From: Nitrospirales bacterium
Lineage (GTDB): Bacteria > Nitrospirota > Nitrospiria > Nitrospirales > UBA8639
Direction: 5' to 3'
NCBI GenBank assembly: GCA_007570995.1
Contig: RKSG01000182.1
Span: forward strand, 1-45,604
Length of the DNA: 45,604 bases
Of this stretch, positions 1-45,604 are shown piece after piece. Position 1 is the first letter of the stretch. Each line of letters starts with the position of its first letter. The notes under the pieces are model-generated. The model made no database searches and was not told the origin of the DNA. It saw only the letters and a program-made list of their open reading frames with translations. Position numbers and translations under genes: made by a program.

Positions 1-2991
1 CTCGATTTCATAGACCTCGGTGAACTCGGCGAAGGCCCAGCGGCCGTAGGCACGGAGTCTGTTCACGCCTGGCACCCAGTAGGTATCCATCGTTGCCTTT
101 TTGTCCCTGGCATCTTCTCCCCGGTAGCCTTTGATCTCAACAACCACATGCAACGGGTCATCATCACCGTTCCCGTCATCCAGCAACACCACGAAATCAG
201 GGCGATACCGTCGAGACTCGGAGCCAGAACGATAGGGGACTTCCAGACCAAGGCCATGATTCTTGACATAGGCACGCACCCGCGGATGCGACTCCACGAC
301 ACGGCAGAATTCAGCTTCCCAGTCGCTGTCGCAGACGACCCAGTTGATATGGCAACGGCGGGCATCTGTCTGCCAGCGTGTCGCCTTTGAGGTGGTGAAA
401 CGGACGTGGCTCGTCGATCCTGTGGGGTTGTAGGGGTCCAGAATGGCCTTGATGGCGCATTCTTTCATATGGTGCGCAACAACGCCGCGGGTGATGCGTT
501 CACAGGCCATGTCCGCCAGTTCCAGATACACAAGCTGGGCCGGGTAGGTGCCCCCCTTGCAGACAAGGTGATGATCCAACCACTGACGGGTAATCTGTTT
601 CAACTGCCCGAAGAGGTGCAGCTTCATGTCTTCGCCGGGGTCGCGCCATTTGGTTTCCAGGAGCCGATGGGTCAGATGGTAGAGCAGCGTGGCCTGACGA
701 AGATTTTCGAGGTGCTCGAGGTTCAGATCAACGCCCTTGCCGAGAATCCCCTCATTGCGCGTGATGGGCGGCCCAACGACGTCGGGTGTGAGTTCCAGCG
801 TCGAGTCGTCATTGAAGCTGGCAATGAGGCGTTCTTCCGGCAACTCAACGCGGTAGCCTTCCACGCGGGGGAAACGGATTGCACAGTCGTCGCGGTCCGG
901 AGTTATCGCCTTGACGTCCACCGTCTGATGCGGCGGGTTCGGCGGGGCCACCACGGGCTTGACCGCGAAGTCAAACGGGACGCCGAGCACATCGGCGTAT
1001 TCGACACGCAACAAGCGCTCATTTTCGTCCACGTCATAGGACTGTCGCCGGAGCGCACGACCCACGACCTGCTCACACAGCAACTGCGTCCCGAAGGCAC
1101 GTACCCCCAACACATGGGTGACAGTACGGGCATCCCAACCCTCCGTCAGCATTGAGACCGACACGACACAACGGGTCGCCCCACCGAGCCGACCTTCCTT
1201 GCCAACGGTATTCATCACCTCGCGGAGCAGATCCTGGTCGGAAAGGTTCTCTGCCTGCTGACGATCGCCCGTCCGTATCATGATCTCACGGCGAAAGCGT
1301 TCAATCTCATCGGTGGCCATGGTTCGAAAGTTCTCGTCGAGTGCCTCGCCCGATTCCAGTTGTTCACTGTCAATGAGCAAGGTGCGGGGACGGGCTATGG
1401 AGTTTCCCTGTTCGTCGAAATTGCGGAACAGTTCCAGACGGCCGTGCTCCAGCTTCACGGCACCATCCTTCTGCTCACGTCGGAACCCGGCAATGTAATC
1501 ATAGACCAGCTTCGATGTTGAGGTGTTGTTACACACCACGATAAAACAGGGCGGCACCTTGATCCCCTCATCCTGCCACTGTTTGAAGACCTTGACGTAA
1601 TGGCCGTAGAGGGCTTCCAGCGCGGTCTGAAGTTCGACGGGAATCTTGAGCGGGTCGAGCGTGGGAGCCTTTCCGCGCCCCTTTTTGGGCATTTTCCGGC
1701 CAATGTGCTCCCAAAGATTCCGAAACTTCGGCATGTCGCCGCCTGGATTGTTGTCGGCCACCGGCACACGGGGCAGCTTGACGATGCCGCACTCGATCGC
1801 ATCCATGAGAGAGAAATCGCTCACCGTCCAGGGGAAAAGCGTGCCTTCGGCGTAGCCTGATCCGCGCAGGAAAAAGGGAGTCGCCGACAGATCAATCACG
1901 CGTTGAATGCCCAGTTTGCGTTGCACCACTTCCAATCCGGAAATCCAGACCCGGGCGGTTTCCGTGTTTTTTTCTGCCTCTTTGCGGTCATCCCCTCGCA
2001 GTGCAGGGTCGGCACGATCCTCATCGGACGATTTCCCCAGGTAACAATGGTGCGCTTCGTCGTTGAGCACCATGATGGGCTTGATGCCCATGAGACCGGG
2101 GAGAACCCGCTGGAGCATCTGCCCTTCGGTTTCGCGCATTTCAATCTCCGGCCCCAGACCCCGAAGAAGAGAGCGCCCGTATTTTGAGAGATTCTCCGTC
2201 TCCCGCAGGATAAAGGCATGGTAGTTGGTGATGACGATCCTGGCGCGATCCATATCGCCGAGCATATCGCCCGGCACCAGTTCGTGGTTTCTGTAATAGC
2301 TGTCCGGGTCATTTGGCTGGAGCACCCGCAACCGATCCCTGATCGTCAGGCCCGGGGTGACGACCAGAAAGCCGCGCGTGAATTTCTTGCGGGTCGGGTA
2401 ACGGACCGCGTTGATCGTCTGCCACGCAATGAGCATGGCCATGACGGTGGTTTTCCCGGCACCGGTGGCGAGCTTCAGGGCCAACCTCGAAAGGCCCAGG
2501 TTCACGTGTTCATTCACCTGCTCAAGAGGGTCGAGAAACCGCTGCCTTTCCCTGGCGATCTGCGGAGCAACTTCGGTCAGCCAGATGACGATCTCCACGG
2601 CCTCGACCTGACAGAAGAAGGGACGAATGTGATTGAACCGGTAATGACGCCAGTGCTGGAGTAACCGGGCCGTCTCCGGTGTCACCCGCCAGTCCCTGGG
2701 GTTCGTCAGTGCTCGCCAGTCGGCAATACACTGGCGAAGTTCGTTGATGAGTACCGCCAGATCATACTGCTGGCTTTCGGTCCCCAGTGCTTGTGATTCC
2801 TGGTCGAAGACGATTTTGCTCTGGATCGATTTTTGCTTCCTGGGCGCGGGGATCGGCGTGATGAACGCGACACTGCGTCTCTGCTTGAGCGTCCGGTTTG
2901 TCGGTTGTTTATTCTCATCAAGCTCCCAGTGTTCCGACGGGCACTCGTAGGGCGAATTCAAAATCGGTTGTTCGAAGAAATCGTGGTTCAT
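1..2991 (-). CDS. Type III-like restriction endonuclease, helicase/nuclease (Res) subunit, C-terminus off window
   Basis: An uninterrupted minus-strand frame opens at ATG 2991 and stays open for 997 codons to the window edge, so the stop lies outside. It carries the superfamily 2 helicase motifs in order: ATGAGKT Walker A near residue 180, NDEAHH (DEAH) near 310, DLSATPFF near 369, a TEGWDARTV / VVGRALRR motif V-VI block near 615-650, and at the end a PDF...EIKG pair (about residues 928-955) that fits a PD-(D/E)xK nuclease. Such proteins cleave DNA after ATP-driven translocation and usually work with a methyltransferase (Mod). No mod gene lies upstream: panB is 45 bp away. A partner, if present, must be beyond position 1. 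No strong ribosome binding site is visible before the ATG. Helicase/nuclease class is certain; the exact restriction type is inferred. Confidence 0.9.
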   Translation of the reverse strand, partial: MNHDFFEQPILNSPYECPSEHWELDENKQPTNRTLKQRRSVAFITPIPAPRKQKSIQSKIVFDQESQALGTESQQYDLAVLINELRQCIADWRALTNPRDWRVTPETARLLQHWRHYRFNHIRPFFCQVEAVEIVIWLTEVAPQIARERQRFLDPLEQVNEHVNLGLSRLALKLATGAGKTTVMAMLIAWQTINAVRYPTRKKFTRGFLVVTPGLTIRDRLRVLQPNDPDSYYRNHELVPGDMLGDMDRARIVITNYHAFILRETENLSKYGRSLLRGLGPEIEMRETEGQMLQRVLPGLMGIKPIMVLNDEAHHCYLGKSSDEDRADPALRGDDRKEAEKNTETARVWISGLEVVQRKLGIQRVIDLSATPFFLRGSGYAEGTLFPWTVSDFSLMDAIECGIVKLPRVPVADNNPGGDMPKFRNLWEHIGRKMPKKGRGKAPTLDPLKIPVELQTALEALYGHYVKVFKQWQDEGIKVPPCFIVVCNNTSTSKLVYDYIAGFRREQKDGAVKLEHGRLELFRNFDEQGNSIARPRTLLIDSEQLESGEALDENFRTMATDEIERFRREIMIRTGDRQQAENLSDQDLLREVMNTVGKEGRLGGATRCVVSVSMLTEGWDARTVTHVLGVRAFGTQLLCEQVVGRALRRQSYDVDENERLLRVEYADVLGVPFDFAVKPVVAPPNPPHQTVDVKAITPDRDDCAIRFPRVEGYRVELPEERLIASFNDDSTLELTPDVVGPPITRNEGILGKGVDLNLEHLENLRQATLLYHLTHRLLETKWRDPGEDMKLHLFGQLKQITRQWLDHHLVCKGGTYPAQLVYLELADMACERITRGVVAHHMKECAIKAILDPYNPTGSTSHVRFTTSKATRWQTDARRCHINWVVCDSDWEAEFCRVVESHPRVRAYVKNHGLGLEVPYRSGSESRRYRPDFVVLLDDGNGDDDPLHVVVEIKGYRGEDARDKKATMDTYWVPGVNRLRAYGRWAFAEFTEVYEIE

Positions 2992-3036
2992 TGCGCTGTC
3001 ATGCCATGATGGTCAGACACAGCTTCGTTTGCCTGT

Positions 3037-3822
3037 TCACTGATAGCTTTCCGTATCCGTGGGAAAGCGCTGACGTTCAACTTCGTCCTTGAAACAGCGT
3101 AAGGCTTGCAGGGCATCGGTTCTGAGGTGGGCATAGGGCTTCACAAATTTCGGGACAAACTCATCAAACAGACCCAGCAGGTCATACAGGACCAACACCT
3201 GCCCGTCGCAATGAGGGCCTGCCCCAATCCCGATGGTCGGGATCGAGACCGCCTGCGTCACGGATTGCGCCACGGCAGCGGGCATCGCCTCAAGGACCAG
3301 AGAAAACGCCCCGGCCTGTTCCAATGCTCTGGCATCGGTGCACAACACGCTGGCCTGCGCGTCATCTTTGCCTTGAACCTTGTAGCCTCCGAACTGATTG
3401 ACAAATTGCGGGGTCATGCCGAGATGGCCCATGACCGGAATCCCCATGGCGGTCATGGCGTGGACCCGATCCACCACCGCGCCCCCGCCTTCGACCTTCA
3501 CGGCCGCGGCACCGGCCTGGATCAAACGACCCGCATTGTACAACGCCTGCTCGCGACTGACCTGATAGCTCATAAACGGCATATCGGCAATGACCAACGC
3601 CTGACGCCGGGCACGGGTCACCAGCCGCGTGTGATACACCATGTCTTCCATGGTGACTGACAACGTGTCGCGTTGCCCCTGCACCACGACGCCCAGCGAA
3701 TCACCGACCAGAATGGCCTGGATGCCGGCTTGTTCGATGAGACGGGTGAATAACGCATCGTAGGCCGTCACAACGACCAGTTTTTCCCCATGCTTCCGGC
3801 GTCGGAATTCTGGAACCGTCAC
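3037..3822 (-). CDS. panB: 3-methyl-2-oxobutanoate hydroxymethyltransferase
   Basis: PanB transfers the one-carbon unit of 5,10-methylene-tetrahydrofolate to alpha-ketoisovalerate, the first committed step of pantothenate (coenzyme A) synthesis in the cytoplasm. The 261-aa product has the usual family length and shows VGDSLG near residue 40, KVEGG near 115, the LEAMP segment with the expected catalytic glutamate, and GIGAGPHCDGQVLV. I chose the GTG at 3822 because its GTGA overlaps the metF stop codon, the classic coupled-translation arrangement, and because the resulting N-terminus (MTVPEFRRRK) fits the family; the frame stays open 27 codons further upstream without similarity. It is the last gene of a folD-metF-panB operon whose three products all handle folate-bound one-carbon units. 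Confidence 0.95.
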   Translation of the reverse strand: MTVPEFRRRKHGEKLVVVTAYDALFTRLIEQAGIQAILVGDSLGVVVQGQRDTLSVTMEDMVYHTRLVTRARRQALVIADMPFMSYQVSREQALYNAGRLIQAGAAAVKVEGGGAVVDRVHAMTAMGIPVMGHLGMTPQFVNQFGGYKVQGKDDAQASVLCTDARALEQAGAFSLVLEAMPAAVAQSVTQAVSIPTIGIGAGPHCDGQVLVLYDLLGLFDEFVPKFVKPYAHLRTDALQALRCFKDEVERQRFPTDTESYQ

Positions 3823-4712
3823 GGCCCCACCTCTGCCTTGCGGATGATGTCGGGCAGCCGGTCGGCCAACCGCCCGGGCATGATGTGCACGCCGTGACAC
3901 CACGGACGAATCGCGCGAATGGTCTGCACCGCCATTTCAATCCCGACTTCGGGCGCATGGGCATCCCCGGCCTTGTGCAGTTCCTGAATCATCTCCTCCG
4001 GCACGTGGATGCCCGGAATGTGTGCCCTGACATATTCCGCCATCGCGGCCGACCGGAGCACCAGGACGCCGGCCAGGACGTAACAGCACCCGGTGGGAAT
4101 CACCTGCATGAATGACTGAAATCCTTCGGCTGCAAACACGGCTTGCGTCTGAAAAAACTGCGCGCCGGCGTTGATCTTGGCCGTCATTTTCTGCTGCACA
4201 AGCTCAAGCGGTTCAACACCCGGTGCCGCCGCGCCGCCAATAAAGAACGTGGTGGCCCCGTCTAACCGGTGCCCGGATACATCGTGCCCCTGATTGAGTG
4301 ACTGCACGGCTCGCATGAGTTGCACGGTATCCAGGTCAAACACCGGTTTCGCATCCCGATGATCGCCAATGCCCGGACTGTCGCCGGTGAGGCACAACAC
4401 GTTGCGTATGCCAAGAATATGGGCCCCCAACAGGTCCGATTGAAGGCCAATGCGGTTCCGGTCGCGGCAGGTGAGCTGGAGCACCGGATCATGCCCCTGC
4501 TCATACAGCAGGCGGGCCAGTGCCACCGAACTCGCCCGCATCACCGCAGCGGTGTTGTCGGTGACATTGATCCCGTGGACAAGCCCGCTCAAGGCCCTGG
4601 CGGTCTCCAGCATCCCTGAGATATTAGTGCCCTTCGGCGGGTTCAACTCAACGGTGACAGCAAACTGCCCGTGCGTCAGGGCATGTCGGAACGTCGATCG
4701 GGGGACAGGCAT
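3819..4712 (-). CDS. metF: Methylenetetrahydrofolate reductase
   Basis: The 297-aa product is a MetF-type TIM-barrel flavoprotein that interconverts 5,10-methylene- and 5-methyl-tetrahydrofolate, supplying methyl groups for methionine. Visible family marks are the N-terminal VTVELNPPKG strand with the conserved glutamate, the NVTDN segment, TCRDRNR near residue 83, and LCLTGDSPG near residue 110 that lines the flavin site. The length matches the bacterial catalytic domain with no regulatory extension. It lies 21 bp downstream of folD and overlaps panB by 4 bp, so the three are very likely one transcript. FolD makes and metF consumes methylene-THF, and PanB draws on the same pool. A methylenetetrahydrofolate reductase of a C1 assimilation route cannot be distinguished from biosynthetic MetF by sequence here. 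Confidence 0.9.
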   Translation of the reverse strand: MPVPRSTFRHALTHGQFAVTVELNPPKGTNISGMLETARALSGLVHGINVTDNTAAVMRASSVALARLLYEQGHDPVLQLTCRDRNRIGLQSDLLGAHILGIRNVLCLTGDSPGIGDHRDAKPVFDLDTVQLMRAVQSLNQGHDVSGHRLDGATTFFIGGAAAPGVEPLELVQQKMTAKINAGAQFFQTQAVFAAEGFQSFMQVIPTGCCYVLAGVLVLRSAAMAEYVRAHIPGIHVPEEMIQELHKAGDAHAPEVGIEMAVQTIRAIRPWCHGVHIMPGRLADRLPDIIRKAEVGP

Positions 4713-4733
4713 GGTCGTGCGGGGAAGGAACGA

Positions 4734-5588
4734 TCAAGCCACAGCCCGTCGCGCCCCTTCCAGGGTATTCACCAGGAGCATCGCAATGGTCATGGGGCCG
4801 ACTCCCCCCGGTACGGGGGACAGCCATCCCGCGCGTGCACGGACCTGTTCACCATGCACGTCGCCCACCAACCGCCCGTCATCGAGGCGATTGATGCCCA
4901 CGTCGATCACGATGGCCCCATCTTTCACCATATCACCGGTGATGAACTGTGGTTTGCCAATCGCCGCCACCAGAATATCGGCACCCCGACAGACAGCGGG
5001 AAGATCCGTCGTCCGTGAATGACAAATGGTCACCGTGGCATGGCGATGCATCAGTAACATGGCCACCGGCTTTCCAACAATGTTACTGCGACCGACCACG
5101 ACCGCATGTTTCCCCTGGATAGTCTCGCCGGTTGATTCAATCATGCGGATCACCCCGCTGGGCGTGCACGGGACAAACTCCGCCGCTCCCTCCACTAACC
5201 GGCCCACATTGTACGGATGAAAGCCGTCAACATCTTTGTCGGGAGACACAGCCTGTAACACAACCCGACTGTCGATATGGGACGGCAGGGGCAGTTGAAC
5301 CAGAATCCCGTGCACCGCAGCATCCGTATTCAGCTGATGAATGAGATCCAGCAACCCGGCCTGTGTCGTGTCCGACGGCACATGATGGTCAACGACAGAC
5401 AGACCGGCGGTATCGCAGGCCTTCTTTTTATTGCGCACGTAGACGGCCGAGGCCGGGTCGTCACCGACCAGAACCACAGCCAACCCGGGACGCACGCCGG
5501 TCCGGGTTTCAAACGCCTTCACGTCCAGGCCAAGACGATCGCGAATCTCCTTTGCCAACTGTTTCCCGTCAATGAGATGAGCCGACAT
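4734..5588 (-). CDS. folD: Bifunctional methylene-THF dehydrogenase / methenyl-THF cyclohydrolase
   Basis: FolD catalyses NADP-dependent oxidation of 5,10-methylene-THF and hydrolysis of methenyl-THF to 10-formyl-THF, feeding purine and formyl-Met-tRNA synthesis. The 284-aa protein has the full family length. The catalytic lysine motif YVRNKKKA is near residues 50-57, the VQLPLP signature near 98-103, the Rossmann segment VVGRSNIVGKPVA near 162-174, and the closing PGGVGPMTIAML near 260-271. A good Shine-Dalgarno (AAGGAGA) sits 6 bases before the ATG at 5588. It is the first gene of the folD-metF-panB operon, with a plausible promoter in the divergent spacer to the plus-strand beta-propeller gene. 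Confidence 0.96.
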   Translation of the reverse strand: MSAHLIDGKQLAKEIRDRLGLDVKAFETRTGVRPGLAVVLVGDDPASAVYVRNKKKACDTAGLSVVDHHVPSDTTQAGLLDLIHQLNTDAAVHGILVQLPLPSHIDSRVVLQAVSPDKDVDGFHPYNVGRLVEGAAEFVPCTPSGVIRMIESTGETIQGKHAVVVGRSNIVGKPVAMLLMHRHATVTICHSRTTDLPAVCRGADILVAAIGKPQFITGDMVKDGAIVIDVGINRLDDGRLVGDVHGEQVRARAGWLSPVPGGVGPMTIAMLLVNTLEGARRAVA

Positions 5589-5654
5589 CGCGTTCTCCTT
5601 TCGCCTGAACGTCCCGCCCGAACGTCAATGGTTGTCACACCGCGTGACCCTGCG

Positions 5655-5684
5655 ACGATAACAGGGGCTTGAAATTGCCGTCAA
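5655..5684 (-). promoter_or_regulatory. Candidate sigma-70 promoter of folD-metF-panB
   Basis: On the minus strand TTGACG (5684-5679) and TATCGT (5660-5655) are separated by 18 bases, about 65 bases before the folD start. The position in a divergent intergenic spacer fits a promoter. The -10 element departs from consensus, so this is a suggestion only. Confidence 0.35.
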
Positions 5685-5710
5685 TCCAGGACAGGGTCAA
5701 GGCGTCTCGC

Positions 5711-5740
5711 TTGACACCACACAAACGGGGTCCGTAGGAT
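5711..5740 (+). promoter_or_regulatory. Candidate promoter of the plus-strand beta-propeller operon
   Basis: TTGACA (5711-5716) and TAGGAT (5735-5740) lie 18 bases apart. The predicted transcript start would fall at about 5747, exactly on the annotated GTG, so the message would be leaderless unless translation begins further inside, for example at GTG 5786. Confidence 0.35.
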
Positions 5741-5746
5741 GCGTTC

Positions 5747-6814
5747 GTGAGACCAACCCCTGACCCGCGTTCCCGACCCGCTCCGGTGCATGGCCTGCCG
5801 TTTGCCCGTAGAACCCGCAGCCCACTCCCCTGGTTGAGCCCGTTGCGTTTCACGCTCGCGATGCTGGTGTGGCTCGGGCCGGCACTGTGGCTGCTCGGAT
5901 GGTGGTCACCGGCGGCTCGAGCCCATCCCATCGGCCAACTCCAGCAACCCCAGTCGTTTATCGCCCACCCGGCGGGTGACTCCTATTTCATCGCCAATGC
6001 CAACGGCGAACCCGGTCGGGCCGATCAAAACGGTTTCATCTCCAAACTCGATCAGCATGGCGCTGTGCTGGATTTGCACTTTATTCAAGGTGGCAGAGGG
6101 GACGCCATTCTCCATTCCCCCCATGGCATGGCTGTCGTCGGCGACACCCTCTACGTGGCTGACATCAACGTCATCCGTGGATTTCACGTCGTATCCGGCA
6201 AGCCCGTGGTCACCGTTTCGTTTCAGCCGTTGCAGGTCGAGGCCTTGACGGATCTGATTGCCGACGGCGCCGGGCAGCTCTTTGTCCTGGATACGGGGGG
6301 GGATGCCATTTACCAGGTTGATCCGCACCATCATCACGCCGTGTCCCTCTATGTCCAACATGAGGATCTGGCATCGCCGCGAGGCATCGCCGTTCATCCA
6401 AAGTCTGGCCGGCTGCTGGTGGCCAGCCTGGCCCACGGGACGGTGATGGAAATTGCGGAAGATCGCACCATCACCGAAGTCATTTCCAATTCACTGTTGA
6501 CCGGCCGGTTTCAGAATTTAAGCGGCATTGACTTCGATCAATTCGGCAGCATGTATCTGTCGGATCTGACGGCGGGGAAAATCTGGCAGGTCTATCCCGA
6601 CCTGTCCATGCATGTCATCGCCGAGTTCCTGATCTCACCCGCCACCGTCAAAATTGACCGTCGGAAGCATAGAATTCTGGTGCCCTACCTGTACGCCAAT
6701 GGCGCCGAGATGAACGGGCTGGAACGCCCGATCAATACCGGCACGTCCAAGAAACGCCGGCGGACGCTTGCCGACTATGGCCTGGGCGGGTTCCAGGAAG
6801 ACACGCAACCATGA
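5747..6814 (+). CDS. Exported NHL/SMP-30-like beta-propeller protein
   Basis: The 355-aa product has an arginine-rich start, a hydrophobic segment near residues 36-52 (LAMLVWLGPALWLLGWW) and an ARAH site that looks like a signal-peptidase junction near residue 60, so export is likely. The rest is a run of repeated strands of the form 'SPHGMAVVGDTLYVAD', 'DLIADGAGQLFVLDTGG', 'SPRGIAVHPKSGRLLVASL' and 'LSGIDFDQFGSMYLSDL', the pattern of NHL or SMP-30/gluconolactonase propellers. The substrate is unknown. The GTG at 5747 follows GTAGGA, but this overlaps the candidate -10 box; GTG 5786 is an alternative start. The stop overlaps the next gene's ATG (ATGA), so the two are probably co-translated. 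Confidence 0.7.
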   Translation: MRPTPDPRSRPAPVHGLPFARRTRSPLPWLSPLRFTLAMLVWLGPALWLLGWWSPAARAHPIGQLQQPQSFIAHPAGDSYFIANANGEPGRADQNGFISKLDQHGAVLDLHFIQGGRGDAILHSPHGMAVVGDTLYVADINVIRGFHVVSGKPVVTVSFQPLQVEALTDLIADGAGQLFVLDTGGDAIYQVDPHHHHAVSLYVQHEDLASPRGIAVHPKSGRLLVASLAHGTVMEIAEDRTITEVISNSLLTGRFQNLSGIDFDQFGSMYLSDLTAGKIWQVYPDLSMHVIAEFLISPATVKIDRRKHRILVPYLYANGAEMNGLERPINTGTSKKRRRTLADYGLGGFQEDTQP

Positions 6815-7488
6815 GCCGCTGCGTCTATTGCGGGGCACGCAAGGGAAAACGTCCATGCCCGGCGTTGAATGGCTCCCTATGCAGCCAGTGTTGCGGGACA
6901 CACCGCCTGGTCAGTATTCCCTGCCACACCGATTGCGCGTACCTGGACAACAACGTGGCCTATCAGCAAAAACGTGTCGGGGATCAGTTTGAACAGCAAC
7001 GGCGGGCACTCTACAAAGAACTGCTCGAACAATGGGGTGAGAAAGCCGTGGAGGTGTTGTACTTTCTTGAAGCCGTCACGTTCAAACATTTCCACGCGCG
7101 GAAGGATGCGCAGGATGGAGAGGTCATTGCAGCCATTCAGACGTTGCGTCGCTCATTCAGCCCCATCCACATCCCGGAGGGAATCGCCCCACCGTTCACC
7201 GAATCGCTCAAGAAGGAATTTCAGGCGTTCATGCAAGGCGAAAAAGCCGATACGCAGCTTGTGAATGCGGTGCTGGATCGAGGGGTGACGTTCATGACCG
7301 GATTCTCAGGCACAGGGCTGCGTTCCAATCGCTTTCTCAACGGGCTGATCGGCTTCCTGAAGAGCCGGTATCCAGAGACGGCCGAACAACTGGCGACACT
7401 CGGCAAGACAGGGGGACAGATTCTTCTCCCGGGCGGCACCTCACCCCAAGACAGGGGGGCACCCTTCCATCCCGGTTCACACGGGTAA
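6811..7488 (+). CDS. Cysteine-rich (zinc-ribbon-like) hypothetical protein
   Basis: The 225-aa product begins MSRCVYCGARKGKRPCP followed by CSQCCGTHR and CHTDC, giving eight cysteines and two histidines in the first 44 residues, which suggests one or two structural zinc sites. The rest is mainly helical and charged (QFEQQRRALYKELLEQWGEKAVEVLYFLE) with no recognisable catalytic motif. The last 30 residues (GGTSPQDRGAPFHPGSHG) look disordered. It starts in the ATGA overlap with the exported beta-propeller gene, and ends 29 bp from the convergent peptidyl-prolyl isomerase gene. I do not recognise a characterised family; a role in nucleic-acid or protein binding would be a guess. Confidence 0.7.
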   Translation: MSRCVYCGARKGKRPCPALNGSLCSQCCGTHRLVSIPCHTDCAYLDNNVAYQQKRVGDQFEQQRRALYKELLEQWGEKAVEVLYFLEAVTFKHFHARKDAQDGEVIAAIQTLRRSFSPIHIPEGIAPPFTESLKKEFQAFMQGEKADTQLVNAVLDRGVTFMTGFSGTGLRSNRFLNGLIGFLKSRYPETAEQLATLGKTGGQILLPGGTSPQDRGAPFHPGSHG

Positions 7489-7516
7489 CAGGCGACACAC
7501 GGTTATCGCTGCCGGA

Positions 7517-8158
7517 TTACGACCCATTGTCTGTCATGCGCTCGTCGTGCACCTCGACGGTGATTTCGATACGTTCGAGGGGGTTATCTTTACTACCCCG
7601 TCGTTGTTGCACGATGGTGTCTGCCACCTCCATCCCGTTCACCACTTCTCCAAACACCGTGTACTGACCATCCAAATGCGGGGCACGATCCACCATGATG
7701 AAAAACTGCGAGCCGGCACTGTCGGGGTCAGCCGTGCGAGCCGCAGACACAATGCCCCGTTCATGAGGAATCTGGCTGAACTCGGCCGGCAGGGTGTAGC
7801 CGGGGCCTCCCGTTCCATAATTCTTTCGATTGCTTGGGTCTTTGGTAAAAGGATCCCCTCCCTGGATCATGAAGCCGGGGATGACCCGGTGGAAAATGGT
7901 TCCGTTATAAAACCCTTTCCGGGCCAAAGTGATAAAGCTTTCGACGTGCCTGGGCGCCAGTTCCGGGAACAGCACGATCTCCATTTCCCCAAATTTGGTT
8001 TTGATGGTCACATGAGGCGCCTTCTCGTCCGCCACCAGTAACGCCTGGGGATTCCCTGCCCACACATCAGCCCGCGCGCCCCCTGCCACAAGGCCGGCAC
8101 ATCCCAGAGCCACACCCCAGACTACAACGATATTCCGTATCACTTGCCATGTCATCAT
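7517..8158 (-). CDS. Exported cyclophilin-type peptidyl-prolyl cis-trans isomerase
   Basis: The 213-aa product has a hydrophobic N-terminal segment (IVVVWGVALGCAGLVAGG, residues 10-27) ending in ARAD, a likely signal peptide, then a cyclophilin domain. The domain shows VTIKTKFGEMEIVLFPE, FHRVIPGFMIQGGDP near residue 93 with the catalytic arginine, GPGYTLPAEF, SQFFI near 150 and YTVFGEVV near 168. It should accelerate proline isomerisation during folding of envelope proteins. It is the last gene of the fatty-acid cluster, 3 bp after rnc. Either of two adjacent ATGs (8158 or 8155) could be the start. Confidence 0.9.
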   Translation of the reverse strand: MMTWQVIRNIVVVWGVALGCAGLVAGGARADVWAGNPQALLVADEKAPHVTIKTKFGEMEIVLFPELAPRHVESFITLARKGFYNGTIFHRVIPGFMIQGGDPFTKDPSNRKNYGTGGPGYTLPAEFSQIPHERGIVSAARTADPDSAGSQFFIMVDRAPHLDGQYTVFGEVVNGMEVADTIVQQRRGSKDNPLERIEITVEVHDERMTDNGS

Positions 8159-8161
8159 GCG

Positions 8162-8899
8162 TCATCCTCCACGGTTATTCGTCATTATACCAACGCCGCA
8201 CGCATCGGTGGACGTCAGGTGATCCAATGCCTGTTTCGCAGCACGTTGCTCGGCCATCTTCTTGGTTTGTCCCAACCCGCTTCCGTACCGGGTCTGGGCA
8301 ATGTCAACAGTCACGGTAAACGTCTTGCGATGATCGGGGCCTGATTCTTCAATCACAGTATAGACCGGCAGGGCCTGCAAATGTTGTTGCGCCCATTCCT
8401 GCAATTGACTTTTGTAGTCCTGGCGGAAAGCCGCGAGCGTGTTCTCCCGCAATGCCCGCCATTGAGGTTCCAACGCCTCTAACACAAACGACCTGGCCGC
8501 GGCCAACCCTCCATCCAGGTAGATCGCTGCGATGACAGCCTCTAACGCGTTGGCCAGCAGGGAACTTTTGTCTCGGCCCTCGGTGCGTTCCTCGCCTCGC
8601 CCCAATCGAAGCCGTGGGCCAAGGCCCACGTGACGGGCAGCCTCCGTCAACGCAACACGCCCCACCAGCCGGGATCGTATCTGTGACAACGCTCCCTCTG
8701 CCAACTCCGGAAAGGTTTCCGCCAGATACTCACTGACAATGAGCCCCAGCACGGCATCGCCCAGAAACTCGAGGCGCTCATTATCCCTGGCACAACCGGC
8801 TGAGGCTTTCTGGAGATGGGAACGATGCGTTAAGGCCTCTTCCAGTAACGCCGGTTGGCGGAAGCGATAATGCAACACCTGCTGGGCATCCTGGCACAT
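8162..8899 (-). CDS. rnc: Ribonuclease III
   Basis: RNase III cuts double-stranded RNA in rRNA precursors and many mRNAs. The catalytic domain shows the signature NERLEFLGDAVLGL, with a second acidic cluster (ALEAVIAAIYLDGG), and a C-terminal double-stranded RNA-binding domain runs from DYKSQLQEWAQ to AAKQALDHL. I chose the ATG at 8899 (245 aa), because MCQDAQQVLHYRFRQPAL begins where family members usually begin and GGGGTGA lies just upstream. The frame remains open to 8998, which would overlap fabF by 25 bp, and ATG 8932 is also possible. Placement behind fabF is common in bacteria. Confidence 0.93.
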   Translation of the reverse strand: MCQDAQQVLHYRFRQPALLEEALTHRSHLQKASAGCARDNERLEFLGDAVLGLIVSEYLAETFPELAEGALSQIRSRLVGRVALTEAARHVGLGPRLRLGRGEERTEGRDKSSLLANALEAVIAAIYLDGGLAAARSFVLEALEPQWRALRENTLAAFRQDYKSQLQEWAQQHLQALPVYTVIEESGPDHRKTFTVTVDIAQTRYGSGLGQTKKMAEQRAAKQALDHLTSTDACGVGIMTNNRGG

Positions 8900-8973
8900 T
8901 GTCACACCCCGGGGCCATGCTGTCTGCGGCATGTCGTGTGGAACGCCGCGTTCATGTTTCGAGACGCCGCGAG

Positions 8974-10275
8974 TCAGGCGTACACACCGGCATGGCACGC
9001 CTGCGTAGACGTGGAACCGGCGCGATGCTCCGGCGCAGACTTGAAAACCAGGCAGGCATTGACGCCGCCAAAACCAAACGCATTAGAAATCGCAGCCGTG
9101 ACAGGAGCCTGACGGGCCTGCCCGGGAATATAATCGAGATCACAGTCCGGATCGGGATGTTCCAAATTGATCGTGGGCGGCAGGATTCCATGATACAGCG
9201 CCAGTGTGGTCACTACGGCCTCGACTCCCCCCGCACCTCCCAGCAGATGGCCCGTCATGGATTTCGTAGAGCTGATGGGAAGGTGATGGGCATAGTCCCC
9301 GAACACGGTCTTGACGGCCCGGGTTTCGATCGTATCCGCCATGGTCGAGGTGGCATGAGCATTGATATATCCAATGGTCTCCGCCGGCACCCCGGCATCA
9401 CGAATCGCCTGTTCCAGACATGCGACCGCTCCGGCCCCATCCTCCGGCGGCGCCGTGATATGAAAGGCATCACTGGTCATGGCATAGCCGACAAGTTCGC
9501 CGTACATTCTGACGCCACGACGTTGAGCATGGTCAAGCTCTTCCAGCACCACGACCCCCGCTCCTTCTCCAATGACAAAGCCATCCCGCTCGCGATCAAA
9601 CGGCCGACTCGCCCGCGCGGCATCATCATTCCGACGGGACAACGCCTTGGCGGCACCGAATCCGGCAAGGGCCAACGGGCAAATCGTCGCCTCGGTCCCG
9701 CCCGCGAGCATCACGTCTGCCTCCCCGCGTTGAATAATCCTGTAGGCATCCCCGATGCAGTGATTCCCGGTGGCACAGGCTGTCACCGCGCACGAGGTCG
9801 GCCCCCTGGCCCCAAACCGTATCGCGACCTGGCCCGAGGCCAGATTCACGATGACCATGGGAATAAAGAACGGGCTGATGCGCCCTGGTCCTCTTCTCTG
9901 GAGCACCTGGTGATACTGCTCAATGCCCGGAAGGCCGCCAATCCCGGCCCCGATATACACCCCGACCCGTTCGGCATTTTCAGGGGTGATATGTAATCCC
10001 GCATCATCCACAGCCTCCTGGCTTGCCGCCAGGGCATAGTGGATGAACGTATCCATTTTTTTGATTTCTTTTTTTTCGATGTAGCGGGCAGGATCGAAGT
10101 CCCGCACCTCACCCGCGATTCTGCTGGGATAGTCCGAGGCATCAAATCGCGTGATCGGGCCAATGCCCGACCTGCCGGCCAGCAACGCCTGCCAAGTGTG
10201 TTCAACACCAACACCCACGGGAGTCACTGCTCCCAGGCCGGTGATCACAACGCGCCGCGGGGAATGCTCACGCAT
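8974..10275 (-). CDS. fabF: 3-oxoacyl-ACP synthase II (KASII)
   Basis: FabF elongates acyl-ACP by decarboxylative condensation with malonyl-ACP. The 433-aa protein shows the Cys-His-His triad: TACATGNHCIG with the nucleophile near residue 165, NAHATSTMADTIE with the first histidine near 306, and KSMTGHLLGGAGG with the lysine and second histidine near 338-343. The N-terminus RRVVITGLGAVTPVG is typical. About 20 residues at the C-terminus (after CLVFKSA) extend beyond the usual end and overlap the longer possible rnc start. It follows acpP by 19 bp. Confidence 0.97.
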   Translation of the reverse strand: MREHSPRRVVITGLGAVTPVGVGVEHTWQALLAGRSGIGPITRFDASDYPSRIAGEVRDFDPARYIEKKEIKKMDTFIHYALAASQEAVDDAGLHITPENAERVGVYIGAGIGGLPGIEQYHQVLQRRGPGRISPFFIPMVIVNLASGQVAIRFGARGPTSCAVTACATGNHCIGDAYRIIQRGEADVMLAGGTEATICPLALAGFGAAKALSRRNDDAARASRPFDRERDGFVIGEGAGVVVLEELDHAQRRGVRMYGELVGYAMTSDAFHITAPPEDGAGAVACLEQAIRDAGVPAETIGYINAHATSTMADTIETRAVKTVFGDYAHHLPISSTKSMTGHLLGGAGGVEAVVTTLALYHGILPPTINLEHPDPDCDLDYIPGQARQAPVTAAISNAFGFGGVNACLVFKSAPEHRAGSTSTQACHAGVYA

Positions 10276-10294
10276 GAGAATCGTTCACCACGGC

Positions 10295-10525
10295 TCAGGT
10301 TTTTTCTTTGATGTACTCAATGGCTTGGGAAACTTTTTGAATCTTTTCCGCATCTTCGTCGGGGATTTCGATATCAAAAGCCTCCTCAAGCGTCATCACC
10401 AACTCCACCGTATCCAATGAGTCGGCCCCCAGGTCCTCGACAAACGATGCTTCGGGCACGACATCTTCCTCTTCCACCCCCAACTGCTCCGCGATGATCT
10501 TTTTAATCCGATCTTCAACAGCCAT
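10295..10525 (-). CDS. acpP: Acyl carrier protein
   Basis: The 76-aa acidic protein carries the phosphopantetheine attachment serine in [13 protein letters not shown] near residue 36 and the characteristic acidic helix ([13 protein letters not shown]). It holds growing acyl chains for the Fab enzymes around it. The ATG at 10525 is preceded by GGGAGGTGAG at suitable spacing and gives the standard [11 protein letters not shown] start; a GTG four codons earlier is less likely. Confidence 0.97.
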
Positions 10526-10577
10526 TGACCTTCTCACCTCCCGTTAAATAAGCCTGTCGTACTGCGCATCGTTCGCA

Positions 10578-11318
10578 TTACGCCATATACATCCCACCAT
10601 TCACATGCAACACCTGGCCCGTGATATATCCCGCAGCGTCAGACGCCAGAAACCGAACAGCCCCGGCCACGTCAGCGGGTTGGCCGAACCGACCAAGCGG
10701 GATCTGTCGCGCCAGTGCATCCCTGGCGTCCTGGCTCAACGCCCGGGTCATCGCCGTATCAACAAAACCCGGCGCCACGGCATTCACGGTAATCTTCCGG
10801 CTTGCATATTCCCGCGCGACGGATTTGGTCAAGCCAATGACCGCCGCTTTGGACGCCGCATAGTTCGCCTGTCCCGCGTTCCCTGTGGTCCCCACGACAG
10901 ATGCCATATTGATAATCCGGCCATACCGCTGTCTGGCCATCGGGCCCAGCACAGCTTTCATGCAATAAAACGTCCCCGTGAGATTGACCTGGAGCACGGC
11001 GTTCCAGTCATCTTCCTTCATACGCATAATCAATCCGTCACGGGTAATGCCCGCATTATTGACCAGCACATCCACGCGCCCCCATTCCTTGAACACGCGA
11101 TCCACCATACCCGTGACGGCGTCCCACTGCCCCACGTTGGCAGAGACCGCCAGCCCCTGGCGACGATGTCGTGTCACCAACTGCACGGTGTCCCGGCACT
11201 GTTCTGCATCAAGGTCAACCACGGCGACGTCCGCCCCCGCCTCTGCCAGACACTCGGCAACAGCCTGACCGATGCCCTGAGCCGCCCCGGTCACCACGGC
11301 TTTTTTCCCTTCCAGCAT
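10578..11318 (-). CDS. fabG: 3-oxoacyl-ACP reductase
   Basis: FabG reduces beta-ketoacyl-ACP with NADPH. The 246-aa short-chain dehydrogenase has the TGAAQGIG cofactor loop at residues 11-18, NNAG near 87-90, and the catalytic Y-x3-K in YAASKAAVIGL near residue 153. VNAVAPGFVDTAMT and the C-terminal GQVLHVNGGMYM match FabG rather than general SDR proteins. It sits between fabD and acpP, 33 bp after fabD. Confidence 0.96.
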   Translation of the reverse strand: MLEGKKAVVTGAAQGIGQAVAECLAEAGADVAVVDLDAEQCRDTVQLVTRHRRQGLAVSANVGQWDAVTGMVDRVFKEWGRVDVLVNNAGITRDGLIMRMKEDDWNAVLQVNLTGTFYCMKAVLGPMARQRYGRIINMASVVGTTGNAGQANYAASKAAVIGLTKSVAREYASRKITVNAVAPGFVDTAMTRALSQDARDALARQIPLGRFGQPADVAGAVRFLASDAAGYITGQVLHVNGGMYMA

Positions 11319-11351
11319 GATCCCTCGCTCTGTGTGTGGAGGAGTTGCCTG

Positions 11352-12293
11352 TTAACCACAACGACGTATATTCGTCAAGGTCTGTTCCAACGAGCCCGGA
11401 TCGTGGATATTCAGCAATGTCGCCTCCGGCACGATCCGTTTGGCGAGTCCCGTCAAGACCGTTCCCGGGCCAATTTCAATAAACGTTCGAATGCCCATGT
11501 CCCACATCGCGCGCATGCTGTGCTCCCACAACACGGAGGCGGGCAACTGACGGATCAGCGAACGTCGAACGTCCTCCGCCCGCACCAGCGGCCGGGCATC
11601 CACGTTCGCCAGGAGCGGGACGGTCAAATCGGCAAGCGGCACCGCCTGCACGTGAGCAGCCAGACGGTCCGCCGCGGGCTGCATCAACGACGAGTGGACC
11701 GGCACGCTGACGGGTAAGAGAATGGCACGGCGGCACCCTCTGGCTTTGGCCAGGCTCATCGCACGCTCAACGGCGGCACGTTCGCCCGCAATCACCACCT
11801 GCCCCGGAGCGTTATAATTGGCCGGTGCAACCACGCCCTCTGACCGTGCCTCCCGGCAGACATCCTCCACCACCTCCCCCGCCAACCCGAGGATCGCCAC
11901 GACGCGCCCGCTCCCGGACGGGACCGCTTCCGCCATGTACCTGGCCCGTGCCTGCACCAACGCCACCGCGTCGGCAAACGACAGCCCGCCGGCCGCGACG
12001 ATGGCGGCATATTCCCCCACACTGTGACCAGCGACCACCGACGGCCGGATGTTCGTGTCTAACGCCCGCCACGCGATGAGACTCGTCACCAGCAACGCCG
12101 GTTGCGTGTATTCCGTTTGATTAAGTCGTTCCGCCGGTCCGTCACAACAGATGCGATGCAGATCATACCCCAGTATCGCGCTGGCTTCTTCGAACAACGT
12201 CATCAGATCGGGGCGCGTGTCACACCACGCCCGCCCCATCCCGACGACCTGCGAGCCTTGACCAGGAAACAGGAACGCAACGGGAGCAGACAT
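11352..12293 (-). CDS. fabD: Malonyl-CoA:ACP transacylase
   Basis: FabD loads malonyl groups onto ACP. The 313-aa protein begins AFLFPGQGSQVVGMG, has the nucleophile serine in AGHSVGEYAA near residue 92, the arginine region VQARARYMAEAV near 116, and the catalytic histidine in VPVHSSLMQPAAD near 200. The length matches the family. It is flanked by the FabL-like reductase gene upstream and fabG downstream, as part of the fatty-acid operon. Confidence 0.96.
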   Translation of the reverse strand: MSAPVAFLFPGQGSQVVGMGRAWCDTRPDLMTLFEEASAILGYDLHRICCDGPAERLNQTEYTQPALLVTSLIAWRALDTNIRPSVVAGHSVGEYAAIVAAGGLSFADAVALVQARARYMAEAVPSGSGRVVAILGLAGEVVEDVCREARSEGVVAPANYNAPGQVVIAGERAAVERAMSLAKARGCRRAILLPVSVPVHSSLMQPAADRLAAHVQAVPLADLTVPLLANVDARPLVRAEDVRRSLIRQLPASVLWEHSMRAMWDMGIRTFIEIGPGTVLTGLAKRIVPEATLLNIHDPGSLEQTLTNIRRCG

Positions 12294-12372
12294 AGGCTAC
12301 AGGATACATGTCCGGGAGACGAACGTCCGCGGGGACACAGGCATGTGCACAGACACCGGTGGCACGTGCTGG

Positions 12373-13188
12373 TTAGTCAACGATAAACTCTCCACCATCA
12401 ACATATAACACGTTGCCCGTCAACCAATGCGTCTTCGGATGGCTCAGCAACCCGATGACGTCGGCGACGTCTTTGGGCGTGGTGAGTCGCCCCGATGGAT
12501 TCTTCCGTTGTGCCATGTCAATCATGGTATCGGATCCTGGTATTTTCCGTAAGGCAGGGGTATCGGTGACACCTGCCATAATCGCGTTCGCGGTAATCCC
12601 CATGGGTGCCAGTTCCAGAGTGAGTTGACGAATATGGGATTCCAGTGCCGCCTTCGCTGCAGACACCGCGCCATATGTGGCCCACACCCGAGCGCCTCCG
12701 GCGCTGGTCATCGCAAAAATTCGTCCACCGCGGCCCATCAGTCCCTCGGCGTATAACGCCTGCACCCAGTAGACCAGACTATTTGCCATGACGTCGAGAG
12801 TCATTTCCATCTGCGATTGACTCACGGCGTCGCCGGGTTTGTCGGTCATGAACCGTTTCAGCGTACCAAACGCCAGGGAATGGAACAGGACGCGCACCGT
12901 TCCGGAGGAGCCTGCCGTGCGGCATTTCGCCCGGATTGCCTCAATGACCGCTCGTCGTTTCTCTGCATCGGCGGCATTGACGTTATAAAAGAGTGCCTCG
13001 CGGCCAATCGCGCGAATAGCGCCCTGAATACGTTCCGCATTCGGAAGTGTGGATTTTCGGTCCAGATGCACGCCCACAATATTCATGCCACAGGCCGCCA
13101 ATTCCAAGGCGACGGCCTCACCGAAGCCGCTTGAGGCGCCCAGAATGACCGCCCATTCTCCTTCCAGTGGTTGATCATCCGTTGCCAT
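12373..13188 (-). CDS. FabL-like enoyl-ACP reductase (SDR family)
   Basis: This 271-aa short-chain dehydrogenase lies in a fab operon where an enoyl-ACP reductase is otherwise missing. Its active-site spacing is Y-x6-K (YGAVSAAKAALE near residues 168-175), the mark of enoyl-ACP reductases such as FabI and FabL, not the Y-x3-K of ordinary SDRs. The nucleotide loop GASSGFGEA is closer to FabL (GSSRGVG) than to FabI (GVANxxSI). The C-terminus (NPSGRLTTPKDVADVIGLLS...VLYVDGGEF) also resembles FabL. I infer NAD(P)H-dependent reduction of trans-2-enoyl-ACP, the last step of each elongation cycle. AAGGATG precedes ATG 13188. Enoyl-reductase role likely; the FabL versus FabI label is less certain. 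Confidence 0.78.
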   Translation of the reverse strand: MATDDQPLEGEWAVILGASSGFGEAVALELAACGMNIVGVHLDRKSTLPNAERIQGAIRAIGREALFYNVNAADAEKRRAVIEAIRAKCRTAGSSGTVRVLFHSLAFGTLKRFMTDKPGDAVSQSQMEMTLDVMANSLVYWVQALYAEGLMGRGGRIFAMTSAGGARVWATYGAVSAAKAALESHIRQLTLELAPMGITANAIMAGVTDTPALRKIPGSDTMIDMAQRKNPSGRLTTPKDVADVIGLLSHPKTHWLTGNVLYVDGGEFIVD

Positions 13189-13258
13189 GTTTCATCCTTT
13201 CTGTATCAGCATGCGTCCTGTCTGCGTTCTGTGATGCAGGCACCCGGCATCCTGGCGG

Positions 13259-13897
13259 TCACGACCCTTTCAGCATGCCGTAGATTTCCTTGATTGCCTT
13301 AATAATATCTTCAGATGATCGAGCGCCGCGGCCGCGATCTGCAGGATGCTTCATCCCCACCACGTATTGGCCAGGGCGTCTTTCATACCACAGCAGCTTT
13401 GCATGGGATGTTTCCTTTTCAGGAATGTATTCATGTCCCATCACATATCGAAAAATTTGAAAGGTACCTCCGCAAATGGTCAGGTCAGGGGCATAGATCT
13501 CAAATTGCCGATTGATAAATCTACTGTCTCGCATCGCAATCAGTGCCAACCGCTCCATATTTGTTGTGGAATGCCCCCCTGTCTTGTCAAGATTGAAAGC
13601 GCAAATGCTCGGGGGCATCTTGTCAAACTTCCGCCGCTCTTGCTCGGGTAAGTCCATTTCGCATATCCCATGCTGTATCCTGGCAACCTTCCACCATCCC
13701 GGCCCATACGGTTCCTTCAGCCCATCCCGAAGATCCCCGGGCTCGTCGGTTTGTCGGGTAGATTCCTTCAGAACAAAGACGGTTTTCCGCTTGGAGGCCA
13801 GATATGCCTCTTCGCAAGCGACGCCATCCCGAACAAAAGGCTTTCTAACCTTTTGCCACTCGTCAAACAGCTCATTTTCCTGCTCAGCTATGTTCAT
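13259..13897 (-). CDS. Unknown protein inserted in the fab operon, possibly uracil-DNA-glycosylase-like
   Basis: A 212-aa product starting at ATG 13897, which has a strong GGGAGGGG ribosome site; the frame is open 27 codons further upstream without support. Its order of segments, KTVFVLKES near residue 40, CAFNLDKTGG near 100, PDLTICGGTFQIF near 140 and VGMKHPADRGRG near 185, resembles the layout of uracil-DNA-glycosylase-fold proteins (N-terminal strand loop and a late HPxxR segment), but I cannot show homology. The gene is visibly richer in A+T than its neighbours and splits fabH from the enoyl reductase, so it looks like an acquired insertion. Function unknown. Confidence 0.6.
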   Translation of the reverse strand: MNIAEQENELFDEWQKVRKPFVRDGVACEEAYLASKRKTVFVLKESTRQTDEPGDLRDGLKEPYGPGWWKVARIQHGICEMDLPEQERRKFDKMPPSICAFNLDKTGGHSTTNMERLALIAMRDSRFINRQFEIYAPDLTICGGTFQIFRYVMGHEYIPEKETSHAKLLWYERRPGQYVVGMKHPADRGRGARSSEDIIKAIKEIYGMLKGS

Positions 13898-13950
13898 TTC
13901 CCATCCCCTCCCTGCATTTGTAAAGACAGCCAGTGCTTGCCAACAACATC

Positions 13951-14925
13951 CTACCATCGTATCACGCCGGAGGCCCAAGTAAGCCCGGCCCCAAACGCTG
14001 CCATGACCACCACCTGCCCAGGTTGGACGGCCCCGTTTCTCACGGCCTCATCCAACGCCAGCGGGATGGAAGCCGCAGAGGTATTGCCAAAACGATCCAC
14101 GTTGATCACGACCCGTTCGGGTGGCAACCCGATCCGTTGCCCCACAGCCCTTAAAATCCTGATATTGGCCTGGTGGGGCACCAGCCAGTCAATATCGTCA
14201 ATCCCGAACCCGTGATCCGCGACCGCTTCCCGTATGGCCTCCTCCATGGTTTTGACGGCAATTTTGAACGTTTCATTCCCCCGCATTTTGACACATTGTA
14301 ACCGTTCGGCTACCACGTGCTCCGAAGGGGGCAGGCTGGAGCCGCCGCCCGGCACGTGAATCAAATCGGACAATCGCCCGTCCGCGTGCAAATGCGTGGA
14401 CAGAATGCCGCACTCGGCTTCCGTGGAACCGACCACGACAGCCCCCGCGCCATCCCCAAAGAGCACGCACGTATTGCGATCCGTCCAATCCATGACGGTG
14501 GACATCACCTCCGACCCGATCACCAACACATAGCGATATCCCGTGCACACAAAGGCATCCGCCACGGACAGCGCATAGATAAAGCCGCAACAGGCCGCGG
14601 ATACGTCACAGGCCGCAGCCTTCGCAGCCCCCAGGCCATGTTGAACAACGGACGCCGTCGGAGGAAGGGGGACATCTCCCGTGCAGGTGGCCACGAGAAT
14701 CAGATCAAGCTCGGAGGACTGAATGTTCGCAGCGGCCAACGCGCGCCGCGCGGCACGAATGCCCAGATCCGAACAGGCCTCGCCCGGGGCCACCACGCGA
14801 CGCTGGCGAATGCCTGTGCGTTCCACAATCCAGGCATCGGACGTCGCCACCATCCTTTCGAGGTCGGCATTGGTCAAGACCCGCTGCGGAGCACAGGAAC
14901 CCGTCCCGAGTATCCGACTTCTCAT
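13951..14925 (-). CDS. fabH: 3-oxoacyl-ACP synthase III (KASIII)
   Basis: FabH starts fatty-acid synthesis by condensing an acyl-CoA primer with malonyl-ACP. The 324-aa protein shows the triad Cys (SAACCGFIYAL near residue 112), His (VPHQANIRI near 246) and Asn (NVDRFGNTSAASIP near 276). The double cysteine in the nucleophile motif is a small variation. The C-terminal GAGLTWASGVIRW is typical. Its ATG directly abuts the plsX stop codon with no gap, implying coupled translation. Confidence 0.97.
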   Translation of the reverse strand: MRSRILGTGSCAPQRVLTNADLERMVATSDAWIVERTGIRQRRVVAPGEACSDLGIRAARRALAAANIQSSELDLILVATCTGDVPLPPTASVVQHGLGAAKAAACDVSAACCGFIYALSVADAFVCTGYRYVLVIGSEVMSTVMDWTDRNTCVLFGDGAGAVVVGSTEAECGILSTHLHADGRLSDLIHVPGGGSSLPPSEHVVAERLQCVKMRGNETFKIAVKTMEEAIREAVADHGFGIDDIDWLVPHQANIRILRAVGQRIGLPPERVVINVDRFGNTSAASIPLALDEAVRNGAVQPGQVVVMAAFGAGLTWASGVIRW

Positions 14926-15954
14926 TCACAGGCCATGCGAGGCCCCACCTGCAGCGGGCTGGGTCAGACTCTCGGCAATATCACGCTGGATCAGGTCAAT
15001 CAGCCGGCCTTTGGCCAACGCTTCCGCCCGACCGATCGCATTTTTAATGGCCTTCGTCGACGATCGGCCATGACAGATCATGCAGATGCCATTCACGCCC
15101 AGGAGCGGGGCACCGCCGAATTCGGCGTAATCCGTTCGCCGCTTCAGTCGCATCAGTGGCCCGGCCAGGACCACCAGCGACACGCGCCCCAGGGCAGAAC
15201 GCATCACTTCGCTCATGAGTATTTTTTTCATGGTCTCCACCAGACCTTCGGAGATCTTCAGCGACACGTTGCCAAGAAAGCCGTCACACACGATCACATC
15301 GGCCGTTCCACTGTACACGTCCCGACCTTCGACATTTCCCATAAAATTCAAGGCACTGGCTTTGATCAGATGGAAGGCTTCCTTAGTGACCTCGTTGCCT
15401 TTGGTGGCTTCCTCGCCAATACTGAGTAACCCCACACGAGGACTCTGCAGATTCAGCAGGTGCCTGGCATATTCATGGCCCATAATGGCGAACTGATAGA
15501 GTTGCCGGGCGGAACAGTCCACCGTGGCTCCGACGTCCAGCAGAATGGCCGTCCCCCGTAAGGTCGGCAGGGTGGCAGCAATGGCCGGTCGCTCAACCCC
15601 CTTGATGGTGCCAAGCAGAAAAAACGCCGAGACCATCGTCGCGCCCGTATTGCCGGCACTCACCACAGCCTGCGCCTTCCCGGTTTTGACCAGACTGGTC
15701 GCGACCCATATTGAAGAATTGCGTTTTTTCCTGGCGACGTGAGCGGGCGATTCATGCATGCCCATTGTTTGAGAGGCATGATGGACGGTCAACCGGGGGT
15801 CCGTGCACTGCACCCGCTCCAACTCCGCCCGGAGACGGTCTTCCTGACCCACGAGGATCAATTCGACATCAAACTCTTTGAGAGCCTGTATCGCGCCCCC
15901 GACGACAGGGGCCACGCCGTGATCCCCGCCCATGGCATCGACAGCAATTCTCAT
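14926..15954 (-). CDS. plsX: Phosphate acyltransferase
   Basis: PlsX converts acyl-ACP to acyl-phosphate, the donor for the first acylation of glycerol-3-phosphate, linking fatty-acid and phospholipid synthesis. The 342-aa product begins MRIAVDAMGGDHG and contains VSAGNTGA near residue 100, DVGAT near 140 and DGFLGNV. The frame is open upstream to 16191, but that stretch overlaps rpmF and shows no PlsX similarity; the ATG at 15954 has GGAGGG upstream and the canonical N-terminus. The rpmF-plsX-fabH order is widely conserved. Confidence 0.96.
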   Translation of the reverse strand: MRIAVDAMGGDHGVAPVVGGAIQALKEFDVELILVGQEDRLRAELERVQCTDPRLTVHHASQTMGMHESPAHVARKKRNSSIWVATSLVKTGKAQAVVSAGNTGATMVSAFFLLGTIKGVERPAIAATLPTLRGTAILLDVGATVDCSARQLYQFAIMGHEYARHLLNLQSPRVGLLSIGEEATKGNEVTKEAFHLIKASALNFMGNVEGRDVYSGTADVIVCDGFLGNVSLKISEGLVETMKKILMSEVMRSALGRVSLVVLAGPLMRLKRRTDYAEFGGAPLLGVNGICMICHGRSSTKAIKNAIGRAEALAKGRLIDLIQRDIAESLTQPAAGGASHGL

Positions 15955-15994
15955 GCAAACCGCAAACCCTCCGCGGGGAGGATGGAGGATGGGG

Positions 15995-16177
15995 TCAGCC
16001 CTGGTCCATGGCGATGATCGCCACCCGCTTGTAGTAACCGCACGACAGGCAGGTCCGATGGGGCAACATGCGTTCGTGACACTGGGGGCAAATGGAAAAA
16101 CTCGGCACGTGCAGTTTTTGATGGGTGCGACGTTGATCCCGTCTTGCTTTGGAATGTCGATGTTTGGGATTGGGCAT
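15995..16177 (-). CDS. rpmF: 50S ribosomal protein L32
   Basis: The 60-aa basic protein starts MPNPKHRHSKARRDQRR and has the zinc-ribbon pair CPQCHERMLPHRTCLSCG that is typical of bL32. The ATG at 16177 has a GAGGAGA site 6 bases upstream; the frame is open further upstream but without similarity. It lies just ahead of plsX. In many bacteria the yceD gene is immediately upstream; here a glycosyltransferase and a small ORF come between. Confidence 0.95.
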   Translation of the reverse strand: MPNPKHRHSKARRDQRRTHQKLHVPSFSICPQCHERMLPHRTCLSCGYYKRVAIIAMDQG

Positions 16178-16230
16178 TGTGTTCTCCTCACGTTCAGGAA
16201 ACAACCGACGACAGAGTGCGATGACCGGCA

Positions 16231-16338
16231 TCAGGAAACTGAAGGGGCCCGCGAGGGTGCAAACAAGCCTTGCACAACCCCGCACGGCAACATCCCGTTG
16301 ACCTCTTCGTGGAGCCTGCGCAACAGATTCACTCTCAT
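16231..16338 (-). CDS. Possible 35-aa small ORF
   Basis: Between the glycosyltransferase gene and rpmF an ATG at 16338 is preceded by GAGGGGAAC, an excellent ribosome binding site, and opens a 35-codon frame (MRVNLLRRLHEEVNGMLP...). It begins 18 bp downstream of the glycosyltransferase stop. The product is amphipathic and basic at the start. No family is recognised. It could be a real small protein, a leader peptide for rpmF, or the remains of a gene that once filled this spacer. Confidence 0.3.
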   Translation of the reverse strand: MRVNLLRRLHEEVNGMLPCGVVQGLFAPSRAPSVS

Positions 16339-16356
16339 GTTCCCCTCACGACCGCG

Positions 16357-17292
16357 TCACACCCTCTTTTCAATGATGTATCGGGGACGGGCCTTTGTTT
16401 CCATGTAGACCTTTGCCAGGTATTCCCCCACCACGCCGATGCTCAGAAGTTGGACTCCGCTCAGGAGAGAGAGCGGCACCACGGTGGAAGCCCAGCCAGG
16501 CACGGCGGTATCACTGAATACAGCCAGCAGGGCCCACATGCAGAACGCAGAACTCAACAGGGAAATAAGAAGACCTAACGTCGTGATAAGGCGTAGCGGG
16601 AAAACAGAAAATGAGGTCAAGCCATCAATGGCCAAGCGAAACAACTGTCGCATATTGTAGGCAGAATGGCCAGCATAGCGACTAGCCCTGTCATAATAGA
16701 CACACGTGGAGGGAAAACCCAGCAAGGGCACTATCCCCCGCAAAAACAGGTTGATTTCCTTGAAATCCCGCAGATGCTCTAGAGCCAGGCGGCTTAACAG
16801 CCGGTAATCGGCATGGTTATAAATGATTTTCTCCTTGCCTGTCAGCCACGCCATCAGACGGTAAAAGCACAAGGCAGACCAACGTTTGAAAAAGCTGTCA
16901 GTCTCGCGCTTGTTCCGGACTCCGTACACGACATCGTGGCCATCACGGCAGGCATCCAGCATCTTCTCTATAGCACCGAGGTCGTCCTGCAGATCCGCAT
17001 CCACACTGATGAGGGCATCGCCGCCAACGTTCAGCAAACCAGCCAGCGTTGCCTGCTGCTGTCCGAAATTCCGCGACAGCTTAATGCCGCACACAGCCTG
17101 ATGCTGACGGCTGAAGTCCTCAATCAGAGCCCATGTTCGATCCCTGCTGCCATCGTCGACAAAGTAGATGCGGCTCTCGTGGCTGATTTTCCCTTTGCTC
17201 TGTAATGCCCCCAGTGTTTCGACCAATCTCCGCACCGTCTCCGGCAACACAGCCTCTTCATTAAAGCAGGGAACAACGATACTGAGTTCCAT
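16357..17292 (-). CDS. Family 2 glycosyltransferase with two C-terminal membrane segments (GtrB/DPM-like)
   Basis: The 311-aa protein begins MELSIVVPCFNEE, the GT-A nucleotide-sugar fold, with VDDGSRDRTW near residue 45, the metal-binding DADLQDD near 95, and QQ-type acceptor residues near 77. Two hydrophobic stretches (LITTLGLLISLLSSAFCMWALLAVF and VVPLSLLSGVQLLSIGVVGEYLA) near the end are those of polyisoprenyl-phosphate glycosyltransferases, which load a sugar on a lipid carrier at the inner membrane for envelope decoration. The gene is less GC-rich than its neighbours and separates yceD from rpmF, so it was probably inserted. I used ATG 17292 with GGTGAGGG upstream; ATG 17304 is possible. 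Confidence 0.85.
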   Translation of the reverse strand: MELSIVVPCFNEEAVLPETVRRLVETLGALQSKGKISHESRIYFVDDGSRDRTWALIEDFSRQHQAVCGIKLSRNFGQQQATLAGLLNVGGDALISVDADLQDDLGAIEKMLDACRDGHDVVYGVRNKRETDSFFKRWSALCFYRLMAWLTGKEKIIYNHADYRLLSRLALEHLRDFKEINLFLRGIVPLLGFPSTCVYYDRASRYAGHSAYNMRQLFRLAIDGLTSFSVFPLRLITTLGLLISLLSSAFCMWALLAVFSDTAVPGWASTVVPLSLLSGVQLLSIGVVGEYLAKVYMETKARPRYIIEKRV

Positions 17293-17673
17293 CACCCTCA
17301 CCATTCCGAGATCAGGCCCCACGCCTGTCCCGTAGAAACGTCAGATTCAATCCCGTTGTCGTACAAGCCCTCCACCTTCAGCGATTGGAACAGCCCGCCA
17401 CTCGCGCGTCGTCACCGCATGACAGGCGGGCTGATGGGGTGACTTCGTCCGTTCTCGACATCGAAGACACATAGAACAAGCCAGGCGTTGCGGTTGTGAT
17501 GCGTCGTACGGCAGGGACCCAGCCTAGACAACAGGTCCGGAACCGTTTTGACGAGATATTCACGAAATGGCACTTCTCAAGGAAGAGAGGCTGGGAACGC
17601 TGGTGCGTGGGTGCCTGGAGGGGTTCTTTCCGCACGTCCAGGAAAAGATGGTCGACCGCGTGCCATGCACGTG
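17293..17673. other. 380-bp spacer with no convincing gene
   Basis: This stretch between the glycosyltransferase start and the yceD stop has open frames on both strands, but none with a family signature, a ribosome site or codon use like its neighbours; the longest overlaps yceD in another frame. I see no clear promoter, terminator or copy of the dispersed repeat. It probably holds the glycosyltransferase promoter and debris from the insertion. Confidence 0.4.
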
Positions 17674-18243
17674 TCAGGAAGCCAACGAGTTCCGTGAGGG
17701 TTTGAGAACATCTTGCAGGATCGCGAAGGGCAACTTCGCTTTGACCTCTTCGCACTCGCATGCCTTCGCGTTCAGATTTTGTCCACACATCTGACAGAGC
17801 CCCTGACAGCTTTCCGAACAGATCGGCTGCATGGGCGCAGACAAAATAATATGTTCCCGCAACACATCGTGGAATTCAATACGGTGCATGACTGTGGGAT
17901 AGTAATCCACTGCCTCCAGGTTGGACTCCCCTTCACCATGACCGATCTCCCTGCCCTGGGCACCACGTTGCTCCAGATCTCTGTACAGTGCTCGAAACGA
18001 AATGGCGACGGGCATGTCAAACGCCTCCAGGCAACGAACACATTCATGGACCAACAGGCCATGCAACTCGCCTTCCACCTGCCAGTCCGCATCGTTGGCG
18101 TGCACATCCGCCGTCAATGTGAGGACGTCTTTGATCCGGGGATCTTTCTCCGCCAACTGCAAGTCCCCCACGCCGATGGCACAGGCCACATGCATGCCTT
18201 CCGGAGGAATGTCACGCAGGTTGACGCTCAGCGAGGTCACCAT
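17674..18243 (-). CDS. yceD: YceD/DUF177 family protein (23S rRNA accumulation)
   Basis: The 189-aa product shows the YceD hallmark C-terminal cysteine cluster CSESCQGLCQMCGQNLN and an earlier HECVRCLEAFDMP near residue 75, both likely metal-binding. Family members are needed for normal 23S rRNA levels and are usually immediately upstream of rpmF and co-transcribed with it; here they are 1.5 kb apart because a glycosyltransferase gene lies between. The start is ATG 18243. Confidence 0.88.
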   Translation of the reverse strand: MVTSLSVNLRDIPPEGMHVACAIGVGDLQLAEKDPRIKDVLTLTADVHANDADWQVEGELHGLLVHECVRCLEAFDMPVAISFRALYRDLEQRGAQGREIGHGEGESNLEAVDYYPTVMHRIEFHDVLREHIILSAPMQPICSESCQGLCQMCGQNLNAKACECEEVKAKLPFAILQDVLKPSRNSLAS

Positions 18244-18340
18244 GCCTCACCCCGCTGAGACCACTGACACGGAAAGACAGGCTGGAATCTCACGCCCACA
18301 GGCCCGGTTGGGAGAAACACGTGCTCCCCTCCCCTGACAC

Positions 18341-18568
18341 CTACCGTTCTTCGGCAAACGACAACAGAGCGATACTACGTGCTCGCTTGATCGCAATCGT
18401 GAGCTTCCGTTGATGACGCATGCAGTTCCCCGATATTCGTCTGGGAATAATGCGTCCTCGTTCCGTCAGAAAATTACGCAATACATTCAGATCCTTGAAA
18501 TCCAAGGGAGCCGGATCGTGACAAAACCGGCATATTCGACGTCGTTGAAAAAGTCTTCCCCGTTCCAC
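18341..18568 (-). CDS. rpsR: 30S ribosomal protein S18
   Basis: The 75-aa basic protein contains RRICRFC near residue 11, [18 protein letters not shown] near 32 and the C-terminal [16 protein letters not shown], all typical of bS18. It is the third gene of a rpsF-ssb-rpsR operon; S18 pairs with S6 on the platform of the small subunit. It lies 25 bp after ssb. Confidence 0.97.
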
Positions 18569-18593
18569 GTGCTTTTCCCCTTAAGGGCAGATG

Positions 18594-19013
18594 CTACAAC
18601 CCCTCTGACCTGCTTCCATAGGCATGGCTGCCAGGTTCCTCATCTATTCCCATTCCACCATGCTCAGATTCTGGACCGAAACTTTGTCTTTTGGGGAGAA
18701 ATGTGACCGTTTGAGCCACCACTTCATGTTTGTTTCGGCGTTGCCCGTCTTCGGTTTCCCATCGACGCTGCTGCAACCTTCCTTCAATAATGGCACCATC
18801 GCCTTTATTCAGATACTTGCTGCAAAGTTCGGCCTGCTTGTCAAACGTCACGATATCCACATAACACACATCTTCCTTCTGCTCATCACCCTGACGAAAC
18901 CGGCGATTCACCGCCAGGCCAAAACTGGCGACCTGCACGCCGCTGGGGGTGAACCGCTGTTCTGGGTCGCGCGTCAGATTTCCGACAAGAATAACTTTGT
19001 TAAATGCCACCAT
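18594..19013 (-). CDS. ssb: Single-stranded DNA-binding protein
   Basis: The 139-aa protein starts MVAFNKVILVGNLTRDPE and carries the OB-fold marks GNLTRDPE, FGLAVNR near residue 35, VDIVTFDKQAE near 57 and GRLQQRRW near 83. The ATG at 19013 lies inside the last 14 bases of rpsF, the normal coupled arrangement. The tail is short and ends EEPGSHAYGSRSEGL; the usual acidic tip (DDDIPF-like), which recruits repair proteins, is absent. The chromosome may hold another SSB with the tip, or this one has lost it. Confidence 0.95.
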   Translation of the reverse strand: MVAFNKVILVGNLTRDPEQRFTPSGVQVASFGLAVNRRFRQGDEQKEDVCYVDIVTFDKQAELCSKYLNKGDGAIIEGRLQQRRWETEDGQRRNKHEVVAQTVTFLPKRQSFGPESEHGGMGIDEEPGSHAYGSRSEGL

Positions 19014-19383
19014 CGGCTGACCCTGCCTTTCCCGCGGGAACCTCCTCCACGGTTTCGGATGGAACCTCTTCCGCCGCAACGGCCTGGAGCCCCTTGTCCA
19101 CCTTCACGGTCAGAAACTTCAGAACCGAGTCTTCAAACCGGCATACACGTTCAAGCTCGCTCACCACGTTCCCCTGCCCTGACTCAAACTGAAGAAGCAC
19201 GTAGGTGCCTCTCCGGTCATGCTTCATTTCGTAGGCAAGTTTCTTTTTGCCCCAGTTCTCGGCTTTCAACACAGTGGCTCCATGCCGCTCGACCACCGCC
19301 TTCATCTTGTCGAGAACCAAGGTGCTGGCCTCATCGCTCAACGATGCCCGAAGAATCACAATCGATTCATATACTGTTGTCAT
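19000..19383 (-). CDS. rpsF: 30S ribosomal protein S6
   Basis: The 127-aa protein begins TTVYESIVILRASLSDE and contains ENWGKKKLAYEMKHDRRGTY near residue 42, matching bS6. The C-terminal 30 residues are an Ala/Glu-rich tail (AAEEVPSETVEEVPAG), longer than in E. coli but common elsewhere. A good AAAGGAT ribosome site precedes ATG 19383. It is the first gene of the rpsF-ssb-rpsR operon. Confidence 0.97.
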   Translation of the reverse strand: MTTVYESIVILRASLSDEASTLVLDKMKAVVERHGATVLKAENWGKKKLAYEMKHDRRGTYVLLQFESGQGNVVSELERVCRFEDSVLKFLTVKVDKGLQAVAAEEVPSETVEEVPAGKAGSADGGI

Positions 19384-19473
19384 GCTGTATCCTTTATCAC
19401 CCCTGCGAAAATCCGTCCCACATTCTCACCACCTTGCAGTCTGCACGTCGGCGGGGTATGCGAACCTACCACA

Positions 19474-19527
19474 GGGTCACAGACACTGTCAAACAGAAGG
19501 GGACATGTTCCATGCACAGTGTGACCC
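19474..19527. repeat. Imperfect inverted repeat upstream of rpsF
   Basis: GGGTCACA...CTGT (19474-19489) faces ACAGTGTGACCC (19516-19527) across a 26-bp loop, with a 4-base bulge in one arm. It lies between the pth stop and the rpsF start. No run of T follows, so it is not a textbook terminator; a transcript structure, an operator or an old REP-like element are all possible. Confidence 0.4.
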
Positions 19528-19561
19528 CAACTCAAGCTGCCCCCACCGCCCTTGCCATGGC

Positions 19562-20131
19562 CTACAGCAGGGCGGGGCCATTGTAGCGATTCATCGCCTC
19601 CTGCACGCCATGCAACACCACACATTCCAGGCTTTCAACCGCCCGGGCCATGACGGGTTCAAGATTGTCCCGTTCTGCATGTGTAAAGGGTGCTAACACA
19701 AAAGCGGCGGGATCCACACCGGATGCGGGACGTCCGATTCCTATTTTCAGACGAACGAACTCATCGGTGCCCAGAGCCGTGCATACCGACCGTACACCAT
19801 TATGGCCACCGCTTCTCCCTCCAGACCTTACGCGAAGACGCCCGACGGGCAGATCCAGATCATCATGCACCACGATCACGTCGCGACTCCGCGCGCCATG
19901 CACCCGGCACACGGCCTCCACGGCCTTGCCGGACACGTTCATATAGGTATCAGGAAACACAATCACAATCGGGTGACCGTGGATCAGGCCGGTTCCCTGT
20001 TGCACCAAGCCCTGTCGTGTGAGGGAGACCGACCAGCGAGCCGCCGCGCACGCCACGACCCTTCGTCCGATGTTATGACGAGTCGCGGCATACTCACAGC
20101 CGGGATTCCCAAGTCCGACAAGAAGAGTTAT
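19562..20131 (-). CDS. pth: Peptidyl-tRNA hydrolase, start codon not identifiable
   Basis: Pth frees stalled peptidyl-tRNA. The frame holds every family mark: VGLGNPG and RHN at the N-terminus (the catalytic Asn and His), FPDTYMNVSG, VHDDLDLPVG with the catalytic Asp, and SGGHNGVRS with the second Asn. Yet no ATG, GTG or TTG precedes them: after an in-frame stop at 20152 the codons are ATC AAG TGG GAC CAA AAA ATA ACT CTT CTT GTC. The first in-frame GTG (20056) would remove both catalytic Asn and His. I placed the start at ATA 20131, where the frame meets the rplY stop; true initiation may use a non-standard codon, a -1 slip from rplY at its AAAAAATAA end, or the sequence has an indel. Confidence 0.85.
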   Translation of the reverse strand: MTLLVGLGNPGCEYAATRHNIGRRVVACAAARWSVSLTRQGLVQQGTGLIHGHPIVIVFPDTYMNVSGKAVEAVCRVHGARSRDVIVVHDDLDLPVGRLRVRSGGRSGGHNGVRSVCTALGTDEFVRLKIGIGRPASGVDPAAFVLAPFTHAERDNLEPVMARAVESLECVVLHGVQEAMNRYNGPALL

Positions 20132-20805
20132 TTTTTGGTCCCACTTGATTCAGCGGCAGGAACGCCCTCGGCAGTTGCTGACGCTGCCGCGGCAGGAGCA
20201 CCTTCCGATGTCAGCATGGCGGACAACTTCGCTTCGGAAATCGGCATGGTCACATTGACAACCATCCCATCAAGATCGTCAAGGACCTTGATGCCCTCGT
20301 CGACATTGAGATCACGAACATGAATGCCCTGATTCACTTCCAGTGCCGACGCGTCCACCTCGATATGTTCCGGAATGGCACGAGGCAAACATTCAATATG
20401 TAACTCTCGCGTGGGTTGATGCAACACCCCCTTGTCACGCTTCACCCCAAGCGGGACCCCGCCTGTGACATGAACGGGCACTTTCACGCGAACCGGTTTG
20501 TCCATGGCCACTTCCAGCAAATCAACATGCATCATCAACCCGCTCACAGGATCCCGTTGAACGTCCTGAATCACGACGGTGCGTTGCTGAACTTGACCAC
20601 CATCGTCAATGCTCAGGGCAATCAGCCCCGTCCCACCGGCCTGCGTGACCAGTATTTTCTGAATCGCTCTGGGGTCAAGTTGGATCAAATGAGACTGTCC
20701 CTGGCCATACATCACAGCGGGCACCTGTCCCGCCCTCCGGATCTGCCGGCCCGCTCCCTTACCCGATTTCGTTCTGACTGTTGCTTCAGCGACAAACTGC
20801 ATCAC
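20128..20805 (-). CDS. rplY: 50S ribosomal protein L25 (CTC type)
   Basis: The 225-aa protein has the N-terminal L25 domain binding 5S rRNA (ARTKSGKGAGRQIRRAGQVPAVMYG-like start near residues 11-34) followed by the TL5/CTC second domain (VPVHVTGGVPLGVKRDKGVL near 108). The last 25 residues are Ala/Glu-rich. It ends ACC AAA AAA TAA, and the pth frame crosses this stop in the -1 register. The rplY-pth pair is conserved in many bacteria and follows prs here. ATG 20805 or 20802 is the start. Confidence 0.95.
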   Translation of the reverse strand: MMQFVAEATVRTKSGKGAGRQIRRAGQVPAVMYGQGQSHLIQLDPRAIQKILVTQAGGTGLIALSIDDGGQVQQRTVVIQDVQRDPVSGLMMHVDLLEVAMDKPVRVKVPVHVTGGVPLGVKRDKGVLHQPTRELHIECLPRAIPEHIEVDASALEVNQGIHVRDLNVDEGIKVLDDLDGMVVNVTMPISEAKLSAMLTSEGAPAAAASATAEGVPAAESSGTKK

Positions 20806-20909
20806 ACTCCCCCATCCATCGGTCTATACGTTTCCACGCTCATTCCCATCTCCACCCTGCTCACGGGACATCACCTTGTCCGGCTCAACGCTTTCCACAT
20901 TCACGGCCC

Positions 20910-21887
20910 TCATTGTACAGGTGTTCGCCCAGAATAGGAAGGGGGGATATCAAATAACGAGGTGACGGATTGTTCTTCGTGGATCCGTCTGATGGCCTCC
21001 GCAAGGAGCGGTGCGACGGAAAGGATACGAATTTTTGAGCACGCCTTGTCTTTACCTCGAATGGGAATCGAATTCGTGGCCACCACCTGTGTCAGGCACG
21101 ATTGCCGAATCCGCTCGATCGCGGGACCGGACAGCACAGGATGGGTGCACACGGCCGACGCCGCGGAGGCGCCCTGCTCCATACAGGCTTTGGCGGTTTC
21201 CACAATGGTTCCCGCCGTATCAATCATGTCATCGAGCAATAACACATGCCGGCCTTTCACGGACCCAATAATGTTCATCGCCTGGGCCTGATTGGGGCCT
21301 TCTCGACGCTTATCCACGATTGCCAGTGTGGTATCCAGACGCTGGGCAAACGCCCGGGCGCGCTCCACACCGCCCGCATCAGGCGAGACCACGACCAGAT
21401 CCCGCATGTCACTTTTCCGGACGTACTCAACCAGCACCGGGGCGGCATAGAGATGATCAACGGGTATGTTAAAAAACCCCTGAATCGGTCCGGCGTGCAA
21501 ATCCATGGTCAACACGCGATGCGCCCCGGCGATGGTAATCAAATCAGCCATCAACTTGGCACTGATGGGGACACGTGGTTGATCTTTTCGATCCTGGCGT
21601 GCATAGCCGAAATACGGGATCACGGCGGTGATCCGATAGCCGGATGATCGTTTCAGCGCATCCAGCATGATCAACAGTTCCATGATCGACGTATTGACGG
21701 GAGGACAACAGGACTGCATGACAAACACGTCTCTCCCGCGCACATTCTCTTCGATTTTGACCCGGGTTTCGCCATCGCTGAAGGTCGAGACCGTCGCCCG
21801 GGACAACGGCACACCCAAATAGGTGCTCACCTCTTCTGCAAGCACAGGATTAGCAGTTCCGGTAAACAGCTTCAGCTCGCCAGACAT
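20910..21887 (-). CDS. prs: Ribose-phosphate pyrophosphokinase
   Basis: Prs makes PRPP from ribose-5-phosphate and ATP for nucleotide, histidine and tryptophan synthesis. The 325-aa product starts MSGELKLFTGTANP and contains FSDGETRVKI near residue 34, PYFGYARQDRK near 90, TMDLHAGPIQGFF near 128 and the PRPP loop LLLDDMIDTAGTI near 218. A longer frame to 21926 adds 13 residues without similarity. Prs upstream of rplY and pth is a common order. Confidence 0.97.
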   Translation of the reverse strand: MSGELKLFTGTANPVLAEEVSTYLGVPLSRATVSTFSDGETRVKIEENVRGRDVFVMQSCCPPVNTSIMELLIMLDALKRSSGYRITAVIPYFGYARQDRKDQPRVPISAKLMADLITIAGAHRVLTMDLHAGPIQGFFNIPVDHLYAAPVLVEYVRKSDMRDLVVVSPDAGGVERARAFAQRLDTTLAIVDKRREGPNQAQAMNIIGSVKGRHVLLLDDMIDTAGTIVETAKACMEQGASAASAVCTHPVLSGPAIERIRQSCLTQVVATNSIPIRGKDKACSKIRILSVAPLLAEAIRRIHEEQSVTSLFDIPPSYSGRTPVQ

Positions 21888-22055
21888 ACGAGGCTTTCCA
21901 AGGAGGGGTGCAGTCATCAAGAACACGGTGAGTCAACAGAGGAACTATGTAGGCCATCCGGGTGATCACTGTCAACGCTGAACGTCGTCGCCACCCGATT
22001 GCGCGACCGGTACGGCCCCACAAACACGGAACGGCGTGTCCTTCCCCTGTCCTCC
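21888..22055. other. Upstream region of prs without gene
   Basis: This half of the 350-bp prs-ispE spacer precedes the dispersed repeat. I see no tRNA, ORF of note or clear promoter; it should hold the prs promoter. Confidence 0.3.
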
Positions 22056-22226
22056 TGCATGCCCCTGGCGTCCCCCCTGGATTCCCGCTCAACTCACTGC
22101 GGGAATGCATGCCCCTGGCGCTCCGGGCGACCAGGGGACGGAGGGGGGCTTGCCCTTTTTTGTCATTCCTGCGAAAGCCCTGGCGCTCCGGGCGACCAGG
22201 GGACGGAGGGGGAGCTTGACCAGGGG
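22056..22226 (+). repeat. Dispersed composite repeat R1 (tandem double copy)
   Basis: The fullest intergenic copy: a left GCATGCCCCTGGCG edge, the hairpin module A (GATTCCCGC...GCGGGAAT), module B (CCCCTGG...CCAGGGG), ACGGAGGGGGG, then a fragment TGTCATTCCTGCGAAAG belonging to the widespread GTCATTCCTGCG class, then a second module B and TTGACCAGGGG. It fills the spacer just beyond the ispE stop. Confidence 0.9.
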
Positions 22227-22238
22227 ATGATGCATGAC

Positions 22239-23117
22239 TCATCCACGCTGTAAAGAAGGCCCGACCAACAGCCGGTACCCTGGCGTTCCGGCAAACTCGT
22301 CCCTGGCCCGTACCGCACTGCGCCGATCCGGAAACACGCCAAACACGGTCGCCCCACTGCCTGACACCAGAGCACCCTCGGCACCCGCCTGCAGTAACGT
22401 GCGCTTGATGTTGGCCAACACGGGATAGTCACTGAACAGGATTGTTTCAAAATCGTTCTCAAGGCAGGCGATCAGCTGGTGCCAGGACAACGACGACGCA
22501 CGTTCCAACGCAAGCAGGGTGTCAGGCAAGGACAAGACGGGCCGTCTGCTCCTCTCCAGTCGCCTGTAAGCCTCACCGGTAGCAATGGGAAACCCAGGGT
22601 TCACCAGGACAATCCACCTGACGTCTTCAAGGACGTGCGGCATGACCCGTTCCCCCCACCCCCGCACAATCGCGGTCGGGGCTTCAAGGAAAAAAGGCAC
22701 GTCACTGCCCACGGCCTGACCCAGTTTCGCCATGTCGCTGCTGGTCCAACCAAGCCCCAACAGATGATTGAGGCCCATGATCGTCGACGCGGCGTCACTG
22801 CTTCCGCCACCCAGGCCCGCCGCAACCGGTATGCCCTTTGTCAGGTTCAGCGCAACGCCCATGGACACACCAGCCTGCTGCAACACCAGTTCGGCAGCCC
22901 GATACACCACATTGCTGACCGGTGCGGCCAGGGCGTTGTCCGAACAAGTCAGGTGAATCCCTTCAAACGCATCCGTGACGCGAATGGTTAGTTCATCCAC
23001 CACGCCAATCGTTTGCATCAGCGACCACAGGGCATGATACCCGTTAGGAAGTCGCTGAAAAATCTTCAGCACGAGATTGATCTTGGCCGGCGGATGCAAC
23101 CGTAGCGAACGATCCAT
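22239..23117 (-). CDS. ispE: 4-diphosphocytidyl-2-C-methyl-D-erythritol kinase
   Basis: IspE phosphorylates CDP-methylerythritol in the MEP isoprenoid pathway. The product contains PPAKINLVLKI near the start, the GHMP-kinase ATP loop VAAGLGGGSSDAAST near residue 95, VGSDVPFFL near 135 and the C-terminal VSGSGATVFGVF. I chose ATG 23117 (292 aa, MDRSLRLHPPAKINL), since family members start only a few residues ahead of PAKINL. The frame is open to ATG 23159, which lies on the edge of dispersed repeat R2, so the repeat may have moved the real start or its ribosome site. Confidence 0.93.
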   Translation of the reverse strand: MDRSLRLHPPAKINLVLKIFQRLPNGYHALWSLMQTIGVVDELTIRVTDAFEGIHLTCSDNALAAPVSNVVYRAAELVLQQAGVSMGVALNLTKGIPVAAGLGGGSSDAASTIMGLNHLLGLGWTSSDMAKLGQAVGSDVPFFLEAPTAIVRGWGERVMPHVLEDVRWIVLVNPGFPIATGEAYRRLERSRRPVLSLPDTLLALERASSLSWHQLIACLENDFETILFSDYPVLANIKRTLLQAGAEGALVSGSGATVFGVFPDRRSAVRARDEFAGTPGYRLLVGPSLQRG

Positions 23118-23155
23118 GTTGTTCAATGAGACATTCACGGCCATCGGACACACAG

Positions 23156-23277
23156 GCATGCCCCTGGCGCAGCCCCCCCTGGATTCCCGCTCAACTCACT
23201 GCGGGAATGCATGCCCCTGGCGCCCCGTGCGACCAGGGGACGGAGGGGGGGGCTGTTGACCAGGGGACGAGGGGGCT
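23156..23277 (+). repeat. Dispersed composite repeat R2
   Basis: A complete copy (left edge, module A, module B, ACGGAGGGGGG, GTTGACCAGGGG) that fills the whole spacer between the gspF stop and ispE and touches the longest possible ispE start codon. Confidence 0.9.
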
Positions 23278-23280
23278 TTA

Positions 23281-24492
23281 TCACTCAAACAGAGAGCCCA
23301 TCAGGAAAATCGGAAGATACATGGCCACGATAATAAACCCAATGCCCAGGCCCAACACAACAATAATCAGCGGCTCCAGCAGAGCGGCGAACGCATTCAT
23401 GTCGCGATCCACTTCACGTGCGTAGAGGTCCGCGATTTTCTCCAACGCCTCGTCGAGGCTGCCGGTCGACTCGCCAACGGCCACCATGTTGGGCACCAGG
23501 GCGGGAAACATGCCGGACCGCGCCAGCGGGTCAGCCAGGGTATGCCCTTCACGCACACTCACCGTTGCTTCCGCCAATGCCCGTTCCATGGCAAGCAACC
23601 CGGACACCCGTTGGGCAATTTCCAGACCGCGTAAAATCGGCACGCCACTCCCCAGCAACGCCCCCAACGTTCTCGTAACATGCACAACGGCCACGTTGCG
23701 CCACAGCCTGCCCACCACCGGCACGCGCAACAGAGCATGCTCCACCAGCCATCGCCCCGACGGTGTCTTCACCCACAACCGTGCCCCAAGTCCAAGGACA
23801 ACCGCGCTGACCACCACGGCGAACCAGTGACGCCGGATCCATTGACTCATCTCCAGAACCACGGCCGTCGGCCAGGGCAGGGCGTCGCCCCAGTCGGCAA
23901 ACATGGTTCCAAACATGGGGATCACCCAGATGAGCAACACCCAGAACACGAGAACGGCCACGATCGTCACAAACAGGGGATAGGCTAACGCCAGCTTGAC
24001 CTGTTGTTTGAGTCGCCACACCTTGTCCGTATGCTCGGCCAGTCGGTGAAGTGTCTTGTCCAGCATCCCGCCTTCTTCGCCGGCTTCGATCATACTGACA
24101 TACCAGGACGTGAACACCTCGGGATGGCCGCGCAGCGCACCGGACAGAGACGATCCGGACTCCACTTTCTGTTTCACAGCACGAATGATCTTCTGGAAGG
24201 CTGACGAAGACACATGTGTCGCCAGCATCTCGAGACTCTGTGACAGAGGCACACCGGCTTTGATCGTGGTTTCCAGTTGATAGGTGAAGATCACCAGATC
24301 TTTTTGAGGGATGCGGGTCCGTTCAGGGAGTGACCACCAGGCAACCCGGGCCTCGGGTTTTTCACGGAGGCGGGTAACAAACAACTCGCGTTGTCGCAAG
24401 ACCCGGAACGCGGCACTTTGGTTCGCAGCATCCACTTCTCCCTGCTGTATGCTCCCCTGACGGGTCTTCCCGCGATAGACAAAGGTCGGCAT
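23281..24492 (-). CDS. Type II secretion / type IV pilus inner-membrane platform protein (GspF/PilC)
   Basis: The 403-aa protein starts MPTFVYRGKTRQG and holds two T2SSF domains: the first around residues 70-190 (KDLVIFTYQLETTIKAGVPLSQSLEML) and the second around 270-395 (ALLGSGVPILRGLEIAQRV), with hydrophobic segments near 170-190, 220-240 and 375-395. GspF/PilC anchors the assembly ATPase in the inner membrane. It lies 110 bp after the ATPase gene. With no pilin or secretin in view, pilus and secretion systems cannot be told apart. ATG 24492 gives the canonical N-terminus. Confidence 0.92.
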   Translation of the reverse strand: MPTFVYRGKTRQGSIQQGEVDAANQSAAFRVLRQRELFVTRLREKPEARVAWWSLPERTRIPQKDLVIFTYQLETTIKAGVPLSQSLEMLATHVSSSAFQKIIRAVKQKVESGSSLSGALRGHPEVFTSWYVSMIEAGEEGGMLDKTLHRLAEHTDKVWRLKQQVKLALAYPLFVTIVAVLVFWVLLIWVIPMFGTMFADWGDALPWPTAVVLEMSQWIRRHWFAVVVSAVVLGLGARLWVKTPSGRWLVEHALLRVPVVGRLWRNVAVVHVTRTLGALLGSGVPILRGLEIAQRVSGLLAMERALAEATVSVREGHTLADPLARSGMFPALVPNMVAVGESTGSLDEALEKIADLYAREVDRDMNAFAALLEPLIIVVLGLGIGFIIVAMYLPIFLMGSLFE

Positions 24493-24602
24493 GGTCAGAC
24501 ATTCCCGAGGGCCATGGCCAGCAATCGCAGCACGATTGCTCCCCTCATCTCCCGGAACCACAGGGGCGACGGCTCAGGCACGGGGATATTCGAGGACACG
24601 AT

Positions 24603-26444
24603 TTAATCCTCGGTAGACACACTCATGACCTCTTCAATCGTGGTGAGTCCCCGCGTGATGGCATCCAGGCCGCTTCGTCGAATCGTTTTCAGGCCATCAG
24701 CCAACGCCTGCTGCTTGAGCCGGTCCCCCGTCCCCCGTTCAAGGATGAGAGACCGAAACGCCGCAGACACCGGCAACACCTCAAACAGCCCCACGCGCCC
24801 TTTATACCCCGTCCCATGACAGGCAGCACAGCCGCGTCCCCGAACCTGGACGACCGTTGGTACCATGTCCCCGGTGAATCCCAGTTCGCGCACTTGTGCG
24901 CCTGAAAGAGAATCGGCCGGCTGTTGACACTCCGGGCACACGCGACGCACAAGACGTTGGGCCACAATGATACTTACCGACGACGCCACCATAAAGGGTT
25001 CGACTCCCATCTCAAGCAATCGTGTCACCGCCCGAACCGCGTCATACGTGTGCAGGGTGGACAGGACCCGATGCCCGGTCAAGGCAGCCCGCACCGCAAT
25101 TTGCGCGGTTTCCAGATCACGGATTTCACCCACCATCATAATATCCGGGTCCTGCCTCAGAAAGGCCCGCAGCACTTGCGCAAAGCCAAGACCGATTTCT
25201 TCCTTCACCTGAACCTGTGTGATACCGGTGAAATGGTATTCCACAGGATCTTCGACCGTGACAATGTTCACATCCTTCGTATTCAACACCTGCAGCGCGG
25301 AGTACAGCGTGGTGGTCTTCCCGCTCCCCGTCGGTCCCGTCACCAGCAACATGCCGTGTGGACGTTCCAACGCCGCAAGCAGAATGCTGGTGTCCGTCAC
25401 ATCCAACCCCAGGGCCGGTAACTCAACCATCTGCCCGGCACGATTCAATAAACGAAGCACGGCTTTTTCCCCGTGCAGGGACGGCAACACCGATATGCGA
25501 ACGTCCAGTGTCCGTTTGTCTGTCAGCTCCAGCGTCAGGCGCCCGTCCTGCGGAAGACGATGCTCGGCAATATCCAGATTCGCGAGGATTTTGAGCCGGG
25601 AGATCACGGCGTTCCGCAAGCTGACCGAATACGTCATCATCGGATGGAGTGTGCCGTCCAGTCGAAACCGCACTTGCACCACGCGCTCATACGGTTCCAG
25701 ATGCACGTCACTCACCCCCATGTGGGCGGCACGCTGAAGAATCGTCTGTACCAACTGGGCAACGGGAGACGCATCTTCGGCCAGCGTCTCGTCCCCGGTT
25801 TCTGATCGAGCATACCGGAGACTCGACGACACCCGTTCCAGCAAGGTCGTCATCTCCTCAGACTGCAAGGTTTCATCCACTCTGTTGGTCTCGCGAGGGG
25901 ACATGTGGGTCTCGCGAGAGGACACGTCGGCGGCCCATGACCCGTCACCATCGGCCTGCACCACGTCTGCATCCCGGCCGACGGGTGGCGACGCTCCGTC
26001 GGGTTGGTGCGGCTCCTGCCCCTGATAGAGTGCCTGAATGCGCTGTCGGACGTCGGACTCCAGCGCGACCACCGGCACCACCCGCAACCCGGTACGAAAA
26101 CGCACTTCATCCAACGCATGCACATTGGCCGGGTCCACCAGGGCAACGGTCAGCCGCTGACCGACCCGGCTCAACGGCACGGCGACATGTTGTTCGGCCC
26201 AGGCCCGGGGCACGCAAACTGCCAGCTGTGGATCAACAACGGAGGGGAGGGGAGACACGGTGGCCAGTCCATACTGCTGGCCCAGAAACTTCAGCAACAA
26301 CTCTTCGGAAATGGCCCCTTGCTCGCAGAGGATCTGGCCAAGTGGGCACCTGGTTTCCCGCTGCCGTGCCAGGGCCTCCTCCAGTTGCGCAGAGGTAATA
26401 CTTCCGGCATCAAGCAGTAACTGGCCCATCCGGGCGCGAAGCAT
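24603..26444 (-). CDS. Type II secretion / type IV pilus assembly ATPase (GspE/PilB)
   Basis: The 613-aa protein has an N-terminal MshEN-like domain (residues 1-150, LGQILCEQGAISEELLLKFL), a linker, and a C-terminal secretion ATPase: Walker A TGPTGSGKTTTLYSAL near 350, the Asp box VEDPVEYH near 380, Walker B DPDIMMVGEIRD near 413, His box STLHTYDA near 440, and a zinc-binding CPEC...CAACHGTGYKGR. It powers pilus or pseudopilus assembly. GGGGGA stands 3 bases before ATG 26444. The linker holds a small direct duplication at about 25,890-25,932 (SSRETHMSPRET). It is partnered with the gspF-like gene downstream. Confidence 0.94.
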   Translation of the reverse strand: MLRARMGQLLLDAGSITSAQLEEALARQRETRCPLGQILCEQGAISEELLLKFLGQQYGLATVSPLPSVVDPQLAVCVPRAWAEQHVAVPLSRVGQRLTVALVDPANVHALDEVRFRTGLRVVPVVALESDVRQRIQALYQGQEPHQPDGASPPVGRDADVVQADGDGSWAADVSSRETHMSPRETNRVDETLQSEEMTTLLERVSSSLRYARSETGDETLAEDASPVAQLVQTILQRAAHMGVSDVHLEPYERVVQVRFRLDGTLHPMMTYSVSLRNAVISRLKILANLDIAEHRLPQDGRLTLELTDKRTLDVRISVLPSLHGEKAVLRLLNRAGQMVELPALGLDVTDTSILLAALERPHGMLLVTGPTGSGKTTTLYSALQVLNTKDVNIVTVEDPVEYHFTGITQVQVKEEIGLGFAQVLRAFLRQDPDIMMVGEIRDLETAQIAVRAALTGHRVLSTLHTYDAVRAVTRLLEMGVEPFMVASSVSIIVAQRLVRRVCPECQQPADSLSGAQVRELGFTGDMVPTVVQVRGRGCAACHGTGYKGRVGLFEVLPVSAAFRSLILERGTGDRLKQQALADGLKTIRRSGLDAITRGLTTIEEVMSVSTED

Positions 26445-26455
26445 GGTTCCCCCCA

Positions 26456-26533
26456 TACATACCCCTGGCGCCTCCCCCTGGATTCTCGCTCAACACACTG
26501 CGGGAATAACGGAGGGGGGCTTTGACCAGGGGT
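26456..26533 (+). repeat. Dispersed repeat R3 (module B missing)
   Basis: Left edge CCCCTGGCGCC, module A with arms GATTCTCGC/GCGGGAAT, then ACGGAGGGGGGC and TTTGACCAGGGG. Module B has been lost. It fills the gap between pgsA and the gspE-like gene. Confidence 0.85.
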
Positions 26534-26545
26534 GAGTGGAAACAA

Positions 26546-27151
26546 TTACGACCCTTCGGAGTCATGCAAATGACTAATGCCGCGCACAAGATACTGCAAG
26601 CCTGACAGAACTGTCAGCAGACTCATCACGGACAGCAGGGGAAACAACCAGGCCGTGTCGACGCCACGGGCGACACAGGCCAGCACCAGAATACCGTAGC
26701 ACACCTGAAACAGTGTCGTGGCTTTGCCCAGCGCGGTGGGCGTGGTATCAACGGGCGTATCGGTCAGGCGGGCCAGTAACACGCCGGTGAGCAAAATCGC
26801 ATCCCGACTCACAACGACCAGCATACTCCACACTGGTACCATGTCCAACCAGGTCAACGTAATAAAGGTGGTCATGAGCAGGAGCTTGTCTGCCAGCGGA
26901 TCCAGGTGCGCCCCAAAGCGCGTTCGCTGATTCGCCATGCGGGCAATGCTCCCGTCAAGCACATCGGTCAAGGCAGCCACGATCAACGTCACCAGGGCAT
27001 ATTCAATATGCCCGTACAGCAAAAACCCCACGATGACAGGGATCAACAGAATGCGGAGAATCGTGAGACTGTTAGGAACATTGAGGGGAATCACCCCGCC
27101 GATGGAAAAGCGGGCATCCATGACATCTGATGGCGGTCCGTGTTTGGGCAT
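26546..27151 (-). CDS. pgsA: CDP-alcohol phosphatidyltransferase (PgsA-like)
   Basis: The 201-aa membrane protein carries the full CDP-alcohol motif D-x2-DG-x2-AR-x8-G-x3-D-x3-D in DVLDGSIARMANQRTRFG followed by AHLDPLADK (residues about 60-87) and NVPNSLTILRILLIPV near the start, as in phosphatidylglycerophosphate synthase. Four or more hydrophobic segments follow. It probably makes the precursor of phosphatidylglycerol. ATG 27151 has GAAAGGA upstream; ATG 27121 and TTG 27178 are alternatives. CDP-diacylglycerol-serine or cardiolipin-type relatives cannot be fully excluded. Confidence 0.85.
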   Translation of the reverse strand: MPKHGPPSDVMDARFSIGGVIPLNVPNSLTILRILLIPVIVGFLLYGHIEYALVTLIVAALTDVLDGSIARMANQRTRFGAHLDPLADKLLLMTTFITLTWLDMVPVWSMLVVVSRDAILLTGVLLARLTDTPVDTTPTALGKATTLFQVCYGILVLACVARGVDTAWLFPLLSVMSLLTVLSGLQYLVRGISHLHDSEGS

Positions 27152-27355
27152 CGTGGCTGGTTGTCCTTTCGGAGACAAGCCTAAGGACGGGAAGCGGGGA
27201 AGTCAACAGGACGGAACAACCCACCGACCTGGTCTACATCATCTCAGTTGGCACACAACACCGCCCACAGGAGACATGCACGACGTGGCCGCTTGTGCCT
27301 CTGCCCGTAACCGCTGGACATCGTTTTCTACAGGACGAGAGAGTGATGCCAGGTT

Positions 27356-27742
27356 TCAATCGTCCAATTTACGGGACTGTCGGGTCTTCTCAGATTGTTC
27401 AAGTATTGCCCTGTATGACGGTGTGTATCCTTCTGTGATGAAAACATTTTGAGGAGCCTGCACATCAGGATATGGATCATCATTTTCAGACATTGCCCTT
27501 GGTGGCGGTGTGTATCCTTCTGTGATGAAAACATTTTGAGGAGCCTGCACATCAGGATCCGGCTCGTCATTCTCAGACATTGCCCTTGGCGGCGGTGTGT
27601 ATCCTTCTGTGATGAAAACATTTTGAGGAGCCCGCACATCAGGATCTGGTTCGTCAGGATACTGAGACACAGTTTCTGGTGGTCGCGATTGTACTTCCGG
27701 TTCCTGGGAGGCATCGGGAGTCGCCTGATTGTTTTCCAGCAC
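27356..27742 (-). CDS. Small acidic protein built from 29-residue tandem repeats
   Basis: I place the start at GTG 27742 because AAAGGAGGG, a near-perfect ribosome site, lies 8 bases upstream; ATG 27811 has none. The 128-aa product is hydrophilic, rich in Pro, Asp, Glu and Asn, with no cysteine or membrane segment. Its core is nearly three copies of a 29-residue unit (APQNVFITEGYTPPPRAM...), matching an 87-bp DNA tandem repeat. An 87-bp unit keeps every frame open, so open shadows occur in other frames; the ribosome site supports this one. It sits in an A+T-rich island unlike its surroundings. No family is recognised. It could be a disordered surface or signalling protein or a multi-core peptide precursor; nothing nearby settles this. 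Confidence 0.6.
   Translation of the reverse strand: MLENNQATPDASQEPEVQSRPPETVSQYPDEPDPDVRAPQNVFITEGYTPPPRAMSENDEPDPDVQAPQNVFITEGYTPPPRAMSENDDPYPDVQAPQNVFITEGYTPSYRAILEQSEKTRQSRKLDD
27412..27655. repeat. 87-bp tandem repeat, about 2.8 copies
   Basis: The unit beginning GAGGAGCC(T/C)GCACATCAGGA recurs at 27451, 27538 and 27625, exactly 87 bp apart, with only scattered substitutions. The multiple of three preserves the reading frame of the host gene. Confidence 0.9.
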
Positions 27743-27811
27743 GGCTATTGCCCTCCTTTGAGTCACAGGAATTTTTGAATGGCATTGGACATTCTCATTT
27801 CTGTTTTGCAT

Positions 27812-28123
27812 CAGGAACTGGCAATTGAACTACTCCATGAGTTTGTACACTGCCAGTAATATACTTACCGCCAATAACATCATTGGGCATCGAGAAAATG
27901 ACTAATTAATTGTCTTTGCCATCTTTGCAGATTTCTCGTCTTCAACCAAAACATTATACTCAGTTGCCTCTTTTGGCATTGCGCACCAACACATATTTAA
28001 TCTCATTGCGTTTGTGATCCACAAAAAATGCGATCATTGATTAGTCACAAGCAAATCGCGCCAGGTCTCCCTCACCTTGAGAGCATTTAGCATGTGATAC
28101 AAGCCTGTAAATCCACACAAAAG
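27812..28123. other. A+T-rich spacer
   Basis: About 310 bp markedly richer in A+T than the rest of the window. Short open frames of 19, 25 and 34 codons exist on the minus strand (about 27,902-28,100), two linked by an ATGA overlap, but none has a ribosome site or known family. It may be decayed foreign DNA and should contain the promoter of the tandem-repeat gene. Confidence 0.4.
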
Positions 28124-28276
28124 CACGCCCCTGGCGCCCCCCCTGGATTCCCGCTCAACTCACTGCGGGAATGCCGGCCCTTGGGTTTGACCAGGGGACG
28201 GAGGGGGGCCGCGGGAATGCATGCCCCTGGTGCCCCGTGCGACCAGGGGACGGCGGGAGGGGCTTTGACCAGGGGG
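28124..28276 (+). repeat. Dispersed composite repeat R4
   Basis: Left edge, module A, a CTTGGGTTTGACCAGGGG module C, ACGGAGGGGGG, a second half of module A (GCGGGAATGCATG), module B, ACGGCGGGAGG and TTTGACCAGGGG. It ends immediately before the promoter of the orphan plus-strand gene and may supply context to it. Confidence 0.9.
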
Positions 28277-28315
28277 TTGCTGCTCTTCAAGGAGCACTCT
28301 ATAATCGAGTGCTCC
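28277..28315 (+). promoter_or_regulatory. Promoter with the -10 box in the loop of a perfect 9-bp inverted repeat
   Basis: TTGCTG (28277-28282) and TATAAT (28300-28305) are 17 bases apart, a good sigma-70 promoter. The TATAAT fills the loop of GGAGCACTC (28291-28299) and GAGTGCTCC (28307-28315), which pair perfectly. This is the geometry of a repressor operator. The transcript would start near 28312, 33 bases before the ATG at 28345. Confidence 0.65.
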
Positions 28316-28344
28316 ATTCGCAGGTCAGTGTGGTTGAATTCCCC

Positions 28345-28659
28345 ATGAGCACATTACCATTGTCATTTCGCTTCCGTGACGCGGTGGTGGAAAAGCACCA
28401 GTTGGAAGGCACCGACCCCAGCGATCGCTATTTCAACCGCATCGTGCCGGTCAAGCATGTCAAGCGGGGCTACGTGGCCAGCATGCTCTATGAAGCTCTC
28501 GTCACGGAAAGCAGCGTTCACCAGACGGTGGGTGCGGCCATCAAGGACATGGTGGGCAAACTGAAGCTCCTGGGCTTTACGCGCATGCGAACGCGGGTGA
28601 ATTTTAAGGGACAGGCCTATCTCGCGGAAAAAGAATCCTGGGTCGAGTATACCGACTGA
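28345..28659 (+). CDS. Conserved-looking hypothetical protein, 104 aa
   Basis: The product (MSTLPLSFRFRDAVVEKHQLE...) is compact, soluble and mixed alpha/beta, with charged segments RIVPVKHVKRGY and KLKLLGFTRMRTRVNF and no cysteine or membrane segment. I do not recognise a family; the FRFRDA start and strand-rich end (GQAYLAEKESWVEY) suggest a single small domain. No Shine-Dalgarno is obvious; GTG 28330 is a possible earlier start. It is one of only three plus-strand genes, and has its own palindromic promoter, so it is probably regulated separately. It ends 46 bp from the convergent serine hydrolase gene. Confidence 0.65.
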   Translation: MSTLPLSFRFRDAVVEKHQLEGTDPSDRYFNRIVPVKHVKRGYVASMLYEALVTESSVHQTVGAAIKDMVGKLKLLGFTRMRTRVNFKGQAYLAEKESWVEYTD

Positions 28660-28705
28660 TGGCCGCCGACAGCAGCATGGCGCGCCACCGGTGCCCTCCG
28701 TCGCA

Positions 28706-29860
28706 TCATCCCCCGACAGATTCCCGCCCGACACATTCCTGATAGATCACGTCATGAATCCGAGGACGAAAGGTCGCAATGGCCCTGTTCGTCCGGGTGG
28801 GATGCACACGATTGGACAGAATGACCACCTCCAGTTCGCAGGACGGATCAACCCAGAGCGAGGTGCCGGTAAATCCCACATGTCCGAATGCCCGTGAGGA
28901 AAACCGCGTACCCGATGAGGAGGGAGACGACGGGGTATCCCACCCCAACCCCCAACTGGACAGGGGAATCCCATGCTGGCGTCGGGTAAAATGTTGCGCA
29001 AGATCGGCATTCAACACGCCGGCCCGTCCCTGAACCGCCTGGAGCCAGACGGCTGACAGCCGGCTCACAGCATGGGCCGTGCCAAACAACCCGGCATGGC
29101 CGGCAATGCCTCCCAGCGCCGCGGCATTTTCATCATGCACGTCCCCACACAGCAGACGGTTTCTCCAGGCATCCCACTCCGTGGGCACCACCGCCTTCCC
29201 CGCCGCCCAGGCCATGTCTGCATCGCCACAACCAGGGAAGCCCAGGGACGACACAGCTAACGGCTCATACATCGTCTGTCTGCAATAGGCGGCCAGGGAC
29301 ATCCCCGCACACCGTTCGACAATCGCGCCAAGGACCAGAAATCCCACGTCACTGTACAGGCTGCGACTCCCCGGCCGATATTCGACAGCCTCGCGCGCAA
29401 TGGCCTGTAACAACACGTGTACGCGCTGGAGACGTTCGGCTTCATCGCGCGGTGGTGCCCCCGCGGGAGACAACCATTCATAATACGGTCTCCAGGCCGG
29501 CAGCCCCGCACTGTGGGAAAGCAAATGCCGAAGCGTGACAGCAGCAAACGGGCTTCCCCGCAACTCTTCCACCCAGTGCTGCACAGACTGATCCACCTGC
29601 AATCGTCCGTCCTGCACCAGACACAGCACCGCCGTGGCCGTCGCCAGGGGTTTGGTTAACGACGCCAGGTCATAGACCGATGTCCGATGGACGGGCTGGT
29701 CGTCGGGCGGTTCCCCTCGAACCCCAACGGCTTCGTGCACAACGACGGTCCCACGATAGCGCACCAGCACCACAGCACCTGGAAAGACCTTGTCCCGCAC
29801 GGCGTGTTGGAAGGCCTGGAGAATGGAGCCCATCGGCCGCTCAGCGAACGGCTGCCGCAT
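28706..29860 (-). CDS. Serine hydrolase of the class C beta-lactamase / DD-peptidase fold
   Basis: The 384-aa protein shows the three active-site motifs of the family: S-x2-K in ASLTKPLATA near residue 68, Y-S-D in SLYSDVGFLVLG near 170 (in place of Y-x-N), and H-x-G in GHVGFTGTSLW near 330. No signal peptide is visible; the start is MRQPFAERPMGS, and M10 is an alternative. Relatives are DD-carboxypeptidases, esterases or EstB-like enzymes, and some act on cell-wall peptides. The position at the end of the murein and division cluster favours a wall-related role, but this is inference. Confidence 0.85.
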   Translation of the reverse strand: MRQPFAERPMGSILQAFQHAVRDKVFPGAVVLVRYRGTVVVHEAVGVRGEPPDDQPVHRTSVYDLASLTKPLATATAVLCLVQDGRLQVDQSVQHWVEELRGSPFAAVTLRHLLSHSAGLPAWRPYYEWLSPAGAPPRDEAERLQRVHVLLQAIAREAVEYRPGSRSLYSDVGFLVLGAIVERCAGMSLAAYCRQTMYEPLAVSSLGFPGCGDADMAWAAGKAVVPTEWDAWRNRLLCGDVHDENAAALGGIAGHAGLFGTAHAVSRLSAVWLQAVQGRAGVLNADLAQHFTRRQHGIPLSSWGLGWDTPSSPSSSGTRFSSRAFGHVGFTGTSLWVDPSCELEVVILSNRVHPTRTNRAIATFRPRIHDVIYQECVGRESVGG

Positions 29861-29920
29861 CCCGCTCTGTGGTCGGCGTCACCCGCATGACGAAGCCTGC
29901 AGGATTCCCGCATCCCGTGG

Positions 29921-30220
29921 TCACTGTAACCTCATGCCCAGCTCACGAATGGTGGACACCACGGCATACTGCAAAAACACAATCAGCAGAATCGCCAGGA
30001 AGGGGGAGATGTCAATGTCGCCCTGCAACGTCCCCACACGCCGTCGAATCACGATCAGCACCGGATCCGTCACTCTGGCAAGGAACTGTACGATGGGATT
30101 CCACGGGTCAGGATTGACCCACGAAATCAGCACCCGGATCATCATGAGCCACATGTACACGAACAGCACCGTGTCCAGGACAAAGGCCAGGCCCAGCAAC
30201 ACGTTCCCCACTATGAACAT
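29921..30220 (-). CDS. yggT: YggT family membrane protein
   Basis: The 99-aa product has two long hydrophobic segments (VGNVLLGLAFVLDTVLFVYMW, and FLAILLIVFLQYAVV) around the conserved RVLISWVNPDPWNPIVQFLARVTDPVL region, the usual YggT layout. Relatives occur next to yggS and ftsZ and have been linked to division, osmotic stress or the membrane around Z-rings. It follows yggS by about 120 bp. Confidence 0.9.
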   Translation of the reverse strand: MFIVGNVLLGLAFVLDTVLFVYMWLMMIRVLISWVNPDPWNPIVQFLARVTDPVLIVIRRRVGTLQGDIDISPFLAILLIVFLQYAVVSTIRELGMRLQ

Positions 30221-30342
30221 GGCGACCTCGACTCGTGCAGCACGCGCGCGGGTGATTTCCGTCCTTCATTCCGTTCCACAGGACACTCCCTGCATTCCCG
30301 TTTCACCGGCGACGTCCCAGGCCGGTGCTGGTCGTTGATGAC

Positions 30343-31188
30343 TTACCCGGCAATCGGAGGCTGCGGACGCGCGCCAAAGATCGCGGTTCCCACTCGCACC
30401 AGCGTCGCGCCTTCCTCCACGGCAATCTCACAATCATGCGACATGCCCATGGAAAGCTCGTCCATGCGAACCTGTTCCAGTGGCATGGTCGCGATGCGGT
30501 CAGCCAGACGCTTGAGCCGTTGAAAATACGGCCGAATGTGTTCGGGATCCGGATGCCATGGCGGCAGCGTCATGAGCCCCCGCACGGAAACATGCGAGAA
30601 CGGGTCCATCGCCCACGCGACTTCCTGGCATTCGTCGGGGTGGAACCCTCCTTTGGAATCTTCCCCGCCGACGTTCACTTCAAGCAGAATGGCCTGGATC
30701 ATGTCACGTTCCCGCGCGCGACGTTGAATCTCCTCAGCCTGTTCGAATGATTCCACGGAATGAATTAATTCGAACTGCCCCACCAGCCACCTGAGTTTTC
30801 GTCGCTGGAGCCGTCCGATAAAATGCCACTCCACGCCTGCATGCCCCTGGCGCCCCGTGCGACCAGGCCTGCCCCTGGGTTTGACCAGGGGGGACGGAGG
30901 GGAGGGCTTTTGACCAGGGGTATGACGGCCCACCGCGTCCATCTTGGCCTGAGCTTCCTGCCATCGGTTCTCTCCACAAATGGTCAGGCCCGCGTGGACA
31001 GCATCGAGTACCCGTGGGGCCTCAACGCCTTTGGTCGCCGCCACGAGGCGCACAGCACCCGGGTCCCGCCCCACGCGTTCGGCGGCACGACGGATGCGGT
31101 CCCGCACCATCCGGATCTTCGTCGGGAAATCATCCAACAGCAACATCCCCTGGCCACAGGCACACTCCGGCACAGAAAAGCCGGCCAT
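30343..31188 (-). CDS. yggS: YggS/PROSC family PLP homeostasis protein with in-frame repeat insert
   Basis: YggS binds pyridoxal phosphate and keeps its level balanced. The 281-aa product has LVAATKGVE near residue 48 with the PLP lysine, GENRWQEA near 72, WHFIGRLQRRK, LEVNVGGEDSKGGF, RGLMTLPP and SMGMSHDCEIAVEEGATLVRVGTAIFG. Between QEAQAKMDAV and VEWHFIGRL, normally separated by only a few residues, stand about 32 residues (PSPPSPLVKPRGRPGRTGRQG and flanks) encoded by dispersed repeat R5, in frame. The insert lies in a surface loop by family comparison, so function may be kept. TGAGGAC precedes ATG 31188; the gene starts 4 bp after pgeF ends. Confidence 0.93.
   Translation of the reverse strand: MAGFSVPECACGQGMLLLDDFPTKIRMVRDRIRRAAERVGRDPGAVRLVAATKGVEAPRVLDAVHAGLTICGENRWQEAQAKMDAVGRHTPGQKPSPPSPLVKPRGRPGRTGRQGHAGVEWHFIGRLQRRKLRWLVGQFELIHSVESFEQAEEIQRRARERDMIQAILLEVNVGGEDSKGGFHPDECQEVAWAMDPFSHVSVRGLMTLPPWHPDPEHIRPYFQRLKRLADRIATMPLEQVRMDELSMGMSHDCEIAVEEGATLVRVGTAIFGARPQPPIAG
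30840..30923 (+). repeat. Dispersed repeat R5 inside yggS
   Basis: Module B (CCCCTGGCGCCCCGTGCGACC), directly joined to module C (CCCCTGGGTTTGACCAGGGG), then GGACGGAGGGGAGGGC and TTTTGACCAGGGG. Module A is absent. The insert keeps the host frame, read as SPLVKPRGRPG. Confidence 0.9.
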
Positions 31189-31192
31189 GTCC

Positions 31193-32029
31193 TCAGGTCA
31201 ACATAATACCGTTGACCATGGTCCCGTGCACGTTCCCGTCCCGTCGATAGGAGAACAACAGATCCGACCGGCACATGGTACACAGGTCCACGCTGTGAAT
31301 CCGGTCGTCGGCGAGACCGAGAGACAGGGCCTGCTGCCGAATCAAGGCTTTCAAATCCAACCGGCCGGTCCGGGGGCTGGTACGTGTGAGGATCGTCGAG
31401 GCATCAGGCAAATCCGTGGGCAGCTGCTCCAGCACCGGCGTATCAACCTCATAACAACACGGGCCTACCGACGGCCCCATCGCCACCTGAAGCGAGGCGA
31501 AATCGGCTCCAAACCGTTCAACCATGGCCCGGAGGCTCTTCGCCACAATACCCCGCACCGCCCCGCGCCAGCCGGCATGCACCGCGCCGACCAGCCTGTG
31601 CGCGACATCCGCGACCAGCACCGGCACACAGTCCGCCGTACGAATGGTGACCAACATCCCGACCTGATTGGTGATGATGGCGTCCCAGCCATCAAGGAAC
31701 TGTTCGCCTGCACTCAGCGGGCGATCAAGGACCAGCACATCCGTGCCATGGACCTGTCGAACAGAGACGACCACTGGGTCGTCGGGTTCCGCGGTCTGCA
31801 CCGTTCCCCGCTCCTCCCGTCCTCCCCCGTACGATGGGCCATGACGTGTCCCGAAGAAATGCACCATGTTGCGGGTGCTCTTCCCAAACGACGCACTCGT
31901 GAGCGAACGTATCGTCTTCACAGAACGCGCCACATCGGCTGTCGCATACGCCTGCCCCTGGGTTTGACCAGGGGCCTGCCCCTGGCGCCCCGAGCGACCA
32001 GGGGCATGACGGGCGGTGGGATCCGTCAC
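31193..32029 (-). CDS. pgeF: Peptidoglycan editing factor / laccase-domain protein
   Basis: The 278-aa product shows the multicopper-oxidase-like (DUF152/YfiH) marks: VRQVHGTDV near residue 88, RTADCVPVLVAD near 128, GAVHAGWRGAVRGIV near 145, and MGPSVGPCCYEV near 178, which form a zinc-binding site with one cysteine and two histidines. Family members edit cytoplasmic muropeptides or act as purine nucleoside enzymes. Residues about 6-30 (RHAPGRSGRQGQAPGQTQGQ) come from dispersed repeat R6, read in a third frame. ATG 32029 overlaps the ftsZ stop (ATGA), so the gene is translated with ftsZ. Confidence 0.93.
   Translation of the reverse strand: MTDPTARHAPGRSGRQGQAPGQTQGQAYATADVARSVKTIRSLTSASFGKSTRNMVHFFGTRHGPSYGGGREERGTVQTAEPDDPVVVSVRQVHGTDVLVLDRPLSAGEQFLDGWDAIITNQVGMLVTIRTADCVPVLVADVAHRLVGAVHAGWRGAVRGIVAKSLRAMVERFGADFASLQVAMGPSVGPCCYEVDTPVLEQLPTDLPDASTILTRTSPRTGRLDLKALIRQQALSLGLADDRIHSVDLCTMCRSDLLFSYRRDGNVHGTMVNGIMLT
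31952..32008 (+). repeat. Dispersed repeat R6 inside the pgeF start
   Basis: Module C (CCCCTGGGTTTGACCAGGGG) followed by module B (CCCCTGGCGCCCCGAGCGACC...GGGG) and CATGACGG. It encodes part of the pgeF N-terminus. Confidence 0.88.
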
Positions 32030-33219
32030 GTCCCCTTCCTTCGCAGAAACGTGGGAACGTCCCAGTCCGCATCCATCAACACATTCCCGCGTTCGACCGC
32101 CGTCCCGTTCGCTTTCCCTCGTCGTTCAAATGCCGGGCGATCCAGGTCGACCGTGGTCAGAACCGGCTGGGGGGGGCGTGGCGCACTGATCCCGTTACGA
32201 TCCTGACTCACCCGGTGACCGAATGGTTTAATCTTCGCCCGCAATGTGGATCCCGGCTCCTTTGGCTGGTCAAACCCGGTTGCAATCACCGTCACAATCA
32301 CTTCGTCCGTCAAGGTCTGGTCAATCACCTGTCCGACGATAATGTTGGCTTGATCGTCCGCGGCTTCTTCCGCAATGGTTGACGCCTCGTCGACCTCATG
32401 CAACGTCAGGTTCGGTCCGCCGGTGATATTCAGCAACAGCCCCTTGCCTCCTTCGATGCCCCCTTCCTCCAGAAGCGGGCTGGCCATCGCCTGCTGGGCG
32501 GCTTCCCTGGCACGGTTGGCCCCTTTGGCCATGCCCATGCCCATCACCGCTCTCCCCGTGTAACACATAATGGTTCGCACATCGGCAAAGTCCACGTTCA
32601 CCACGCCTGACGTGGTGATGACATCGCTGATGCCTTTAATGGCCTGCCGCAGAATGTCATCGGCCACTTTGAACGCCTCCAGCAGGGGCGTGGACTTCTC
32701 GACGAAGCCCAACAGCTTCTGATTGGGAATGACGATCAACGAATCCACATGTCGTCGGAGTTCGCGCAAGCCTTCCTCGGCATGGTCCATGCGTCGGTGG
32801 CCTTCATACTGAAAGGGTTTCGTCACCACACCCACCGTCAGGATGCCACATTCCCTGGCCAGACTCGCCACAACGGGCGCGCCGCCTGTCCCGGTTCCAC
32901 CGCCCATGCCCGCGGTGACAAACACCATATCTACACCTTGCAGGGCCTCGCGGAGTTCGCCCTCGCTTTCCACCGCGGCCTCCTTGCCGATTTCGGGTCT
33001 CGCGCCCGCTCCGAGTCCTTTCGTGCGTTCCGGACCCAACTGAATCCTGTGCGTGGCGGATGATGTGGCCAGCGACTGCAGGTCAGTATTCGCAACGACA
33101 AAATCAACGCCCACGAGCTTCGCGGCCATCATGGTCTCAACCGCGTTACATCCGGCTCCTCCGATTCCAATCACCTTAATCCGAATCGGGGAAATCTCGT
33201 CCTGTTGAAGTGCTAACAT
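32026..33219 (-). CDS. ftsZ: Cell division protein FtsZ
   Basis: FtsZ is the tubulin-like GTPase that forms the division ring. The 397-aa protein has [13 protein letters not shown] near residue 15, the tubulin signature [13 protein letters not shown] near 105, and the [11 protein letters not shown] region near 208. The C-terminal peptide [10 protein letters not shown] matches the FtsA/ZipA-binding tail. AGGAGGA lies before ATG 33219; the frame is open to 33474, overlapping ftsA, but that stretch has no similarity. It follows ftsA by 149 bp, and overlaps pgeF. Confidence 0.98.
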
Positions 33220-33368
33220 GCGATTCCTCCTTTCGATAAAATCAGCCCGCCTGCCACCCGCGTTCCCACGCGGGCTGTGGCGGTGCGCTCCGACCTTCCT
33301 CATACGTGATACGCGAGGGCACCGCCTGTGGTGGTGACCGTGGATGGACCGTCTTCGTCCCGGTCCCC

Positions 33369-34607
33369 TTAAAAAAAGTTGAGGATGCGACTTTTCATGC
33401 GACCCAACAGTCCCATCCCATTCCCGTTTTTCCGTCCCGCACCAACGGTCTCCCCCCCCTGACCCATGCGACACGCGTGTAAAATAAGCCCGACACCTGT
33501 GGAGTATCCCGGGCCGCTGACAATGTCCCGCAAGCCGACCACGCCGGCCGGCATGCCGCGTCTCCCCGGCAAATTCAGCACGCGTTCGGCTCCATCCGGC
33601 ATCCCTGGAAGCATGGACGTGCCGCCGGTGATGACCACCCCCGCGGCCAGTTTGCCCTCATAGCCCGACCGACGAATTTCCCGCATCACCAGTTCAAACA
33701 TTTCCTCCACACGCGGTTGGACAATCTCGGCAATCTCCCGTTTCCCGACCATGTGCGGTGGACGGCCGCCGACGCTCGGGACTTCGACCATCTCCGTCTC
33801 CTTGACCATCGCGACGAGCGCCACCCCATGATCAATTTTGATGCGTTCGGCATCCGCGAGCGAGGTCCGCAACCCGATTTGCAGATCGGTCGTAATGTGC
33901 TGCCCGCCCACCGGCAACACGGCGGAGTGACAGATCGTGCCCTCGGAAAAAATGGCCAGATCCGACGTCCCCCCGCCGAGATCCACCATGGCCACCCCCA
34001 ACTCTTTTTCCTCTTCTGTGAGGACCGCTTCACTGGACGCCAGCGGCTGCAGGATAATCGCCACCACGTCAAGCCCGGCCCGATTCACGCATTTCTTGAG
34101 ATTCTTCGCCGAGGTCGTCGCCCCGGTCACGATATGCACCTCCACCTCCAGCCGGGAGCCGGATATGCCGACAGGTTCACGAATGCCTTCCTGATGATCC
34201 ACGATAAATTCCCGTGGCAGCACATGAAACACATGGCGGTCAGGCGACACCACGGCCGCCGACCGTGCCGTCTCAATGGCGCGCACGACATCGGTTCGAA
34301 GCACCTCATCGCGCTTGAGTGCCACCACGCCTTTGGCGGTTTCACTGGAAATATGCTCGCCGGCGATGCCAATGTAGACGGAGTTAATCTGCACCCCCGC
34401 CATCACCTCGGCTTCTTCCACGGCTTTTTTAATCGACTCGACCGTGCTTTCAATATTGATGATGACCCCTTTGCGGAGACCTCGCGAGAGACTCGAGCCA
34501 ACGCCGATGATGTCGACGCCCCGTTCCGGCGTCACCTCGGCCACGATGGCGCAAATTTTGGTCGTGCCAATGTCAAGCCCGACGATAATATGCTCATTTT
34601 TAGGCAT
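33369..34607 (-). CDS. ftsA: Cell division protein FtsA
   Basis: FtsA is the actin-like protein that tethers FtsZ to the membrane. The 412-aa product begins HIIVGLDIGTTKICAIVAEV (phosphate 1 motif), has VDLGGGTSDLAIF near residue 205 and GVVITGGTSMLPG near 325, and ends in the amphipathic helix GLLGRMKSRILNFF that binds the membrane. Between ftsA and ftsQ lies part of dispersed repeat R7. Confidence 0.97.
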   Translation of the reverse strand: MPKNEHIIVGLDIGTTKICAIVAEVTPERGVDIIGVGSSLSRGLRKGVIINIESTVESIKKAVEEAEVMAGVQINSVYIGIAGEHISSETAKGVVALKRDEVLRTDVVRAIETARSAAVVSPDRHVFHVLPREFIVDHQEGIREPVGISGSRLEVEVHIVTGATTSAKNLKKCVNRAGLDVVAIILQPLASSEAVLTEEEKELGVAMVDLGGGTSDLAIFSEGTICHSAVLPVGGQHITTDLQIGLRTSLADAERIKIDHGVALVAMVKETEMVEVPSVGGRPPHMVGKREIAEIVQPRVEEMFELVMREIRRSGYEGKLAAGVVITGGTSMLPGMPDGAERVLNLPGRRGMPAGVVGLRDIVSGPGYSTGVGLILHACRMGQGGETVGAGRKNGNGMGLLGRMKSRILNFF

Positions 34608-34628
34608 AGCGTTGGGTTACCCTTTCTG

Positions 34629-34757
34629 CATGCTCTTGGCACCCCCCTGCATTCCCGCTCACCTCACGGCGGGAAGGCATGGCCCTGGCGCCCCGTGCGA
34701 CCAGGCCTGCCCCTGGGTTTGACCAGGGGGGACGGAAGGGGGGCGTTGACCAGGGGT
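34629..34757 (+). repeat. Dispersed repeat R7 across the ftsQ 3' end
   Basis: Degenerate left edge GCATGCTCTTGGC, module A (CATTCCCGC...GCGGGAA), module B, module C, GACGGAAGGGGGGC, TTGACCAGGGG. Its module A supplies the ftsQ stop codon, so the last 25 or so FtsQ residues are repeat-derived. Confidence 0.9.
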
Positions 34758-35653
34758 CGGACAATCAGTTTCCCGGCAAACCGCAGATCAACCTCATACG
34801 GTCTCTGATCACGTCCCTCCTGGAGAACGGATTCCAGACCGAGATACTGCTGCCACGCATCCTGGAACTCATCATTCACGAGGAACACATGCGAGTCGGT
34901 GTGACCGGACAGGAACCGGGCATCGCCCAGATCAACGGTCACGGGGCGTCCGAAGCGATGGCGCAGGCATTCGGCAAAGTCGAGCCCTCTCCGGATTCGT
35001 TCGCGCGTCGCGGGGTCTCCCTCCAGCAGGGGTGCCGCAGCAAGCCCGACGAGCGTGGGCAAGTCTCCTGCTGGCACGTCCAGTGCAGGAAGCAGCACGA
35101 CACCGTCCTTGTCCACCAGCACCGCCCCGTCGCCCCCCCCTGCATTCCCGCTCAACTCACGGCGGGAATGCATGCCCCTGGCGCCCCGTGCGACCAGGCC
35201 TGCCCCTGGGTTTGACCAGGGGGGACGGAGGGGGAGACGGTTTGCATGGCGCACCCATGCGGCAGGCTGACGTTCCACCACCACCACCGACAGGGTATGA
35301 GGCAGTGCCCGCCCCACCGACGCGGACGCCACCCAGGGATGCGCTTCCACCTGCCGGGCGAGCTGAGCCCGGTCCAGCCACAGCAACGAGCTCGCTCCGG
35401 GCAAATCCAGCAACGCAAGAATATCCCGGCGATCCAGTCGCGTGGCCCCGGTAATGGACACATGCTGCACCGTCATCAACCCCGCCACGGCTGACGGCAC
35501 CCACTCATAGCCCACCAGACACAGCGCCACCAGCAGACCGGACAGCACACCGCGCAGGAGCCATCGCCGACACACAGACGACGCCGACGTCCGCCGACCC
35601 CTGGTCGCCCGGGGCGCCAGGGGCATGTGTGATCGGATTCCGCCACTCGTCAT
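34664..35653 (-). CDS. ftsQ: Cell division protein FtsQ carrying three repeat insertions
   Basis: FtsQ links cytoplasmic ring and septal murein enzymes. After a basic start, one membrane segment (LLRGVLSGLLVALCLVGYEWV near residues 33-53) precedes the POTRA domain: VQHVSITGATRLDRRDILALL near 62 and the WVASASVGRALPHTLSVVVVERQPAAWV core. The 329-aa protein holds three stretches not found in the family: HMPLAPRATRG near residue 10 (R9), PLRPPWSNPGAGLVARG through HSRRELSGNAGG near 140-172 (R8), and a repeat-made C-terminus PLPSPLVKPRGRPGRTGRQG (R7). The hydrophobic helix and POTRA core remain intact. ATG 35653 has GTGAGG upstream and starts 11 bp after ddl. Confidence 0.93.
   Translation of the reverse strand: MTSGGIRSHMPLAPRATRGRRTSASSVCRRWLLRGVLSGLLVALCLVGYEWVPSAVAGLMTVQHVSITGATRLDRRDILALLDLPGASSLLWLDRAQLARQVEAHPWVASASVGRALPHTLSVVVVERQPAAWVRHANRLPLRPPWSNPGAGLVARGARGMHSRRELSGNAGGGDGAVLVDKDGVVLLPALDVPAGDLPTLVGLAAAPLLEGDPATRERIRRGLDFAECLRHRFGRPVTVDLGDARFLSGHTDSHVFLVNDEFQDAWQQYLGLESVLQEGRDQRPYEVDLRFAGKLIVRPLVNAPLPSPLVKPRGRPGRTGRQGHAFPP
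35132..35236 (+). repeat. Dispersed repeat R8 inside ftsQ
   Basis: Module A (CATTCCCGC...GCGGGAATG), GCATGCCCCTGGCG, module B, module C, GGACGGAGGGGG. Read in frame as LRPPWSNPGAGLVARG and HSRRELSGN, a different frame from yggS. Confidence 0.9.
35597..35627 (-). repeat. Dispersed repeat R9: solo module B near the ftsQ start, reverse orientation
   Basis: CCCCTGGTCGCCCGGGGCG followed by CCAGGGGCATG is the reverse complement of module B plus its GCATG flank. It encodes HMPLAPRATRG in FtsQ. Confidence 0.85.
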
Positions 35654-35663
35654 GATCGTCGCC

Positions 35664-36599
35664 TCACTGACCGCCCCCCCAACGCCATTGCCGTTCAATC
35701 GCGGATTGCAGAATGCGTTCTATCAGGGCATCGTAATCAAGACCGGCCTGCATCGCGGACATGGGGAGCAGGCTTCGTCGGGTCATGCCTGGCGTCGTAT
35801 TGATTTCCAGAAACACCGGACGCCCGCGCTGCGTGAGACGAAAATCAATTCTGGCCGCGCCGGCACAGCCCATCGCCTGATAAGACCGCCCGGCCAGTGC
35901 CCGAACCCGTTGTTCCTGTCCCGTCGTCAGCGGTGCCGGACAGAGATACCGCGTCCCGACCTGTTCATACTTGGCTGCGTAATCGTACAACCCGTCCGGG
36001 GCAACAATTTCGACCGGTGGCAGGGTCGCTCCATCCAGCACGGACACGGCAATCTCACGACCTTCGATAAACGACTCCACGAGCACTTCATGATCGTGTT
36101 CAAAGACCCGCGCGAGGGCCTTCTTCCACTGCGAGGGTTTATGCACAATCGTCACGCCCACCGTGGAACCCTCATTCGCGGGTTTGACCACTAACGGCCA
36201 CGACAGGTGCGTCGGCATGATCATCTGCCGGGCACGCCGGATCACGACCCCGGGCGCCACCGGGACGCGATGCATCTGCACAAACGCCCTGGTCACCGGT
36301 TTATTCATACCCATCGCGCTGGCCCGCACATCAGAACCCGTATAAGGAATCCGCATCACCTCCAGCATCCCCTGGACCGTCCCATCCTCCCCCCCCCGGC
36401 CATGCAGGGCCAGGAAAGCCAGCTGGACTTTGCGTGCCCGTAACGTGAACGGTAACGAGGCGTTCACATCAATGCGCGTGGCGCGATACCCTTTGCGGAT
36501 CAACGCCGCATGGACCGCTTGGCCGGTGTGTAAGGAAATCGTCCGCTCGGCGGACTGCCCTCCCATGAGAATGCCGATGGACGCTGATGTGAGCGGCAT
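35664..36599 (-). CDS. ddl: D-alanine--D-alanine ligase
   Basis: Ddl makes the D-Ala-D-Ala dipeptide for the muropeptide stem. From ATG 36599 the product has 311 aa: GILMGGQSAERTISLHTG near residue 8, LALHGRGGEDGTVQG near 60, PLVVKPANEGSTVGV near 133, EFIEGRE-like ESFIEGREIAVSVLDG near 170, and RIDFRLTQ...FLEINTTPGMT near 250, the ATP-grasp metal site. The frame is open to a GTG at 36650 inside murB; I chose 36599, 8 bp beyond the murB stop. Confidence 0.95.
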   Translation of the reverse strand: MPLTSASIGILMGGQSAERTISLHTGQAVHAALIRKGYRATRIDVNASLPFTLRARKVQLAFLALHGRGGEDGTVQGMLEVMRIPYTGSDVRASAMGMNKPVTRAFVQMHRVPVAPGVVIRRARQMIMPTHLSWPLVVKPANEGSTVGVTIVHKPSQWKKALARVFEHDHEVLVESFIEGREIAVSVLDGATLPPVEIVAPDGLYDYAAKYEQVGTRYLCPAPLTTGQEQRVRALAGRSYQAMGCAGAARIDFRLTQRGRPVFLEINTTPGMTRRSLLPMSAMQAGLDYDALIERILQSAIERQWRWGGGQ

Positions 36600-36606
36600 C
36601 CGATTG

Positions 36607-37542
36607 TCACCGTGTCCCGTGCGGATGTGGGTCGACGTCGTCGCCTTCACCCACCACTTTCCATTCCAGTTCCAGCATCATGCCCGTTCGACGAAAGACG
36701 GCCCGTTGGATGTTGGCGATGAGCTGCAACATGTCCGAGGCGCGCGCCCGACCGAGATTCACCAGAAAATTGGCATGCCTGGTGGACACTTGCGCATCCC
36801 CCACGCGGGCGCCTTTGAGTCCGGCTTCTTCAATCAACCGCCCGGCCGTTGTCTGCGGCGGATTTTTGAAAACCGACCCGGCATTTGGTTGCGATAACGG
36901 TTGCGAGTGTTTTCGGTACTGCAAATAGGACCTGGCACTCGCCTCAATGTGCGAACGGGAGGCCCGGGCGAGCTGCAACCACGCCCCCACCACAACCCCG
37001 TCGGGAAGACTGACGTGACGATACGCAAAGGCCAGGTCGGCGGCGGCATGAGTCCGGACCTGCCCCTGGGGATTCACCATGCGAACGGCTTCAAGACAGT
37101 GGCGCATTTCTCCCAGTCTGGTCCCGGCATTCATCACCACGGCCCCGCCAACGGTCCCGGGAATGCCGGCGGCCCATTCGAGTCCCGACAGAGCGTGATG
37201 CGCAGCAAACCCCATCAGCACGGGCATCCGCACACCAGCTTCCGCAAAGACGCGCGCGTCTTCCTCTCGCGTCATGGCAACCAGGTTGGACAGGATCAGG
37301 ACCACCCCCCGCACCCCACCGTCTTTCACCAACAGGTTCGTTCCACCCAGCACCATGACCGGCACGTGAGCCGTACGGGCCTGACGAACAATCCGACACA
37401 CATCACGCACATCCGCCGGCGTGACCAGCGCGTCGGCAGGGCCACCGATGCGAAGCGACGTCACCGCTTCCAGGGGCGCATCAAACACGACGTCGCCACG
37501 GAGACCCGAGAGGGCCACTGTCAAATCGTGCCGTCTCACCAT
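36607..37542 (-). CDS. murB: UDP-N-acetylenolpyruvoylglucosamine reductase
   Basis: MurB reduces enolpyruvyl-UDP-GlcNAc to UDP-MurNAc. The 311-aa product has VTSLRIGGPADALVTP near residue 27, VLGGTNLLVKDGG near 63, GLEWAAGIPGTVGGAVVMNAG near 110, the catalytic serine in NAGSVFKNPP near 218 and a type I C-terminus (ARVGDAQVSTRHANFLVN). The frame extends to GTG 37704, which overlaps the murC stop as GTGA, but the extra 54 residues are almost entirely dispersed repeat R10. Either ATG 37542 is now the start, or the repeat has been built into the N-terminus. Confidence 0.93.
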   Translation of the reverse strand: MVRRHDLTVALSGLRGDVVFDAPLEAVTSLRIGGPADALVTPADVRDVCRIVRQARTAHVPVMVLGGTNLLVKDGGVRGVVLILSNLVAMTREEDARVFAEAGVRMPVLMGFAAHHALSGLEWAAGIPGTVGGAVVMNAGTRLGEMRHCLEAVRMVNPQGQVRTHAAADLAFAYRHVSLPDGVVVGAWLQLARASRSHIEASARSYLQYRKHSQPLSQPNAGSVFKNPPQTTAGRLIEEAGLKGARVGDAQVSTRHANFLVNLGRARASDMLQLIANIQRAVFRRTGMMLELEWKVVGEGDDVDPHPHGTR

Positions 37543-37579
37543 GGCCGGCGTATCGTCCACTCCCCGGGCGCCCCCGTGC

Positions 37580-37690
37580 AGGCATGCCCCTGGCGCGCCC
37601 CCTGGATTCCCGCTCAACTCACTGCGGGAATGCATGCTCCTGGCTCCCCGTGCAACCAGGGGACGGAGAGGGGACTGTGACCATGGGTGG
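37580..37690 (+). repeat. Dispersed repeat R10 at the murC/murB junction
   Basis: Full copy with slightly diverged edges (GCATGCCCCTGGCG, module A, GCATGCTCCTGG, module B variant, ACGGAGAGGGG). In the murB frame it reads LVARGARSMHSRSELSGNP with no stop codon. Confidence 0.9.
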
Positions 37691-37700
37691 GTGATCACAC

Positions 37701-39080
37701 TCACAACGACTCCAGCATTCGCAGGCCCGCCTTCCAGATGTCCCCGGCACCCAGTGTGATGACCACATCCCCTGGTTGTCGTTCCCGCAACAAGTGGTCG
37801 ATCAGGACATCCGTCTGTTCCACGGCATGGACCGCCGGATGCCCCGTTGCACGAATGTGTTCAGCCAGGATCGCGCCCGACACCCCTTCGATGGCCTCTT
37901 CCCCCGCCGCGTACACCGGCATCACATACACGACATCCGCCTGCGCAAAGGCATGAGCAAAGTCATCCAGCAGATGGCTTGTCCGGCTGTACCGGTGAGG
38001 CTGAAAGACCGCCACCAGCCGTCCCGGCCAGACCGCCTTCGCCGTCCTGAGCGTGCAACGGATTTCCGTGGGATGATGACCGTAATCGTCCACGACGACG
38101 ACGCCGCCCCGTTCCCCGCGAAGATGGAATCGTCGGTCCACGCCGGAAAACGCCGCCACGCCGCTGCGAATCAAATCCAGCGGGACGTCGAGCTCCAGGC
38201 CAACCCCGATCGCGGCCAGGGCATTGGAGACATTGTGGAGACCCGGGATATTGAGTTGAAAGCCCCCCAGGGACTGTCCGCGAACGTGGACGTGAAAGTT
38301 CGTCCTCCATCCGTCAAGGGCAATATCCGTCGCATGCAGGTCGGGCCGGGGCGTCTCAGAGGACTCCTGGCGTCCGTAGGTCACCCAGCGTTTTCGCAGG
38401 TGAGGCAACAGCCCGCGCAGATGGGGATCATCCCCGCACAGGATGGCGACCCCGTAAAAGGGAATTTTATTCACAAATTCCAAAAAAGCCTCCAGAAGCC
38501 GATCCAGGGATCCATAGTGCTCAAGATGTTCCCGATCAATGTTGGTCACCACGACGATCGCGGGAGACAACCGAAGGAACGACCCGTCACTCTCATCGGC
38601 CTCGGCAACGAGCAGATCGCTTCGTCCCAGCCTGGCGTGGGTGCCCATGGCATCGACCCGCCCGCCAACCACGAACGTCGGGTCGAGACCGGCATGCGCC
38701 AGCATGGTCGCGACCAGCGACGTGGTGGTGGTTTTGCCGTGGGCACCGGCAATCGCCACGCCGAGCTTGAGCCGCATGAGTTCGGCCAGCATTTCGGCGC
38801 GAGGAATGACCGGAATCACGCGCTGGCGCGCTGCCACGACTTCGGGGTTCGACGCCGGGACAGCCGAGGAGATCACCACGACCTGCGCACCGTCCACGTG
38901 GGCGGCATCGTGTCCGATAAAAATCCTTCCGCCCAGCGTTTCCAGACGACGGGTATTCTCAGACGGGACCGCATCGGAGCCCGTGACCTGATACCCCAGC
39001 GTGATCAACACCTCGGCAATCCCGCTCATCCCACTCCCACCGATTCCCACAAGATGAATACGCTGAATTTTTCTAAACAT
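37701..39080 (-). CDS. murC: UDP-N-acetylmuramate--L-alanine ligase
   Basis: MurC adds the first amino acid to UDP-MurNAc. The 459-aa protein has IHLVGIGGSGMSGIAEVL near residue 8, the ATP loop AGAHGKTTTTSLVATML near 112, EADESDGSFL near 160, TNIDREHLEHYGS near 181, HNVSNALAAIGVG near 283, VDDYGHHPTEI near 327 and VFQPHRYSRT near 358. Length matches the family. Its upstream spacer to murG is filled by repeat R11. Confidence 0.97.
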   Translation of the reverse strand: MFRKIQRIHLVGIGGSGMSGIAEVLITLGYQVTGSDAVPSENTRRLETLGGRIFIGHDAAHVDGAQVVVISSAVPASNPEVVAARQRVIPVIPRAEMLAELMRLKLGVAIAGAHGKTTTTSLVATMLAHAGLDPTFVVGGRVDAMGTHARLGRSDLLVAEADESDGSFLRLSPAIVVVTNIDREHLEHYGSLDRLLEAFLEFVNKIPFYGVAILCGDDPHLRGLLPHLRKRWVTYGRQESSETPRPDLHATDIALDGWRTNFHVHVRGQSLGGFQLNIPGLHNVSNALAAIGVGLELDVPLDLIRSGVAAFSGVDRRFHLRGERGGVVVVDDYGHHPTEIRCTLRTAKAVWPGRLVAVFQPHRYSRTSHLLDDFAHAFAQADVVYVMPVYAAGEEAIEGVSGAILAEHIRATGHPAVHAVEQTDVLIDHLLRERQPGDVVITLGAGDIWKAGLRMLESL

Positions 39081-39090
39081 GACACGTCAC

Positions 39091-39174
39091 CGCCCCCCTG
39101 GATTCCCGCTCAACTCACGGCGGGAATGCATGCCCCAGGCACTCCGTGCGACCAGGGGACGGAGGGGGGGCTTT
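39091..39174 (+). repeat. Dispersed repeat R11 between murG and murC
   Basis: Module A with CTGGATTCCCGC...GCGGGAATG, module B variant (GCATGCCCCAGGCAC...CCAGGGG) and ACGGAGGGGGGG. It occupies nearly the whole 102-bp spacer, and lies just ahead of the murC start. Confidence 0.9.
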
Positions 39175-39182
39175 TGTGAACC

Positions 39183-40268
39183 TCAGGGCGAACGTGTCCC
39201 CAGCAACCGATAACACTCATCGACGATGGCCCCTGCCGAATCGGTTTTACGCAAACGCCCACTCTGTTCGGCCATATGCCGCACGCGCTCCGGGTGGCAC
39301 AATAATTCCTCGATGGCCTGTGCCAGCCGCACGCCGGTCAGCTCGGCCTGCAACATGACGATGCCGCCGCCTGCCCGCTCCACCACCCGCGCGTTCAATT
39401 CCTGATGATTGTGCGTAGCCTGCGGGAACGGAATCAGGATGGACGGTTTGGCACAGGCCGCAATTTCGGCCAGGGTCAACGCCCCGCATCTGGCAATCAC
39501 CAGGTCCGCCCGGCGAAGCGTCTGCGCCATATCCGTGATAAACGGCACCACTTCTGCAGCGACCTCCACGTGACGATAGCCCCGGGCCACACGATCAAGG
39601 TCATGCAGCCCGGTCTGATGAATGATGGTGACGCGCTCCCGAATCATGGACGATGCCTGCACAGCTTCGATGATGGCGGAGTTCACGGCCTGGGCGCCCT
39701 GACTGCCTCCACAGACCAGGATCGTCTCAATGCGGCCAGATCCAACAGCGGGAGGAGACGCGACAAAGGCATCGCGCAAGGGTGTCCCGGCCACCACGAC
39801 CCGATCGGCACGAAAACAGCCGGCGGCCTGTTCATACGAGACAAACACCCGATGAGCCAGGGGGCCAATCACCCGATTGGCAATCCCCGGGATCGCGTTC
39901 ACTTCCACGATGACTCGTGGCACACCCAGCATGGACGCCGCGACCACCACCGGCGGACTCGTATAGGCACCGGTTCCAATGACCAGATCAGCCTTCGCGG
40001 CGCGTAACACACGGATGGATTGCCACACCGCCACGGGCAGGGCCAGCAGTGCCGAGACGGCGGCCCGGAAGCCACGACCCACCACCCCCCGTACCCGCAA
40101 GGTCGCATGCTTCCATGGCATCTCCGCCATCATGATGTGTTCAAGCGCACGCCCCGTACCCACGATGGTCACGGACGTCCCGGGGGCACGGCGACACAAC
40201 GCCTCGGCCAGAGCAATGGCCGGGTACACATGTCCTCCTGTCCCACCTGCAACAATCACCACATTCAT
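39183..40268 (-). CDS. murG: UDP-GlcNAc:lipid I N-acetylglucosaminyltransferase
   Basis: MurG converts lipid I to lipid II at the inner face of the membrane. The 361-aa product starts MNVVIVAGGTGGHVYPAIALA (G-loop 1), has GTGAYTSPPVVVAA near residue 95, NAIPGIANRVI near 126, VCGGSQGAQAVNSAI near 190, and the nucleotide-sugar stretch ARCGALTLAEIAA near 265 with PFPQATHNHQELNA. ATG 40268 lies 5 bp after the ftsW stop. The frame remains open far upstream through ftsW, which is a chance shadow. Confidence 0.97.
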   Translation of the reverse strand: MNVVIVAGGTGGHVYPAIALAEALCRRAPGTSVTIVGTGRALEHIMMAEMPWKHATLRVRGVVGRGFRAAVSALLALPVAVWQSIRVLRAAKADLVIGTGAYTSPPVVVAASMLGVPRVIVEVNAIPGIANRVIGPLAHRVFVSYEQAAGCFRADRVVVAGTPLRDAFVASPPAVGSGRIETILVCGGSQGAQAVNSAIIEAVQASSMIRERVTIIHQTGLHDLDRVARGYRHVEVAAEVVPFITDMAQTLRRADLVIARCGALTLAEIAACAKPSILIPFPQATHNHQELNARVVERAGGGIVMLQAELTGVRLAQAIEELLCHPERVRHMAEQSGRLRKTDSAGAIVDECYRLLGTRSP

Positions 40269-40273
40269 CCCGT

Positions 40274-41461
40274 TCAACCCGACGACGCGGCCCGGCCCGC
40301 GGGTACCGATCGCGACACACTCAGTAAGATGCCAAGGGCCACCAGGGTGACAATCAACGAAGACCCGCCGTAACTCACCAATGGCAGCGTCAGCCCTTTC
40401 GTCGGCAACACACCAGACACCACTCCCATGTTGATGACCACCTGCACACCCACCAGCAACGTCACGCCGAATGCCAGATGGCGTCCGAAGGCATCGGGCG
40501 CCCGGCCCGCCACGTGAAAACCCCTGACAATCAGCACGACGAACAGGCCAATCAGCAATCCCGTGCCGGCAAACCCGAGTTCTTCCCCCACCAGTGCCAG
40601 GACAAAATCCGAATGGGCTTCGGGAAGAAAAAACAGTTTCTGCCGCCCCTGGCCCAATCCCACACCGAAGAACCCGCCGTTCCCCAACGCCACAAACGAT
40701 TGCGTGAGCTGGAATCCGGAATCGGTCGGATCCTGCCAGGGATCCAGAAAATTCAATAACCGGCGACGACGATAATCGGATTGCATAATCAGCAGATACA
40801 CCAGGCCGAGCAGCCCTCCCGCCAGACCAGCGAGATACGGAAGCCGTGCACCGCCGACAAACAGCATGCCCAGCAGGAGGATGGTCATCACCACCGACGT
40901 CCCCATATCGGGTTCCAGCAACACCAGGCCGGCCAACACCCCGACGACCAGGACGGGCGGCAACACCCCCCGACCGAAACAGGCGATGTCCTGTTCTTTC
41001 CTGACGAGAAACGATGCCAGGTACAACACGACGGATAATTTGGCCAGCTCGCCCGGCTGCACGGATACCCAGGCCATGCGAAACCAGCGACGCGCCCCGT
41101 TCACTTGCGTGCCCAGCATGGGGATCAGCACCAGGATCAGCAGCACCAGGACGAGTCCCACCACCGGGGGGGTCAGCGTTCTCCATCTGTCGTAATCCCA
41201 CCGGGAGACCACGTGCAGGGCCACCATGCCCAACAGCAGCCACAGACCCTGACGTTTCAGAAAAAACATCGAATCTCCGTAACGGGTCTCCGCCATCACA
41301 CCACTGGCACTGAACACGATAATCAGCCCAATAGCGGCCAGGATATAGGTCACGATCAGGATCGTCCGATCCACGGGACCGACCTGTCGGCATTCGGTGC
41401 CGGTGTCCCATCCCGACGCCCCCGAGGGAAATGGCAAGGTGTGATTTCGAACACGTCCCAT
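40274..41461 (-). CDS. ftsW: Lipid II polymerase / septal SEDS protein FtsW
   Basis: FtsW is the SEDS glycosyltransferase that polymerises septal peptidoglycan. The 395-aa protein has about ten hydrophobic segments beginning LIVTYILAAIGLIIVFSASG near residue 35, the NGARRWFRMAWVSVQPGELAKLS motif near 121, VLLEPDMGTSVVM near 180 and the C-terminal GLTLPLVSYGGSSLIVTL near 365. The first 30 residues precede the first membrane segment and are cytoplasmic. It lies 12 bp after murD. Confidence 0.96.
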   Translation of the reverse strand: MGRVRNHTLPFPSGASGWDTGTECRQVGPVDRTILIVTYILAAIGLIIVFSASGVMAETRYGDSMFFLKRQGLWLLLGMVALHVVSRWDYDRWRTLTPPVVGLVLVLLILVLIPMLGTQVNGARRWFRMAWVSVQPGELAKLSVVLYLASFLVRKEQDIACFGRGVLPPVLVVGVLAGLVLLEPDMGTSVVMTILLLGMLFVGGARLPYLAGLAGGLLGLVYLLIMQSDYRRRRLLNFLDPWQDPTDSGFQLTQSFVALGNGGFFGVGLGQGRQKLFFLPEAHSDFVLALVGEELGFAGTGLLIGLFVVLIVRGFHVAGRAPDAFGRHLAFGVTLLVGVQVVINMGVVSGVLPTKGLTLPLVSYGGSSLIVTLVALGILLSVSRSVPAGRAASSG

Positions 41462-41473
41462 CGTGTCTGCATC

Positions 41474-43015
41474 TCATGCGTGAGGCAGAGCCTTCACAAG
41501 CTCCTGAAACTGTTGACCCCGATCGCGATAGTCGCGAAACATGTCGAAGCTGGCACAGGCCGGAGACAACAACACGGCGTCCCCCGGTGCGGCAATGGTC
41601 GCAGCCAGCTTCACCCCCTCGGCCAGGGACGAGACGTGGCTGACGGCTCCCGCGCCGGCGACAGCCCGGGCAATCGTCGCCGCCGATTCGCCCAACACGA
41701 TACAATGCACGGCGTTCCGCGTGAGCGGCTCCCGCAAACGATGGAACTCACTCGGCCCCTTCGCCCGTCCGCCCAGAATGATGACGACGGGTCGCTGGAG
41801 ACTGTTGAGCGCATGGAGCGTGGCATCCACGTTGGTCCCCTTGGAATCATCGATAAACGTCACGCCCCGCCGCTCACACACCACCTCACACGCATGCGCC
41901 AACCCGCGAAACGCCTGCACGGCCCGTCTCATGCCCGCACGAGAACAGCCACTGACCATGCCCACTGCGACGGCGGCGAGGACATTAGACAGGTTGTGAC
42001 GTCCCGCGAGGGCGAAATCGGTCACCGGCATCAGTGCCTCCGGTGGCCCGTTCCATCGTGTCATGATCGTATCTCCGTCCACCCACACGCCGGCGGGCAC
42101 CTCCCGCGTCAGACTCCATTCCACGAGACGACCGCGGAGCGACGGCCGGCCCGTGCGGAGATGCGGATCATCGGCATTCAGCAGGGCGAAATCCTCTGAC
42201 GTCTGATTGCGAAAAATCCTGAACTTGGCCCTCGCATAGGCCGCAAAATCCGGATAGCGATCCAGATGATCGGGGGTGATGTTGAGCAACACCGCGATGT
42301 GTGGGCGAAACCGGTCAATGGTTTCCAGTTGAAAACTCGATAACTCCGCGACGATGGCCTGCAGCGGGGGTGCCGTCGTCCGGCCCGCGCGTGCATGCTG
42401 GTGAATGGTCAGCGCGGCCTCCGCGAGTGGTGGCCCAAGGTTACCGCCGACAAACGGCGTACGTCCGCATTCACGGAAGAGACCGCCCAGAAGCGACACC
42501 ACGGTACTCTTGCCATTCGTTCCGGTCACGCCGATGACAGGGATCGAAAACAACCATGAGGCCACTTCGACCTCTCCGACAACGGGGACACCCCGTTGGC
42601 GCACACCATCCAACGCCTCCAGATCCGAGGGCACACCTGGACTCACGACCACCAGGTCAACAGCCTCCAGGCCCCGCGCAAATCGCTCGCCACCAAACAG
42701 GCCAATGCATGCCCCTGGCGCCCCGGAAATGGAGGGGGGAGAACAGGGGGCCAACGGGTGCGACGCGGGCACCGTCGCGGCCCATTCCGTTTCAGGCCGG
42801 TGATCCACCAACGACACCCGGGCACCCAGCGCGACCAGCAACCGTGTGACGGCCAGCCCGCTTCGTCCCGCCCCGACCACGGCCACGGCCTGCCCGGGAA
42901 GTCGGGCCAGCCCCTGGTCGCCCGGGGCGCCAGGGGCATGCCGGTCACGGGGACTCCCGCTCGCCCCTGGTCGCCCGGGGCGCCAGGGGCATGCCTGAGA
43001 TGCCTGTTGCGTCAT
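41474..43015 (-). CDS. murD: UDP-N-acetylmuramoyl-L-alanine--D-glutamate ligase with three repeat inserts
   Basis: MurD adds D-glutamate to the muropeptide. Family marks are VAVVGAGRSGLAVTRLL, VVSPGVP, the ATP loop VTGTNGKSTVVSLLGG, ELSSFQLE, NITPDHLDRY, GRHNLSNVLAA and DDSKGTN. From ATG 43015, preceded by GTGGAG, the product has 513 aa, some 60-70 more than usual. The excess sits where dispersed repeats lie: the first 36 residues (R13 and R14, reading ACPWRPGRPGASG and APGAPGDQG) and a stretch SHPLAPCSPPSISGAPGACIG (R12) between the first Rossmann fold and LVVVSPG. The ATP and substrate motifs are untouched. Confidence 0.93.
   Translation of the reverse strand: MTQQASQACPWRPGRPGASGSPRDRHAPGAPGDQGLARLPGQAVAVVGAGRSGLAVTRLLVALGARVSLVDHRPETEWAATVPASHPLAPCSPPSISGAPGACIGLFGGERFARGLEAVDLVVVSPGVPSDLEALDGVRQRGVPVVGEVEVASWLFSIPVIGVTGTNGKSTVVSLLGGLFRECGRTPFVGGNLGPPLAEAALTIHQHARAGRTTAPPLQAIVAELSSFQLETIDRFRPHIAVLLNITPDHLDRYPDFAAYARAKFRIFRNQTSEDFALLNADDPHLRTGRPSLRGRLVEWSLTREVPAGVWVDGDTIMTRWNGPPEALMPVTDFALAGRHNLSNVLAAVAVGMVSGCSRAGMRRAVQAFRGLAHACEVVCERRGVTFIDDSKGTNVDATLHALNSLQRPVVIILGGRAKGPSEFHRLREPLTRNAVHCIVLGESAATIARAVAGAGAVSHVSSLAEGVKLAATIAAPGDAVLLSPACASFDMFRDYRDRGQQFQELVKALPHA
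42704..42740 (+). repeat. Dispersed repeat R12, partial, inside murD
   Basis: AATGCATGCCCCTGGCGCCC followed by CGGAAATGGAGGGGGG: left edge and half of module B joined to the GGAGGGGGG tail. Read as PSISGAPGACI. Confidence 0.8.
42910..42942 (-). repeat. Dispersed repeat R13: solo module B, reverse, in murD
   Basis: A near-perfect palindrome (GCCCCTGGTCGCCCGGGGCG, then CCAGGGGCATGCC). Identical 33-bp copy recurs 53 bp away as R14. Confidence 0.9.
42963..42995 (-). repeat. Dispersed repeat R14: second identical module B in murD
   Basis: Same 33 bases as R13, same orientation. The 53-bp period is not a multiple of three, so the two copies are read in different frames within one protein. Confidence 0.9.
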
Positions 43016-43046
43016 GTTCTCCACGGTCATCGGCATCGGGTGACGA

Positions 43047-44123
43047 TTAACGAAGTTTCAAGGTACTCAGACTCACGAGCATGAGCAGAACGGCCACGAT
43101 CCATAATCGAACCACGACCTTGGGTTCCTCCCATCCCTTCATCTCGAAATGGTGATGAATCGGCGCCATCAAAAAAACCCGTTTCCCGCGCGACTTAAAC
43201 AACAGCACCTGAAAGATGACGGAGACCGCCTCCATGACAAACACGCCGCCAACCAGGATCAGCAACAACTCCTGTTTACTGACCACCGCGACCGTGCCCA
43301 GTGCCGCGCCAAGAGGTAACGACCCGACATCCCCCATGAACACCGATGCCGGATAGGCGTTGAACCACAGAAACCCGAGACTCGCCCCGAAGACCGCCGC
43401 CATCAGCACGGCCAGTTCCCCGGAGCCTTCAATGTAGGGAAGCAGTAAATAGTCCGCCACCACCTTGTTCCCGGCCGCATAAGCCACGGCGGCATAGGCC
43501 ACGGACGCCACGATGATGGGACCGGTCGCCAACCCATCCAGCCCGTCTGTCAAATTCACGGCGTTGGAACAGCCAACGATCACCAAGACGATAAACGGAA
43601 TGTAGAACGGCCCAAGGTCCGGCGTGAAGGTCTTGAAAAACGGCACGCTGAGTTCCGTCGAATATCCGGCAGACATGTAAAACACCAGACCGATTCCCAG
43701 GGCAATGCTGCTTTGCGCCACCAGTTTCTGGAAAATGGTCAGGCCCTGTGAGCGGCGCCGCACAATTTTCATGTAATCATCGGCAAACCCGATCAGTCCA
43801 AACCCGAGGAGAGACAGGATGACAAGCCACACATAGAGATTCAGCACGTCCGCCCACAGCAGCGTCGACAGCACCACGGCGAACAGAATGAGAATGCCGC
43901 CCATGGTGGGGGTGCCGTGTTTGGCCACATGGTGGCTGGGGCCTTCTTCGCGGATCCATTGCCCCAGACACAGATCCTGCAATTTTTTAATCATGGGCGG
44001 TGCCAGGAAAAACGTGAGCAGAAACGCCGTCAGTGCCGCGTAAATGACGCGAAAACTCAAATACCGAAAGACGTGAAAGAGTGCGATCTCCGTGTGCAGT
44101 GGGTAAAGCCACAAAAACAACAT
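43047..44123 (-). CDS. mraY: Phospho-N-acetylmuramoyl-pentapeptide transferase
   Basis: MraY makes lipid I by moving phospho-MurNAc-pentapeptide to undecaprenyl phosphate. The 358-aa membrane protein starts MLFLWLYPLHTEIALFHVF and has GTPTMGGILIL near residue 72, the catalytic GFADDYMKIVRRRSQGLT near 110, NAVNLTDGLDGLA near 188, NAYPASVFMGDVGSLPLG near 262 and APIHHHFEMKGWEEPKVV near 320. ATG 44123 gives the normal start; the frame is open upstream into murF without similarity. Confidence 0.97.
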   Translation of the reverse strand: MLFLWLYPLHTEIALFHVFRYLSFRVIYAALTAFLLTFFLAPPMIKKLQDLCLGQWIREEGPSHHVAKHGTPTMGGILILFAVVLSTLLWADVLNLYVWLVILSLLGFGLIGFADDYMKIVRRRSQGLTIFQKLVAQSSIALGIGLVFYMSAGYSTELSVPFFKTFTPDLGPFYIPFIVLVIVGCSNAVNLTDGLDGLATGPIIVASVAYAAVAYAAGNKVVADYLLLPYIEGSGELAVLMAAVFGASLGFLWFNAYPASVFMGDVGSLPLGAALGTVAVVSKQELLLILVGGVFVMEAVSVIFQVLLFKSRGKRVFLMAPIHHHFEMKGWEEPKVVVRLWIVAVLLMLVSLSTLKLR

Positions 44124-44140
44124 TGGCCGTGTCCTGTCCC

Positions 44141-45598
44141 TTACTGGTGTGTGGGCCGGCGCTGCAGTGCAAGCCCGTCCAGCACCCGTTCCAGCCCCAC
44201 GCCCCTGGATGCCTTGAGCAAGACGACATCGCCTGGTTGCGCCAGACGATTGAGAACCCGTGTTGCCCCGCCAACATGGGGTGTGACAACAATCCGTGAC
44301 GGAGGCATGCCCCGTGAGGCAGCCCCGTGCGCCAGCGCCGCGCCGAACTGCCCACACGCAATCAAACAGGCAATCCGGCTGTCGGCGAGAAACGCGCCCA
44401 CAGCCTCATGGCATGTCGGCGAATCCGTCCCCAGTTCCAGCATGTCCCCCAGCACCGCGATGGTCCGTTTCCCCTCACCAATCTCCTGTAACAGCGTCAC
44501 AGCCGCCCTCATCGAATCCGGATTGGCGTTATAGCAATCATGAATCACGGTGAGGCCCTGTCGCGACAACACCTGCGACCGCATGGCCGTCGGCCGAAAC
44601 CGACTCAAGCCGACAGCCGTGGCGGCAACCGACAGCCCCAACGTCTGCCCCACGGCAATCGCGGCCAACGCATTCAACACATTATGGGTTCCATGCACGC
44701 GGAGCACCATGCGATGCGTTCGCGGACGTCCGGCCATATGGAGACAGAATTCCGTTCGCGTGCCCCGCCGCTGCATGTCACTCCCCCGGATATCCGCTCG
44801 ACGGCCGAATCCAAACGACACCACCGCACAGCGGGCACGGCGACGGAACAATCTGTAATACGGGTCATCGGCGTTCAGCATCACCGCGCCGTCACGGGGA
44901 AGCCGGGTCAGCAGTTCGGCCTTCGCACGGGCGGAGCCGTCGACGCTTCCAAAAGATTCCAGATGATCCGCGCCGACGTTGGTAATGACCCCGATGGTCG
45001 GCCGGGCAATCTCCGCCAGCCGTGTGGTCTGGCCTTCCCGATCCACCCCGAATTCCAGCACCGCCAGTTGATGGGATGCGGTCAACCCCAACACCGTGCG
45101 CGGCAACCCGATGCGATTGTTCGCATTGCCGACCGTTTTCAGGACACGCCACCGTTGCGCGAGGACGTGCGCGACCATCTCTTTGGTGGTGGTTTTCCCG
45201 TTACTTCCCGTCACCGCAATCACCGGAATATCAACACGTGCACGATGAAAGGCTGCCAGGTCCTGATAGGCTCGCACCGTATCGTTCACCGTAATGACGA
45301 ACGGTTCGGCATGGCGGGCACCACGGCGCGCCGGGATTCCTGCGTGCGCAGGAATGACGGAGGGGGAGAAGACCGCCGCCCGCCGGGACGTCGCTTCAAC
45401 CACCACCCCCCTGGCACCACGGGTGACCACCTCATCGACAAAATGATGGCCGTCGCACCGCTCGCCCTTCATGGCAACAAACACATCCCCCTTGCGTACC
45501 GTTCGAGAATCCATGCACACGCGTCGGACTCGACACCCGAGTGTCCCGCTCAGCCATGTTCCGCCTGTGGCGTCAAGCACGTCCTGGCCTGTCCACAT
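44141..45598 (-). CDS. murF: UDP-MurNAc-tripeptide--D-Ala-D-Ala ligase with repeat insert
   Basis: MurF adds the D-Ala-D-Ala made by Ddl, finishing the pentapeptide. The 485-aa product has DSRTVRKGDVFVAMKGER near residue 30, the ATP loop VTGSNGKTTTKEMVAHVL near 130, NVGADHLESFGS near 208, HNVLNALAAIAVG near 303 and HDCYNANPDSMRAAV near 345. Residues about 78-97 (SPSVIPAHAGIPARRGARH) are encoded by repeat R15, of the GTCATTCCTGCG class, in the first domain. ATG 45598 is 6 bp from the window edge, so its ribosome site, and any earlier start, cannot be seen. Confidence 0.95.
   Translation of the reverse strand: MWTGQDVLDATGGTWLSGTLGCRVRRVCMDSRTVRKGDVFVAMKGERCDGHHFVDEVVTRGARGVVVEATSRRAAVFSPSVIPAHAGIPARRGARHAEPFVITVNDTVRAYQDLAAFHRARVDIPVIAVTGSNGKTTTKEMVAHVLAQRWRVLKTVGNANNRIGLPRTVLGLTASHQLAVLEFGVDREGQTTRLAEIARPTIGVITNVGADHLESFGSVDGSARAKAELLTRLPRDGAVMLNADDPYYRLFRRRARCAVVSFGFGRRADIRGSDMQRRGTRTEFCLHMAGRPRTHRMVLRVHGTHNVLNALAAIAVGQTLGLSVAATAVGLSRFRPTAMRSQVLSRQGLTVIHDCYNANPDSMRAAVTLLQEIGEGKRTIAVLGDMLELGTDSPTCHEAVGAFLADSRIACLIACGQFGAALAHGAASRGMPPSRIVVTPHVGGATRVLNRLAQPGDVVLLKASRGVGLERVLDGLALQRRPTHQ
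45333..45367 (+). repeat. Repeat R15 inside murF (GTCATTCCTGCG-class hairpin with GGAGGGGGA tail)
   Basis: GGGATTCCTGCGTGCGCAGG plus AATGACGGAGGGGGA. The arms belong to the widespread CATTCCTGCG hairpin class, yet the ACGGAGGGGGA tail matches the local composite family, a link between the two. Confidence 0.85.
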
Positions 45599-45604
45599 TG
45601 TCAG

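Follow-up and report, generated by a model that had tools for sequence, protein, structure and literature searches.

The window analysed here, i.e. the whole stretch of 45,604 nt, stems from contig RKSG01000182.1 of a Nitrospirales bacterium (GCA_007570995.1). The genome is a 1.98-Mb MAG from an uncultured Nitrospirales genus, of which 14 genomes were compared (G000 being the genome of the window). On the minus strand the window carries rplY, directly followed by pth. The latter encodes peptidyl-tRNA hydrolase (Pth), an essential enzyme that acts in ribosome recycling and recycles peptidyl-tRNA. Table 1 shows the features of this junction, together with their state in G002 (MEX2-MAG7, JAHRAQ010000004), a separately assembled MAG of a sister species.

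Table 1. Features at the rplY-pth junction (window coordinates).
Feature	Position	Strand	Remarks
rplY (bL25, Ctc-type)	20128..20805	-	TIGR00731 143 bits, cut-off 73.1
TGA, upstream limit of the pth frame	20150..20152	-	Read from the sequence
Weak Shine-Dalgarno-like GGGA, 7 nt 5' of AUA	20139..20142	-	GGGT in G002, equal spacing
AAAAAATAA, two rplY Lys codons plus stop	20128..20136	-	Only place for a -1 slip; identical in G002
Proposed AUA start, overlapping the rplY stop as AUAA	20129..20131	-	Codon 5 before GLGNPG; kept in G002
Lineage-specific net 7-nt deletion, ancestral TTG lost	20120..20129	-	TAACTCTTGCGTGTTATTGTCGGA in relatives, TAACTCTTCTTGTCGGA here
pth from the proposed AUA	19562..20131	-	Product M-TLLVGLGNPG..., 189 aa; stop at 19564-19562

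Downstream of the TGA the pth frame reads ATC AAG TGG GAC CAA AAA ATA ACT CTT CTT GTC GGA CTT GGG AAT. The open frame counts 195 codons and has no internal stop, and its product clearly belongs to the Pth family: it matches the TIGR00447 equivalog with 175.5 bits (cut-off 100, residues 3-169) and PF01195 with 198 bits (positions 1-183), and has homologues in the PDB. The motifs GNPG (Asn), TRHN (His), MN, HDDLDLP (Asp) and GGHNG are all present, in agreement with an earlier note on this DNA that described the frame as intact with its catalytic residues. The same note reported that no ATG, GTG or TTG lies between the upstream stop at 20152 and VGLGNPG, and our base-level reading agrees. The first standard start codon in the frame is a GTG at 20056, past the catalytic Asn and His; it was rejected as a start because both residues would be lost. 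Likewise, no ATG, GTG or TTG able to yield a full Pth is found in G002. A second pth gene, which had been held to count against an unusual start, was also looked for: the PF01195 search shows a single copy in the genome, and the archaeal-type PTH2 is absent from both the genome and the genus.

A scan of the window, restricted to 39 non-overlapping conserved ORFs, shows pth to be the only real gene missing a usable standard start. The ORF at 6673-7485 was also flagged for a late start and then discarded, its ATG at 6811 overlapping the end of the preceding gene. Elsewhere in the window, two intergenic segments (21960-22250 and 23077-23300) give the same spurious peptide (DSRSTHCGNACPWR...RPGDGGG) and resemble dispersed repeat copies. 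A survey of pth starts, covering the retrieved loci rather than all bacteria, comprised 153 genes from many phyla. Four of these are without any in-frame standard start, and all four are from Nitrospirales. A second Pth-like match was seen in one genome, G050 (C2:195791-196309), inside a 639-aa open frame.

The 3' end of rplY reads GGG ACC AAA AAA TAA, with the stop at 20130-20128. As had been pointed out before, a -1 shift at this place leads into ATA ACT CTT CTT GTC of pth. A -1 frameshift would therefore join the pth frame exactly where initiation at AUA would. For AAAAAATAA, one occurrence is seen in the window where 0.06 would be expected; runs of A6 or T6 alone are frequent there (29 start positions, some overlapping). 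The suggestion that another number of A residues would restore a standard start proved impossible, because ATA ACT CTT CTT GTC on the 3' side of the tract contains none. A seventh A would fuse rplY and pth in frame.

The same arrangement recurs in the sister species. The G002 junction reads GGG TCC AAA AAA TAA C..., and a standard start is found nowhere in its pth frame. In a tree of rplY and pth both genomes are split from the rest with 99% support. Their Pth proteins are 67% identical, and the genes differ by a dN of 0.22 and a dS of 0.84. Hence the arrangement is old, and pth is under purifying selection. All differences 3' of ATA are synonymous in the pth frame (ACT/ACG, CTT/CTG), and those 5' of it fit the rplY frame. 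A base miscounted in the A tract, as the earlier note had considered, is effectively ruled out by this separately assembled copy. More generally, errors of sequencing or assembly are a highly improbable explanation, and so is decay of pth. Both genomes are MAGs (completeness 90-92%), which leaves some room for such errors, but the junction is common to two separate assemblies of different species, and pth is intact, present as the sole copy and under purifying selection.

Alignment of the junction for the 14 genus members shows how the start was lost. Six of them (G003, G004, G006, G007, G009 and G010) have a TTG start that is in frame with rplY and lies 3 nt past its stop, as in TAA CTC TTG CGT GTT ATT GTC GGA, and most of the outgroups examined from other genera show the same arrangement. 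The 7-nt deletion is common to G000 and G002. The junction in the window now reads TAACTCTT-CTTGTCGGA, the TTG is gone and pth has shifted to the -1 frame relative to rplY. A separate 2-nt deletion, by which the TTG is also lost, is found in G001, G005, G008, G011, G012 and G013 (loci L031, L020, L033, L034, L013 and L035). The replacement start in the latter lineage is likely a GTG that overlaps rplY, 6 codons upstream.

The position of ATA in the window coincides with the usual start of the gene. Counting back from GLGNPG, codon 5 is TTG in 73, GTG in 14, ATA in 3 and another codon in 9 of 99 Nitrospirales pth genes. When only unambiguous genes are considered, i.e. the 69 with a single possible start nearby, codon 5 is the start in 62 (48 TTG, 14 GTG). 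ATA occupies this conserved position in both species, so that initiation there would preserve the normal N-terminus and length: the protein would begin with M-T-L-L-VGLGNPG, as compared to M-R-V-I-VGLGNPG in relatives. The N-terminal peptide expected from such a start is (M)TLLVGLGNPGCEYAATR. Taken together, we consider it likely that pth initiates at AUA by termination-reinitiation at the rplY stop.

The course of events was probably as follows. In the common ancestor of the window species and G002, the TTG located 3 nt downstream of the rplY stop was lost through the 7-nt deletion. Ribosomes ending rplY would then re-initiate with fMet-tRNA at the AUA located under or next to the stop, perhaps assisted by the weak GGGA or GGGT 7 nt upstream. 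AUA would thus be the codon actually used, and the resulting yield of Pth may be low but sufficient. None of the 99 Nitrospirales pth genes has an ATG start within 12 codons upstream of GLGNPG, which suggests that a weak start is tolerated or even favoured for this gene.

Several observations in other bacteria support this reading. In Staphylococcus aureus AUA starts are found in infC, ccpN and citZ (mapped for infC and ccpN), and AUA reporters of ccpN and citZ yield roughly 10-30% of AUG (PMC13009471). In E. coli, work with a frameshift reporter indicates that an AUA was probably initiated at a low level when a GGG-type Shine-Dalgarno sequence lay 7 nt 5' of it (PMC4066793). For pth, a start at AUA would overlap the stop of a gene on the same strand, as AUAA at 20131-20128; in about 9% of the E. 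coli ORFs the start overlaps the preceding stop (PMC2268962).

A point against AUA initiation is the weak Shine-Dalgarno sequence; those belonging to the experimentally proven AUA codons of S. aureus infC and ccpN are extended. The predicted pairing with a generic anti-Shine-Dalgarno sequence is only -4.5 kcal/mol in the window species and -5.5 kcal/mol in G002, compared to -6.8 to -8.5 kcal/mol for the AUU-type pth genes of g13, a genus discussed below. Strong or extended Shine-Dalgarno sequences are common in proven near-cognate starts, though they are no strict requirement. Furthermore, IF3 acts both against near-cognate starts and against re-initiation without a Shine-Dalgarno sequence, and at the AUA of pth these two penalties would combine. 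The presence of ATA by itself is also weak evidence, since it arises whenever a last sense codon ending in A precedes TAA or TAG.

Among the alternatives, a -1 ribosomal slip at the end of rplY ranks second to AUA initiation, though we regard it as unlikely. With peptidyl-tRNA-Lys on the last AAA and UAA in the A site, the tRNA would re-pair one base back and give a low-level L25-Pth fusion with a junction reading KK-ITLLVGLGNPG.... In favour of such a slip, it is precisely at this point that the frames come together, both species share A6-TAA, and tRNA-Lys(UUU) is prone to slipping. With L25 presumably made in large amounts, slippage of about 1% could suffice. The site, however, does not follow the heptamer X_XXZ_ZZN: in the 0 frame it reads C_AAA_AAA instead of A_AAA_AAN, so that tandem slippage leaves a mismatch in the P site. 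A stimulatory structure is not apparent either, with z values of -0.9 (G000) and 0.0 (G002) against mononucleotide shuffles in a model that does not cover pseudoknots. In E. coli, tetramer motifs lacking a stimulator gave 0.147% frameshifting against a background of 0.112%, and A_AAA was the weakest of the clearly active tetramers even with a pseudoknot (PMC4066793). Moreover, Lys is encoded more often by AAA than by the alternative codon here (105 against 72), so no particular selection has to be invoked for AAA AAA. Among the relatives in the order, rplY and pth were nowhere seen fused in frame. Thus, from the slippage scenario raised in the earlier note the meeting of the frames at A6 stands, but a proper heptamer, an unusually stable downstream RNA and an in-frame relative to go with it were not found. 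The same fusion could in principle arise by transcriptional slippage, with some mRNAs carrying an extra A that brings rplY and pth into one frame. We give this hardly any credence: bacterial RNA polymerase has been shown to slip efficiently on stretches of 9 A or T (PMC5009743), the tract here is A6, and such runs are common in the window.

Initiation could also take place at a different non-standard codon, such as ATC (20149-20147), a CTT, GTC (20119-20117) or, in G002 only, a CTG two codons past ATA. ATC and CTG are listed as starts in NCBI table 11, and a GTC start has been proven for Streptomyces sigR (PMC5472188). Nonetheless, we think it quite improbable that one of these is used. The ATC is absent from G002, which has an ACC-type sequence there, and the CTG of G002 is CTT in the window species. 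A start at GTC or CTT would leave the first beta strand short of residues. ATA alone combines occurrence in both species with near-cognate status and the ancestral position. Out of the two codons originally proposed, ATA or ATC, it is therefore ATA that is best supported.

Similar tendencies are observed in g13, a genus from another family of the order. Two of its species (G039 and G045) have a pth without any in-frame standard start, and in a third (G042) the sole standard candidate is a TTG that shares bases with the rplY stop. ATT GCT after a Shine-Dalgarno sequence is seen in all three (loci L015, L146 and L028, respectively), for example TTAGGAG TACGTTCT ATT in G045 and GGGGAG ATACGTTCA ATT in G042. 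A fourth genome, G048 (L145), has ATC at this position with TTG directly before it. In g13, pth appears to start at AUU after a Shine-Dalgarno sequence (ATC in G048), so that AUH starts seem to have arisen for this gene on two occasions within Nitrospirales. Either drift in a gene with weak expression or selection that keeps its expression low and sensitive to IF3 could lie behind this. One might speculate that selection keeps Nitrospirales pth on weak or IF3-sensitive starts (UUG or GUG in most members, AUA over the rplY stop in the sister pair, and AUU with a Shine-Dalgarno sequence in the family of g13, where infC starts at AUC), so that the Pth supply is tied to ribosomal-protein translation and IF3, but we are rather doubtful about this idea.

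The infC gene itself differs between the two genera. In G042, G039 and G045 (L198, L201 and L202) it starts with ATC after a strong Shine-Dalgarno sequence, whereas in the genus of the window it has a plain ATG start, which suggests that the start-codon autoregulation of IF3 may have been lost there. In G000 and G002 infC was not found, against its presence in all 12 other genus members. Its neighbours in relatives, rplT and thrS, are missing from both genomes too; rplT is present in the other 12 (in G011 a second, partial rplT match is seen at C50:21868-22062, L227). Since these genes are missing as well, the absence is not evidence on IF3. The lack of the thrS/infC/rplT block in both MAGs most likely stems from a gap in assembly or binning that the two have in common, and loss of IF3 as the cause of the AUA start was dropped.

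If AUA initiation is correct, an essential housekeeping enzyme is started at AUA without a strong Shine-Dalgarno sequence, using the stop codon of the preceding gene. The junction would then document, in nature, how a gene acquires a new start codon after losing its own. The order-wide lack of ATG raises the question whether Pth is deliberately kept scarce. There is also a consequence for annotation: as a rule, gene finders consider no starts besides ATG, GTG and TTG, with the result that an essential gene such as pth is truncated or lost.

We know of no reported pth that starts at AUA, and the literature searched, with partial coverage, contains no such report. Related systems do exist. The AUU, AUC and AUA starts of infC, used in IF3 autoregulation, likewise concern a gene of the translation machinery whose AUH start codon is expected to be disfavoured by IF3. 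In that case the gene is regulated by its own product; such feedback is not expected for pth, as to our knowledge Pth does not act on start selection. AUGA and UAAUG overlaps resemble the junction in that, within an operon, the stop of one gene and the start of the next share bases, and expression of the second gene would depend on the first; the start in those overlaps is AUG, whereas here it would be the AUA in AUAA. The -1 frameshifting at A_AAA_AAG in the IS3 family shares an A-rich stretch with handover to the -1 frame, but the pth junction differs by having no proper heptamer, no stimulator that we could find and a stop directly after the A tract. Streptomyces sigR (PMC5472188) also has a non-standard start, one that escapes gene finders and should limit the protein level. 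That start is an IF3-repressed GTC with a strong Shine-Dalgarno sequence and is experimentally proven, whereas pth concerns another codon, a proposed one, in another gene. In S. aureus the AUA genes were mapped experimentally, with extended Shine-Dalgarno sequences for infC and ccpN, as opposed to the weak one of pth, whose proposed AUA overlaps the upstream stop. Still, infC, ccpN and citZ come close to what we propose for pth: a bacterial AUA start that yields a normal protein, with lowered translation in the case of S. aureus (PMC13009471).
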